Positions 1 through 42,973 of a DNA stretch of 42,973 nucleotides are shown here, piece after piece (position 1 is the stretch's first letter; each line of letters starts with the position of its first letter). The notes beneath the pieces are model-generated. The model was given only the letters and a program-made list of their open reading frames with translations, was not told the origin of the DNA and searched no databases. The position numbers were made by a program, and so were the translations under genes. The DNA is from a virus: positions 1 through 42,973 of the IMG/VR virus record IMGVR_UViG_3300047319_000521; one strand, 5' to 3'.

Positions 1-179
1 ATCGTGTTCGTCGCCGGCACGCCGGTGAGAAACATCAACTCGCCGTCGATCTGGATGGCTTGCGGCGGCTGCGCGTTCTGGGTGCCGACGGTCGGAAAGC
101 CGGTGCTGGTGCTGGTGACGCCGAACGTCGTCACCGACGCCGTGATGGCTGACGTGAGAGTGGTTTGTGTGAGTGCCAT
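1..179 (-). CDS. Capsid-associated structural protein, copy A (partial, C-terminus outside window)
   Basis: This is the first 59 codons of a protein that runs off the left edge. It is nearly identical to the start of the complete 210-aa gene at 39129-39761: both begin MALTQTTLTSA and share an IDGE-x-MFLTGV segment. It lies 27 nt downstream of the coat gene in the same direction, with a GAGG ribosome site before the ATG. Proteins in this place in P22-like phages are usually minor head or decoration components; that role is inferred from position only. In this copy the gene directly follows the coat gene, whereas the second copy has an endonuclease gene in between. Confidence 0.75.
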   Translation of the reverse strand, partial: MALTQTTLTSAITASVTTFGVTSTSTGFPTVGTQNAQPPQAIQIDGELMFLTGVPATNT

Positions 180-206
180 GATTGAATCCCTCGTATCACT
201 CAGGAG

Positions 207-1433
207 CTAACTCCAAAGACGAAGCGCGAAATAAGGCAACACCGACGCCACGCCCCCGATCGAGTCGATGCGTGACGGTTGCTGATCGGTCTGGATGTTG
301 TACTGCTCCACCCACCGCAGGCTCACGCCGGTTTCCTTATCGTTCTTCCGTGCGGCGTTCGCCCCTGGCAGCTTCGACGGCAGATCGACCATCACGAATG
401 CGAAGGCGGCGGGGTTGAAGAGCAGCGACTGCTTGCTGCTCTGCGTCGCCATCGTGCCGGCGACGGCGCCCGTGGCGCCGACGAACAGGATGCTGGCGTT
501 GTTCGCGGGCGAGGCGGTCACGGTCTGCAGCGCGCCGCTGGTGATGATCGGCGGGCTGATCGTCAGCGTCGCGGTGCTGGTGCCCGAGACATCCGCGACG
601 AGCACGAACTGCTGCAGGTCGCCCGTGTCGATGTAGGACACCGGGTTCACCGCGTTCACGCCGGCAATCGTGAACACGTCGCCGGCCTTCAAGGCGTAGG
701 TGCCCCAACCGCTGGTCGTGACCGTCGATCCGGTCTGGCCTGCGCTGTTCACCAGCGGCGTGCTCGCCGTGAACGTGCCGGTCGTGTGCGTCGGGACGTT
801 CGGATCCCAATACCACTCATCGATGCCCATCGCCGCGCCGGAGAACTGGCCGGTCTTCCAATAGGTGGTGATCTGATTCTGGGGATTGAACTGCGTGAAC
901 GCGGTTTTCAGAATCGCGCTCTGCGATTTCGGGTCGAGCACCGCGCAGAATTCGTCGGGGACGCCAACGTTGCGCAGCTTCGCGACCGCATCGGTATACG
1001 TGCCTTCCGCCGAGATCGGCGTGCCCGGTGAGCCTGCGGAGTAGTAGACCGACTTGTAGACTTCCGCGCCCGCGACCACGTCCCACTTGTTCGCCTGCGC
1101 GGCACCCGCGGGCTTCGTATACCGCTCCTGCACTTCTTCGACGAGCAGGCGGTCATCGGCGCTCGACCACCCCATGCCGACCTGGAACTGATGGTTGACC
1201 GTGATCGGGACGGTCTGATTGAAAATCGCCTGCTGCACGAGCGCCTGGCCTTCGGTCACGACGAAGCGCTGTTGAATGCGCGCCTGCACCGTGTAGCCGA
1301 TTTTTGCGCCGCCGGGATCGTTCTCCCACGTGCGGTCCCACGAGCGGTCGAACTGCCCGATTAACTTGAGATTGTTCTTGAAATTGACGGCGACGTCGGT
1401 AGTAACCCAACTTGGACTGATAAACGTATTCAA
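207..1433 (-). CDS. Major capsid (coat) protein, P22 gp5-like, copy A
   Basis: This 408-aa protein builds the icosahedral shell around the scaffold. It resembles P22 gp5: similar length, an N-terminal arm and HK97-type core, and an inserted beta domain beginning near residue 245 with KAGDVFTIAGVNAVNP, a segment typical of gp5-type coats. No ATG fits the frame: a TAG lies 11 codons upstream of the TTG codon. The start is therefore TTG, preceded by a weak AAGGGCGGG ribosome site. The TTG is kept in the second copy (40470-41696), which has a better AGGGG site. By my count about 19 of 408 residues differ between the copies, spread over the protein. The neighbours are scaffold upstream and an accessory head gene downstream. 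Confidence 0.92.
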   Translation of the reverse strand: MNTFISPSWVTTDVAVNFKNNLKLIGQFDRSWDRTWENDPGGAKIGYTVQARIQQRFVVTEGQALVQQAIFNQTVPITVNHQFQVGMGWSSADDRLLVEEVQERYTKPAGAAQANKWDVVAGAEVYKSVYYSAGSPGTPISAEGTYTDAVAKLRNVGVPDEFCAVLDPKSQSAILKTAFTQFNPQNQITTYWKTGQFSGAAMGIDEWYWDPNVPTHTTGTFTASTPLVNSAGQTGSTVTTSGWGTYALKAGDVFTIAGVNAVNPVSYIDTGDLQQFVLVADVSGTSTATLTISPPIITSGALQTVTASPANNASILFVGATGAVAGTMATQSSKQSLLFNPAAFAFVMVDLPSKLPGANAARKNDKETGVSLRWVEQYNIQTDQQPSRIDSIGGVASVLPYFALRLWS

Positions 1434-1466
1434 GCTGCACCCGCCCTTACAGCGGGGCGCGAACGG

Positions 1467-2438
1467 CTAGGCCCGACGACGACCGTTGCGGTAGTAGAAC
1501 TGTTCGTGCGCCGCAAGCGAGGCGTCATCACCCGGCGGTTCGTCACCACCGCGCATCGGACCAGTCCGCACCGGATTAGGCGGGCGTGGGACCTGAGATG
1601 TCATCACGGGCGCAGTAGCCGATCCGGTGCCGGCAGCTACACTGCGCGTGGAGGGAGACGGCGCAGCGAGGTGCTGCGAAATGAGCGCGAGCGTTTCGAG
1701 TTGATCGAGCGGCGACTGCGCGAGCACGCGCGGGAGCTCGCCGGGAAATTTTTGGAAGTAGTAGAGGACGTCGGCGCCGGTGCGGTGTTCCCAGACCCAG
1801 CGGTCGATTAGCGAGCCTTGCGGAATCGCGGAGGGCGCATTGAGCGCGACGTCGTTGAAATCGGGATACCGTTCCTGCGCGCTCGCCACCTTCTGTTGGA
1901 ACGTCTGCGCGAACTGGCGCTCGGCCTGCTGCTGCTGCTGCTGCTGTTCGCGGCGCCGGTAGGTCCAGTCGGCCATCGCTTCCGCGTGCCGCTCGACGGC
2001 CAGGTTGTAGTCCTCGTCGGGCTTCAACTGGTCGATGAAGCCCTGGAGCCTAGGCGCCTGCGTCGGCGCATTGGCGGGTGGCGCGGCGGGCCGCGGGGCG
2101 GGTGCGGGCGCCGGCGCGGCGCGGCGCAGCGACTCGAGTTCGGCTTCGCGCTCGCGCAGGCGCTTGGTTAATTCGTTGATGCGGGGGGCGTCGGCCGGCG
2201 TGGCGGCGTGGCTTTTCGCGCGCCGGCCCTTGAAGCGGCCCTGTTCATCGCGCTCGCCCGCCGCCGGCTCGGCGCCGTCTGCGCTTGAGGTCGCGGACGG
2301 CTCTGGAGCGTCGGCGGCGGGCGCGTCACGGTCGTTCTGCCCGTGGTATTGGGCTTCGTGGTCGCTCAGCGACAGTTCGGCCGGTTCGGCGGGGGGACTG
2401 CCGGCGTCAGCGCTGGGAACCGGGAGCTCGTCGGCCAC
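1467..2438 (-). CDS. Scaffolding protein, copy A
   Basis: This 323-aa protein is directly upstream of the coat gene, the standard place for the scaffold that guides procapsid assembly and is then lost. The composition fits: an acidic Ala/Pro/Glu-rich disordered N-terminus, a charged heptad stretch near residues 85-105 (RINELTKRLREREAELESLR), a Pro/Ala linker, a Gln-rich helical part near 165-185, and a Gly/Pro-rich tail. No catalytic motif is visible. The start is GTG, with a weak CAGG upstream. The assignment rests on position and composition, since scaffolds diverge quickly. The 3' end is almost identical in DNA to copy B although the flanks are not. Confidence 0.75.
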   Translation of the reverse strand: MADELPVPSADAGSPPAEPAELSLSDHEAQYHGQNDRDAPAADAPEPSATSSADGAEPAAGERDEQGRFKGRRAKSHAATPADAPRINELTKRLREREAELESLRRAAPAPAPAPRPAAPPANAPTQAPRLQGFIDQLKPDEDYNLAVERHAEAMADWTYRRREQQQQQQQAERQFAQTFQQKVASAQERYPDFNDVALNAPSAIPQGSLIDRWVWEHRTGADVLYYFQKFPGELPRVLAQSPLDQLETLALISQHLAAPSPSTRSVAAGTGSATAPVMTSQVPRPPNPVRTGPMRGGDEPPGDDASLAAHEQFYYRNGRRRA

Positions 2439-2929
2439 GGATGGCCTGTAGTCTGCGCCCAGCGCGGCGGTAGTGTCAAGGATTTGACGGCGTCAAGAGA
2501 TTGACGAGTCGCGATGGCGTGCTCGGCCATCCTGATCGTGATGGCCAGATTGTGGAGCAAATCGTTCCGAAAGGGAACGACACGTCGGATTGCTCGAACA
2601 GACGCTTCACCGAGACGCGGGATGTTCAGCAATTGGCTGTCGAAGAGGACGGCAACATCGTCGACGGTGATAACCCCTGCCTTGCGTAGGGCACGCACAA
2701 TTCGCGTCGCGAGCTGGGGCGGGTCGATAGATGCAAAGCCGGTCTCGATCAGGACACCGTCCGGGTTCCGCGCCTTGGTGGCGGCACTCAGCAATCGCTT
2801 TACGTCCGTGAGGTCAGCCAACCGCCTCTCGCGCCGCCGCGGCACATCGACCACTGGCCCCGTCTCCGTCCCGAGCAGCGCCCGCGTCTCCTGATAGGCC
2901 CGATGCTGCGCCGCCGTTAGCTTCTTCAT
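2366..2929 (-). CDS. Protein with RNA-polymerase alpha-CTD-like helix-hairpin-helix segment
   Basis: This is a 187-aa frame between the cargo locus and the scaffold. Around residues 74-116, IVRALRKAGVITVDDV then LLNIPRLGEASVRAIRRV resembles the (HhH) fold of the RNA polymerase alpha C-terminal domain, where the second element normally reads LLNI-x-x-x-G-x-x-S-x-x-E-I. The N-terminal 70 residues are basic and unrecognised. The last 40 codons run through the twin dyad and overlap the scaffold start by 73 nt, so the native end may have been altered. It is absent upstream of the second scaffold copy, so it counts as accessory cargo. A role in transcription control is possible but inferred from this weak similarity only. 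Confidence 0.6.
   Translation of the reverse strand: MKKLTAAQHRAYQETRALLGTETGPVVDVPRRRERRLADLTDVKRLLSAATKARNPDGVLIETGFASIDPPQLATRIVRALRKAGVITVDDVAVLFDSQLLNIPRLGEASVRAIRRVVPFRNDLLHNLAITIRMAEHAIATRQSLDAVKSLTLPPRWAQTTGHPWPTSSRFPALTPAVPPPNRPNCR
2475..2505. promoter_or_regulatory. Twin dyad operator upstream of scaffold, copy A
   Basis: There are two 14-bp dyads of the form GTCAA-N4-TTGAC at 2475-2488 and 2492-2505, separated by 3 bp (17 bp centre to centre). The same pair sits at 42734-42764 upstream of the second scaffold copy. All eight half-sites are perfect while the central 4-mers differ, as expected of a protein-binding site. On the minus strand the dyads also supply TTGACA -35-like hexamers facing the scaffold and coat genes. 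In this copy the element lies inside the end of the 2366-2929 reading frame. The binding protein is unknown. Confidence 0.55.
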
Positions 2930-2951
2930 ATTGGTATACTTTTTATATCAC
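2930..2951. promoter_or_regulatory. AT-rich divergent start region
   Basis: Only 22 bp separate the divergent starts at 2929 (minus) and 2952 (plus). They form an AT-rich island (TTGGTATACTTTTTATATCAC) in GC-rich DNA. TATACT at 2935-2940 is a good -10 box for the plus-strand operon and would give a very short leader. The matching -35 would lie inside the minus-strand gene and is not convincing. Confidence 0.35.
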
Positions 2952-3137
2952 ATGACGGTGCGCGAGGTGCTAAAGCGATTGGTTGCCGATGGGTGGATCG
3001 AACTCAAGGCCAAAGGCGGCAGCCATCGGCAATTCGTGCATCCGACGAAACCCGGCAAGGTCACGGTCCCAGACCACGGCGGCGACCTGAAGCCGGGGAC
3101 GCTCCACAGTATCTGGAAACAGGCAGGACTGAAATGA
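2952..3137 (+). CDS. hicA: HicA-family mRNA interferase toxin
   Basis: This 61-aa protein has the typical HicA layout: an N-terminal helix (MTVREVLKRLVADGW), then KAKGGSHRQFVHP with the catalytic His at residue 25, then VTVPDHGGDLKPGTLHSIWKQAGL. HicA toxins have a double-stranded-RNA-binding fold and cut mRNA during translation. The ATG at 2952 is preferred over an in-frame TTG at 2931 because it matches the family start. It opens a three-gene plus-strand operon inserted against the late operon. HicA is usually paired with HicB, but no HicB is present here; the nearest antitoxin-like gene is of the BrnA/CopG type two genes downstream. Confidence 0.88.
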   Translation: MTVREVLKRLVADGWIELKAKGGSHRQFVHPTKPGKVTVPDHGGDLKPGTLHSIWKQAGLK

Positions 3138-3382
3138 GGGCCAGGATGGTAAACGAACCGGAGACACTCGACGCCCTGCGCCGTCGTATCGAAGACCTCG
3201 AGCGCGTGTGCGCGGAAGCCTACCAGTTGGCGGGCGTGGTCGGCGCACCGGTCTGCGTGCTCGATAATCTCGCGGCGGCCGCGGACGGGCTCCCCATTCC
3301 ACATGCGTCCTTTCTCCCTATCACCGCCGACGACTGCGAGGCCGTGCGCGAACGGCCGGTGAACCTCCGCGATGCCCGCTAA
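3134..3382 (+). CDS. Small protein between toxin and antitoxin genes, unknown function
   Basis: This 82-aa frame starts at an ATG overlapping the hicA stop (ATGA), implying translational coupling. An alternative in-frame ATG lies 12 nt further on. Residues 9-30 (TLDALRRRIEDLERVCAEAYQL) form a short amphipathic, coiled-coil-like helix; the rest (VCVLDNLAAAADGLPIPHASFLPI) resembles small phage proteins with no known role. It overlaps the next gene by 11 nt. Its place inside a toxin-antitoxin operon suggests a third component or a passenger. I do not recognise the family. Confidence 0.6.
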   Translation: MRARMVNEPETLDALRRRIEDLERVCAEAYQLAGVVGAPVCVLDNLAAAADGLPIPHASFLPITADDCEAVRERPVNLRDAR

Positions 3383-3620
3383 GAAGAAAGCGGCCACCGC
3401 GATCACGGCGAAGGCGTTCGACCGGAAGTTTGACGCGGGCGAGGACGTCAAGGAGTACCTCGACCTGAGCAAGGCCCGCCGCCCTGGCCGCGAGGTCCAG
3501 CGCGTCAATGTCGATTTCACGGTGGACATGCTGCAGGCGATCGACGCCGAAGCCACCCGCCTCGGCGTGACGCGGCAGGCGTTCATCAAGATCCGGATGG
3601 CCGACGCGCTCCGGCGGTGA
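3372..3620 (+). CDS. BrnA/CopG-type ribbon-helix-helix antitoxin
   Basis: This 82-aa protein has the hallmarks of BrnA-like antitoxins: AFDRKFDAGEDVKEYLDLSKARRPG, then a ribbon strand (QRVNVDFTVDML), then a helical segment AEATRLGVTRQAFIKIRMADAL. Such proteins dimerise through the ribbon-helix-helix, bind their own operator and neutralise a BrnT toxin. No BrnT is present here; the toxin gene in the operon is hicA. It may protect against HicA in this hybrid arrangement, or be a solitary antitoxin protecting the lysogen against a host BrnT. It is the last gene of the plus-strand cargo operon. Confidence 0.82.
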   Translation: MPAKKKAATAITAKAFDRKFDAGEDVKEYLDLSKARRPGREVQRVNVDFTVDMLQAIDAEATRLGVTRQAFIKIRMADALRR

Positions 3621-3660
3621 GAGGGTTGAGACGCTTGATCTCTCTCAGCCGCCTCACACC
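3616..3660. terminator. Possible bidirectional terminator between convergent genes
   Basis: GGTGAGAGGGTTGAGA (3616-3631) can pair imperfectly with TCTCTCAGCCGCCTCACACC (3641-3660) across a 9-nt loop. It spans the stop codons of the converging antitoxin and HNH genes. No T-run is seen on either side, so an intrinsic terminator is only suggested by structure and position. Confidence 0.3.
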
Positions 3661-4250
3661 AGCAACTGCGCGCCGAGTTGCGCCGCGAGCTCGGAGAGGT
3701 CCGGCGGCATCAGACGCCAGTCGGCGCGGCACTTAAGGCAGCGTGTGATTTCGGATGCGCCAAGCGATAGCGCGGTGCCCTGCTCGTAAGCACGAAGACA
3801 GGCTCGACAATACGAGTGACGCCCATTGAAACGGGCGCGCTGCATCGGAAAAGCTTTGAGCGGCTTCACAGCGTGACATCGCGAGCACAAAGCATCCGTC
3901 CACGGATTCCCACCAGCCGCTTGGATTCTCATCCGCGCATGCAGCTGCATGTGATAGGCCTGATCCTGACAAATAACCAACGGAGCATCATCTCGGCGCG
4001 AGCCGTCCGCGTGATGGACAATCGCGCCGGGAGGTAATAGTTTCCCAAGGGCCTTCTCGGCTCGCTGGACGTGAAGAAAGACCCGTCGGCCACGATTCGT
4101 TTGTCGATACCATGCGACGACAGGCTGTCGATGATGCCCTTTGATGAACCGGCGTGGTTGACCTAGCACGAGTCCCCGGCGCGGATCGTTCTGCGGTGAA
4201 ATCCTCGTCCGACCACCGCAGCCACACTCACAATATCCAGGCTCGATCAT
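3654..4250 (-). CDS. HNH endonuclease with zinc-binding motifs
   Basis: This 198-aa protein begins directly after the portal stop (TAA then ATG). The N-terminus has CECGCGGRT, seen in many phage HNH proteins. The core LPPGAIVHHADGSRRDDAP and QAYHMQLHARM matches the HNH_3-like pattern (HH-x-D-G...N/D...H-x-x-x-H), with the catalytic His pair in VHHAD. Downstream, CSRCH and CRACL are two CxxC knuckles able to bind zinc. It is probably a free-standing homing endonuclease lodged between portal and scaffold, next to other cargo. Catalysis is inferred from the motif. Confidence 0.8.
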   Translation of the reverse strand: MIEPGYCECGCGGRTRISPQNDPRRGLVLGQPRRFIKGHHRQPVVAWYRQTNRGRRVFLHVQRAEKALGKLLPPGAIVHHADGSRRDDAPLVICQDQAYHMQLHARMRIQAAGGNPWTDALCSRCHAVKPLKAFPMQRARFNGRHSYCRACLRAYEQGTALSLGASEITRCLKCRADWRLMPPDLSELAAQLGAQLLV

Positions 4251-6710
4251 TTAGCCTCCACCCATCGGGACTGGTTCTTGCGCAGGCGGGGGAGGCTGGG
4301 CTCCTTGCTCAAGGGCCTGGACGTGTTCTTGAGCGCCGAGCGCGGCCTCATGCGCTCGATCGCGGGCGGCCTGATCAGCTTCGTGTGCTTGCACGCCGAG
4401 CCTGTTCCGCTCGTCCATAAAGAGCTGCATTCGATCGACCTTGGCACCCAATTCAGCCACGGCAAGTTTGACCTCTCGGTCAGCCGCCGCGATCCGTTCT
4501 TTGGAGTCAAGCTCCATCTGTGTTCTTTGAATTTCTGTACGATACTTCGCGTTGTCGCTCTGGATTTCCTGCGAGGCGTGCTGCAGCAGTTTTTCGGCGT
4601 CCTGCAGGCGCTGCTGCAGCTGCTGCATCTGCGCCGCGATCGGCGGCGGAATCGCGCCCTGGCCTTGCGCCTGCTGCGTCAGCATCTGCTGGATCGGTGG
4701 CGCCAGCATCACCTTCGCGCGCTCAGCCATCTCGAGGTGCCCAGGCCCGTCTTGGTTTTTCAAGAACAAGTCGCCGAACCAGGTAATGAGCTGCGGGTTC
4801 GCCTGAATCAGGTCGGCCATCATCGAGGCCTCTTCCTGCCGGCGAGAATCGAAGGCCTTGGTCACGCGGACGACGACGTTGAAGGTCGCGTCCGGCGTCA
4901 GCGTGTAGACGGGCGGCGTCGGGGGCGGCGCCGGCGGCCGCATCATGCCTGGCGGCATCCCCGGCGGCATCATCCCTGGAGGCGGTGCGCCCATTGGTCC
5001 CGGCGGCGGTCCCCCTGGTCCCATCGGCGTGGGGGCGCCAGCGGGAGGCGGCCCAGGCAGACCTGGCATCGGCGGGCCGCCAGGCGCACCACCCATCGGC
5101 GGCGGCATCATCCCTGGCATGGTGCTCGTCGCGCCTTGACCCATTCCCGGCGGCATGAACGTCGGCGTCGGCCGCTGCCCGATCTGCACGGTCTCAGGCT
5201 CGCCTTGGCCGTTGATGATCCGTGCGAGCCTGCCTGGCCGCTTGCCATAAATCGGATAGAGCAGATTATTCACGATCTGCCCTTCGTATCGCATGCTGCG
5301 CCGGAGGTTATTCAAGAAGTGGCTGGTGCCGTGCTGCGACTGCGCGATGAGCACCTGCGCCATTTTGCCGCTGCGAATGCTTGAATCCTGCCGGCCGATG
5401 TTCGCGTCGGGCACGCCGGTCGTGCTCTTGATCGCCTGGTCAAACATCTGCACGCTAAGGGCGAGGTCGTTGATCGGCGTATCGACCGGCGTCCGGAACG
5501 GCGGCGGCGCCGGATTGCCCATGAGGTCCGTGGTCTTATACGGCAAGGCCGGCAGCGTCCGCGTCGTCGCCGCCTGATACCACGCGCGATAGACTTCCCA
5601 CGTCCCCTCGGCCACCATCCACGGCGGAATCGGCGTCAGGCCGACCGTCTCCACCAGTTTGCTGACCATCGAGTTGTAACCCTGGTTACTATCGCGCGCC
5701 GGCCGCACCATGCCTTCGGCGCGCCGCTCCTGATCGTAGGGGTGGAGCTCCTCGCCGAGGACTTTGACGATCGGAATATCCGGCCCGCCCCAGTCGGTCT
5801 CATCGAGCTTCTGCACGCCGTCGATCTTCGCCCACTGAATGTGCTTCTCGACCACGCGCCGCGTCTCGATCGGGTCCGGTGCGTCGTCGGGGAGCTCGTC
5901 CTGCCACGCGAGCGTGTCATCCGGCATCGTGCAGAGGGTCCGCGTCTCCCGCTCGGTATACCAGTAGTCAACCACCCGCACGCTCTTCGTGAGCTCGTTC
6001 GTATCCGAGAACCACCCGGGCGCCTCGTCGCCGAGCGCCCGCCACTCCATGTCGGAGGCCGCCGCGGCCCGTGCGACGCGGTTCTTCCCAAACTCCGCTT
6101 CGTATTGCGCGATCGGCATGTCGATGCCGACGAATCCCCACTCCGCATCACTCCCGTCGGGTTGTTCATGCGCCGGGTCGAGGCTGACGCTGGCCTGGTT
6201 GTAATAGCGGTGAATGTAGACCTCTTGGTCGCGCGATTTTCCCGGCAGATAGCGCGTCATCACGCCGTAATAGCCGCGGCCGGCAATCGCCGCGCGTGAC
6301 GCGGCCCAGAGACGCGCATCGGTCGCCTCCGGCGCGCGTTGAATGCCGCGGACCAGGCCTTCGCGCACATCAATCTCGCGGTCGCGGTCGGCATTCGGCG
6401 TCGCGAGCGGCCCGAAGTCGTCGGCGGCGGCAATCGTGATCGTAAATTCGGCGCCCTCTTCCTGGTTGAGGACTTGTCGGACGGGTTCGCGGACCTTGTT
6501 GATCGTCAGTGTCGGCCGTTCCGGCGTCGGCGGCAGATTGCCGAGCGCCTGCTGCCCTTGGCGCTGCATCTTGGCTTCAGCAGACCACTGGTCACCACTA
6601 TAAAATTTTATGTCGTCCAATTCCCGCTTGCGCTGTTCCTGATCGGCCTGTTCAGCCTGGTGAAATCTATCGCGCGCCAATTTAATGAAGTCGTCTTCTG
6701 TTTTACTCAT
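4251..6710 (-). CDS. Portal protein, P22-like
   Basis: This 819-aa protein forms the dodecameric ring through which DNA is packaged and ejected. The start region (TEDDFIKLARDRF...IKFYSGDQWS), RPTLTINKVREPVRQVLNQE, and the SSIRSGKMAQVLIAQSQHGTSHFLNNLRRSM region followed by a long C-terminal helix are typical of P22-type portals, which at over 700 residues are larger than most. I chose ATG 6710 because it overlaps the upstream stop (ATGA); ATG 6719 is also in frame. Residues about 514-600 are a Pro/Gly/Met-rich, collagen-like insert. Residues about 690-790 are a long coiled coil, comparable to the P22 portal barrel, and the end is Pro-rich. TerL lies a few genes upstream, the P22 order. Confidence 0.92.
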   Translation of the reverse strand: MSKTEDDFIKLARDRFHQAEQADQEQRKRELDDIKFYSGDQWSAEAKMQRQGQQALGNLPPTPERPTLTINKVREPVRQVLNQEEGAEFTITIAAADDFGPLATPNADRDREIDVREGLVRGIQRAPEATDARLWAASRAAIAGRGYYGVMTRYLPGKSRDQEVYIHRYYNQASVSLDPAHEQPDGSDAEWGFVGIDMPIAQYEAEFGKNRVARAAAASDMEWRALGDEAPGWFSDTNELTKSVRVVDYWYTERETRTLCTMPDDTLAWQDELPDDAPDPIETRRVVEKHIQWAKIDGVQKLDETDWGGPDIPIVKVLGEELHPYDQERRAEGMVRPARDSNQGYNSMVSKLVETVGLTPIPPWMVAEGTWEVYRAWYQAATTRTLPALPYKTTDLMGNPAPPPFRTPVDTPINDLALSVQMFDQAIKSTTGVPDANIGRQDSSIRSGKMAQVLIAQSQHGTSHFLNNLRRSMRYEGQIVNNLLYPIYGKRPGRLARIINGQGEPETVQIGQRPTPTFMPPGMGQGATSTMPGMMPPPMGGAPGGPPMPGLPGPPPAGAPTPMGPGGPPPGPMGAPPPGMMPPGMPPGMMRPPAPPPTPPVYTLTPDATFNVVVRVTKAFDSRRQEEASMMADLIQANPQLITWFGDLFLKNQDGPGHLEMAERAKVMLAPPIQQMLTQQAQGQGAIPPPIAAQMQQLQQRLQDAEKLLQHASQEIQSDNAKYRTEIQRTQMELDSKERIAAADREVKLAVAELGAKVDRMQLFMDERNRLGVQAHEADQAARDRAHEAALGAQEHVQALEQGAQPPPPAQEPVPMGGG

Positions 6711-7093
6711 CGGCCGCATACCAGCCAGCGCAGGCGCTGTGAAAGGGACAGATCTTTCGGCAGCAAACCGCGCTGCACGGTCTGCATCGTGGCGAGGTGA
6801 TCATCGTGAATCACGATCATGCCCTCGAGAATGACGACGCGCGTCTCGAGCCGGCGCAGTTCTTCGGCGCACTCCTGCCGTGCGTCGGCAATGCGCTGTT
6901 CGCTACCGTGCGCGTGCCGCTCGAGCGCGGTTAATCGTTCATCGACATTCTCGAGGCGCGCGGTGCTTGCGTTGAGGTTCGGCAGGATCTGGTGATTGAT
7001 CGCGTTGGTCTGCGCGTCGATGATGTCGATCGCGTCGGCGCCGACGGTGCGCCGCACCTCACGCCGCAGCGCGCGGGCGGCGCGGCCGTTCAT
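6707..7093 (-). CDS. Small coiled-coil protein upstream of portal
   Basis: This 128-aa protein starts at an ATG that overlaps the upstream stop (ATGA at 7093) and itself overlaps the portal start. Long heptad-rich stretches (NLNASTARLENVDERLTALERHAHGSEQRIADARQE, then RRLETRVVILEGMIV) predict a coiled-coil rod. No enzymatic motif is seen. Such short coiled-coil genes between terminase and portal are frequent in phages and may act in head assembly. I do not recognise a named family. Confidence 0.7.
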   Translation of the reverse strand: MNGRAARALRREVRRTVGADAIDIIDAQTNAINHQILPNLNASTARLENVDERLTALERHAHGSEQRIADARQECAEELRRLETRVVILEGMIVIHDDHLATMQTVQRGLLPKDLSLSQRLRWLVCGR

Positions 7094-7344
7094 CGCGTCG
7101 GCGCCTTGACGACGGCGCGTTTCTCTGTAATGCCGCCATACCGCTGCGAAATGATGCACACCCTCGCAGACATATCAGGCGTCAGATAACCGGGCGTCAA
7201 CGGCGCGCACTCGACCTCGCCATTCGCGTTGAGACGGATCACCCTGAAGCGCCTCGGGCTGCCATTCGTCTCACGCAGCCACGGAGGCGCATCAGCGTTG
7301 GTGATGCTGATCACGTCACTGACCTGAAAAGCTGGCGCCATCAT
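7090..7344 (-). CDS. Hypothetical late protein, 84 aa
   Basis: The sequence runs MMAPAFQVSDVISITNADAPPW to AVVKAPTR. It has predicted beta-rich character and a segment (VISITNADAPPWLRETNGSPRRFRVIRL) resembling small beta-barrel proteins. The first ATG overlaps the upstream stop (ATGA at 7344), and its own stop overlaps the next start. I see no motif that indicates function. Position in the coupled terminase-portal string is the only context. Confidence 0.65.
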   Translation of the reverse strand: MMAPAFQVSDVISITNADAPPWLRETNGSPRRFRVIRLNANGEVECAPLTPGYLTPDMSARVCIISQRYGGITEKRAVVKAPTR

Positions 7345-7631
7345 CCGCGCCTCGCTTTCATGCGCGCGGCCCGCAACGCCGCGACGTCCTGCGCCGTGGG
7401 GATCTGATCGGCGGCAGTGTCCCACTGCTGCACGAATCGGATCGCGAAGCCGCTGGCTTCTCGCTGTTTGACTTGGTTCACGGTGTCTTGAATCAGCGCG
7501 CGTGTCGTTGCAGCGATGACCTCTGGTGATTCACCGTTGTCGCGCACTTCTGCGAGCAGTTCATCGTCGCTCAGACGCTCAAGATGATCAGCGAGAGCTT
7601 CGAACACACGGTTTATACGCTGCTCGGTCAT
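7341..7631 (-). CDS. Hypothetical helical protein, 96 aa
   Basis: I chose ATG 7631 (MTEQRINRVFEALADHL) because it overlaps the stop of the preceding DUF3008-like gene. Upstream in-frame codons read as an Arg-rich shadow. The protein is mostly helical and charged (LERLSDDELLAEVRDNGESPEVIAATTRALI) and ends basic (AARMKARRG). No known domain is recognised. It is coupled on both sides by 4-nt overlaps, so it is probably made together with its neighbours. Confidence 0.65.
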   Translation of the reverse strand: MTEQRINRVFEALADHLERLSDDELLAEVRDNGESPEVIAATTRALIQDTVNQVKQREASGFAIRFVQQWDTAADQIPTAQDVAALRAARMKARRG

Positions 7632-7816
7632 TGCTTGGCTTTCAGCCGCGCCGCGTAGCTGCTCGCGTGCTCCGGTTTCCCCTTCATCGGCCCGCTGGCG
7701 AAATCGGAGAGTTGCGTTTTCGTCATCGCCTGCCGCAGCTGCTTCGCTTTCGGAAACGTCGCGCCGTGTTCGGCCGCGGCGAACAGACGTTGTTGGGCCT
7801 TGCTGGTGGACGGCAT
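7628..7816 (-). CDS. DUF3008-like small protein
   Basis: This 62-aa protein begins MPSTSKAQQRLFAAAEHG and continues AKQLRQAMTKTQLSDFASGPMKGKP. That matches the pattern of the small DUF3008 family, found mostly in phages (SKAQQR-LMG-A... and SEKQLRDFAST-GLP). The function is unknown. The ATG shares its A with the upstream stop (TGATG), and the stop overlaps the next ATG. It belongs to the head-gene string between terminase and portal. Confidence 0.78.
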   Translation of the reverse strand: MPSTSKAQQRLFAAAEHGATFPKAKQLRQAMTKTQLSDFASGPMKGKPEHASSYAARLKAKQ

Positions 7817-8049
7817 CAGGGTGTCTCCGTGGTCGGCGGCAGCGGCAGGGTGTCGGTGACGCGCGCAAACGCCGTGCGATCGAACGCCAGACCGTCCGGC
7901 GCCGCCGGTCGGTCAAACACGCCGGCGTCATTCGCCTCCAACGCCCAGCGTAAAAACGCCGCGCGTGCGTGTCGGCTGTCCATCGCACGCAGCGCCAGGC
8001 TGATGGTCATTAAGGCGCGCACTTCGGGCGAGTGTTTTCGCCGGGGCAT
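7816..8049 (-). CDS. Hypothetical protein, 77 aa
   Basis: It starts MPRRKHSPEVRALMTISLALRAMDSRHARAAFLRWALE at an ATG overlapping the preceding TAA (TAATG). The first half is a basic amphipathic helix pair; the rest is Pro/Thr-rich and ends PPTTETP. No motif is recognised. Longer in-frame extension upstream is the shadow of the neighbouring gene. Confidence 0.6.
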   Translation of the reverse strand: MPRRKHSPEVRALMTISLALRAMDSRHARAAFLRWALEANDAGVFDRPAAPDGLAFDRTAFARVTDTLPLPPTTETP

Positions 8050-8468
8050 TAGTGCGCCTCCGAACGCCACATGTCGGCGTTCATGTGATCGCCTTGATGC
8101 CCCGCGATCATCACGCACGGCGTCCCCATCACCGTCGCCTGACACTGCGGCGGATACGTCACCTCGCCAGCAGACGATCCAGGCGTTGGCTTTGACGGTG
8201 GCAGCGGCGGCGGATTCAACATCTGCGGCGTGAGCGCGCCGCCGGCCGTTGGCGACAGCGGCGCCTGATATGGTCCCCAGACCGCTGCCCCTAGCGTGAG
8301 CGTCGCCGGGTCCACGCGCGCGAGCTCGTCCAACCGTGCGTCAATCTCGCGGATATCCATCGCGGCATCGGCCACGCCGTGGAGATCGTTCGCGTCCAGC
8401 TTCATCCGCGCATACGCCACCAACTGCGCCTTCTGCTGCTCGAGCGCCGCGCGTCGGTCCTCACTCAT
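8049..8468 (-). CDS. Small protein with helical N-terminus and C-terminal Cys/His knuckle
   Basis: This 139-aa protein has an AGGAG ribosome site 6 nt before the ATG, so it probably opens the terminase-portal sub-operon. Residues 1-50 are helical and charged; the middle is Pro-rich (LNPPPLPPSKPTP). The C-terminus has CQATVMGTPC followed by GHQGDH, a C-x9-C...H-x4-H arrangement like small zinc knuckles in phage proteins. The function is unknown; zinc binding is inferred from residue spacing. Confidence 0.68.
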   Translation of the reverse strand: MSEDRRAALEQQKAQLVAYARMKLDANDLHGVADAAMDIREIDARLDELARVDPATLTLGAAVWGPYQAPLSPTAGGALTPQMLNPPPLPPSKPTPGSSAGEVTYPPQCQATVMGTPCVMIAGHQGDHMNADMWRSEAH

Positions 8469-8584
8469 ACCGGACTCCTGTTCGGCCGCATTCTACACCC
8501 CACCTATCTCTCACACGCATGGATCCACACAGACCCATCCACGCCGCCATCTCATCCAGCCCCGCCATGCTAGGCTGGGCGCCG

Positions 8585-8797
8585 ATGAATCTTTTGGAAT
8601 CGTTGATCACCCAACAAGTGAGCGCCTCCGTCGTCACGACGCTCAGCCGCACCACCGATAAAATCGCGGAGCAGCTGGCCGCTGAAATCCTAAAAGATCC
8701 CGAGTTCCGGACGCGCATGCGCGAACTCGTGAAGCGGGCCTTCGACCATGCCTTGGCGAGCCTGGACGCCGAGGCCCCGCCCGCGCCGCCCACGTAA
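8585..8797 (+). CDS. Plus-strand small helical protein between TerL and head genes
   Basis: This 70-aa frame (MNLLESLITQQVSASVVTTL...ILKDPEFRTRMRELVKRAFDHALASL) faces the late operon. The regular amphipathic helices look like a real protein, whereas the opposite frame here is low-complexity. The ribosome site is weak (AGG about 10 nt before the ATG). It fills the only gap in the terminase-portal string and ends 4 nt before the TerL stop. It could be a small moron; the function is unknown. Confidence 0.5.
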   Translation: MNLLESLITQQVSASVVTTLSRTTDKIAEQLAAEILKDPEFRTRMRELVKRAFDHALASLDAEAPPAPPT

Positions 8798-8801
8798 CCC
8801 C

Positions 8802-10298
8802 TCACGCCTGCCACGACGCCGCCGGTAACCACCGCCCCGCCGTCGTCTGCGCATCCCGCGGCGCTACCGGCATCGCAAACGTCAACGCCAACGCATCCGC
8901 ATCATCCGGCGACGCCACCCCCCGCTTCCCCATCGATTCCTTCGACTCGAGCACCAACTTATTGTTCCGCAAATGAAAGCCCGGGCCCGCCAGGTCCAAC
9001 GCCAACCGCCCCTTCGCGTCCATCCCCCGCGTATCAATCGCCCCCCGCGTCAACCACTCCTTCATCCGCCGCCACATCGTCGCCCGTAAATTCCCGTCGC
9101 CCTTCTCAATCGTCGGCCCGCCGAAATTCACCTCGAATACCTGCGTGAATCCCAACCCCCGCAACCGCACGACCACCGCGGCGCCAAACGCGCTGTCGAT
9201 AAACACCGCATCGGGCGCGTGCGTCCGGATCGCCTCGACCAACGTCGCCACCACCAACGCCCGGTCATCCGCCGCCGTCTGCGCCCCGCTCAACCGAATC
9301 GCCGGCACCGACCGCGCATCCAACCCGCGCCGAAACCGCCCGACCGTCCACGCACTCCCGCCGCCGCTGACATCAAGGCCCAGAATCAACGGCTCGCCCG
9401 CCAACGGCTGCACCGGATTCGTCTGCGCCGCCGCAATCCGCCCGCTGTCAATAAACTGCGTCTCGTCCGCCCGCGGCGGCACCCCCCGCACATGCACCCG
9501 AAAAAAATCCTCGTCCTCGTCCCCGCCGGCATCCTCGAGCCACTCCGCAATGAACGCCTTGTTCGGCATCGCGCACGTCCGCGCATCCACGACGCGCGTC
9601 GTCCACCGGTCCCGCCCCGCGCCAAACACCGCCCGCCACGCATACCCCGTCGTCCGCGTCGGATTGAAAAACATGAACATCATCGGCTCGCCATCCGTCA
9701 ACCCGCCCTCCGCGGCCTTGAAAATGGCGTCGTCAATCCCGCTCGCTTCATCGAAAATCATGAAGCTGGTCGACGTCGCGTTATGCTGGCCCTGAAACGC
9801 TTCGCTGTTCTCCGGCGCACACGACGCCGGCGTCACCTTCCACGATTCCCGATACCCCTTCCGATACAGCACCTGTGAATTAATCTCAAACCAGTGGCCG
9901 GTAATACACCGCTGCGTCCACGTCCGAATCGCCGCCCACGTCTTCTCCGATAACTGGTCATTCGTGTTCGCCGTCACCGTCCCAATCGCCCCCCGCCGCG
10001 TGCTCATAATCCAATCCACTAACCACGCCGTCATCGCCCCCTTCCCCACCCCGCGCCCGCTACTCACCGCCACCCGTATCGGTAACACCGCCGTGTGCCC
10101 GTCAAACCGCCGCGCCCGCACCTGCCGCCCAATCTCCTCCAGCAACTCCGCCTGCCACACGTCCGGCCCCCGATACGCCTCCAGCACCCCAGGCCGCCCC
10201 CACGGATACGCCCGCCGCACAAACCCCAACGGGTCCCCCGCTACCGCCGCCATCGCCTCGTGCAGCTCGCGCTCGACGTCCCGCCCCACCGCCTCCAT
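8802..10298 (-). CDS. terL: Terminase large subunit (packaging ATPase/nuclease)
   Basis: TerL is the packaging motor that cuts and translocates DNA into the head. The ATPase domain has Walker A SSGRGVGKG (about residues 80-88) and Walker B FMIFDEASG (about 180-188). The RNase-H-like nuclease domain has acidic residues in LILGLDVSGGG (about 310), AVFIDSAFG (about 369) and SPDDADALAL (about 467). The 498-aa length is normal. ATG 10298 is preferred over GTG 10301 because GAGG is then at proper spacing. The gene sits downstream of a TerS-like gene and upstream of portal, as in P22 and relatives. Confidence 0.95.
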   Translation of the reverse strand: MEAVGRDVERELHEAMAAVAGDPLGFVRRAYPWGRPGVLEAYRGPDVWQAELLEEIGRQVRARRFDGHTAVLPIRVAVSSGRGVGKGAMTAWLVDWIMSTRRGAIGTVTANTNDQLSEKTWAAIRTWTQRCITGHWFEINSQVLYRKGYRESWKVTPASCAPENSEAFQGQHNATSTSFMIFDEASGIDDAIFKAAEGGLTDGEPMMFMFFNPTRTTGYAWRAVFGAGRDRWTTRVVDARTCAMPNKAFIAEWLEDAGGDEDEDFFRVHVRGVPPRADETQFIDSGRIAAAQTNPVQPLAGEPLILGLDVSGGGSAWTVGRFRRGLDARSVPAIRLSGAQTAADDRALVVATLVEAIRTHAPDAVFIDSAFGAAVVVRLRGLGFTQVFEVNFGGPTIEKGDGNLRATMWRRMKEWLTRGAIDTRGMDAKGRLALDLAGPGFHLRNNKLVLESKESMGKRGVASPDDADALALTFAMPVAPRDAQTTAGRWLPAASWQA

Positions 10299-10305
10299 CA
10301 CACCC

Positions 10306-10620
10306 TCACGCTTTTTCTGCGGAGGAGCGCGCCGCGCTGGACGCCCCCCGCTCCTCCGCCCGACGACGACGCCCCTCCGCTAATCGCGCCAACACCGCCG
10401 GCGACACCGCCGCCACAAGGCCACGCGCCGCGCCAGGCCTCTGAGAAAGGCAGACGCACACAAACGAACGCCACCCGACCGGCCGTAGCACCCCTCGCGC
10501 CTGCCGCATCGCCACGCCTAGGGCTTTTCCCAACGTCGCCGCCTCCACCTCGCCTCGCCACGTCACCGGCGCCCGCACCTCAAACTCAAACGTCACCGCC
10601 ATCTCATACACCGTCGACAT
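10306..10620 (-). CDS. Small basic protein upstream of TerL
   Basis: This 104-aa protein starts at an ATG with a strong AGGAGG ribosome site 6 nt upstream. The first half alternates hydrophobic and polar residues as beta strands (YEMAVTFEFEVRAPVTW). The second half is Ala/Arg-rich helix (AVLARLAEGRRRRAEERGASS), giving a very basic tail. The stop lies 7 nt before TerL. Its place next to terminase and to the repeat cluster hints at a DNA-packaging accessory, but no family is recognised. Confidence 0.62.
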   Translation of the reverse strand: MSTVYEMAVTFEFEVRAPVTWRGEVEAATLGKALGVAMRQARGVLRPVGWRSFVCVCLSQRPGAARGLVAAVSPAVLARLAEGRRRRAEERGASSAARSSAEKA

Positions 10621-10636
10621 CCCGCGCCTCCTTTTC

Positions 10637-10740
10637 TGCGGATGAGCTCCCTCCCAGCCACACCACACTGTGCGGATGAGCTTCGTCCCACGCAGGCGCC
10701 CCGCCGGGGATGCGGAAATCTGCGGATGAGCTCTGGCCCA
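10637..10740. repeat. Three 20-bp direct repeats, candidate packaging (pac) or terminase-binding site
   Basis: TGCGGATGAGCT-N4-CCCA occurs at 10637-10656, 10671-10690 and 10721-10740. Sixteen of 20 positions are identical in all three and only the N4 differs. A partial copy (TGCGGAAAT) sits at 10711. The cluster lies in the non-coding gap between the TerS-like gene and the TerL operon. Packaging start sites in headful phages lie in or near terS and are bound by TerS oligomers; the link here is inference. Confidence 0.5.
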
Positions 10741-10977
10741 GATCCGCGCCCCGGCGTGCCTTAGGGAAGGACCCAGACCGTTTGCGAGGCGCTCGAGGGT
10801 CCCAGCCCCCCCCTGCCGGCCGGGGGTCTTTTGTGCCAGGCCTCACCCTGTGACGGCCCGCGCGCGATGGCACGATTGATGCCGACAATTCCTTTATTTC
10901 CTTTAGAATCAACGAGTTACAGGTTAACATAATCCAACATATCAGACCCAGTCGTTATCGGCCTGATTCCACCGCGA
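10741..10977. other. Intergenic stretch with no convincing gene
   Basis: Between the repeat cluster and the TerS-like gene I see no persuasive reading frame. A minus-strand frame through 10604-10930 is Arg/Gly/Ser-rich and merely translates the repeats. A C-run followed by CCGGC and a G-run, then TCTTTT (about 10807-10833), could form a hairpin, but it points along the plus strand where no gene needs it. Confidence 0.4.
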
Positions 10978-11538
10978 CTATTCGACCCGATCCACCTCTT
11001 CCACAACATCTTGTGGTGCCTCGATCTGTGCTTGGGCTTGCCGGTTCGCCACCTTCCAGCTGTCCAACCGCGCCAGGAGCTCCTCAGAGTTGTGGATGAT
11101 GACTTCCTGCTCCTGCTCCTTCGGCTTATCAATCGCGCGGTTCATCAAGTCCGTGAAGGCCGCCGTTGACGGGTCCTTCTCCCACACTTCAACGCCGATG
11201 GCGCCGGCGGCGAGCTCCTCTGGCCCGATGCGCCTGAATTTGCCGCTGTCATCGCGCGCCACGAGGTACCGTAACCCCTTTGCCTGCGCCACTTGCGCCT
11301 CGATCATCTCGGCCATGTGCGGCATGATGGCCACGCGCGCGGCTTCACGCGCTAACCGCTTCGAAATCGCGCCGTTCACCGGCTTGGTGATTCCGAGCAT
11401 GTCCCAGGCGAGTTTTTCGGGATCACTTTCGCCCCCGTTCTGGCCTAGGCGAGAGGCAGGGTGCGGCGCGGCCTTCCCTGTCGCATCCGGATTCGCGTGT
11501 TCCCTCTGTTCCGTGTTCTCAGTGTTTTGCGTGGACAT
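10978..11538 (-). CDS. Terminase small subunit-like protein
   Basis: This 186-aa protein is followed downstream by TerL. The N-terminus is polar and disordered (MSTQNTENTEQREHANPDATG). The core ISKRLAREAARVAIMPHMAEMIEAQVAQAKG is helical. The segment STAAFTDLMNRAIDKPKEQEQEVIIHN resembles the typical TerS end, where a residue run similar to NRAYGKP-Q is followed by an acidic tail. TerS recognises the packaging site and feeds DNA to TerL. No clear helix-turn-helix was identified, so the call rests on position and this C-terminal resemblance. Confidence 0.58.
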   Translation of the reverse strand: MSTQNTENTEQREHANPDATGKAAPHPASRLGQNGGESDPEKLAWDMLGITKPVNGAISKRLAREAARVAIMPHMAEMIEAQVAQAKGLRYLVARDDSGKFRRIGPEELAAGAIGVEVWEKDPSTAAFTDLMNRAIDKPKEQEQEVIIHNSEELLARLDSWKVANRQAQAQIEAPQDVVEEVDRVE

Positions 11539-11573
11539 ACCTACCCCGTATCACTATGTTGTTATTTATGTAA

Positions 11574-11597
11574 GAACAGTAGGAACAGAGAGAACAG
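11574..11597. repeat. GAACAG repeated three times at exact 9-bp steps
   Basis: GAACAG occurs at 11574, 11583 and 11592, in the AT-rich 96-bp gap upstream of the TerS-like gene. Nearby sequence also carries related GTTC/GAAC words. It could be a regulator site for late transcription or an iteron; no function can be shown. The gap holds no other gene. Confidence 0.4.
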
Positions 11598-11634
11598 AGA
11601 CCGTGAACATTAAAAAAATTTGCGGCCACCGTTC

Positions 11635-12822
11635 TCACTGTTCCCGCCTTTGTGTGTCACGTATTACCCATTTCCACACCGTTTCTTCGCCCTCTCGGAC
11701 CTTCCTTCGTTCCCTGCCTGTCAATTTGAGGATTCTGGCGACGCGCATCTGGTCGGCCTTATTGACGCGGTCGATCGGGATGTGGAGGGGGCCGGCGAGG
11801 ATGTCTTTGACGGCGACACTTTCGCCCCCCCCGAATTGGAGGCGGCACCACTCGAGAATCGGCTCGGTCCATTCGTCGTAGAACTGCCGGTCGCGTTGAA
11901 TGGAGGCGGTGTCTGGGGGCATCTCCCACCAGCGGGCGTGGGCATCGACGGCGGCGACGGCTTCGGCGAAGAGTTGCTCGCGGGCGGCGGCGAGGTGGTC
12001 GAGGCGAATCTCCCCGCAGCGAATCGGCCAGAAACGCCGCAGGCCGGTGTCATCGGTGCCCCAGTCGTCGGTGTTCGTGGTCCCGGCCATGACGGTTTGG
12101 CGGGGGAAGCGGACGACGGCGCGGCCATACGAGGGACGATAGTCGTCGTGCGGCGCACTGAGCATGTTCTTCACGGCGGTGACGTCGGCGCGACTGAAGG
12201 ACTGGAGCTCGGCGACCTCGAGGAGCCACACGCCGCGGAGACCCTGGAGAAAATCTTTACTGCCGACCGTGGCGTGGGCGATGGAATACCAGGCGCCGCC
12301 GAGGACCTGGAGGGCGGTCGATTTTTTGATGCCTTGGGCGCCTTCGAAGACCGGCATCGTATCCAGCTTGCACCCAGGGTGCAGGATGCGCGCGGCGAGA
12401 CCGATGAAAAAATTCGCACTGGCCGCACGGGTGTAACAGGTCTGCTCGGCGCCCCAGTAGTCGGAGAAGGCGTGCGCGATGCGTTCGATGCCGTCCCACG
12501 TCAGGCTCCGCAGCCAGTCGCGGACGACATGCGTCGCGCGTTGGCGGGCGACGAGTTTGACCGCCGAGGCCACCGTGCGTTCCTGAATACTCACCAGGCC
12601 GGTGTGGTCCTGCATGTAGACCGTCAAGCGCGTGTCGTCATCGTCCCGCCACGGGCGCGGCGCCGACGTGCGGATGATCACCTGGTCGAGAAAATCATCG
12701 CGCCAGAGAATGTCAGGGCCGAGGGTCGGGTCGTGCTGGAGGACGCGCACCGCGTTGGCGAGATTCGGGCGCGGGCCTTTCTCGGTGCAATCAAGAATCG
12801 TGAGCCAGTTCGGGGCCGTCAT
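11635..12822 (-). CDS. VapE/VirE-type P-loop ATPase (replication helicase-like)
   Basis: This 395-aa protein matches the virulence-associated protein E family, which in phages and islands appears as replicative helicase/primase-like ATPases. It has WRDDFLDQVIIR near the start, HVVRDWLRSLTWDGIERI, Walker A FEGAQGIKKSTAL (about 159-171), Walker B-like GVWLLEVAEL (about 197-206), and sensor-like VMAGTTN. The start overlaps the methyltransferase stop (ATGA). No primase domain is attached, so it may rely on a host primase. It is the last early gene before the packaging genes. Confidence 0.88.
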   Translation of the reverse strand: MTAPNWLTILDCTEKGPRPNLANAVRVLQHDPTLGPDILWRDDFLDQVIIRTSAPRPWRDDDDTRLTVYMQDHTGLVSIQERTVASAVKLVARQRATHVVRDWLRSLTWDGIERIAHAFSDYWGAEQTCYTRAASANFFIGLAARILHPGCKLDTMPVFEGAQGIKKSTALQVLGGAWYSIAHATVGSKDFLQGLRGVWLLEVAELQSFSRADVTAVKNMLSAPHDDYRPSYGRAVVRFPRQTVMAGTTNTDDWGTDDTGLRRFWPIRCGEIRLDHLAAAREQLFAEAVAAVDAHARWWEMPPDTASIQRDRQFYDEWTEPILEWCRLQFGGGESVAVKDILAGPLHIPIDRVNKADQMRVARILKLTGRERRKVREGEETVWKWVIRDTQRREQ

Positions 12823-14759
12823 GCGTCGCGATCGAGGCTCAGATACGCACGGATGACTTCGGCTGCGACCTGCGGCTTGATCGCATTACCCGCTCCCCGC
12901 AGGAGGCCCACGCGGTTGGGTAGCCCTGCAGCCAGAGGGAAAATCGTGGGTTCAACTGGCCGCGCTTTGCCGTCGCGGCAGGGGAGCCAGACGACATCGG
13001 CCCAGAAACTAGCGTCGCTTCCGCGCTCAACGGCTTGCCGCGCACGTGCGCCCATTGCCGCTCGTGATAGGCGTCCGTCGCGCTGTCGCTCTTGAAGTCC
13101 CTGCTCGTCGGCGTCGCCCAACTCGCCAGCAGCGCGAAGTCCTGCAGGTTGCTGCCGTGCCGCGTCTCGCCCATCGCCCGATCCGCCATCCCGCCCCGCT
13201 CGGCGTCGTGCGTCGTCGGCGTCGGCCAGGTCGCGAACTTCACGGCATGTTCCAGGCTCGCCGTGTGCTTCTTCCCGTCCGGCGTGCGGCCCGTCGCATC
13301 CGCCGTCGAGACGGAGCGGCCGCCGCTCGGCGTGTTCGGTGTCGGCCAGCCCGCGAGGTTCGCCGCATCCGTCAGCGTCGTCCCTACATGGTGCGTGGCC
13401 GTCGCCGGATAGTCCCGGCTGCCGCTGCCGATCGCGTCCTGCTGTGTGGCAGTCGGCCAGCCCGCCAACTTCGGGCCGTTCGGTGTCTCGCGCAGCCCTA
13501 TCAGCGTGTCGATCTTCCACTCGTAGTCCGTGCTCCCCGCTGCGTTGTAGCTCTCTGTGCTCGGCGTCCCTGACATCGGTGTCGGCCAGCCCGCCATCTC
13601 TGCTTGCTGTTCCAACCCCGGCCCGCTCCGCTGCCCGCCGCCCTGTCGGCTGTTCCCTTCCCGACTCATCGCGCGCTCGCTCTTGCGATTGGTCCCGGCC
13701 ATCGGACTCTGCCACGAACCATAGCCGCTGCCGAATGTCGAACGCGCCCGACACTGGACCTGGGAGACACACCGCCGCGACGGCGTAGTCCGCGTTTTCC
13801 AAGTCATAGAGAACAGAGAATGGTCGTCTATTTGAAGCGTCCTCTTCAGCCGCTCCGTCAATGAGGTCTGCAAGGCGCTGCTCCGCGCGCGACGTTGATT
13901 CGTAATCGCCGACGCAATCACCATAATCTTGTCGGCTCCCCACACGTTCGCCATGACATTCAGGGAAAAGAGAACCACTCGCACGTTGTCCGTCGTATAG
14001 CCCTGCCCCGCCTTGATCTGATCCAGTGACGGCGCGTTCCACGATCGCGGCGACGTCAAGTCGAAGGCGATCCCCGTTAATTCGCAGACGCCCAGATCGA
14101 TCCGCCGCTGAATATCGGCCGGGTCGAGATCGAATGGCAGTTGCCGCGCCCGCGCCCGATACTTCGCGACGTTCACCAATGCATAGCCCCGTCGTTTCGT
14201 TCGCCATTCGTGATGTCGGAGCGCCACCTTGTGCGGCTCGCCGCGTTTCCTGACGCGCTCCAACGCGCAGACGCACGCCTTGCACTTGCCGCTCCGATTG
14301 CCTTTCGAGTTCACATAGAACTCCGAATACGGCTTCTCGGTCGAGCATCGTCTGCACGTCCGAACCCTTACGACTAAACCATCGGAGGGCGGCTTTTGAG
14401 GCGACTTGTTCCCCGAAAATGACGGGGGGCCGACAAGCGTCGATGAGCCTGAACCAGGCAGGCCAGAGATGCCGCTCGTCGCGCTCGCCCTTTCCTGCGC
14501 CCGCTGACGAGAAGGGCTGGCAGGGGCAGGAGCCCGTCCAAACAGGTCGGTCGTCAGGCCATCCGGCGAGTCGGAGGGCGTAGGACCAGCCGCCGATGCC
14601 GGCGAAGAAGTGGCATTGAATAAATCCATCGAGGTCGGCACCTCGAACATCGGCAATACTCCGTTCATCGACTTCACCATCCGCAATCAGCCCTTCCTTG
14701 ATCAGTTCGCGCAGCCACGCGGCGGCGAAGGGATCGAGTTCGTTGTAGTAGGCCACCAT
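12819..14759 (-). CDS. dcm: DNA cytosine-C5 methyltransferase, interrupted by an HNH-coding insert
   Basis: The 646-aa frame carries C5-methyltransferase motifs: SAM-binding CHFFAGIGGWSYALRLAGW, catalytic GSCPCQPFSSAG, VIFGEQVAS, FDIRQRLWFVAE, and the C-terminal RPVEPTIFPLAAGLPNRVG then GNAIKPQVAAEVI. Between ALRWF and SVLYDLENADYAVAAV about 186 residues (roughly 560 bp) look foreign and are the shadow of an HNH domain read in another frame. The open frame survives the insert. Activity therefore depends on whether the insert is tolerated, removed, or inactivating. The ATG at 14759 overlaps the preceding stop (TGATG). A phage methylase of this type would protect phage DNA from restriction. Confidence 0.85.
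   Translation of the reverse strand: MVAYYNELDPFAAAWLRELIKEGLIADGEVDERSIADVRGADLDGFIQCHFFAGIGGWSYALRLAGWPDDRPVWTGSCPCQPFSSAGAGKGERDERHLWPAWFRLIDACRPPVIFGEQVASKAALRWFSRKGSDVQTMLDREAVFGVLCELERQSERQVQGVRLRVGARQETRRAAQGGAPTSRMANETTGLCIGERREVSGAGAATAIRSRPGRYSAADRSGRLRINGDRLRLDVAAIVERAVTGSDQGGAGLYDGQRASGSLFPECHGERVGSRQDYGDCVGDYESTSRAEQRLADLIDGAAEEDASNRRPFSVLYDLENADYAVAAVCLPGPVSGAFDIRQRLWFVAESDGRDQSQERARDESGREQPTGRRAAERAGVGTASRDGGLADTDVRDAEHRELQRSGEHGLRVEDRHADRAARDTERPEVGGLADCHTAGRDRQRQPGLSGDGHAPCRDDADGCGEPRGLADTEHAERRPLRLDGGCDGPHAGREEAHGEPGTCREVRDLADADDARRRAGRDGGSGDGRDAARQQPAGLRAAGELGDADEQGLQERQRDGRLSRAAMGARARQAVERGSDASFWADVVWLPCRDGKARPVEPTIFPLAAGLPNRVGLLRGAGNAIKPQVAAEVIRAYLSLDRDA
12839..14686 (-). 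CDS. Overlapping alternate-frame ORF carrying an HNH endonuclease domain
   Basis: A second long frame (615 codons) covers the methyltransferase gene. Residues about 104-268 (14377 to 13885) are a clear HNH-type domain: zinc knuckles CRRC and CKAC in TCRRCSTEKPYSEFY...GKCKACV, then VCELTGIAFDLTS, APSLDQIKAGQGYTTDNVRVV and SLNVMANVW. The flanks of the same frame are just the +1 reading of the methyltransferase (TSSPASAAGPTPSDSPDG; repeated WPTP; LNPRFSLWLQGYPTAW). I recall such flanks being annotated as proteins elsewhere, but they may be over-printing or artefact. No ATG, GTG or TTG starts the HNH domain itself, so how it is translated is unclear. Confidence 0.55.
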   Translation of the reverse strand: MRMVKSMNGVLPMFEVPTSMDLFNATSSPASAAGPTPSDSPDGLTTDLFGRAPAPASPSRQRAQERASATSGISGLPGSGSSTLVGPPSFSGNKSPQKPPSDGLVVRVRTCRRCSTEKPYSEFYVNSKGNRSGKCKACVCALERVRKRGEPHKVALRHHEWRTKRRGYALVNVAKYRARARQLPFDLDPADIQRRIDLGVCELTGIAFDLTSPRSWNAPSLDQIKAGQGYTTDNVRVVLFSLNVMANVWGADKIMVIASAITNQRRARSSALQTSLTERLKRTLQIDDHSLFSMTWKTRTTPSRRCVSQVQCRARSTFGSGYGSWQSPMAGTNRKSERAMSREGNSRQGGGQRSGPGLEQQAEMAGWPTPMSGTPSTESYNAAGSTDYEWKIDTLIGLRETPNGPKLAGWPTATQQDAIGSGSRDYPATATHHVGTTLTDAANLAGWPTPNTPSGGRSVSTADATGRTPDGKKHTASLEHAVKFATWPTPTTHDAERGGMADRAMGETRHGSNLQDFALLASWATPTSRDFKSDSATDAYHERQWAHVRGKPLSAEATLVSGPMSSGSPAATAKRGQLNPRFSLWLQGYPTAWASCGERVMRSSRRSQPKSSVRI

Positions 14760-14920
14760 CACCGCAACTGCCGCTTCCGCGCCGCGTTATACGCTCGGCG
14801 GCAGGCTTTACAGCGCCGGGGTTCACTCACCCTGAATGCATCAGGGCGCCGCTCGCCACAGAGACACGCCGGTGGCCGCGTGCGGCGCCTCTCCTTCGGT
14901 CGCCACCCTACGTCACTCAA
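14759..14920 (-). CDS. 53-aa zinc-knuckle protein (TTG start)
   Basis: This short gene fills the gap before the methyltransferase. A strong AAAGGAGGG ribosome site lies 7 nt before a TTG that overlaps the preceding stop, and its own TGA overlaps the methyltransferase ATG (TGATG). The protein is basic and has CLC then 15 residues and CKAC, as in ACLCGERRPDAFRV...RRCKACRRAYNAARKR, a small treble-clef or zinc-ribbon pattern. The sequence is like the leading knuckle of HNH proteins but lacks the HNH core, so it may be a remnant or a stand-alone DNA-binding peptide. Confidence 0.62.
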   Translation of the reverse strand: MSDVGWRPKERRRTRPPACLCGERRPDAFRVSEPRRCKACRRAYNAARKRQLR

Positions 14921-15152
14921 TCACCAACCCTCCTTTGGTGGTCTGCACATGCGCGGGAATGACCTCGGCCTCCTCGGTCTGTTTCACCGGGCGGCCGCGC
15001 GTGGCCTTGCCGCCCTTGGCGCCGGCGACGGCGGCTTCGGCCTTCGTCCATTCGTGGGCCGTGCCTTGAACGTGCGCGGCGACCCCGCCCTGCCGCGCGC
15101 GGGCCACGCGGACGTCGGTCGGGAGCAGGGCAAAGCCACGACGTGCGGTCAT
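14913..15152 (-). CDS. Hypothetical small basic protein, 79 aa
   Basis: It starts at an ATG overlapping the preceding stop (ATGA at 15152). The sequence MTARRGFALLPTDVRVARARQGGVAAHVQG then HEWTKAEAAVAGAKGGKATRGRPVKQTEE has an Ala/Gly/Lys segment resembling small DNA-binding stress-type motifs (AGAKGGKA-RG), but it is too short to place. The stop overlaps the next TTG start. It sits between a SLOG-type gene and the zinc-knuckle gene in the early operon. Confidence 0.6.
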   Translation of the reverse strand: MTARRGFALLPTDVRVARARQGGVAAHVQGTAHEWTKAEAAVAGAKGGKATRGRPVKQTEEAEVIPAHVQTTKGGLVIE

Positions 15153-15613
15153 AGTGTGACGCCTCTAAACGCCGCGATGAGGAGCTCAAACGCGCGTTGA
15201 TGGGCCTGCGGATCGCGGCTGCCTCGCGGGCCGGCGACGTTGAGCGTGGCGATGTGGTACGTGTCGGCCCATTGGCGCAGCGTGCGCGCGTCAGGATTGC
15301 GTAGATACGGCTTCGCGTCCTCCTCAACCGCGCGGAAGGTGGCGCGCTGGCCGCGACTATCCGATTCCCCTGGGTCGCCAACCCAGATCGTGCCGTCTGC
15401 ATCCTTGACGTTTTGCCGCGTGCGCGGCGGATACTGCGCGGATGGATGTTCCTGCATCCCGTAGAGGTCGCGCAGCCACGGGCTCGGCCCGTCCTCTGTG
15501 AGAAAGCCGCGTGGCATCCACCCGCCGGTCGCGAGGCTCATCTGCTTGCCCGCGACGAGCGCGCCGCGGTCAGCCCCGGTCTGTCCGCCGCTGATGATGC
15601 GGGTGACCGTCAT
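15149..15613 (-). CDS. Putative molybdenum-carrier/YpsA-like SLOG-fold protein
   Basis: This 154-aa protein begins TRIISGGQTGADRGALVAGKQM, the glycine-rich nucleotide-binding signature of the MoCo-carrier/cpYpsA branch of the SLOG superfamily. It continues with GGWMPRGFLTEDG, then YPPRTRQNVKDADGTIWVG, the other two conserved blocks. SLOG proteins are proposed to bind nucleotide-derived ligands; phage members have no settled role. It is fully coupled to its neighbours (TAATG and ATGA), so it is part of the early operon. The family call is firm; molybdenum carriage in a phage is doubtful. Confidence 0.85.
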   Translation of the reverse strand: MTVTRIISGGQTGADRGALVAGKQMSLATGGWMPRGFLTEDGPSPWLRDLYGMQEHPSAQYPPRTRQNVKDADGTIWVGDPGESDSRGQRATFRAVEEDAKPYLRNPDARTLRQWADTYHIATLNVAGPRGSRDPQAHQRAFELLIAAFRGVTL

Positions 15614-16044
15614 TACTTTTCGGTGCCGAGATGTAAGCGGCGTGCGACGGTGGCGAGGAGGAGCGCGTCGGCCGTCGCGAGCGTGATTTTAACGCTCGGA
15701 TAGAGCTGCTGCGCGCGGGTTTTAAGCAATTGTTTATCGCCGCCGCTGAGGCCGCCGAGGAGACGCTGCCAGCGTTGCGGCAGGAGCTCCTCGAACGGAA
15801 TCTTGGCGGCGGTGAGCGCCATGCGACACCGACCGTAACCAGCGCCGAAGGTGAAGGCACTGGTGACGCCCATTTGCGGACTTGAGTGCACTTTTTCGAG
15901 CACGGCGCGCGTCTCGGTGGTCGGGAGCAGGGCGATAAGGTCCGCATCGGTGGCCGGCATCTTCACGGCCCACAGGCAGCGGCCCTCGTCATCCACGAGC
16001 GCGAGCCCGCCAGAGACGCCGACGTCGACGCCGAGGTACTGCAT
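15613..16044 (-). CDS. RuvC-like Holliday junction resolvase
   Basis: This 143-aa protein has an RNase-H fold signature: Asp7 in YLGVDVGVSGGLALVD, Glu50 in AVLEKVHSSPQMGV, and Asp126 in LATADALLLATV, matching RuvC/phage resolvase acidic residues. It follows with AFTFGAGYGRCRMALTA, as in phage RuvC relatives. It would resolve branched DNA formed during recombination or replication before packaging, which fits an operon that also encodes an exonuclease and a RecT-like annealase. The ATG overlaps the previous stop (TGATG). The fourth catalytic acid is not certain from sequence alone. Confidence 0.85.
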   Translation of the reverse strand: MQYLGVDVGVSGGLALVDDEGRCLWAVKMPATDADLIALLPTTETRAVLEKVHSSPQMGVTSAFTFGAGYGRCRMALTAAKIPFEELLPQRWQRLLGGLSGGDKQLLKTRAQQLYPSVKITLATADALLLATVARRLHLGTEK

Positions 16045-16235
16045 CAGCGCGGCACCTTGTTAAAGAGCCGCTTCGCGCGCAAGATATCAACGACGTAACT
16101 CGCCAGTGTTTCGGCGATGTCGTCCTTCCCGTCATCCAAGCAGGCGGCGACCACGCGCAACTGATCCCCGAGCGAGAGTTTGTCGATGCGACGCTTCAGG
16201 TCGAGCAAGTGCGCGGTGTCATTCGTCGTCGGCAT
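16044..16235 (-). CDS. Hypothetical 63-aa helical protein
   Basis: It reads MPTTNDTAHLLDLKRRIDKLSLGDQLRVVAACLDDGKDDIAETLASYVVDILRAKRLF. The pattern of amphipathic helices suggests a small helical bundle. It overlaps the upstream cysteine-rich gene by 17 nt and is coupled to the resolvase by TGATG. Longer in-frame starts upstream only translate the neighbour's shadow. No family is recognised. Confidence 0.65.
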   Translation of the reverse strand: MPTTNDTAHLLDLKRRIDKLSLGDQLRVVAACLDDGKDDIAETLASYVVDILRAKRLFNKVPR

Positions 16236-16452
16236 AACTGCAGTCCCACTCGTGGTAGTCGGTGAACAGCGAACAATGGCACTCAGGGCAGCGGGGATCG
16301 TCCTCACAGGAGGCGCAGCCACCGTCACAGAGACGACACCAAAACTCTTGATGGTCGACGCAAAACTCGTGCGCCGCGCGGTGCTGATCGAAGGCCTTGC
16401 ACCACGGCTCGACGTCGTCGTCGTCCCACGGTTCCGGCGCTCCGGCGCTCAT
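16219..16452 (-). CDS. Cysteine-rich zinc-binding-like protein, 77 aa
   Basis: The acidic protein has eight cysteines and several histidines: CVDHQEFWCRLCDGGCASCEDDPRCPECHCSL, then WDCSY. Spacing suggests one or two zinc knuckles (CRLC-x6-C-type and CPEC). The ATG overlaps the preceding stop (ATGA). No named domain is recognised. Zinc binding is inferred; the job in early infection is unknown. Confidence 0.65.
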   Translation of the reverse strand: MSAGAPEPWDDDDVEPWCKAFDQHRAAHEFCVDHQEFWCRLCDGGCASCEDDPRCPECHCSLFTDYHEWDCSYADDE

Positions 16453-16649
16453 ATTTCAATCTCGGCGTAGTCCACCGGCTCCAGCACGACGCGCGGCGCC
16501 GGCCCTGCACACGCTTCACACCGCACCAGCACCCGTGCGAGGCCGGCAATCACGAGCTCGCAGAGCGGCGTGCTTGGCGGCAGCGTGCGATTGCAGCCGC
16601 CGCAGCGCACGCCGAACGTGCCGAACGGGACGCGCGTCCAGGCTTTCAT
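16449..16649 (-). CDS. Zinc-ribbon protein, 66 aa
   Basis: A typical small zinc ribbon: CGGC near residue 16 (GVRCGGCNRTL) and CEAC near residue 44 (VRCEACAGPAP) separated by about 25 residues with beta character. It starts 4 nt after the upstream stop and its stop overlaps the next ATG. The fold is clear from spacing; partner and function are unknown. Confidence 0.7.
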   Translation of the reverse strand: MKAWTRVPFGTFGVRCGGCNRTLPPSTPLCELVIAGLARVLVRCEACAGPAPRVVLEPVDYAEIEI

Positions 16650-16653
16650 GCGG

Positions 16654-17151
16654 TCACCACGTCTTCGGCGACCAGCCGAGTTCTTCCTGGCGCACCGGCG
16701 CTTCTTTGCCCGCCGTCGCGCGCAGCCGCGCCGCCCACCCGCGGGCGCGTCGCGCGGTGCGCTTGTCGTAAAACGATTTCGGCCGCCCTTGGGTATCGAG
16801 CAGCCCCTGGTCGTCGTTCTTCTTCGCGAAGTAGTCGTAGACGAGCGCGAGTTGCTCGAGGAACGCCGGCGGGCACAGCGACATGCGCGTCCCCTTGAAG
16901 TCGTCGCCGCTCCAATCGCGCGGCTTCATCTTCACGACTTCGTCGGCGTCCGGCTGATCGAGCTCGGTGTCGCCGGCGTGGACCGGCGCCCCGTCGCCGA
17001 CCGTGACGCCGGCCGCCTTGCGCGCCAAGCCCACGAGCGCATCCAGGCTGCGGTCGATGCTCTCGAGCGTCGTCAGCACGGCACCGCGCCACTGCACGTC
17101 AGGGTCGGTCATCAGCACGGCACCGCGCCGCTGTGCGTCAGAGTCGGTCAT
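16654..17151 (-). CDS. Conserved-type phage early protein, unknown function
   Basis: This 165-aa protein starts at ATG 17151, preceded by a strong GGAGGTG ribosome site. Near the start, DAQRRGAVLMTDPDVQWRGAVLTTLE holds a duplicated RRGAVL/WRGAVL unit. The C-terminal half (PRDWSGDDFKGTRMSLCPPAFLEQLALVYDYF...KSFYDKRTARRARGWAARL) has a W-x-G-D...SLCPP-FL pattern that I recognise from unannotated phage early proteins, often near recombination genes. No catalytic motif is seen. Confidence 0.7.
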   Translation of the reverse strand: MTDSDAQRRGAVLMTDPDVQWRGAVLTTLESIDRSLDALVGLARKAAGVTVGDGAPVHAGDTELDQPDADEVVKMKPRDWSGDDFKGTRMSLCPPAFLEQLALVYDYFAKKNDDQGLLDTQGRPKSFYDKRTARRARGWAARLRATAGKEAPVRQEELGWSPKTW

Positions 17152-17153
17152 GG

Positions 17154-17240
17154 TCACCTCCAGCGTTTCCCGATCAGGCCGAGCGCCCAGAGCCCGACGA
17201 CGACCGCGATCAGCACCCACGCCGCCGTGGTCACGCTCAT
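17154..17240 (-). CDS. 28-aa single-pass membrane peptide
   Basis: ATG 17240 overlaps the upstream stop (ATGA) and the frame ends 2 nt before the next ATG. The product MSVTTAAWVLIAVVVGLWAL then GLIGKRWR is one hydrophobic segment with a basic C-terminal tail. Its coding nature is supported by perfect packing between two genes; its function is unknown. It could be a small inner-membrane effector. Confidence 0.55.
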   Translation of the reverse strand: MSVTTAAWVLIAVVVGLWALGLIGKRWR

Positions 17241-17509
17241 CGCGTCCGCTTCAGGGGGTCGTCATCGCGCTCAACGTCGTAGCGCTCGACATAGAGTGCA
17301 TGCTGCTCGCCGTGTGAATCCGTCAACATCGTCGTGCATCGGAGTTGATCCGACTCCCCGTCGATAAACGCGCAGGTCCATTGCTCCTCATCACATCTGT
17401 CGTCGCTCGGCACTTTAAACAATCCGACCGTTGCCTCCATCGCATGTTCCAGTGATTGCGCTACAACGATGGGTGTGTCGCCGTACTTTCCGCCGACGTA
17501 GACTCTCAC
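17237..17509 (-). CDS. Hypothetical 90-aa protein (GTG start)
   Basis: The product MRVYVGGKYGDTPIVVAQSLEHAMEATVGLFKVPSDDR... starts at GTG 17509, four bases after the previous stop. The N-terminal beta-alpha pattern is followed by EEQWTCAFIDGESDQLRCTTML, with no metal or catalytic motif. The stop overlaps the start of the 28-aa membrane peptide. No family is recognised. Confidence 0.62.
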   Translation of the reverse strand: MRVYVGGKYGDTPIVVAQSLEHAMEATVGLFKVPSDDRCDEEQWTCAFIDGESDQLRCTTMLTDSHGEQHALYVERYDVERDDDPLKRTR

Positions 17510-17513
17510 CTTT

Positions 17514-17699
17514 TCAGCGCCGAATCGGCAGCAGCGGCACGTCGCCGACGAACATGCGGAGCAACCAGAGCACCACGACCAGAATCACCACCACGCGAAT
17601 CACCGTCTTGATCCCCGCGTCCATGGGAATCTGCGTCTCGACCAGCCACAACAACACGCCGACGATCACGAGGATCACGACTAGTTCGATTAAACCCAT
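17514..17699 (-). CDS. Two-helix membrane protein (Thivi_2564-like)
   Basis: This 61-aa protein has two transmembrane helices (LIELVVILVIVGVLLWLV and VIRVVVILVVVLWLL) linked by a short loop TQIPMDAGIK. The PMD-x-x-IK loop between two such helices is the hallmark of a small membrane family found in many bacteria and phages (Thivi_2564 type). The function is unknown; some phage copies lie near lysis genes, but no endolysin neighbour is evident here. Confidence 0.75.
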   Translation of the reverse strand: MGLIELVVILVIVGVLLWLVETQIPMDAGIKTVIRVVVILVVVLWLLRMFVGDVPLLPIRR

Positions 17700-17711
17700 C
17701 GCCGCCCTCCG

Positions 17712-19295
17712 TTACTGATCAAATTCTTCTGAGGCGTAGAGCCCATCGAGCACATCGGGATACACCAGCCGCGCGAGTTTCGTCAGCGCCCGCGCGACGC
17801 ACATATCGCTCGGATGCCGGCCCCACGCACTCGTCGCAAACTTCGCCGGCTCTTTCGACCACGCTTGTTTTGCTTCCTCGATGGTGAAGGTCAGCACCGT
17901 GTCCTCGGGATCGCCCTCCCGGCGCGTCACGAACGTCGCGTGGTCGGGCGTGCGTGCGATGCAGCGGAAATATTGCGCCTTGCCAGATTTCAAGATGAGC
18001 GCATGAATGGCGCCGGCCGACAGTGTTGGCTTGCCCTCAATAATGTGGAAGGCCCGCAGCGCCGCCATCGCCTGGAAGCCGAGCTCGCGGCCGGCGAGCA
18101 CGGTGGCGAGCACCGCTTGCGGCGTGCCGTAGGCCGAGAAGAGCCGCGATTGATGCATCCAGTTCGCGAGTTCCTTCGCCTGGACGATGTCCTGCGGCTC
18201 GAGCTGCCGCTCGAACGCTAGCCCCGCACTGTCTTGTCGCACCATCGCGCGAGGTGGGTCTGGATGATCACCATTTGCCGCTGGTGGAGTTCGAGGAGAC
18301 TGCACACCAAGAGCAGGAGCACCTCCTCCCGCGTCAGCAGGCCCGTCTCCGCGACCAGCACCGCGCTCTGCGCCATCGGCTCCGTCGCCGCCAGCGCCTT
18401 CAGGTCGTCCCACGTCTTCATGCGTCTCCTCCGGCATCAGCGTCTCCATGGCAAACGCGATATCGTCGTCGGCGCCGAACGCCGCGGCATCCGCCGGCAC
18501 GCGCGTCTGGAAAATCTCCGCAAATGGAATCGGCGCATCGGTGCGCAACGTGATCAACGACCGCGCCACCTCGAACCGGGAGGGCTCGCCGGAGAAAAAG
18601 TCAATCAGCGATTTGCCGATCGCCGGCGTGAGCGACGCCTCACCGCATTCAATCGCCGCCCACAGGTCTTCAAGCGTGCCGTAACTCGTGAGCAACTTCG
18701 CCGCGGTCACGGCGCCAATCCGATCCGCGCCCTGGACGTTGTCGCTTTTGTCGCCGACGAGGGTTAAAAAATCGCAGAACTGAGTCGGGTGGACCCCGAA
18801 CTTTTCGACCACTGCCGCCGCGTCATAGGTGCGTTCGGTGGCGGTGCCGAGCGCCGGCCGAAAGACGTGCACGCGGTCGCAGACGAGCTGTAGTAAATCT
18901 TTGTCGGCCGAGATGATCAGCACGTCGGCGCCGTCGCTGTCGGGCGGCTGCGCGGCGGCGACCGCCGTCGCGATCAAGTCGTCCGCTTCAAAACCGCGCG
19001 CCGCCCAGATCGGAAACCCGTCACCGCGCAGGATGTCGATCGCGACGTTGCCCTGGTGATACAAGGCCGCATCGCGTTCGGCGGGTCGGTTCGCTTTGTA
19101 GTCCGTGCTGATCTCCGCGCGAAACGATTTGCCGCTATCACAACAAATCGCGACATGCGGATGGGCGCTCGCGAGCGCGCGAATTTTCGCGACGACCTGC
19201 GTGCTCGTGGCATTCGGGTCGGAGTCCGTGCTCGCGAGCGCCCACGTCGGATGCAGGATCGAACTGAAATCAAGCAACACCAAGCGATCACTCAT
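17712..19295 (-). CDS. 5'-3' exonuclease fused to RecT-like annealing domain
   Basis: One stop-free frame of 527 codons joins two recombination domains. Residues 1-290 are a PIN/FLAP-type 5'-3' exonuclease like the Pol I N-domain or T5 D15: Asp9, Asp53 (CCDSGKSFR), GFEADDLIAT (101-110), IISADKDLLQL (127-137) and LVGDKSDNVQGADRIG (179-194). Residues about 290-360 are a Gly/Ala/Asp linker that is the shadow of a nested gene. Residues about 365-527 (ELANWMHQSRLFSAYGTPQAVLATVLAGRELGF...GKPTLSAGAIHALI) resemble RecT-family annealases. An internal ATG at 18248 could also give a separate 178-aa RecT-like protein. Exonuclease plus annealase is the classic phage recombination pair, normally two proteins. 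Confidence 0.82.
   Translation of the reverse strand: MSDRLVLLDFSSILHPTWALASTDSDPNATSTQVVAKIRALASAHPHVAICCDSGKSFRAEISTDYKANRPAERDAALYHQGNVAIDILRGDGFPIWAARGFEADDLIATAVAAAQPPDSDGADVLIISADKDLLQLVCDRVHVFRPALGTATERTYDAAAVVEKFGVHPTQFCDFLTLVGDKSDNVQGADRIGAVTAAKLLTSYGTLEDLWAAIECGEASLTPAIGKSLIDFFSGEPSRFEVARSLITLRTDAPIPFAEIFQTRVPADAAAFGADDDIAFAMETLMPEETHEDVGRPEGAGGDGADGAERGAGRGDGPADAGGGAPALGVQSPRTPPAANGDHPDPPRAMVRQDSAGLAFERQLEPQDIVQAKELANWMHQSRLFSAYGTPQAVLATVLAGRELGFQAMAALRAFHIIEGKPTLSAGAIHALILKSGKAQYFRCIARTPDHATFVTRREGDPEDTVLTFTIEEAKQAWSKEPAKFATSAWGRHPSDMCVARALTKLARLVYPDVLDGLYASEEFDQ
18218..18421 (-). CDS. 67-aa protein nested in the exonuclease/RecT-like frame
   Basis: It starts at ATG 18421 behind a very good GGAGGAG ribosome site and lies wholly inside the linker region of the fusion gene, in another frame. 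The product MKTWDDLKALAATEPMAQSAVLVAETGLLTREEVLLLLVCSLLELHQRQMVIIQTHL is helical and looks like a normal protein, while the fusion frame here is low-complexity. The overlap suggests the small gene came first and that loss of a stop joined exonuclease and annealase. The function is unknown. Confidence 0.65.
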   Translation of the reverse strand: MKTWDDLKALAATEPMAQSAVLVAETGLLTREEVLLLLVCSLLELHQRQMVIIQTHLARWCDKTVRG

Positions 19296-19310
19296 AGGTC
19301 AATCCAATCG

Positions 19311-19754
19311 AGCCACACCTTGCCGTGCCCTTCCATAGCGAGCCTTACCTCGCCTCGCCATGCCGCGCCCAACCCCGCCTCACCTACTCCATGCCCTACC
19401 AGTCCCGAGCCATCCCCGCCACATCCAGCCTTGCCGTGCCGAGCCATACCCAACCTCACCCGACCAGACCGCGCCGCCGCCACACCGGGCCACACCCGAC
19501 CACGCCCAACAACTCCACATCCGGCCTTACCCCGCCTGACCAAAACTCACCACGCCACGCCGCGCCAGACCGCGCCCAACCGGACCGCACCCGACATCGG
19601 CCCGCCTCGCCATTCCAGGGCACGCCATGCCAAAGCTCGCCAAGGCCGTGCCACGCCTGACCACTCAGCGCCCGTCCAGACCTCGCCCCACCCTCACCCC
19701 GCCCTGCCCCGCCGCACCTAGCCGAACCACGGCTAACCTTGCCGAACCAGACCT
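19311..19754. repeat. 5-bp-periodic RCCNN array, left (about 88 units)
   Basis: This gene-free stretch is built from RCCNN pentamers on the plus strand (for example ACCTC GCCTC GCCAT GCCGC), i.e. NNGGY on the minus strand, with occasional one-base slips. A period of 5 is incompatible with codon structure, so the long frames crossing it are by-products. On the lytic (minus) strand it gives GG every 5 nt. It lies between the exonuclease/RecT-like gene and the 215-aa gene, whose other side has a second array. Confidence 0.85.
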
Positions 19755-19759
19755 GATGA

Positions 19760-20407
19760 CTAATCCGGCACGACGATCTCGAACTGTTGAATCGCGAACC
19801 GTCCGTATGTCGGCCTGAAATCCGCCAGCCCGATCAACCGCCCCGCATTCACAAGCACATCCTGCAAGGCATCGGGTGGGATGTATTCCGGCAGATTCAC
19901 CATCAACTGAATTTCCACGGACCATCCCGTGCGCATCGCGGGCCGGACGCGCGTCACACCGTTGCGCTGAATCATCACGCGCCGCCGATCTTCGTAATCC
20001 CAATCGCGGGCACCGAGCGAGGCCAGCGGCGTCAGGCACACAACGCCCGCCTTAAAGAGATCCATCGCGCTCTTCCTGGGTGACCGCGGATCCTGACGAA
20101 ACTTCGCGGCATGGATCACCGCCTGCCGCAGATACTCACCAGGAAGCGCCAATTCGCCGGCGTCGTCGCGATAGACGTAACTCTCGAGGTCATCGGACTT
20201 CTTCGCCTTCGATCCCTTCGCGGCCCGCGCCTTCGTCGCAACGCCTTCAACATTCCAGCGATGGAAGAGGAGATCAGCGACGCCGACGATGCGCGCGGAC
20301 GCCACATACGGGAGCGCATATTCGATGGCCGCCTTCCCGCCGTTCGTCGTCATCGGACCAATCGCAATCACTTCGCTTCGTGCTACGCTGCTCGCAGTCG
20401 GTGTCAT
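19760..20407 (-). CDS. Conserved-type phage protein flanked by pentamer arrays, unknown function
   Basis: This 215-aa protein has an AGGAGAG ribosome site before its ATG. It resembles unannotated proteins of many phages: ARIVGVADLLFHRWNVEGV, ESYVYRDDAGELALPGEYLRQAVIHAAKF, RSPRKSAMDLFKAGVV, WDYEDRRRVMIQRNGVTRVRP, and a C-terminal GRLIGLADFRPTYGRFAI. The arrangement of strands with a G-x-x-x-FRPTYGRF end is suggestive of a nucleic-acid-binding fold, but that is inference. It lies next to the recombination fusion gene, and pentamer arrays fill the gaps on both sides. Confidence 0.8.
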   Translation of the reverse strand: MTPTASSVARSEVIAIGPMTTNGGKAAIEYALPYVASARIVGVADLLFHRWNVEGVATKARAAKGSKAKKSDDLESYVYRDDAGELALPGEYLRQAVIHAAKFRQDPRSPRKSAMDLFKAGVVCLTPLASLGARDWDYEDRRRVMIQRNGVTRVRPAMRTGWSVEIQLMVNLPEYIPPDALQDVLVNAGRLIGLADFRPTYGRFAIQQFEIVVPD

Positions 20408-20471
20408 GTGCTCTCCTCATGTGATGCTGTTGAGAGGGTCGCGTGCTGAGCGCGGCCCTTTCCCCAATCCA

Positions 20472-20660
20472 ACCTCGCCGAACCAAACCAAACCCGACCT
20501 GTCCTAGCCTTACCCGACCTCACCCTGCCATACCGTGCCGCGCCTCGCCCCACCGGACCCAAACCTCGCCCTACCACTACCACGCCATGCCTCGCATTGC
20601 CGCGCCATGCCCTCACCCGGCCAAACCCTGCCTCGCCCCGCCCGGCCTCGCCCCGCCGCT
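20472..20660. repeat. 5-bp-periodic RCCNN array, right (about 37 units)
   Basis: From 20472, 18 consecutive units stay in exact 5-bp phase (ACCTC GCCGA ACCAA ACCAA ...). After a one-base slip about 19 more follow. The unit is the same as in the left array: plus-strand RCCNN, minus-strand NNGGY. It fills most of the 278-bp gap upstream of the 215-aa gene; the remaining 64 bp hold that gene's ribosome site and nothing else obvious. Confidence 0.85.
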
Positions 20661-20685
20661 GAGCTCTGAATCTCTGTCTACGTCC

Positions 20686-20913
20686 TCATGGCCGATCGAA
20701 CTCCGGAATATCAATCGACCGATTGGCGTAGAGGTGATCGCTTAAAACGTGAAACGTGATCACGGTCGCTGCCCGCGGATCCCCGCGGAGCAGGCCAGCC
20801 GCGAGCAGCTTGCTGATGACGTCACTGCTGATGAACTTGATCCGCTCGCCGCGTTCGCCGGCGCGGGCGTGGTCGTGCGCTTCCGCCTGGCGGGTTTCGT
20901 CTTCCTGCCTCAC
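20686..20913 (-). CDS. Hypothetical 75-aa protein (GTG start)
   Basis: The GTG start overlaps the upstream stop (GTGA). The N-terminal 25 residues are charged (MRQEDETRQAEAHDHARAGERGE). The rest, KFISSDVISKLLAAGLLRGDPRAATVITFHVLSDHLY, is a compact helix-strand segment. No family is recognised. It is the last early gene before the right pentamer array. Confidence 0.58.
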   Translation of the reverse strand: MRQEDETRQAEAHDHARAGERGERIKFISSDVISKLLAAGLLRGDPRAATVITFHVLSDHLYANRSIDIPEFDRP

Positions 20914-21116
20914 GACGGCACCTCCGAGAACGTCAGGTCCGGATGGCGCTCGGCCAGGTGCTGCCGATAGAGCTCGCGGAGGAAGATGGCGATTTCAATC
21001 CCGTTGTCGCCGAAGTGGATCGCCGCCCAGTCGCAGTCCGGACAGCGAATCGAGGCCTGGACGGCGGCCCGTGGCGCGACGCCGGGAAACGTCAACAGGC
21101 CGGCGACCAGCTTCAT
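20910..21116 (-). CDS. Hypothetical 68-aa protein with CPDC motif
   Basis: It starts at ATG 21116 overlapping the previous stop (ATGA). The sequence contains IRCPDCDWAAIHFGD and later FLRELYRQHLAERHPDL. One CxxC pair followed by H-x3-H spacing in HLAERH resembles a C2H2-like zinc finger. Zinc binding is inferred from residue spacing; its role is unknown. Confidence 0.62.
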   Translation of the reverse strand: MKLVAGLLTFPGVAPRAAVQASIRCPDCDWAAIHFGDNGIEIAIFLRELYRQHLAERHPDLTFSEVPS

Positions 21117-21346
21117 GGCTTCCCCCGCCCGACGAGGCGCAGGCGCTCGGCGACCGGCTGGCCGGACTGGATGCGCGCGGCTTCGCGGCGCTTATCGTCG
21201 GCGGCGTCGCGCCGGCGCCCCGCGGCGGCCTGCATCGTCTCGTAGTCGGCGGGCGTCGCTTTCTGGTGCGTCTGCCGTGGCGTGCGAATCAGCCGGTCGA
21301 TGAGGCCGTCGTGCTGCACCCAGCGGCGCCAGAACTGGAACGTCAT
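21113..21346 (-). CDS. Hypothetical basic 77-aa protein
   Basis: It starts MTFQFWRRWVQHDGLIDRLIRTPRQ at ATG 21346, overlapping the stop of the small zinc ribbon. The remainder is Arg/Ala/Gln-rich helix (YETMQAAAGRRRDAADDKRREAARI). It is strongly basic, so nucleic-acid contact is possible. Upstream in-frame sequence is shadow and was not included. No family is recognised. Confidence 0.6.
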   Translation of the reverse strand: MTFQFWRRWVQHDGLIDRLIRTPRQTHQKATPADYETMQAAAGRRRDAADDKRREAARIQSGQPVAERLRLVGRGKP

Positions 21347-21471
21347 GGTTCGCGCACCTGCACGTCGGTGTTGCCGCAGCGCGGACACTCGGGACTGGCG
21401 GTGGGCGACACCGCCCACTTGTGGCCGCAGTCCAGACAGACGACCTTGACGCGCACGCGGACGCGCGTCAT
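21343..21471 (-). CDS. 42-aa zinc ribbon
   Basis: ATG 21471 overlaps the stop of the upstream gene (ATGA), and its TGA overlaps the next ATG. The product MTRVRVRVKVVCLDCGHKWAV... ECPRCGNTDVQVREP is a textbook rubredoxin-like zinc ribbon, CLDC...CPRC with 14 residues between the pairs. Exact coupling on both sides and the intact knuckles support expression. The function is unknown. Confidence 0.72.
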   Translation of the reverse strand: MTRVRVRVKVVCLDCGHKWAVSPTASPECPRCGNTDVQVREP

Positions 21472-21749
21472 GCCTGCCGCCGCGTCGTGGCTTTCCGGCC
21501 GAAGACCGGCTCCTCGATCCGCTCACCCTGCAAGTAGCGGTAGACGAGCGTCCCGGAGAAACAGTGTTTGCCGATGGGATGCTGGACCTTGAAGCGATCG
21601 AATTCGCCCGTGGCTTGCCCCCGCGCAAAGCGGGAATTGCCGAACTGGAAGAGCGCGCCCATGTCGGCCGGGCCCAGCAGGAGCCCCGCCTTGGCCCGCG
21701 CGAGCGCGGCCTGCTGCGCCTCGTCATCCAGCCGCCAAGTGGTCTTCAC
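21468..21749 (-). CDS. Hypothetical 93-aa early protein (GTG start)
   Basis: It is the second gene of the leftward operon. GTG 21749 overlaps the Cro-like stop (GTGA). The sequence MKTTWRLDDEAQQAALARAKAGLLLGPADMGALFQFGNSRF... then GKHCFSGTLVYRYLQGERIEEPVFGRKA is mixed alpha/beta without a familiar motif. Being directly behind the Cro-like gene, it should be among the first proteins made on induction. Confidence 0.65.
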   Translation of the reverse strand: MKTTWRLDDEAQQAALARAKAGLLLGPADMGALFQFGNSRFARGQATGEFDRFKVQHPIGKHCFSGTLVYRYLQGERIEEPVFGRKATTRRQA

Positions 21750-21985
21750 GCCGACCTCTTCGCCGCTTCGGCCACGAGGCGACTGGGCTTCGATTCGAAG
21801 TCGACCGGCATCAGTTCTTCCGGCTCGAGATTCAACGCCCGCGCCAAGCGCACGACGCTCTCATAGGACGCCGTTTGCCGTTCTCCGCGCTCTAGGCGCG
21901 AAATCAGCGTGACGTCGACGCCAGATTTCGTCGCGAGTTGTGTCTGCGTCAGACCCGCGATCCGCCGGTATTTTTTGAGTTCCAT
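21746..21985 (-). CDS. Cro-like XRE-family helix-turn-helix regulator
   Basis: This 79-aa protein is almost all one HTH domain: YRRIAGLTQTQLATKSGVDVTLISRLERGERQTASYESVVRLARAL, matching the XRE pattern with recognition helix VTLISRLERG. It is the first gene of the leftward lytic operon, starting right at the edge of the switch region, with a consensus-like promoter upstream. This is the position of Cro in lambdoid phages. It likely binds the repeated AGTTGCGC half-sites; that link is inference. Confidence 0.85.
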   Translation of the reverse strand: MELKKYRRIAGLTQTQLATKSGVDVTLISRLERGERQTASYESVVRLARALNLEPEELMPVDFESKPSRLVAEAAKRSA

Positions 21986-22091
21986 AGTTGCGCTTCTAGC
22001 TTAACTATTGAGCGCAACTCTAGCGCTGCTATTTGCGTTTTGTCAATACCTCATGTATCGTCAGGCGCGTATCAAGCGTAAGTAGTTGCGT
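21986..22091. promoter_or_regulatory. Lysis-lysogeny switch: back-to-back promoters and operator half-sites
   Basis: Leftward promoter: TTGACA (22046-22041) and TAGAGT (22022-22017) with 18-bp spacing. Rightward promoter: TTGCGT (22033-22038) and TATCGT (22056-22061) with 17-bp spacing, so the two overlap. Operator-like half-sites are AGTTGCGCT (21986-21994), its partly inverted partner AGCTTAACT (21998-22006), AGCGCAACT (22011-22019, overlapping the leftward -10), and AGTTGCGT (22084-22091) at the repressor start. The layout matches a Cro/CI-type switch. Confidence 0.6.
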
Positions 22092-22604
22092 ATGCTAAGA
22101 CTTGCTGTTGCATCCGAGGCTGCCGATCTGAAATATAGCGGTATGGATCCCGCTGTGATTGGCGCCCGACTGCGGGCGTTGCGTCAAAAACTCAAGTTGA
22201 CGCAAGCGGCGCTTGGCAAACTCGCAGGCGTCGCGCCGAATACGATCCGCGGCCTCGAGACGGCGTCGATGGAGACCCGTCGCGAAAAGTATCTGCAGAT
22301 CGTCGCAGCCCTGGGCACCACGCCCGCGATGGTGGAACGCGCCGACGAACCGATCAGTCCTGACGATCCGCGCCTAGAGGGGTTACCGGACGAGGCCTTG
22401 GAAATCGCGCAGGCCTACACCAGGGCGCCCACCCGCATGCGACTCCGCGTCGAACGCTTGCTGCTGATGCAAGAGAGCGATGCCGGCGTGGCATTACTCG
22501 ACCGCATCGAGCAGCTCACTGCGCACCGCCAAGAAACGCTGTTGCAGTTCTTAGCCCAGCACGAAGCAGCCCAGCGCACCGAAGAGGGGAAAAAGCGTCG
22601 ATAG
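22092..22604 (+). CDS. CI-like repressor with XRE helix-turn-helix
   Basis: This protein of about 170 aa has an HTH near its start: VIGARLRALRQKLKLTQAALGKLAGVAPNTIRGLETAS. A longer helical C-terminus follows (DEALEIAQAYTRAPTRMRLRVERLLLMQE) and may mediate dimers. No LexA-type Ser/Lys protease domain is present, so induction would not be by classic RecA-stimulated cleavage. The start could also be ATG 22143 (MDPAVIG), which fits the domain better; neither has a strong ribosome site. It is the first gene of the rightward operon leading to the integrase. Confidence 0.78.
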   Translation: MLRLAVASEAADLKYSGMDPAVIGARLRALRQKLKLTQAALGKLAGVAPNTIRGLETASMETRREKYLQIVAALGTTPAMVERADEPISPDDPRLEGLPDEALEIAQAYTRAPTRMRLRVERLLLMQESDAGVALLDRIEQLTAHRQETLLQFLAQHEAAQRTEEGKKRR

Positions 22605-22645
22605 GATCATCTGTGAATCCACGGTCATCAAACGCGGAGGTTGGC

Positions 22646-22999
22646 ATGCTGAAGAGTCACGTCGTTGAGTTCCACCGCTTGGCCACAATTCCTGCGCCCA
22701 AGCCAGCCAAAGCGATGCTCCGTGCCGATGTGCAGATCAGCGTGCAGCGGTCGATCGACAAACTTCCCGTGCTCGGGGAGCGCAATCCAGACGCGGCGCT
22801 CTTAATTGAGCGCAGCATTGACGATTTCATGCCCCAGCCCGACGACAATGGCGGCCAGGGCCAGCCCGTGAACGCCGTCATCGAGATCGAATGTATTCGC
22901 CGCATTCAAGCCGACTTGCAGCGCGTGGCCGATGAGCAGTATCGCTGCCTCGTCGCCATGCTCCGGGATATGTCTGGCGATCTGTCGGCGGCGTCGTAA
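22646..22999 (+). CDS. Hypothetical lysogeny-operon protein, 117 aa
   Basis: I chose ATG 22646 because GGAGG lies 5 nt upstream; an in-frame GTG at 22613 is possible. The sequence MLKSHVVEFHRLATIPAPKPAKAMLRADVQISVQRSIDKLPV... ends with a helical segment (VIEIECIRRIQADLQRVADEQYRCLVAMLRDM). No known motif is seen. It lies between repressor and integrase on the same strand, so it may be an excision or establishment factor, but nothing in the sequence proves that. Confidence 0.62.
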   Translation: MLKSHVVEFHRLATIPAPKPAKAMLRADVQISVQRSIDKLPVLGERNPDAALLIERSIDDFMPQPDDNGGQGQPVNAVIEIECIRRIQADLQRVADEQYRCLVAMLRDMSGDLSAAS

Positions 23000-23004
23000 T
23001 CACC

Positions 23005-23259
23005 GTGCGATCCCTTGACCACGAGGCGGCGCAGGCCTGCGCCCAGCGGCTCATTACGCTCGTTGAGCTCTTACTCCGCACCAGGCCGATGGTGGTGCTT
23101 GAGATTGAACGCACGGTGCAGCGGATCGTCACGAACGACGTGCGCCAGCAAATCGCAGAACGGTTGCAACGCTTCAGCGCGGACGACGTGCGGATCGTGG
23201 AAGCCGTGACGGCCCATCTCGATGAACGGCAGGCGGCTCTGAACCCAGAGGACCCATGA
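23005..23259 (+). CDS. Hypothetical lysogeny-operon protein, 84 aa (GTG start)
   Basis: The product MRSLDHEAAQACAQRLITLVELLLRTRPMVVLEIERTVQRIVTNDVRQQIAERLQRFSADDVRIVEAV is all helix. The GTG lacks a good ribosome site, but the stop overlaps the integrase ATG (ATGA). The coupling suggests a role at integration or excision. It does not look like a typical winged-helix excisionase. Confidence 0.58.
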   Translation: MRSLDHEAAQACAQRLITLVELLLRTRPMVVLEIERTVQRIVTNDVRQQIAERLQRFSADDVRIVEAVTAHLDERQAALNPEDP

Positions 23260-24482
23260 AACAGAAGCGCACCCGCATCGCCCCGAACATCTACCGCTAT
23301 TCCGACGGCCGCTATGAAGTGCTCGTGATGGCGGCGGGCCGCGTGGCGCCGCCGACGCGGTTCCCCGCTGACACCCCACTGAAGCAGATCCGACAGTGGG
23401 TGGACGCAGCCCGACAACGGCTGACACGAGAGGCGCGCGACCTGCACCGCGCCGATTTCGATCGCGATCAAGCGCCCACCCGCACGGGCACCCTCCGCAC
23501 GACAGCGCCCGATTACTTCGCACAGATCGCTGGGCGCCCGAGCACGGCGGCCGATACCTCACACATGCGCGCGTGGTTTGAGGTCCGCGTTGATGGCGTG
23601 CTGCTCGGGGATCTCCCGCTCGCCGCGTGGACGACGGGCCATGTGAACAAAGCGATCGGGCAATGGCAGACCGCACCGTCACCGCACGCCATCCGCCGCG
23701 TGCGCATCACCCGCTACGCGCGGAAGGGCCAAGCGATCGAGCACCACGAGCGCCGCGCGCCGGCGACGAGTGGCCGCATCGTCTCGGCGCTGACCATTCG
23801 GCATCGCTGCCGCGTTTTACAGGACTTCTTTCGAACCACGGACGGGAAGAACGCTGCGACGCCGGTCGATGACGCTAAGGTGCCGGCACGCCACCAGAAT
23901 CCCCCGCCCACGGTGCCGGTCGAGCTCGTGCGGGACGTGCTCGAGCGCTTAAACACGATCGATCCGCAGACGTTCGCGCGCTTCTACGTCGCCGCGACCA
24001 CTGGGCAGCGGCCCGTGCAGGTCGGCCGCGCCCAGCCGGATGATCTGCGCTTCGACGGCCGGCGCGGCGTCTGGCTGGTGCGCAATGCGAAAGGCGAACC
24101 CGCCCACTCCATCGTCTTGAACCCGTCGCAGTTGGCCGCCTGGGAAGCGTTCATCGCCGCCGATGCCTGGGGCGTGTTCGACACCACGCACTACGGGAAC
24201 GTGATCCACCGGGCGGGCTGGCCCCACGGCATCCGCCCCTATGCGGTGCGACATTCGATCGCCCGTGCCGCCTTGCAGCGCGGCGCGGGTCTCGGCGACG
24301 TCCAAGCGTTACTCGGGCACCGGGATCCGAACACCACGCGCGCGACCTACGCGCCGTTCCAAGTCGAAGAGCAACAGAGCATCAGCGATCGACTCGGGTC
24401 GTATCTCGCGGACGTGCTCAAGCCGCGCCTCGTCCGGTCGCCGGGGGCAAAAACGAGGGGCAAAAAGGAGATCGGGGAATAG
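23256..24482 (+). CDS. int: Tyrosine-recombinase phage integrase
   Basis: This 408-aa protein integrates phage DNA into a host tRNA gene. An N-terminal arm-binding-like region (YRYSDGRYEVLVMAAGR) is followed by a SAM-like core-binding domain (about 85-195) and the catalytic domain: Arg252 (TTGQRPVQVG), box II PYAVRHSIA with Arg332 and a Tyr at 329 where His is usual, His355 in LLGHRDPNTT, and the nucleophile Tyr365. The gene points at the attachment site about 110 bp downstream. GGGGGCAAA-type repeats inside its last codons and beyond the core look like arm sites. Confidence 0.93.
   Translation: MKQKRTRIAPNIYRYSDGRYEVLVMAAGRVAPPTRFPADTPLKQIRQWVDAARQRLTREARDLHRADFDRDQAPTRTGTLRTTAPDYFAQIAGRPSTAADTSHMRAWFEVRVDGVLLGDLPLAAWTTGHVNKAIGQWQTAPSPHAIRRVRITRYARKGQAIEHHERRAPATSGRIVSALTIRHRCRVLQDFFRTTDGKNAATPVDDAKVPARHQNPPPTVPVELVRDVLERLNTIDPQTFARFYVAATTGQRPVQVGRAQPDDLRFDGRRGVWLVRNAKGEPAHSIVLNPSQLAAWEAFIAADAWGVFDTTHYGNVIHRAGWPHGIRPYAVRHSIARAALQRGAGLGDVQALLGHRDPNTTRATYAPFQVEEQQSISDRLGSYLADVLKPRLVRSPGAKTRGKKEIGE
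24443..24464. repeat. Paired GGGGCAAA motifs, left arm-type site candidates
   Basis: GGGGGCAA (24443-24450) and GGGGCAAA (24457-24464) lie 14 bp apart within the integrase 3' end. A matching pair in the same orientation lies on the other side of the attachment core at 24693-24712. Integrase arm sites typically flank the core in pairs, so this is a plausible P arm. Confidence 0.45.
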
Positions 24483-24484
24483 TG

Positions 24485-24501
24485 GTTTTTCTAGGAAAAA
24501 C
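24485..24501. terminator. Perfect GTTTTTC/GAAAAAC palindrome after integrase
   Basis: GTTTTTC-TAG-GAAAAAC starts 3 nt after the integrase stop. It could act as a weak terminator or as a protein-binding site (integrase or excisionase) beside the attachment core. The stem is AT-rich and has no following T-run on the plus strand, so terminator function is uncertain. Confidence 0.4.
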
Positions 24502-24511
24502 GTGGATATTA

Positions 24512-24559
24512 GAAACAGCGGCCTACATTGCCCTGACGCCGGGGCAAGTAGGCCGTTTC
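24512..24559. terminator. Long stem-loop between integrase and attachment core
   Basis: GAAAC (24512-16), GGCCTAC (24520-26) and TGCCC (24529-33) pair with GGGCA (24542-46), GTAGGCC (24548-54) and GTTTC (24555-59). The stem is about 17 bp with small bulges. It could stop transcription entering from either side or serve as an accessory site in recombination. No strong T-run follows. Confidence 0.5.
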
Positions 24560-24591
24560 CGTAAATTACTTAGGGAATTGAGCGAAAAGGT

Positions 24592-24649
24592 TGGTTGCGG
24601 GGGCGGGATTTGAACCCGCGACCTTTGGGTTATGAGCCCACAAGGTCGG
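24592..24649 (-). other. attP: attP core: 3' half of an initiator tRNA-Met gene
   Basis: On the minus strand this is the tRNA-fMet 3' half with CCA (complement of 24592-24594), a T-arm reading GCGGG-TTCAAAT-CCCGC, and an anticodon loop with CAT flanked by GGG and CCC, the three G-C pairs typical of initiator tRNA. The 5' half of a tRNA is missing upstream, and the position 27-43 pair is mismatched. This is the expected form of a phage attP that restores the host tRNA on integration. Confidence 0.85.
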
Positions 24650-24692
24650 CCCAAGATAGGCTCGTTTGCGCCTGTTTTCGCCAGATCCCGTT

Positions 24693-24712
24693 GGGGGCAA
24701 ACTGGGGGCAAA
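24693..24712. repeat. Paired GGGGGCAAA motifs, right arm-type site candidates
   Basis: GGGGGCAA (24693-24700) and GGGGGCAAA (24704-24712) are an 11-bp tandem repeat (TGGGGGCAAAC twice). They match the pair at 24443-24464 on the far side of the core in sequence and orientation. A TTGACA follows at once, a possible -35 of no obvious gene. Confidence 0.45.
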
Positions 24713-24735
24713 CTCTTGACACCTACCGGACTCGT

Positions 24736-25866
24736 CTACAGCGGCGTCCCGTCCGGCCGGCGCCCGCCGTTGCCGTAGCCACGCGCGACCATCCGGCCAG
24801 GCGAATTCCCGCACTCGTAACCCTTTAAATTCCCGATGTCCTCGTCGGCCAGGCGCTCGTCGCCGTCGTCGTCGTTGTTGTATTGGCAGGTCGCGATCGT
24901 CTCCCACACGCAGTAATCGATCGGGTGCCCGCGCCCGCTGTCGCCGAGTCCCCACAGCCCGCCAGGCGCCAGGCGGTCCAGGCCATCCGTGACGCGCGCG
25001 GCCATCATGCCGGCCGTCCAATACGGATCGCACTGATAGCAGATGCCATCGACCTTGCCGTAGTTCGCCTGCCAGAAGTCCGTCGGCGTTTCGTGGTTCT
25101 CTTGCCAGCTGATGTAGTGCGGGTAGAAGTGCAGCATGATCAGGCAGCGCGTGCCGATGAGCGCGGCGTCGTGGTCGATCATCTGGCGGCAAACGCTCGG
25201 GCTCCAGTAGTTCATCTCCCAGGCTGGCGTTTCCACGTTCATGCAGCCTTCGGCCAACAGCCGCTCGATGAGCGCGTCCGGCGCGTGGAGCTCGGGCGGC
25301 GCGCTCCGCTGCTTCGGGAGCGGCGGCCGGCGGAAGCGTTCCTTTAGGAGGTTCAGCGTCGGGTCGCGCGGCGCCGACTTCCCCATCGACGGCGTGTAGT
25401 ACTTGCTGCGCATCAAGTGATGCACGAACAGTCCGGCCTCGCGGCAGCGGACGGCCATCCGCACGTAGTCGTCTTCGCTCTGGCCGTTCGCGAAGCTGTC
25501 CTGCGGCGACAATGAAATGTGCGTGTAGCCATACGACGTGTAGCGCGCCAGGATTTCCGGCTCCCACGTCGTGCCGTAGCGGTCGAGAAAATATGTGAGC
25601 ACGCGATCCTGCGCCGGTCCATCGGCGCCGCCTGGCACGCGCGGCAGTCCCGGCACGGTCAGTCCCCAGGCATCGCCGCGCCACCAGCGCACATGGGCCG
25701 TCGCCGGCGGCTCTTCGCGGAGTGTCGTATACACCGGCAATGGCGCCCCGGTGTCGGGGTCGGTCGTGTCCGTATCGAAGGGCGGCAGCGGCGGGCGCAC
25801 GACGATGATCGGCGGCGGCGGGACTGGCGACGACAGCAGCGGCCAGGTGTGCGCGTAGCCGGTCAT
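24736..25866 (-). CDS. Virion-associated protein of TIM-barrel/glycoside-hydrolase-like appearance
   Basis: This 376-aa protein is the last gene of the late operon, next to attP. WWRGDAWGLTVPGLPRVPGG, then DRVLTYFLDRYGTTWEPEILARYTSYGYTHISLSPQDS, and LFVHHLMRSKYY match a protein type I recognise from phage tail regions. The repeated strand-helix pattern with aromatic and acidic residues suggests a barrel like glycoside hydrolases. Near the end WGLGDSGRGHPIDYCVWET recurs in that type. It could degrade surface glycans during entry. Family knowledge is from memory, and no catalytic pair can be assigned. Confidence 0.65.
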   Translation of the reverse strand: MTGYAHTWPLLSSPVPPPPIIVVRPPLPPFDTDTTDPDTGAPLPVYTTLREEPPATAHVRWWRGDAWGLTVPGLPRVPGGADGPAQDRVLTYFLDRYGTTWEPEILARYTSYGYTHISLSPQDSFANGQSEDDYVRMAVRCREAGLFVHHLMRSKYYTPSMGKSAPRDPTLNLLKERFRRPPLPKQRSAPPELHAPDALIERLLAEGCMNVETPAWEMNYWSPSVCRQMIDHDAALIGTRCLIMLHFYPHYISWQENHETPTDFWQANYGKVDGICYQCDPYWTAGMMAARVTDGLDRLAPGGLWGLGDSGRGHPIDYCVWETIATCQYNNDDDGDERLADEDIGNLKGYECGNSPGRMVARGYGNGGRRPDGTPL

Positions 25867-26162
25867 ACGTTCGGAATCTCGTCGCTGTAGGGCAGCAGAT
25901 AGACCGGGCCGGCGTCGCCAATCGGCGCATAGACCAGACGGTCGACCTTGAGCACCGCGAGCTCATACGGGCCTTGCGCGCCGGCGGGCCGCGTCTCGAG
26001 CGTCCCATCCGGCTGCACGCTGAGCACCGTCGTCGCGCCGGCGGGATACGTCACCGTCACGAGCTCGTCATTGATGCGCGTGATCTGATGTGGGCCGATC
26101 GCGAGCACCGCGGTGGCGCCGGTCGACGTGGTGCGAGGCGCCGCCGTCTTCGACTCAGGCAT
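25863..26162 (-). CDS. Hypothetical 99-aa virion-region protein
   Basis: It has a polar N-terminus (MPESKTAAPRTTSTGATA) followed by beta-rich sequence (VLAIGPHQITRINDELVTVTYPAGATTVLSVQPDGTLETRP). The stop overlaps the next ATG (ATGA). It may be a small structural or chaperone partner of the following barrel protein. No family is recognised. Confidence 0.62.
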   Translation of the reverse strand: MPESKTAAPRTTSTGATAVLAIGPHQITRINDELVTVTYPAGATTVLSVQPDGTLETRPAGAQGPYELAVLKVDRLVYAPIGDAGPVYLLPYSDEIPNV

Positions 26163-26173
26163 ACCGACTCCTT

Positions 26174-27433
26174 CTACCGCTCCGACGCGGCCATCGCATC
26201 GGTGCTCTTCTTAAACGCGGCGTCGCTGCGATAGAGCCCCGCCCGCCGCGCCCGGTTGCGCATCACGTTGGCGATCATCTCTGGCGTCAGCTTCTTGATC
26301 TTCAAGGCAGGATTCAGCCCCAGGTCCTCCACGTCGGCCACCGTGAGGCCTGGCGTGGCCGAGGGGACGCCGCGGCGGCTTTTCGAGGCCGGGATGTTCC
26401 CCTCCACGTCGACCTGCTCCGGTCGTGGTGCCGCGGCTTCGGCGACGGACGCGGCCGGCGCCTGCCGCAGTTTCACGAGCGCCTCGAGCACAGCCTCCGG
26501 CGGGTTGCCGGCGATGACGTGCGGCACCATCACGTCGAGCTCGGCCTTCGTGACAGGGATCCGTGCGCGGGCGGCGGCTTGGATCAGCGCACTCTGGGCG
26601 GCCTGCACGGGCGCGGGCGGCGCGGGTGAGGCAGGCGCAGGCGCAGGGGCCGGCGCGCTCTGCACGGGCGCAGAGGCCGCTGGCGGGGGTTCTACGGGCG
26701 GTGCCGCGCCCGGTGCCCATCGGGTGGCAGTTGCCCCTGGAGGGCCAGCCGGCGGCGCCTGCGGTGGCTGGGGTTGCACGACGCGGTAGCTGGTCTGTGT
26801 CGGGGGCACCTGTCCCGGTGTCGCGCCGGTGGTGGTCGTGGGTGAAGCGGCACCGCCCACCGGCGGCGGCACCACGCGATACGACGCATTAATAGGCGGC
26901 GTCTCGCCAGGCGTCAGGCCGGTGCCGGTCGCACGCGAATTGATCGGGGTGGGTTCTGCGGCGGATGTGGTCGTCTTCGTCGCGCCGCCCCCGCGATACA
27001 GAGAAATGGCCTGCGCGGCGAGCACGGCCAGCGGCGTCGGCACCCCCATCGACGTCAAGGCGGTTTTCGCGAGTTCGTATTTCACCGTGGGCGCGAGTTG
27101 CGCCGCCGCTTCGACCGCACCCGCGACAGCGCCTGTCCCACGGACCGCGCCGACAATCGCGCGCCCTGCCTGCCCAGCACCTAATGCCATCTCCGGCGAG
27201 ATGCCAATGCCGAACGCCTTCACCATGTCGCGATCGGGGCTGGCGTTGGGGTCTGGCTGGTTCACCGCGTGCTGAAATTCAAAAAACTTCTGCGCCTCGT
27301 CTGGCCGCAGCTTCGCCGCGAACTGTTGTCCTTGCTGCCGCTGGCTCGCCTCGCTCGACGTCAGCAGGTCATAAATAAACTTGTAGTCGCTCGGGCCGAG
27401 TGTGACGTCGGGCGGCGCGGCAGGTTCAGGCAC
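26174..27433 (-). CDS. Pro/Ala-rich internal virion (ejection) protein candidate
   Basis: This protein of about 419 aa starts at GTG 27433, chosen because AAGGAG is then 8 nt upstream; GTG 27442 is alternative. The helical N-terminus (DYKFIYDLLTSSEASQRQQGQQFAAKL) is followed by an Ala-rich hydrophobic stretch, then a long Pro/Ala region with a duplicated TPGETPPINASYRVV / TPGQVPPTQTSYRVV unit. A helical C-terminus follows (LTPEMIANVMRNRARRAGLYRS). It sits with two Gln/Gly-rich genes where P22 has its ejection proteins. The role is inferred from place and composition. Confidence 0.62.
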   Translation of the reverse strand: MPEPAAPPDVTLGPSDYKFIYDLLTSSEASQRQQGQQFAAKLRPDEAQKFFEFQHAVNQPDPNASPDRDMVKAFGIGISPEMALGAGQAGRAIVGAVRGTGAVAGAVEAAAQLAPTVKYELAKTALTSMGVPTPLAVLAAQAISLYRGGGATKTTTSAAEPTPINSRATGTGLTPGETPPINASYRVVPPPVGGAASPTTTTGATPGQVPPTQTSYRVVQPQPPQAPPAGPPGATATRWAPGAAPPVEPPPAASAPVQSAPAPAPAPASPAPPAPVQAAQSALIQAAARARIPVTKAELDVMVPHVIAGNPPEAVLEALVKLRQAPAASVAEAAAPRPEQVDVEGNIPASKSRRGVPSATPGLTVADVEDLGLNPALKIKKLTPEMIANVMRNRARRAGLYRSDAAFKKSTDAMAASER

Positions 27434-27446
27434 GGGTCGCACTCCT

Positions 27447-29072
27447 TCAGGGGCGATTCAACAGTCCTTGCACGTTCGGCGGCGTGGCGACCGGTTGCGT
27501 CGGCCCAGCTGGTTGCACCGGCACGCTGCGGTTGCGCACCACGATCGAGTTCTCCACGTTGTCGAGCAGCGTGGTGATATTCGCCACTTTCTGCCGCGCG
27601 ACACCGACCGTGTCGGTCAGCTTCGGAATGTCGTTTTCGATGGCCTGCGCGATTTCGGCTTGATTGATACGTAAGCCTTTCGAGCCTGCCGTCGCGCGCA
27701 AGGTGTTAATGGCCGCGGTGCGCCACGAGCCGAATGCGGCGATTTGTTCGTTCGTCTGAAAGATGTCGGCCATCCGTTTATTGATCCAAGCGCCAGGACG
27801 ACCGCCGGCACTCTCTGGGAGGATCGATTCAATTTGCGACAAGATGGCGCGTTGATTCGCCCGCGCGTTATCCACTTCCTGCAGGGCGCCCGCCTGCTCT
27901 TTGTTGATGATGGGAATCCCCGCAGCGCCTGCGGCAGTGACCGCTTTCTCATGCGCGCTGCCGGTATAGGTCGAACCGTCCAGATACGTCTTGCCGGTCG
28001 CGGTCGTCTGGATATTCGGCGAAATGTCGAGCGGCTTGGCATCCTCCCGTAGTTTATCCAGCCGTGCCTGCGCTTCATTCACGCTCAGTTTTTTCAGTTC
28101 AAGGGCGAGCGCCGCAGCGGCGGGATCTTGTCGGGCCAGTGCCGCCGTCCGCATGGTCTTGCTGATGTTCTCGATGGCCTGCCGATCCCCTTTCGTAACC
28201 GCCTCGAGCAGTTGTTCGGCAATGGGCCGCGGGGTCTGTGGTTTCAAGATCCCCATCGCTTTGACGGCATCCGGATCGCCTTGGGCCGCTCTCAACGCGA
28301 GTTCTGATTCAGTGGGCGGCTTCGGCTTGACGGTGTATCCCGGCAACGGCCCGAACGTGGTCGTCCCGCCGCTGCGTTGGGACACAAATGGTGTTGAGCC
28401 CTCCGGAATCAGTGTGATCTTCGGTTCGCCGGCTGCGCGTGCTTCTTTCGATCGGCTGATCCATGCATCGGCCTGCTGGCCCATGAAACCCGGTTGTTCG
28501 ATGGCGTTTCTCAACATCTGCGGTGCGGCGGCCTTATCGATTAATCCACGCTTCTGTCCTTCGGCCACAATCATCTGAAACGTGCCGAGGTCGGTCGGGT
28601 TCTGCTTTACTTGCAGGCCGAATTCGCCGAGCGCATCGTCTCTGGTAGTTGCCAGTTTCATCTGCGCTTCGCGATAGGCGGTGCCAGCGGCATTCAGCCG
28701 CTGCGCCGCCGTCACGGCGTGCGCGACGACCCGCGGATCATGGTTCCCGGCCATCTGTCCAATCTGTTCGGTGTCGAGATCGCCTTCTGGCGTCCGCGGC
28801 AACTGGCTGGCGAGCGCGTCGGCATCAGTCTCCAGTTGATTCGCCGCCAGTTTCTGCTGGCCGAGTGTCAGATTCTGCTGCCCGACTTGCAGGTTCTGCT
28901 GCATCTCCTGCTGCTTCAGCCGGTCCTGCTCCAGCTGCCGCTGCTGCTGTATCGCCTGCCCCGGAATCGAGGACAGATTGCGGATCAAGTCGGCGTAGAT
29001 GTTGCCGCGCTGCAGCGCGCCGGCGGCGGCGGCGTTGCCCTTCGCAATCAGGATGTCGGCAATGCTCGCCAT
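27447..29072 (-). CDS. Gln-rich internal virion (ejection) protein candidate
   Basis: This 541-aa protein starts at ATG 29072, 4 nt after the previous stop. After MASIADILIAKGNAAAAGALQRGNIYADLI comes a Gln/Leu coiled coil (IQQQRQLEQDRLKQQEMQQNLQVGQQNLTLGQQKL). Helical blocks follow, and a C-terminal part (GRPGAWINKRMADIFQTNEQIAAFGSWRTAAINTLRATAGSKGLRINQAEI) recalls phage internal or DNA-injection proteins. No lytic transglycosylase motif is visible. In P22-like phages such proteins leave the capsid first and build a channel across the envelope. Confidence 0.68.
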   Translation of the reverse strand: MASIADILIAKGNAAAAGALQRGNIYADLIRNLSSIPGQAIQQQRQLEQDRLKQQEMQQNLQVGQQNLTLGQQKLAANQLETDADALASQLPRTPEGDLDTEQIGQMAGNHDPRVVAHAVTAAQRLNAAGTAYREAQMKLATTRDDALGEFGLQVKQNPTDLGTFQMIVAEGQKRGLIDKAAAPQMLRNAIEQPGFMGQQADAWISRSKEARAAGEPKITLIPEGSTPFVSQRSGGTTTFGPLPGYTVKPKPPTESELALRAAQGDPDAVKAMGILKPQTPRPIAEQLLEAVTKGDRQAIENISKTMRTAALARQDPAAAALALELKKLSVNEAQARLDKLREDAKPLDISPNIQTTATGKTYLDGSTYTGSAHEKAVTAAGAAGIPIINKEQAGALQEVDNARANQRAILSQIESILPESAGGRPGAWINKRMADIFQTNEQIAAFGSWRTAAINTLRATAGSKGLRINQAEIAQAIENDIPKLTDTVGVARQKVANITTLLDNVENSIVVRNRSVPVQPAGPTQPVATPPNVQGLLNRP

Positions 29073-29076
29073 GATT

Positions 29077-30729
29077 TTATGTCCCTGCGGGCCGGCCGCT
29101 CGTGGTCGCCAACAATCCGCGATTCGCGACGGCGTTGTTCTGATTGAAGAAATCCTGCACACCCGTCCGGTTGATGCCGTAGTTCGTCAGGTAGTCAGTC
29201 AACTGTCGCTGCTGATCCGCCAGATATTGCGCGTAGGTGTTCTGGTAGCTGTATTGCGACGGATTCAGCACGTTGGCCTGATACTCGTTTTCGGCCTGCT
29301 GCCGGCCCGCGAGCGCGTTGTTCACCCCGCCCTGGAACGTGTTGTAATTGGTTTGATACGCGGCGAGCGCATTCGCGAAAGAGCCTTGCCCTTCATTGAA
29401 GTTTTGCTGCCGCGCGCCAAGGTCGAGCCCCGCCTGCGTCGCATACTGCCCGAAGTTTTGCTGCTGGCCCGCCAGCGCCTGATTGAACTGCTGCCCTTGT
29501 TCGGCGACGTTCTGACCGCGCGTCTGCAGCGACTGGTTGAACAAGTTGTTGTATTCGTTGCTCGCGTAGTCTTGCGCCGCGCGCCCGAGCTCCAGCTGCG
29601 TGCCGCCGCTGAGAATGGAGCCACGGGCCGCGGCGCTGCGTTCGCGCGCCTGCTGGTCGAGCGCGAGCCGTGATTGAAAGCCGGGACTGTTCTGGAGGTC
29701 GGCCGCCGACGGGGCATAGAAGGAGGACCACGGCGTCACATTGCTGCCGGGTGGCAGCGTGACGGTTTCAGGGCCGTTCTCGCCGACCACCGCATTCCCG
29801 CCGCTGAAATTCTGCACGCCGGTCGCAAAGTGCGGCAGTGTCGCCGTCGGGTCGAACGTGTTGCCCGTTCTGAGGGCATCCGAAATCGCCGGCGGCGTGA
29901 ACTGCCCGCCGGTCCACTGCCGCACCGCATAGGGCGTATTGAGCGCGGGGTCTTTCGCTGGTGCTTGGAAGTCCCCACCCTGCCATGTCGCGGGCGTGTA
30001 GGGCGTCTGCAGATTCGAGGGCACCGGCGGCGGCGTGTAGGCACCGCCCGTCCACGGCTGCGACTGATACGGCGTGGTCGGCACGCCGTAGGCCGTCAGC
30101 GTGCCAGGCATCGCCCCACCACTGGCGCCGGCGAGGGCATAGTTCACGCCACCGCCACCGCCACCGCCACCGCCACCGCCGCCGCCGCTGTCTTGGAACC
30201 GCTGCACGGTGCCGTTACGCACACCGGCCGCGCCATCGCCGCGATTGATGCGATCGAGCCAATACGCCCACGCCGAACCCGCGCCGTTCGGGTCGCTGGA
30301 GATTTTCTGATACCAGTATTCGGGGTCGTCCGTGCTGCCGGCATCGCTCAGCGCCTTCTGAATGCGCGACCGGAGGTCGCCGCCGCCACTCTGCGCGGCG
30401 TTGGCGGGATCATGGGCAGACGCGAACGCGTATTCGGACGGTGTGAGCGTCGACACCGGCTGGCCGCCTTGCGTCCAAGTGCCCACTGGCGGCAACGTCG
30501 AACCCGCCGGCGCGGCACCGCCGCCGGTCGCGATCATCGGCGGTGGCTGATTCTGCTGAAACCAGTTCGTGTGCGCCTGCGCTTCCCCGCTCCCCTTGAT
30601 CTGCGCCTCGATGCCGGCGAGGTCCGTCGCCCCGTAGCTGCCGTTAATCCAGCCGTTCGCCTCGTCCTGCGTGGCATCGCGACCTAGATACTTCTGGTAG
30701 AGCGCGTTGATTTGATCGTAGGTAGGCAT
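29077..30729 (-). CDS. Ejection/tail protein candidate with DUF4214-like N-terminus
   Basis: The N-terminus YDQINALYQKYLGRDATQDEANGWI matches the DUF4214 pattern found in surface and virion proteins. Then come a 13-residue Gly tract, and Pro/Thr/Trp repeats of the form TPY...WTGG-x-x-PP and TPYTPATWQGGDF. A Gln/Asn-rich C-terminus has SPGFQSRLALDQQARERSAAARGSILSGGTQLELGRAAQDYASNEYNNLF, which I recognise from phage internal/tail proteins. It is coupled to the upstream gene by TAATG. Overall 550 aa; structural role likely, exact role unknown. Confidence 0.68.
   Translation of the reverse strand: MPTYDQINALYQKYLGRDATQDEANGWINGSYGATDLAGIEAQIKGSGEAQAHTNWFQQNQPPPMIATGGGAAPAGSTLPPVGTWTQGGQPVSTLTPSEYAFASAHDPANAAQSGGGDLRSRIQKALSDAGSTDDPEYWYQKISSDPNGAGSAWAYWLDRINRGDGAAGVRNGTVQRFQDSGGGGGGGGGGGGGVNYALAGASGGAMPGTLTAYGVPTTPYQSQPWTGGAYTPPPVPSNLQTPYTPATWQGGDFQAPAKDPALNTPYAVRQWTGGQFTPPAISDALRTGNTFDPTATLPHFATGVQNFSGGNAVVGENGPETVTLPPGSNVTPWSSFYAPSAADLQNSPGFQSRLALDQQARERSAAARGSILSGGTQLELGRAAQDYASNEYNNLFNQSLQTRGQNVAEQGQQFNQALAGQQQNFGQYATQAGLDLGARQQNFNEGQGSFANALAAYQTNYNTFQGGVNNALAGRQQAENEYQANVLNPSQYSYQNTYAQYLADQQRQLTDYLTNYGINRTGVQDFFNQNNAVANRGLLATTSGRPAGT
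30148..30186. repeat. GGTGGC hexamer tract coding for polyglycine
   Basis: On the minus strand a run of GGT-GGC hexamers (five units) plus GGC codons encodes 13 consecutive glycines in the 550-aa virion protein. All units are multiples of three, so slippage changes linker length without a frameshift. It separates the DUF4214-like N-terminus from the repeat region. Confidence 0.7.
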
Positions 30730-31847
30730 TACGGCTGCCCCATCGTGGTGTAGTGGTTGCCGATGACCGTCGCGCCGAGTTGTTGATAGTGCGCCACCTG
30801 GCCGCTGGGGATATCCTGCTCGGTGCCGTCAGGCGCCTTCATTCGCACGGTCGCGCTCTGCTGCGTGCCACCGGGCGGTTGCACTGGCGGGACGACCGAC
30901 GCGGCGGGACCGCTGCTCGGTTGCGGCGTCGGCGGCGCGACGCTCGAGCGCGCCGGGAAGCCGCCCGAGGCGCTCGGCTGCGCCATGTATTGCGCCTCGC
31001 GGGAGTTGGCCTCGAGACCCGCCTGGTTGTAGGGCGCCAACCTGCCGAGATAGTCCCCGTATTGATTGCGGTTGTAGGTCTGCTCTTCCTGTGCCACCTT
31101 CAGCGCAGCATCGAACTGCGCCTGCTGCTGTTTCAGCGCCTCTTCGCTTGCACCAGCTTGCTTGTTGGCCGCGTAGATATTGCCGAAGACGTTCGCAAGG
31201 GCCGGGATGGTGGTGTCCTTGCCCAGTAGTTTCGTCAGCCACGAGGTGGCGCCGCCACCCCCGCCGCTGTTCGCCGCGATGTCTGCGAGAGTGTTCCCTG
31301 CGGCGCCGACGTTGGGAATGGCACTGCCGCTCGCGAACAAGTCCTCGACCGTTGTCGCGGCGGCGGCCGTGCCGGCTCCCGCGCCGCCCGCCCCAGCCCC
31401 CTCCACGGCTGGTCCGAGGAATTCGGTCGATCCCCAGCCCCCCGTCGCGGCTGTTCCACCAGTGCCGGCACCGCCGCCGCCCAAGGCGGCACCAATCGCC
31501 GGCGCCGCGATCCCGGCACCGACGCCGCCCGCGGCGGCCACGCCGATCACATTCGCCCAATTCGTCGGGTTCTCCCACTGGCCCGTTTGCCAGTTCCACT
31601 TCATGCCCTGCTTGAAAAAGCCCTTATCCTGGCCGGCGCGGTCGCCCGATTGCGTGCCCGTCCCCGTGAACGTCCCGCTCGAATCGAACCACTCCTTGGG
31701 GTAATAAGTTTTCTGGCCGCGAATCATGCGCCAGTAGCGGCCCTGCGCGTCCTGATTGAAGTCGCGCAGGCTCAGGGGATGGCCCAGATTGGCGAGCCCT
31801 TCCGTCGTGAGCGGCGTGAGCCCCCACGGTTCCGTGTTCGTTGCCAT
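30729..31847 (-). CDS. Gly/Ala-rich internal virion protein candidate
   Basis: This 372-aa protein has a globular N-terminus (LGHPLSLRDFNQDAQGRYWRMIRGQKTYYPKEWF) and a Gly/Ala-rich hydrophobic centre (ANVIGVAAAGGVGAGIAAPAIGAALGGGGAG) able to insert in membranes. A helical stretch follows (AANKQAGASEEALKQQQAQFDAALKVAQEEQTYNRNQYGDYL), then a Pro-rich end. The glycine-rich membrane-like centre plus helices is typical of phage pore-forming ejection proteins. It is first in a set of four coupled genes of this sort. Confidence 0.63.
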   Translation of the reverse strand: MATNTEPWGLTPLTTEGLANLGHPLSLRDFNQDAQGRYWRMIRGQKTYYPKEWFDSSGTFTGTGTQSGDRAGQDKGFFKQGMKWNWQTGQWENPTNWANVIGVAAAGGVGAGIAAPAIGAALGGGGAGTGGTAATGGWGSTEFLGPAVEGAGAGGAGAGTAAAATTVEDLFASGSAIPNVGAAGNTLADIAANSGGGGGATSWLTKLLGKDTTIPALANVFGNIYAANKQAGASEEALKQQQAQFDAALKVAQEEQTYNRNQYGDYLGRLAPYNQAGLEANSREAQYMAQPSASGGFPARSSVAPPTPQPSSGPAASVVPPVQPPGGTQQSATVRMKAPDGTEQDIPSGQVAHYQQLGATVIGNHYTTMGQP

Positions 31848-31857
31848 ATCGCGGCTC

Positions 31858-32364
31858 CTAGTCCTGCGCCAGATAGGAAATGCTCAGCAGCATCGCACTC
31901 GTGTTGGTGAGATACGTGGGCGCATCCAGCACATTGGGGCCGACCGCCCCCCCCGCCGGCACGCCGGTGATCGCCACGGAGGTCTGCCCTGGGCTCAGAA
32001 TCCCCCCGCACCAGCTAAGGGGGAGCGCCAGATTGAAATAGCCCACACTCGCCGACCACTGCGGAACCCCCACCGGGTGAATCTCAGCCTGAAACGGTAA
32101 GCCCTGCACCGAGATATAGCCGCTGACCGTGCCTTTCGCCGAGAGCCCGCATTGGGCCACGGCCACCACGAGTCGGCCGACTTTGATATAGCGGCCCGCC
32201 TGATAGCTATAGGTCTGGCCCGCCGTCGTCGTGTTGCCGCCCAGCACCGGCCGCCACGTCCCTTCCGTGTAGAGTTGATTGAAGTATTGCTGCCAGAGGT
32301 CGGACGTTACCAAACGACCTTCGGTCACCAACGGCGTTAACAGCGGCGGCACCGGCTTCCCCAT
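31858..32364 (-). CDS. Tail/virion structural protein, 168 aa
   Basis: WQQYFNQLYTEGTWRPVLGGNTTTAGQTYSYQAGRYIKVGRLVVAVAQ, then KGTVSGYISVQGLPF, is a beta-rich pattern often found at the tips of phage tail fibres or in head-tail neck proteins. The start follows the gp10-like stop directly (TAA then ATG). A role in the neck or needle region would fit, since P22 has its needle gene gp26 next to gp10, but this protein is not a coiled-coil needle. Function is therefore open. Confidence 0.65.
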   Translation of the reverse strand: MGKPVPPLLTPLVTEGRLVTSDLWQQYFNQLYTEGTWRPVLGGNTTTAGQTYSYQAGRYIKVGRLVVAVAQCGLSAKGTVSGYISVQGLPFQAEIHPVGVPQWSASVGYFNLALPLSWCGGILSPGQTSVAITGVPAGGAVGPNVLDAPTYLTNTSAMLLSISYLAQD

Positions 32365-33876
32365 TTAGAGTTGCCCCGTGCCGGGACTCGCCCGCAGGTA
32401 GAGTCCCGGCCCCCAGACACACGGCGCGGCGTTATTTTGCACAATCTGAAGCACCAGCCGATCCGCCCGCGCGCGGCCCAATTGAAACCACTGGGCCACG
32501 GCTTGCCCATCGACCTGAAGGCCGATGGCGGCCGGCATGAACGGCGTCCAGCTTGCGGACGCGCCGTTATTGGGATTCAGCCGCAACATGACATTGGGCG
32601 CCGTCAGCCCGCCGAGCGACGCCTCGATCCCAAGCTCGATCTGCTGCAGAAAGAACCATTGATTCTCGGCACTGAGATACGGCGCGGTGCGGAGCCGAAT
32701 GATCGGCTGTGTGGTGGAGGGCGTGCCTGGTAGTTGATCGGTGTAGGTGTCTAGCGACAACGTGCAGAGCCAGAACGAGTCCACCTGGCCGACCAACGGC
32801 GCCGCGAGTAAGCCTGACGCCGGGTTTGCGAACGCGCAACTGGCCCGAGCCGACCACCGCAAGTATTGGAAGTCGCCGCCCGCCGCGGCCCAGGTGGCCC
32901 GCTGATGCCACGCCTCTTCCGTCAGGTCATAACACCACGTTTGCCCGCGGCCGCCATTCAGGGAGGGCCACGTCCAACAGATAAACACATGCCCGCGTTG
33001 CGTGTAGCTGAGTGCCTCGGCCTCCGCGATATTCGTGCTGGCAGAGATCGCGTAGCTAATAGGCGGCGTCGAAATCACGCGCGGCTGCAGGCCCGCGCCC
33101 GCAAAGATTTGCGCGTGCCCAAACTCTTTCGTGCTGCCCACCCAGAAGACGGTATCGGCAATCGTCGTGATCGACTGATAACTGTTCGTGCCTTCGTTCA
33201 TCACCGAGCCCGGAATCGGAATAAACGGAGTCGTGGCATCGCCACTATCCTGAAAGAGTTCCGTCGTCTTGCTCCCCAGCGCCCAGATCCGGCGGTTGTT
33301 GACCGCAAAGCCCACGAGGTTGTCGGAGGTCGAGGACCGGGTAAAGAAATCCGTCGCGGACCACGTGAGGCCATTCATCAGATTGGAAAACCACATCTTC
33401 GGCGTGTTCTTCTCGTTCGCCAGAAAATACCCGTCCATGTAGCCCACCATGACGGGGACAAACGACAACGTCACCGTGGTCCAGACGGCCGTCGCGAGAT
33501 TGAAGATGTAGAGCGTATTAGCCGAGCAGACCGCGAGTTGGTTGCCGCCCTGCCCATTACTGGCAAACGTCACGAGCAGCCCATCATTCGCGACCGGATG
33601 CACATTCGTGGTGGTCGTCGCGGGCCAGGCCCATTCAAAAAAACTACCGCCGGCCACGCCAAACACGCGCCCATCCTGACTGAAGAGCCCGCGGCAGTTC
33701 ACGGCCGGCAACTGCACACCTTGCGAGAGTTGCCCAGGCGTGCCGTAGAACGTCGCGCGTTTGGGATCGGCCGCGTTGCGCGTCGTTTCAAGAAAAATAT
33801 TGATGCAGTTATCCGCCGCAATACTGGCCGATTGGGTGAAATACGCTTGACCGACGAAATTCGGCCAGAGCGGCAT
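32365..33876 (-). CDS. Packaged-DNA stabilisation protein, P22 gp10-like
   Basis: This protein of about 503 aa starts MPLWPNFVGQAYFTQSASIAADNCINIFLETT and continues KRATFYGTPGQLSQGVQLPAVNCRGLFSQDGRVFGVAGGSFF. P22 gp10-type hub proteins have a similar length (472 aa in P22) and an opening where a newly filled head is sealed. Repeated beta blades (for example TDNLVGFAVNNRRIWALGSKTTELFQDSG) agree with a propeller-like hub. ATG 33876 overlaps the upstream stop (TGATG); longer in-frame sequence upstream is shadow. It plugs the portal after packaging together with the gp4-like protein. Confidence 0.82.
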   Translation of the reverse strand: MPLWPNFVGQAYFTQSASIAADNCINIFLETTRNAADPKRATFYGTPGQLSQGVQLPAVNCRGLFSQDGRVFGVAGGSFFEWAWPATTTTNVHPVANDGLLVTFASNGQGGNQLAVCSANTLYIFNLATAVWTTVTLSFVPVMVGYMDGYFLANEKNTPKMWFSNLMNGLTWSATDFFTRSSTSDNLVGFAVNNRRIWALGSKTTELFQDSGDATTPFIPIPGSVMNEGTNSYQSITTIADTVFWVGSTKEFGHAQIFAGAGLQPRVISTPPISYAISASTNIAEAEALSYTQRGHVFICWTWPSLNGGRGQTWCYDLTEEAWHQRATWAAAGGDFQYLRWSARASCAFANPASGLLAAPLVGQVDSFWLCTLSLDTYTDQLPGTPSTTQPIIRLRTAPYLSAENQWFFLQQIELGIEASLGGLTAPNVMLRLNPNNGASASWTPFMPAAIGLQVDGQAVAQWFQLGRARADRLVLQIVQNNAAPCVWGPGLYLRASPGTGQL

Positions 33877-34145
33877 CAGGGCACCTCCGGCGGGAGCGGC
33901 GAGGTGACATCGACGTGCGTCCCGACCAGCGCCTGCACGATCACCAGCATCGCCAGCGTCGCATTCAACCGCGCGAGCAGGGCCACGGCCGCCCGCCGCA
34001 GGATCAGCGGATCGAAGAGCAGGCCGCTGGTGCTGACCACGTCCGGCACATCCGGCAAGCCCGCGCCCTGCGCAACGAGAATGATCAGCAGACTGCTCGC
34101 CGGAATATCTGGTTTCACGGATTGAATCAGCACCTCGGTATACAT
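33876..34145 (-). CDS. Hypothetical 89-aa protein upstream of gp10-like gene
   Basis: The product MYTEVLIQSVKPDIPASSLLIILVAQGAGLPDVPDVV...LLARLNATLAMLVIVQALVG has moderately hydrophobic helices but also a Pro-rich end. It could be a small membrane or structural protein. It is tightly coupled to the gp10-like gene (TGATG), so a neck or head-completion helper is plausible. No family is recognised. Confidence 0.58.
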   Translation of the reverse strand: MYTEVLIQSVKPDIPASSLLIILVAQGAGLPDVPDVVSTSGLLFDPLILRRAAVALLARLNATLAMLVIVQALVGTHVDVTSPLPPEVP

Positions 34146-34150
34146 GGCGC

Positions 34151-34465
34151 TTACCGTTGGATGCGCTGCGCCCAGTCGAGGAAGACGACGACATCCCCAA
34201 CCGTGCGCAAGCCGTGGTCGATGCCGAGAAAGCGCGCCGCGTAGTGGAGGACCGCCTGCACCTTGCCCGCGTCCTCAAGGTCGAAGTCGTCGGCGAACTG
34301 CGCGACGGGCAAGCCGATCGCCGAGAAGGAGCGATGGACCGCGCGCCGGATGGCCGGGTCGATGGCCCAGTCCTCCTCCGGCACGGCGTCCGGATCCGCG
34401 CCCCACGCCAGCAGAATCGCGCCGAGCCAGCGGCAGAACCGCCGCCACTGCACGAGGAGGATCAT
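34151..34465 (-). CDS. Hypothetical 104-aa protein
   Basis: It starts MILLVQWRRFCRWLGAILLAWGADPDAVPEEDW with an amphipathic Trp-rich helix, then a helical domain (PAIRRAVHRSFSAIGLPVAQFADDFDLEDAGKVQAVLHYAARFL). The ATG overlaps the preceding stop (ATGA). Its place between a LamG-type adhesin and head-completion genes suggests a virion assembly role, but no motif supports a precise call. Confidence 0.6.
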   Translation of the reverse strand: MILLVQWRRFCRWLGAILLAWGADPDAVPEEDWAIDPAIRRAVHRSFSAIGLPVAQFADDFDLEDAGKVQAVLHYAARFLGIDHGLRTVGDVVVFLDWAQRIQR

Positions 34466-35604
34466 GCGCCGGCACCCAAGGCCGCGAGCCGATGGATCAC
34501 CGCCCCGCCGCTGACGTTCGTCGCCGCGCCCCAGGTGATAAACGTGTTGCTCGCCTTCTGCGATTGAAAGCTGGCGATGTTGTAATCGAGGCTGCGCGCC
34601 ACGTTCGAGACGCGCGCCTCGTCAATGTCGCCGTTGAAGTTGGCCCACTGAAAGGGGCCGGTTTCGAGCTCCACGCCGATGGAGGTCGTATCAAGGCCGG
34701 CCGGCGTCACGCCCGCGCCTAAAAATGAGGTGTTCGGACTGATGGATACGCCGTCCATGTGCAGCGCGAGTGATGTCGCATTCGTGAAGACTGCCGCGAG
34801 ATGGTGCCAGTTCGTATCGACCGTCACCGCGTAAAAGTTAAACTTCGGGTTGTTGACGTTATTCTCGAGCACCATCAGATACGTGACATGGTCGGACGCT
34901 TGCCGCCAGTAAGCGAGCCAGAACGCCTCGTTCCCGGTCGCTTTCGACAGCGCGACCATGATGCGCTGTTCGGCATCGGCGAAGGTGGTGTCGGAGAGCT
35001 TCGCCCAGCAGTCGAGCGTGACCGGGAACGTCGTGGTGGCGACAGCGGACACCGAGAGATACTTCGCATTGGGGTTGGCCGTGCGGACGAAATGCGCGCC
35101 GCCCGCGATGTCCCCTGTCGTCGCCGTCACGCTGTTCGTATTCGTCAGGTTCGCGGGCGTGGTGGTGCTGCCGGCGAGCGACAGCGTCGAACCGTCACCG
35201 AGATGGTAGACGTTCGTGTAGCCGGTGTTCCACGCGGCGGTCTTCCCAAACGCGCCGCTGTTCGGGTCCGTGGTGATCGTCGCGTCGCCGTAGAACATGT
35301 AGAGGACCGTCGCCGACGCGCGGGTCAGCGTCGGGATGTTCACCCACGCCTCGAGCTTCCCGTTGACGCCGTCATACAGCACGCGCTCGGCCGGATAGCG
35401 CGTGGTCTGTGCGACGCTGTCAAAGAAGGCGATGTCGAACCCATCAGGCCGGATGACCCCGCCGTTGCTCGTGTCCTTGAGGTCCGTGTCAGCGGCCTGC
35501 GGCCCGTAGCCCCGCCCGATGCACAGCGGCCAGGTGGTCGGGTCGCTGCTCATCCCGATACTGTTGCTCGCCAGCGTCAGTTGCTTGTATTTCGCGAACG
35601 CCAT
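34462..35604 (-). CDS. DUF2341 plus LamG-like concanavalin-fold adhesin
   Basis: This 380-aa protein has an N-terminal DUF2341-like part (residues about 35-125: VIRPDGFDIAFFDSV...LEAWVNIPTLTRASATVLYMFYGDA) and then a LamG/concanavalin-type sandwich (about 145-345: VYHLGDGSTLSLAGSTT, TLDCWAKLSD, NWHHLAAVFTNATSLALHMDGV, FNGDIDEARVSNVARS). The pair is a common architecture in surface-binding proteins. In a phage it fits a receptor- or glycan-binding fibre. It is coupled to its neighbours on both sides. Confidence 0.78.
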   Translation of the reverse strand: MAFAKYKQLTLASNSIGMSSDPTTWPLCIGRGYGPQAADTDLKDTSNGGVIRPDGFDIAFFDSVAQTTRYPAERVLYDGVNGKLEAWVNIPTLTRASATVLYMFYGDATITTDPNSGAFGKTAAWNTGYTNVYHLGDGSTLSLAGSTTTPANLTNTNSVTATTGDIAGGAHFVRTANPNAKYLSVSAVATTTFPVTLDCWAKLSDTTFADAEQRIMVALSKATGNEAFWLAYWRQASDHVTYLMVLENNVNNPKFNFYAVTVDTNWHHLAAVFTNATSLALHMDGVSISPNTSFLGAGVTPAGLDTTSIGVELETGPFQWANFNGDIDEARVSNVARSLDYNIASFQSQKASNTFITWGAATNVSGGAVIHRLAALGAGA

Positions 35605-37029
35605 CTACGCGCCCTTGTAGCCCGCGATCGACGCCTTCGTGCTCGCGCCGGTCGTGACGTTCTGCACAAAGATGGCGGTCGCCGTCGTCGGTTGTCGCAG
35701 CGGCGTGGGAAACGTCACAACCGCGCCACCTTGTGCGGCGGCGGCCGGCACCACCCACAGCGTCGTGCCGTTGCTGCCATCCTGAATCAGCACATCGGTG
35801 GCCTGCGTGGCGTGCGTATTCGACACCGTGATCGTGGTGATGTAGTTCCGCAGGCCCGCCGCCGGGGCGGCGACGCACGTCGTGGAGGTGGTGGCCGTCA
35901 TCTGGCCGCTCGTGACGCCGGAGACAAAATTCTCCGGATTCGCATAGGGCAGGACGATCAGCTTGCCCACCAGATCCGCGACCAGTTGCACCATGCGCCC
36001 GGTCGTGACCGCACTATTCTCCGCAGAGACGCCCTGCGCGCCCTGGTTCACCGGATTGGCGCTGACGGCGACGTTCGTCGCGACGTTGCCGCCGACCGCG
36101 AGCGTGCCGTTCACGCCGGCCGTCGCCGTGGTTTGCCCGCCGACCTGCGCGAGATTCACGGACTGGTTCGCCGGCAGCGCCACGCTATCGGGCGTCACCA
36201 GCAGTTTCGTCATGCTCGCGACGCCCTGCACGGTGACGATACCGCCCGCAGGCGTGCCGGCGGTGCCGGCGCCGACCACGGTCGCATTGAGGGCGGCCGC
36301 CGCGGCCTGGGCGACGGTGAGCGGATCGACGTGCTTGACGTAGAGCTCACCCTTCGAGGTGGACTTCGCGGTGATGTTGTCGCCGTCCGCGCTTACCTCC
36401 GACGAGGAGAGCGTGTCGCGCCGCACCGCGATGAGCATCGTGCCGGTGGGATCGGTGACCGCTGGGACGTCTTCGGTGTATTGCGTCCCGCCGCCAATCG
36501 CGGCGGCGTTGTCCACGTTGACGTGCAAGCGGTGATTGACCGAATCCCAGACATCGGCCTGGATCTTGTCGAGGCCGCGCAGATGGCTGTTGACCGTGCC
36601 GGCGTTGTCCCCGACGACCGCCGGGTCCGTAGTGCTGCCGGTCGCCGCATCGGCACCGTCGGCGATTGACACCGCACCGGCGGCGCCACCACCACCACCA
36701 GCCGCCCCCCCCGTGGCCGCTTCCACCGCGTTCAACGTCACGACGGCGCTGCCGCTCGTCCACGCCGACATCCGCACTTGCATCGACACCAGCGGCGCCG
36801 CCGCCTGCCAGAGGCCGTTCACCGTGGCTTGGGTCGCCGAGACGGTGCCGCCGATCGGCGTCGCACTCAGCGCGGCGAACGTCACGCCGTCGATCGACCC
36901 CTCAAACTGGACCGTGCCGGCCCAGGTGCCGGTGATCTGGATGCCGAACCCGGCCAGGCCAGGCGGCGTCAGACGCACCGTGGCACCGACCGAGGCGAGG
37001 AGGCCGACGTTCTGTGCGGAGGGCGCCAT
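35605..37029 (-). CDS. Tail structural protein, beta-rich, 474 aa
   Basis: The N-terminus (VRLTPPGLAGFGIQITGTWAGTVQFEGSIDGVTFAALSATPI) matches a beta-sandwich seen in phage tail/fibre proteins. The middle includes VTDPTGTMLIAVRRDTLSSSEVSADGDNITAKSTSKGELYVKHVD, also frequent in tail fibres. The rest is Ala/Val/Thr-rich with repeating beta strands (VNLAQVGGQTTATAGVNGTLAVGGNVATNVAVSANPVN). It ends adjacent to the LamG-type gene (TAG then ATG). A spike or fibre role is likely. Confidence 0.7.
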   Translation of the reverse strand: MAPSAQNVGLLASVGATVRLTPPGLAGFGIQITGTWAGTVQFEGSIDGVTFAALSATPIGGTVSATQATVNGLWQAAAPLVSMQVRMSAWTSGSAVVTLNAVEAATGGAAGGGGGAAGAVSIADGADAATGSTTDPAVVGDNAGTVNSHLRGLDKIQADVWDSVNHRLHVNVDNAAAIGGGTQYTEDVPAVTDPTGTMLIAVRRDTLSSSEVSADGDNITAKSTSKGELYVKHVDPLTVAQAAAAALNATVVGAGTAGTPAGGIVTVQGVASMTKLLVTPDSVALPANQSVNLAQVGGQTTATAGVNGTLAVGGNVATNVAVSANPVNQGAQGVSAENSAVTTGRMVQLVADLVGKLIVLPYANPENFVSGVTSGQMTATTSTTCVAAPAAGLRNYITTITVSNTHATQATDVLIQDGSNGTTLWVVPAAAAQGGAVVTFPTPLRQPTTATAIFVQNVTTGASTKASIAGYKGA

Positions 37030-37299
37030 TTAGATCTGGTAGACCGCGACGAGGTTGGTGGCCGTCGTGTTCGTCGCGTTGATGCGGCGCACCGCGATCG
37101 GATAAATCTGCCCGGTGATGACGCCCGACAGCGTGCAGGTCGTGTTGTCGGCCGTGACCACGACCAGCACGCCGGCGCCGCCGCCGACGTAAACGCCGTC
37201 GGTGAGTTGCTTGGTCTGCGTGTAGCGCGTGAGGTCCACCGTGTCGGACGGCGTGATGACCTCGCACTTGTTCAGCGGGCCGCGTGTCGTGCCAATCAT
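37030..37299 (-). CDS. Small tail/head-surface protein, 89 aa
   Basis: CEVITPSDTVDLTRYTQTKQLTDGVYVGGGAGVLVVVTADNTTCTLSGVITGQIYPIAVRRINATNTTATNLVAVYQI is a compact beta domain. I recognise its S-D-T...GGAG-V-V-V...RI-ATNTTAT-L layout from many podovirus and siphovirus structural regions. Its exact role is unknown. It follows the gp4-like gene immediately (TAA then ATG). Confidence 0.7.
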   Translation of the reverse strand: MIGTTRGPLNKCEVITPSDTVDLTRYTQTKQLTDGVYVGGGAGVLVVVTADNTTCTLSGVITGQIYPIAVRRINATNTTATNLVAVYQI

Positions 37300-38046
37300 T
37301 TAATAATTCCCGCTTTGAATGTTGTAGCCGTGTTTATGCGCGGGACCGAACGCCGTCGCGAAATCGTTCGGCAGGTCGCTCAGCCGCTGATTCGCGCGCA
37401 TGATGTTGGCGAACGTCTCGCGCGCGAGGATCGCGTCTTCCGCCGGCATGTCGCGGCCATACGGGCCGGCGAGGCGGCGCTCGAGGTTGTAAATGATCGC
37501 CTCCTCATAGCCATCAGGAAAGACATAGCTAGTGGTGCTGAGGTCCGCGAAGGGTCCAAAGTTGAGTTGCACATAAATACCCAGCGAATGCAGCGCATTA
37601 TTGGGAACCGGCCAGACAAAGACGGTCGGCGCATTCCCAGGGGCACCGATCTGGAACCAAATAGCGGTCGGTTGTGTGCTGGATAAGCTCTTGATTGGGA
37701 TGGCGGTATACATGTCGTCCGTCAGAACGGCTAATGGAATCTCAATGGGGGGCGTCGTCGTCCCCAGCCGCAGCGTCGCAGACTGGATCTGGTTTTGATT
37801 CGACGGCGCGGGCACGGTCGTAATATCGCCGGTTGATGCCCACGAATAGGTGGATCTCCCTGCCAGCAATGGCACGCTCACGCCAGCGATTGCGGACGAC
37901 GTCAGCTGCTGCGCCCACGTCCCCATCATCTGATTGAGGATCGCGAGCGCCTGCGTGCTCTGCGCCGCCGGCAACGTCACGCCTGGCTGGAACACGTTCA
38001 AATTCTCGAACGCGCGCGTGATGTAGGTGAGCGCGGTGCCACTCAT
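37300..38046 (-). CDS. Head-completion (tail accessory) protein, P22 gp4-like
   Basis: This 248-aa protein begins TALTYITRAFENLNVFQPGVTLPAAQSTQALAILNQMMGTWAQQ, a pattern of gp4-type proteins, which bind below the portal and start the tail. It continues with YSWASTGDITTVPAPSNQNQIQSATLRLG and ends in EEAIIYNLERRLAGPYGRD...ETFANIMRANQRLS. P22 gp4 is shorter (about 166 aa) but the fold region and place agree. It would bridge portal and the gp10-like hub. No murein-hydrolase motif is seen. Confidence 0.8.
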   Translation of the reverse strand: MSGTALTYITRAFENLNVFQPGVTLPAAQSTQALAILNQMMGTWAQQLTSSAIAGVSVPLLAGRSTYSWASTGDITTVPAPSNQNQIQSATLRLGTTTPPIEIPLAVLTDDMYTAIPIKSLSSTQPTAIWFQIGAPGNAPTVFVWPVPNNALHSLGIYVQLNFGPFADLSTTSYVFPDGYEEAIIYNLERRLAGPYGRDMPAEDAILARETFANIMRANQRLSDLPNDFATAFGPAHKHGYNIQSGNY

Positions 38047-38050
38047 CGCG

Positions 38051-38287
38051 TCACGCCGGCTGACAGCGCGCCCGCACGAGGCGCAGCACGGCCGTCAGCG
38101 CCTCGAGCTCGTTGCCGATGCCGCTGGCGGCCTGCGGCCACGACGGCGGATTCTCCGGATACGGGATCGCACTCCAGTTCCCGCGATCCGGCAGCGCATT
38201 GAGCGCCGTGAGCGATTTCACGATCACGGTCGGCCGCGTGGGATGGTAGATCCATGACGGGAACCCGTCCGGCGTCACGGCGGCCAT
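38051..38287 (-). CDS. Small paralogous protein, copy 2
   Basis: Residues DGFPSWIYHPTRPTVIVKSLTALNALPD...YPENPP are shared with the preceding gene's GYPSYVYSRTEPAVIVQSLAAFNALPG...SPENPP, so the two are tandem duplicates. The C-terminus is a helical segment (GNELEALTAVLRLVRARC). The start follows the upstream TAG directly. Proteins with this W/Y-H-x-x...V-V-x-S core are common unknowns in phage head regions. Confidence 0.68.
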   Translation of the reverse strand: MAAVTPDGFPSWIYHPTRPTVIVKSLTALNALPDRGNWSAIPYPENPPSWPQAASGIGNELEALTAVLRLVRARCQPA

Positions 38288-38620
38288 CTACTCGACCGCC
38301 TTTCCTCGCCGGTGCCGCCCGTTCGCCCCGCGCTCGTGCTCGTGCTCGGGTTCTGGTTCTGGCTCCGGCTCACTCGCCGCGAGCAGCGCGGTCGTCGCCG
38401 GCGGCTCGGGCAACCGCTGCGTCAGCAGCAGCAGAATCGCCAGCATCGCCGCGAGTGGCGTCCCCGGCACGTCGATCGGCGGGCGCTGCGGCGGGTTCTC
38501 CGGTGACGGCGTCGTGCCCCAGAAGCCAGGCAGCGCATTGAAGGCGGCGAGGCTCTGGACGATCACCGCGGGTTCTGTCCGGCTATACACATATGAGGGG
38601 TAGCCATTCGGTGCAGCCAT
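38288..38620 (-). CDS. Small paralogous protein, copy 1, with Glu-Pro/Glu-His tail
   Basis: This 110-aa protein starts MAAPNGYPSYVYSRTEPAVIVQSLAAFNALPG at an ATG overlapping the previous stop (TAATG). It shares its first 45 residues' pattern with the next gene. It then has a hydrophobic helix (LAAMLAILLLLTQRL), a dipeptide repeat EPEPEPEPEHEHE, and an Arg/Lys tail. The charged repeat points to a flexible surface or packing element. The function is unknown. Confidence 0.66.
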   Translation of the reverse strand: MAAPNGYPSYVYSRTEPAVIVQSLAAFNALPGFWGTTPSPENPPQRPPIDVPGTPLAAMLAILLLLTQRLPEPPATTALLAASEPEPEPEPEHEHERGANGRHRRGKAVE

Positions 38621-39069
38621 TACTTCTCCTTCGGTTTCGGTTGCGCCCATGACGCCAGGCCGCTTTTCGGCGGGATCGGCGTCACCGGCACGGACGGCAT
38701 GTGTCCGGAATAGTCGGCTTCAGCGGCGCGCACTTCGGCGGCGGCTTTCTCTGACAGCTTGTATTTGATCTCGTGCTCGCGCTCGGCCGCGAGCTTCGCG
38801 AATTCGAGCGCCTGCGCCTCGTGCGCGTCGATCGCCTCGAGCGGCGTCGGCCGGAAGCCGCGCCCGCGGAGCGCGTCGGCCTGGAGCTCGTCGTCGGCGA
38901 TCTGTGACTCCATCGGCGCGGTCGTGCTCGGCGACAGCGCGCGATACAGCATCATCGGGTATTCGCGAAACACCCACGGGCGCTCGCCTGGGCCGAGCTC
39001 GGACGGGTGCGCTTCCCACTTTCTACGCTCTTTGGCGAACGCGCTTTCGGGCGAGTGGAGGATTGACAC
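38620..39069 (-). CDS. Head-region structural protein candidate, 149 aa (GTG start)
   Basis: SPESAFAKERRKWEAHPSELGPGERPWVFREYPMMLYRA resembles a motif I associate with phage proteins encoded after the capsid gene. A long charged helix follows (ALEFAKLAAEREHEIKYKLSEKAAAEVRAAEADY) and then a Pro-rich tail. GTG is the only good start; AAAGGT lies about 9 nt before it. It is separated from the accessory capsid gene by two hairpins. Confidence 0.65.
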   Translation of the reverse strand: MSILHSPESAFAKERRKWEAHPSELGPGERPWVFREYPMMLYRALSPSTTAPMESQIADDELQADALRGRGFRPTPLEAIDAHEAQALEFAKLAAEREHEIKYKLSEKAAAEVRAAEADYSGHMPSVPVTPIPPKSGLASWAQPKPKEK

Positions 39070-39082
39070 TTGTTTTACCTTT

Positions 39083-39129
39083 CGAGCGCCTGCCTAAAAC
39101 AGCGCAGGCGCTCGTTGAGACATCTCAAC
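39083..39129. terminator. Two adjacent perfect hairpins between capsid and tail genes
   Basis: An 11-bp perfect stem (CGAGCGCCTGC at 39083-39093 with GCAGGCGCTCG at 39104-39114) is followed at once by GTTGAGA-CA-TCTCAAC (39114-39129). No T-run follows in the direction of transcription. The structures could attenuate transcription or protect capsid mRNA ends, giving more capsid than tail mRNA. The site is the only sizeable gap in this coupled run. Confidence 0.55.
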
Positions 39130-39761
39130 TACGTGACGACCACGCCGACCGCACCCGCCACGTTCCAGAGGCCGTTCTCAGCAATGAGCGTGAGCGTGGC
39201 GCCCTTGAACGCCGCGAATGTCGCGGTGGTATGCGGCGAGCCCGTCACGGCATCGCCCAGCAGCGTCGTCGCCGTCACGACATGCGCGAACGCCGTCTGC
39301 GAGGTGATCACCACGCGCGTGCCGTTCAACGAGAGCGAGGGCGCCGCCAGCGTCAGCGCTGCCGCGGAGCCTTTGTTGATGTTGTAGACGACCGGGCCGA
39401 GCGGCTGCGGAATCGCCCCATCGGCGCCGAGCGTCACTGGGTTGTCGATCGCGGGATCGATCAACACGATCTGCCCTGGCGCAATCTGGCCGAAGTCGTT
39501 CGGGTTGCTCGAGGTGATGACCGGCGCGAGCACATCGTGTGCGGCAGCCACGGTGCCTTCGCTGCCCCGGCAGCGCACGGTGATCGTGTTCGTCGCCGGC
39601 ACGCCGGTGAGAAACATCAGCTCGCCATCGATCTGGATCGCTTGCGGCGGCTGCGCGTTCTGCGTGCCGACGGTCGGAAAGCCGGTGCTGGTGCTGGTGA
39701 CGCCGAACGTGGTCACCGAGGCCGTGATGGCTGACGTGAGCGTGGTTTGTGTCAGGGCCAT
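39129..39761 (-). CDS. Capsid-associated structural protein, copy B (complete)
   Basis: This 210-aa protein has IDGELMFLTGVPATNTITVRCRGSEGTVAAAH in its first third, a motif frequent in phage accessory head proteins, and a C-terminal jelly-roll-like part (GTRVVITSQTAFAHVVTATTLLGDAV...TATFAAFKGATLTLIAENGLW). It may be a decoration or head-stabilising protein. Its first 59 codons match copy A at 1-179 closely. Here an endonuclease gene lies between it and the coat gene, and it has its own AGGA ribosome site. Confidence 0.75.
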   Translation of the reverse strand: MALTQTTLTSAITASVTTFGVTSTSTGFPTVGTQNAQPPQAIQIDGELMFLTGVPATNTITVRCRGSEGTVAAAHDVLAPVITSSNPNDFGQIAPGQIVLIDPAIDNPVTLGADGAIPQPLGPVVYNINKGSAAALTLAAPSLSLNGTRVVITSQTAFAHVVTATTLLGDAVTGSPHTTATFAAFKGATLTLIAENGLWNVAGAVGVVVT

Positions 39762-39789
39762 GTTTTACGTCCTATGGTAAAATATTGTC

Positions 39790-40497
39790 ATGCCGCCATT
39801 ACGCGACCTGACGGGGTTGATCGTGGGACAACTGACCGTGCTGCACCGTGCGCCGAATCTCGGTCAGCGTGCGGCGTGGGCGTGTGCCTGCGCCTGTGGC
39901 ACTCAGATCGCCGTGCGTGCGGAATCGTTGTTGACCGCCAACACACGCTCGTGCGGCTGTTGGAAGCGATCGGAAGCGAAACGCCGCCGAGAGAAACCGA
40001 AGCCACAGCCTGGTGACCGCTTTGGACGACTGACCGTGCTGGCCTTCTTGGGCAAGCAGACGCGGTATCCTCGCGTGCGCTGCCAATGCGATTGCGGACA
40101 GATCACCGAGCCGCATTGGTATAACCTTAAAAGCGGCAACACGCGCTCGTGTGGCTGCTGGCACGAAGAGATCATCAGCGCTCGATTCACGACGCACGGA
40201 CGATCGAGAACACCCGAATACGTCGCCTGGAAACAGCTTAAAACGCGCTGTCTGCTCGCCACTGGTAAAGACTTTCCACTCTACGGCGGTCGTGGCATTC
40301 GTGTGTGCGACCGCTGGCGTTCGTCGTTCGCGAATTTCCTCGCCGACATGGGGCCACGGCCGACGCCGGGGCATTCCATGGACCGCATCGACCCAGAGGG
40401 GCATTACGAACCGACCAATTGTCGATGGGCGACACCCCGCGAACAACGCCTGAACCAGCGGCGGATGCATCACGACACTAAACGCAACGCGAAGTAG
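39790..40497 (+). CDS. AP2/HNH-type homing endonuclease-like protein
   Basis: This 235-aa protein has two copies of an AP2-like zinc-ribbon unit: GQLTVL...CACACG...TRSCGCW and GRLTVL...CQCDCG...TRSCGCWHEE. A C-terminal HNH-like region follows: YGGRGIRVCDRW, FLADMGPRP, SMDRIDPEGHYEPTNCRWATPREQRLNQR. Such genes are common free-standing selfish elements in phages. It sits opposite in strand to the late genes, its end overlapping the coat 3' end by 28 nt, exactly where copy A has no insert. A TAAAAT just before the ATG could serve as its -10. Confidence 0.83.
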   Translation: MPPLRDLTGLIVGQLTVLHRAPNLGQRAAWACACACGTQIAVRAESLLTANTRSCGCWKRSEAKRRREKPKPQPGDRFGRLTVLAFLGKQTRYPRVRCQCDCGQITEPHWYNLKSGNTRSCGCWHEEIISARFTTHGRSRTPEYVAWKQLKTRCLLATGKDFPLYGGRGIRVCDRWRSSFANFLADMGPRPTPGHSMDRIDPEGHYEPTNCRWATPREQRLNQRRMHHDTKRNAK

Positions 40498-41696
40498 GGC
40501 AACACGGCGGCCACTCCCCCGATGCTGTCTATTCTGCTTGGTTGCTGATCAGTCTGGATGTTGTACTGCTCAACGAAACGGAGCGAGATCCCCGTTTCCT
40601 TATCGTTCTTGCGCGCCGCATTCGCGCCCGGCAGTTTCGCGGGGAGATCGACCATCACAAAAGCGAACGCGGCAGGGTTAAAGAGGAGCGACTGCTTGCT
40701 GCTCTGCGCCGACATCGTGCCGGCGACCGCGCCCGTGGCGCCGACCACTAAGATGCTCGCGTTGTTCGCGGGCGAGGCCGTCACGGTCTGCAGCGCGCCG
40801 CTCGTGATAATCGGCGGGCTGAACGTCAGCGTTGCGGTGCTCGTGCCAGCGACATCCGCCTGCAACACGAACTGTTGCAAGTCGCCGGTGTCGATGTAGG
40901 ACACCGGATTCACGGCATTGACGCCCGCGATCGTAAACACGTCGCCGGCCTTCAAGGCGTAGGTGCCCCAGCCGCTGGTGGTGACGGTCGACCCGGTCTG
41001 CCCTGCGCTGTTCACCAGCGGCGTGCTCGCGGTGAAGGTGCCGGTCGTGTGCGTCGGCACGTTCGGATCCCAATACCATTCGTCCACGCCCATCGCCGCG
41101 CCCGAGAACTGGCCGGTCTTCCAGTAGGTCGTGATCTGATTTTGGGGATTGAATTGCGTGAACGCGGTTTTCAGAATCGCGCTCTGCGATTTCGGGTCGA
41201 GCACCGCCACGAATTTATCGGGCACGCCGACGTTGCGGAGTTTCGCGACCGCATCGGTATACGTGCCTTCCGCTGACAGCGGGGTGCCGGGGGAGCCGGC
41301 CAAGTAATAGACCGACTTGTAGACTTCAGCGCCGGCGACGACATCCCATTTGTTCGCCTGTGCGGCGCCGGCGGGCTTCGTGTAGCGGTCCTGCACTTCC
41401 TCAACGAGGAGTCGGTCATCCGCAGAGGACCACCCCATCCCCACCTGCATTTGATGGTTAATCGTGATCGGGACGGTCTGATTGAAAATCGCCTGCTGCA
41501 CGAGCGCCTGGCCTTCAGTGACGACGAAGCGCTGTTGAATGCGCGCCTGCACCGTGTAGCCGATCTTCGCGCCGCCGGGATCGTTCTCCCAGGTGCGATC
41601 CCACGAGCGATCGAACTGGCCGATTAGTTTGAGGTTGTTCTTAAAGTTGACGGCGACGTCGGTTGTGACCCAGGACGGCGAAATGAAAGTATTCAA
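40470..41696 (-). CDS. Major capsid (coat) protein, P22 gp5-like, copy B
   Basis: The same 408-aa coat as at 207-1433, with about 19 differences by my count and the same TTG start, here behind an AGGGG site 6 nt upstream. Changes are scattered and mostly conservative (for example near residues 79, 83 and 322), as between strains under purifying selection. The last codons (LVS rather than LWS) overlap the end of the inserted endonuclease gene. The reading frame is intact, so both copies look functional. Confidence 0.92.
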   Translation of the reverse strand: MNTFISPSWVTTDVAVNFKNNLKLIGQFDRSWDRTWENDPGGAKIGYTVQARIQQRFVVTEGQALVQQAIFNQTVPITINHQMQVGMGWSSADDRLLVEEVQDRYTKPAGAAQANKWDVVAGAEVYKSVYYLAGSPGTPLSAEGTYTDAVAKLRNVGVPDKFVAVLDPKSQSAILKTAFTQFNPQNQITTYWKTGQFSGAAMGVDEWYWDPNVPTHTTGTFTASTPLVNSAGQTGSTVTTSGWGTYALKAGDVFTIAGVNAVNPVSYIDTGDLQQFVLQADVAGTSTATLTFSPPIITSGALQTVTASPANNASILVVGATGAVAGTMSAQSSKQSLLFNPAAFAFVMVDLPAKLPGANAARKNDKETGISLRFVEQYNIQTDQQPSRIDSIGGVAAVLPYFALRLVS

Positions 41697-41722
41697 GGTC
41701 TGCCCCTGCGGCAGACGATCCG

Positions 41723-42697
41723 TTACGCGCGACGACGACCGTTGCGGTAGTAGAACTGTTCGTGCGCCGCAAGCGAGGCGTCATCACCCGGCGGTTCGTC
41801 ACCACCGCGCATCGGACCTGTCCGCACCGGATTAGGCGGGCGTGGGACCTGAGATGTCATCACGGGCGCAGTAGCCGATCCGGTGCCGGCAGCTACACTG
41901 CGCGTGGAGGGAGACGGCGCAGCGAGGTGCTGCGAAATGAGCGCGAGCGTTTCGAGTTGGTCGAGCGGCGACTGCGCGAGCACGCGCGGGAGCTCGCCGG
42001 GATTCTTTTGAAAGTAGTAGAGCACGTCGGCGCCGGTGCGGTGTTCCCAGACCCAGCGGTCGATCAGCGAGCCCTGCGGAATCGCGGAGGGCGCATTGAG
42101 CGCAACCTCGTTGAAATCCGGATAGCGGGCCTGCGCGCCGGCCACTTTCTCTTGGAAGGTCTGCGCGAACTGCCGCTGGGCCTGTTGCTGCTGCTGCTGC
42201 TCCTCGCGGCGCTGCCAGGTCCAGTTCGCCATCGCTTCCGCGTGCCGCTCGACGGCCAGGTTGTAGTCTTCGTCGGGCTTTAACTGGTCGATGAACCCTT
42301 GGAGCCGCGGCGCCTGCGTCGGCGCCGCAGCGCGCGGCTGGGCGGGCGCGGGCGCGGCGGCCGGTGGTGGGGCGGCCTTGCGCAGCGACTCGAGCTCCGC
42401 TTCACGCTCACGCAGCTTACGCGTCAGTTCGTTAATGCGGGGCGCATCGGCCGGCGTCGCGGCGTGGCTTTTCGCGCGCTTACCGGATTTGAAGCGGCCT
42501 TGTTCATCGCGCTCGCCCGCCGCCGGCTCCGCGTCGTCGGCGCTTGAGGTCGCGGACGGCTCTGGCGCGGCGGCGGCGGGCGTGTCGCGGTCAGTCTGCC
42601 CGTGGAACTGTTTTTCGTGGTCGCTCAGCGACAGTTCAGCCGGTTCGGCGGGCGGGCCGCCGGCATCGGGACTCGGAACGGGCAGATCGTCGGCCAC
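41723..42697 (-). CDS. Scaffolding protein, copy B
   Basis: This 324-aa counterpart of 1467-2438 has the same layout: acidic disordered start, a charged heptad stretch (RINELTRKLREREAELESLRKA), Pro/Ala linker, and Gln-rich helix. The C-terminal 60 or so residues are identical to copy A in protein and almost identical in DNA. The N-terminal and linker parts differ by substitutions and small indels. GTG start with CAGG upstream, as in copy A. Confidence 0.75.
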   Translation of the reverse strand: MADDLPVPSPDAGGPPAEPAELSLSDHEKQFHGQTDRDTPAAAAPEPSATSSADDAEPAAGERDEQGRFKSGKRAKSHAATPADAPRINELTRKLREREAELESLRKAAPPPAAAPAPAQPRAAAPTQAPRLQGFIDQLKPDEDYNLAVERHAEAMANWTWQRREEQQQQQQAQRQFAQTFQEKVAGAQARYPDFNEVALNAPSAIPQGSLIDRWVWEHRTGADVLYYFQKNPGELPRVLAQSPLDQLETLALISQHLAAPSPSTRSVAAGTGSATAPVMTSQVPRPPNPVRTGPMRGGDEPPGDDASLAAHEQFYYRNGRRRA

Positions 42698-42733
42698 GGA
42701 TGGCCTGTAGTCTGCGCCCGTGGGGCGGGCAGT

Positions 42734-42764
42734 GTCAAGAATTTGACGATGTCAAGACCTTGAC
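42734..42764. promoter_or_regulatory. Twin dyad operator upstream of scaffold, copy B
   Basis: GTCAA-GAAT-TTGAC (42734-42747) and GTCAA-GACC-TTGAC (42751-42764), same spacing as at 2475-2505. DNA on the far side of this element bears no likeness to copy A, so the dyad pair lies at the boundary of homology. Minus-strand TTGACA boxes face the scaffold gene. Confidence 0.55.
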
Positions 42765-42817
42765 GATCCGCCGGCTGCCAGGCCATCAGGGCGCCGGCCG
42801 CTATACTGGATGGACGT

Positions 42818-42973
42818 ATGTCTGTCATTGACGAGCGCGAGCGATTCAGCTTCCCCCGTAAAATGAGCGCCGGCATGGCCCGCCACATGAAAAAACGCTG
42901 CTATAGCGTGCGTGCGGAGAAGTGTCGAGCGGCCGGCGACATGGAAGGCTACGCTCGCTGGACCAAAGAAGCC
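42818..42973 (+). CDS. Partial plus-strand gene at window end, unknown function
   Basis: The first 52 codons of a gene running off the right edge (MSVIDERERFSFPRKMSAGMARHMKKRCYSV...). The start is highly charged and basic. TATACT at 42802-42807 may be its -10 box. It faces away from the scaffold, replacing the alpha-CTD-like gene found upstream of copy A, so it belongs to variable cargo. No family is recognised. Confidence 0.5.
   Translation, partial: MSVIDERERFSFPRKMSAGMARHMKKRCYSVRAEKCRAAGDMEGYARWTKEA

Follow-up and report, generated by a model that had tools for sequence, protein, structure and literature searches.

VIPR (Viral Interference Programmable Repeat) is a phage-encoded system described in April 2026 in a bioRxiv preprint (PMC13142463), the one preprint behind it in the literature searched. 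According to that preprint, vrRNAs, RNAs of 9–16 YNNGG repeats, flank Vipr, a small RAMP protein, and their NN pairs recognize DNA in the pattern NN-x-NN-x with one skipped base. In SUSP1, activity was lost when the NN pairs alone were changed and the GG was kept. Each vrRNA of the SUSP1 clade carries an invariable structured 3′ tail, and some VIPR types are stated to have "staggered arrays with overlapping vrRNAs." An accessory gene, vap, is typical of the system but not universal. VIPR has been proposed as the ancestor of CRISPR (PMC13142463).

The window, that is, the whole 42,973-base IMG/VR virus record analyzed here, harbors a locus that very probably (about 95%) belongs to this system: a phage-encoded VIPR composed of a Vipr protein and vrRNA arrays on the same strand, which would silence target genes. 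Thus, the statement of an earlier, sequence-only reading of this DNA that it knew of no described element of this kind has been overtaken by the preprint. Class 1 CRISPR systems are alike in that Cas7/Csm3 proteins have a RAMP fold with a G-rich loop and a role as backbone of the guide RNA. Unlike the window, however, they have a repeat-spacer array and other cas genes, and their pairing is continuous whereas that of the window is gapped. Indeed, no cas family was found among 30 ORFs scanned, and the sole repeat is the 5-nt scaffold.

The Locus and Its Five-Base Arrays

The principal features of the locus are as follows.

17712–19295, minus strand: exonuclease-RecT gene, a single reading frame that joins a FEN-like 5′-3′ exonuclease (N and C domains) to an annealing domain of the RecT type
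19312–19755, minus strand: downstream (left) vrRNA array, 88 NNGGY units in phased runs of 12, 10, 33, 18, and 15
19760–20407, minus strand: vipr gene, 215 aa, RAMP family, with the conserved G-rich loop GxxDFRPTYGRF (phrog_4652)
20472–20659, minus strand: upstream (right) vrRNA array, 37 NNGGY units; such arrays flank vipr in relatives with different NN content

The five-base repeat is confirmed. Against 1000 dinucleotide shuffles, the CC-to-CC count at lag 5 is 67 in the left array (shuffle mean 25.0, maximum 39) and 35 in the right array (mean 14.0, maximum 25), and the counts at lags 10 and 15 also exceed all 1000 shuffles in both arrays. The periodicity score is 25–52 within the arrays, against 20 for the best other region of the window. 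Positions 2 and 3 of the pentamer are C in 78/87 and 84/87 cases in the left array and in 38/38 and 37/38 in the right one, and a purine stands at position 1 in 79/87 and 36/38, respectively, while positions 4 and 5 are near-random in both. On the minus strand, the unit has a nearly invariant GG, a pyrimidine as the fifth base, and two N positions close to random. It corresponds to the repeat described for VIPR (YNNGG/GGY-NN; PMC13142463). The sequence-only reading had counted about 88 and 37 such units and excluded codon selection on the ground of the period of 5, and both points are borne out, as are the strand and the period that it gave. Its 18 right-array units in exact phase are found as a single-phase stretch of 18, one unit of which is imperfect.

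The last upstream vrRNA may end in a structured tail.

20436–20458, minus strand: hairpin after the upstream array, GGGCCGCG...CGCGACCC, a candidate 3′ tail of the last upstream vrRNA

In nine relatives, 97% of the cells of this hairpin are paired, with one compensatory pair; covariation is weak and not significant against shuffles. Between the guides of the window arrays, no clear conserved tail was seen.

The 215-aa Protein

Sequence comparison and a predicted structure identify the 215-aa protein as a Vipr of RAMP type, related to Cas7 and Csm3 of CRISPR systems. A tblastn search led to Felixounavirus and Suspvirus proteins, with a match to SUSP1/SUSP2 at E about 2e-5. Alignment by hhalign to the SUSP2 protein (SUSP1 has an identical one) gave a probability of 98.4 and E 7e-15. 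The window and SUSP2 proteins are about 28% identical. The SUSP1 gene is accompanied by NNGGY tracts, one upstream and three downstream; since this is the published layout, the gene is the one studied in PMC13142463. When the window protein was modeled with AlphaFold (mean pLDDT 82.7), the best Foldseek matches of the model were Csm3/type VII Cas7-like chains (E 6e-7, probability 1.00). The G-loop motif GxxDxRPxxGRF is conserved, and the form GxxDFRPTYGRF is kept across the clade.

Relatives of the protein comprise 46 viral and 31 genome sequences. Relatives with short arrays occur in assemblies of Phycisphaerales and other Planctomycetota (L253–L265, L278), and one Stenomitos contig has two loci (L266, L267).

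Arrays in Relatives and Variation at the Locus

NNGGY arrays lie on the gene strand in most of the 46 viral relatives and almost never on the opposite strand; in some of them, the array is weak or absent by the detector used, and some are truncated by contig ends. The proposed link between the arrays and the 215-aa gene thus survives the search for flanking arrays in homologues, most of which have them. No adjacent gene family is common to the clade, and a conserved vap beside vipr was not found.

The content of the locus varies between close relatives. For example, in one sister phage (L002) the protein is 99% identical, but the arrays differ in length and their NN content is entirely different. 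In another sister phage (L138/L213), whose terminase is 98% identical, a different, divergent Vipr occupies this position; after it come long arrays of its own and the exonuclease-RecT gene that the window also has.

L213:3599–4396 and L301:3565–4362: divergent Vipr-like protein at the same locus in the sister phage

The array of the sister phage is interrupted about every 11–14 units by a 4-nt unit (NGGY). Possibly, slips of the 5-nt register are all that marks the guides in this clade (the 4-nt NGGY units in the sister phage and the phase breaks in the window), without per-guide tails, and whole VIPR cassettes, vipr together with its arrays, are exchanged between nearly identical phages at one locus; this proposal is tentative and somewhat more likely to fail than to hold.

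That arrays and gene travel together in relatives could also be expected if the arrays were phased double-stranded DNA sites bound by the 215-aa protein, such as an operator, a partition site, or a packaging site. This explanation is very improbable: the predicted fold of the protein is an RNA-binding RAMP fold, the NN content is hypervariable between near-identical phages and matches foreign genes, and the period is 5 against the helical 10–11. The suggestion that the 215-aa protein binds the repeats as a phased array nevertheless came close, except that, by analogy with VIPR, it is an RNA copy that would be bound as a guide, and not the DNA.

The exonuclease-RecT gene, correctly recognized as a fusion by the sequence-only reading, starts about 17 bp from the end of the downstream array, and the fusion is present in about ten related phages. 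It was considered as a VIPR accessory and ruled out: it adjoins vipr only in the nearest relatives and is therefore not a conserved part of VIPR. The short distance to its start codon is also the point in favor of another view of the arrays, as a degenerate microsatellite or a zone where recombination or replication begins. This is the least probable of the explanations weighed here, hardly worth entertaining, because the arrays follow vipr, only a few vipr genes have exonuclease-RecT beside them, and a microsatellite would neither hold GGY fixed with NN random nor match genes of rivals. The start zone suggested earlier is accordingly abandoned in favor of VIPR arrays.

Elsewhere in the record, the major head protein and scaffold genes occur at both ends (19–2531 and 39600–42787), with about 87% DNA identity between the copies (95% and 91% at the protein level). 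Either the genes are truly duplicated or the genome is permuted and two strain variants were combined in its assembly.

The One-Base Skip Rule

For the skip rule, 123 arrays were read as series of NN pairs. Each series was compared, at skips of 0–4 bases, with 3.72 Mb of DNA from related phages and hosts in which arrays had been masked. Matches scoring at least 19 numbered 0, 20, 0, 0, and 0 at skips 0, 1, 2, 3, and 4, and those scoring at least 18 numbered 2, 26, 1, 1, and 0, redundant contigs being counted in both series. When the order of units was shuffled (five shuffles), no match scored at least 20, against 23 with the real order in a set that also included loci fetched by pattern. The skipped base falls on codon position 3 of the longest ORF in 18 of the 25 distinct targets. 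Thus, the 1-nt skip rule holds in a clade without experimental work, with skips mostly at wobble positions. Among the targets decoded for guides of this clade are helicase motifs and, in other vipr genes, the GITRxRPALKAGW and G-loop regions; guides in the L019 array 3116–3623 and the L043 array 4599–5025, once decoded, correspond to conserved regions of vipr in rivals.

These data bear on the G-quadruplex reading as well, in which the arrays would have no guide function and would act as nucleic-acid structures, for instance two-layer quadruplexes formed by the minus strand or by RNA copied from it. On paper, a GG every 5 nt can build such structures. They do not, however, explain the order of the NN pairs, because shuffling of the order abolishes the matches: a quadruplex does not predict a match of NN order to DNA of related phages at skip 1 only, nor does it predict skips at wobble positions or a RAMP protein between the arrays. 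Furthermore, the loss of SUSP1 activity on NN-only changes, as reported in the preprint (PMC13142463), speaks against it. There is thus very little chance that G-quadruplexes, which the sequence-only reading had put forward as one option, account for the arrays.

Targets of the Window's Guides

Targets were identified for two of the perhaps nine or ten guides of the window.

19312–19376, minus strand: last guide of the downstream array, 13 units (GG TG GC AT GA GA AA TC AT AG AC AA GT); target, codons 4–16 of a rival exonuclease-RecT gene
20615–20659, minus strand: first guide of the upstream array, 9 units (GC GG GA CG GG GA AG TT CG); target in sister phages

The last downstream units gave partial matches to the starts of exonuclease genes in several related phages, with the decoded peptide TLVLIDFSSIAHP. 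Nine of these units were then used to scan all of IMG/VR, which returned two contigs and brought up TIVLIDFSSIAHP, in agreement at 25 of 26 bases. In the first contig (L291, IMGVR_UViG_3300046739_000338), these 25/26 bases extend over all 13 units with skips on wobble positions, and the match is antisense to codons 4–16 of MNKPTIVLIDFSSIAHPVW, the start of an exonuclease-RecT homologue in a rival 58-kb phage. The window's own exonuclease-RecT gene agrees with the last guide at only 18/26 bases. The array of the sister phage L138 closes with a 13-unit guide that is nearly identical and matches the same site. In the rival (G047), no Vipr was seen. The match in the second contig (L290) did not extend and was taken as chance.

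The first guide, read with the 1-nt skip, matches L138/L213 in 9/9 units and 18/18 bases, although nine units are a short match and the target ORF is doubtful. Its target lies about 250 nt upstream of the divergent vipr of these sister phages. A scan of IMG/VR with the first eight units gave nine contigs, only two of which are the sister phages. The two guides thus point, respectively, to the beginning of exonuclease-RecT in a rival phage and to sister-phage DNA that lies upstream of vipr.

Two further target scans gave 5 matches for the last upstream guide and 24 for downstream units 33–40; none extended convincingly, and all were therefore taken as chance. Downstream units 32–41 agree with the exonuclease-RecT gene of the sister L002 at 18/20 bases, but a skip of 4 gave equal scores elsewhere, so that this gene is only suggested as a target by the sequence match.

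A Possible Mode of Action and Comparison with SUSP1

The arrays, homology, fold, skip rule, and two targets were computed here; transcription, RNA binding, and silencing at the window locus are proposed by analogy with SUSP1. The minus-strand gene would produce a small RAMP-type Vipr, and both same-strand arrays would produce NNGGY guide RNAs (vrRNAs). Vipr subunits would line up on the repeats and hold GGY as the scaffold, with each NN pair left available for pairing with DNA. The target would be read as NN-x-NN-x, with the skipped base at the wobble position in coding DNA, and the complex would then block transcription of the target, so that the gene is silenced. The two guides matched to targets have 9 and 13 units, against the 9–16 repeats described for a vrRNA.

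The window and the SUSP1 VIPR (PMC13142463) are alike in having a homologous Vipr, flanking gene-strand NNGGY repeats, and 1-nt skips at wobble positions, and in being phage-encoded and aimed at competing elements. They differ in architecture: SUSP1 has separate vrRNAs with a 3′ tail, and vap1, whereas the window has arrays of 88 and 37 units with no clear inter-guide tail and no evident vap. A long array architecture is shared with the staggered-array types, as judged from their description in the preprint. Because overlapping vrRNAs in staggered arrays are mentioned there, the window locus may be one of these types (PMC13142463). The window thus adds a further locus, with long, nearly tail-less arrays, to a system already described.

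Implications

The present analysis provides an independent check of the gapped code of VIPR in a clade without experimental work, including a target that was inferred from partial matches and later located by sequence search. The guides point at a recombination gene of a rival and at DNA upstream of a rival vipr, and near-identical phages differ at the same place in their guide sets, or in vipr itself. If guides are indeed marked by register slips and cassettes are exchanged, the clade would have a separate mode of guide processing, and the phages would possess an "immune locus" with rapid turnover.
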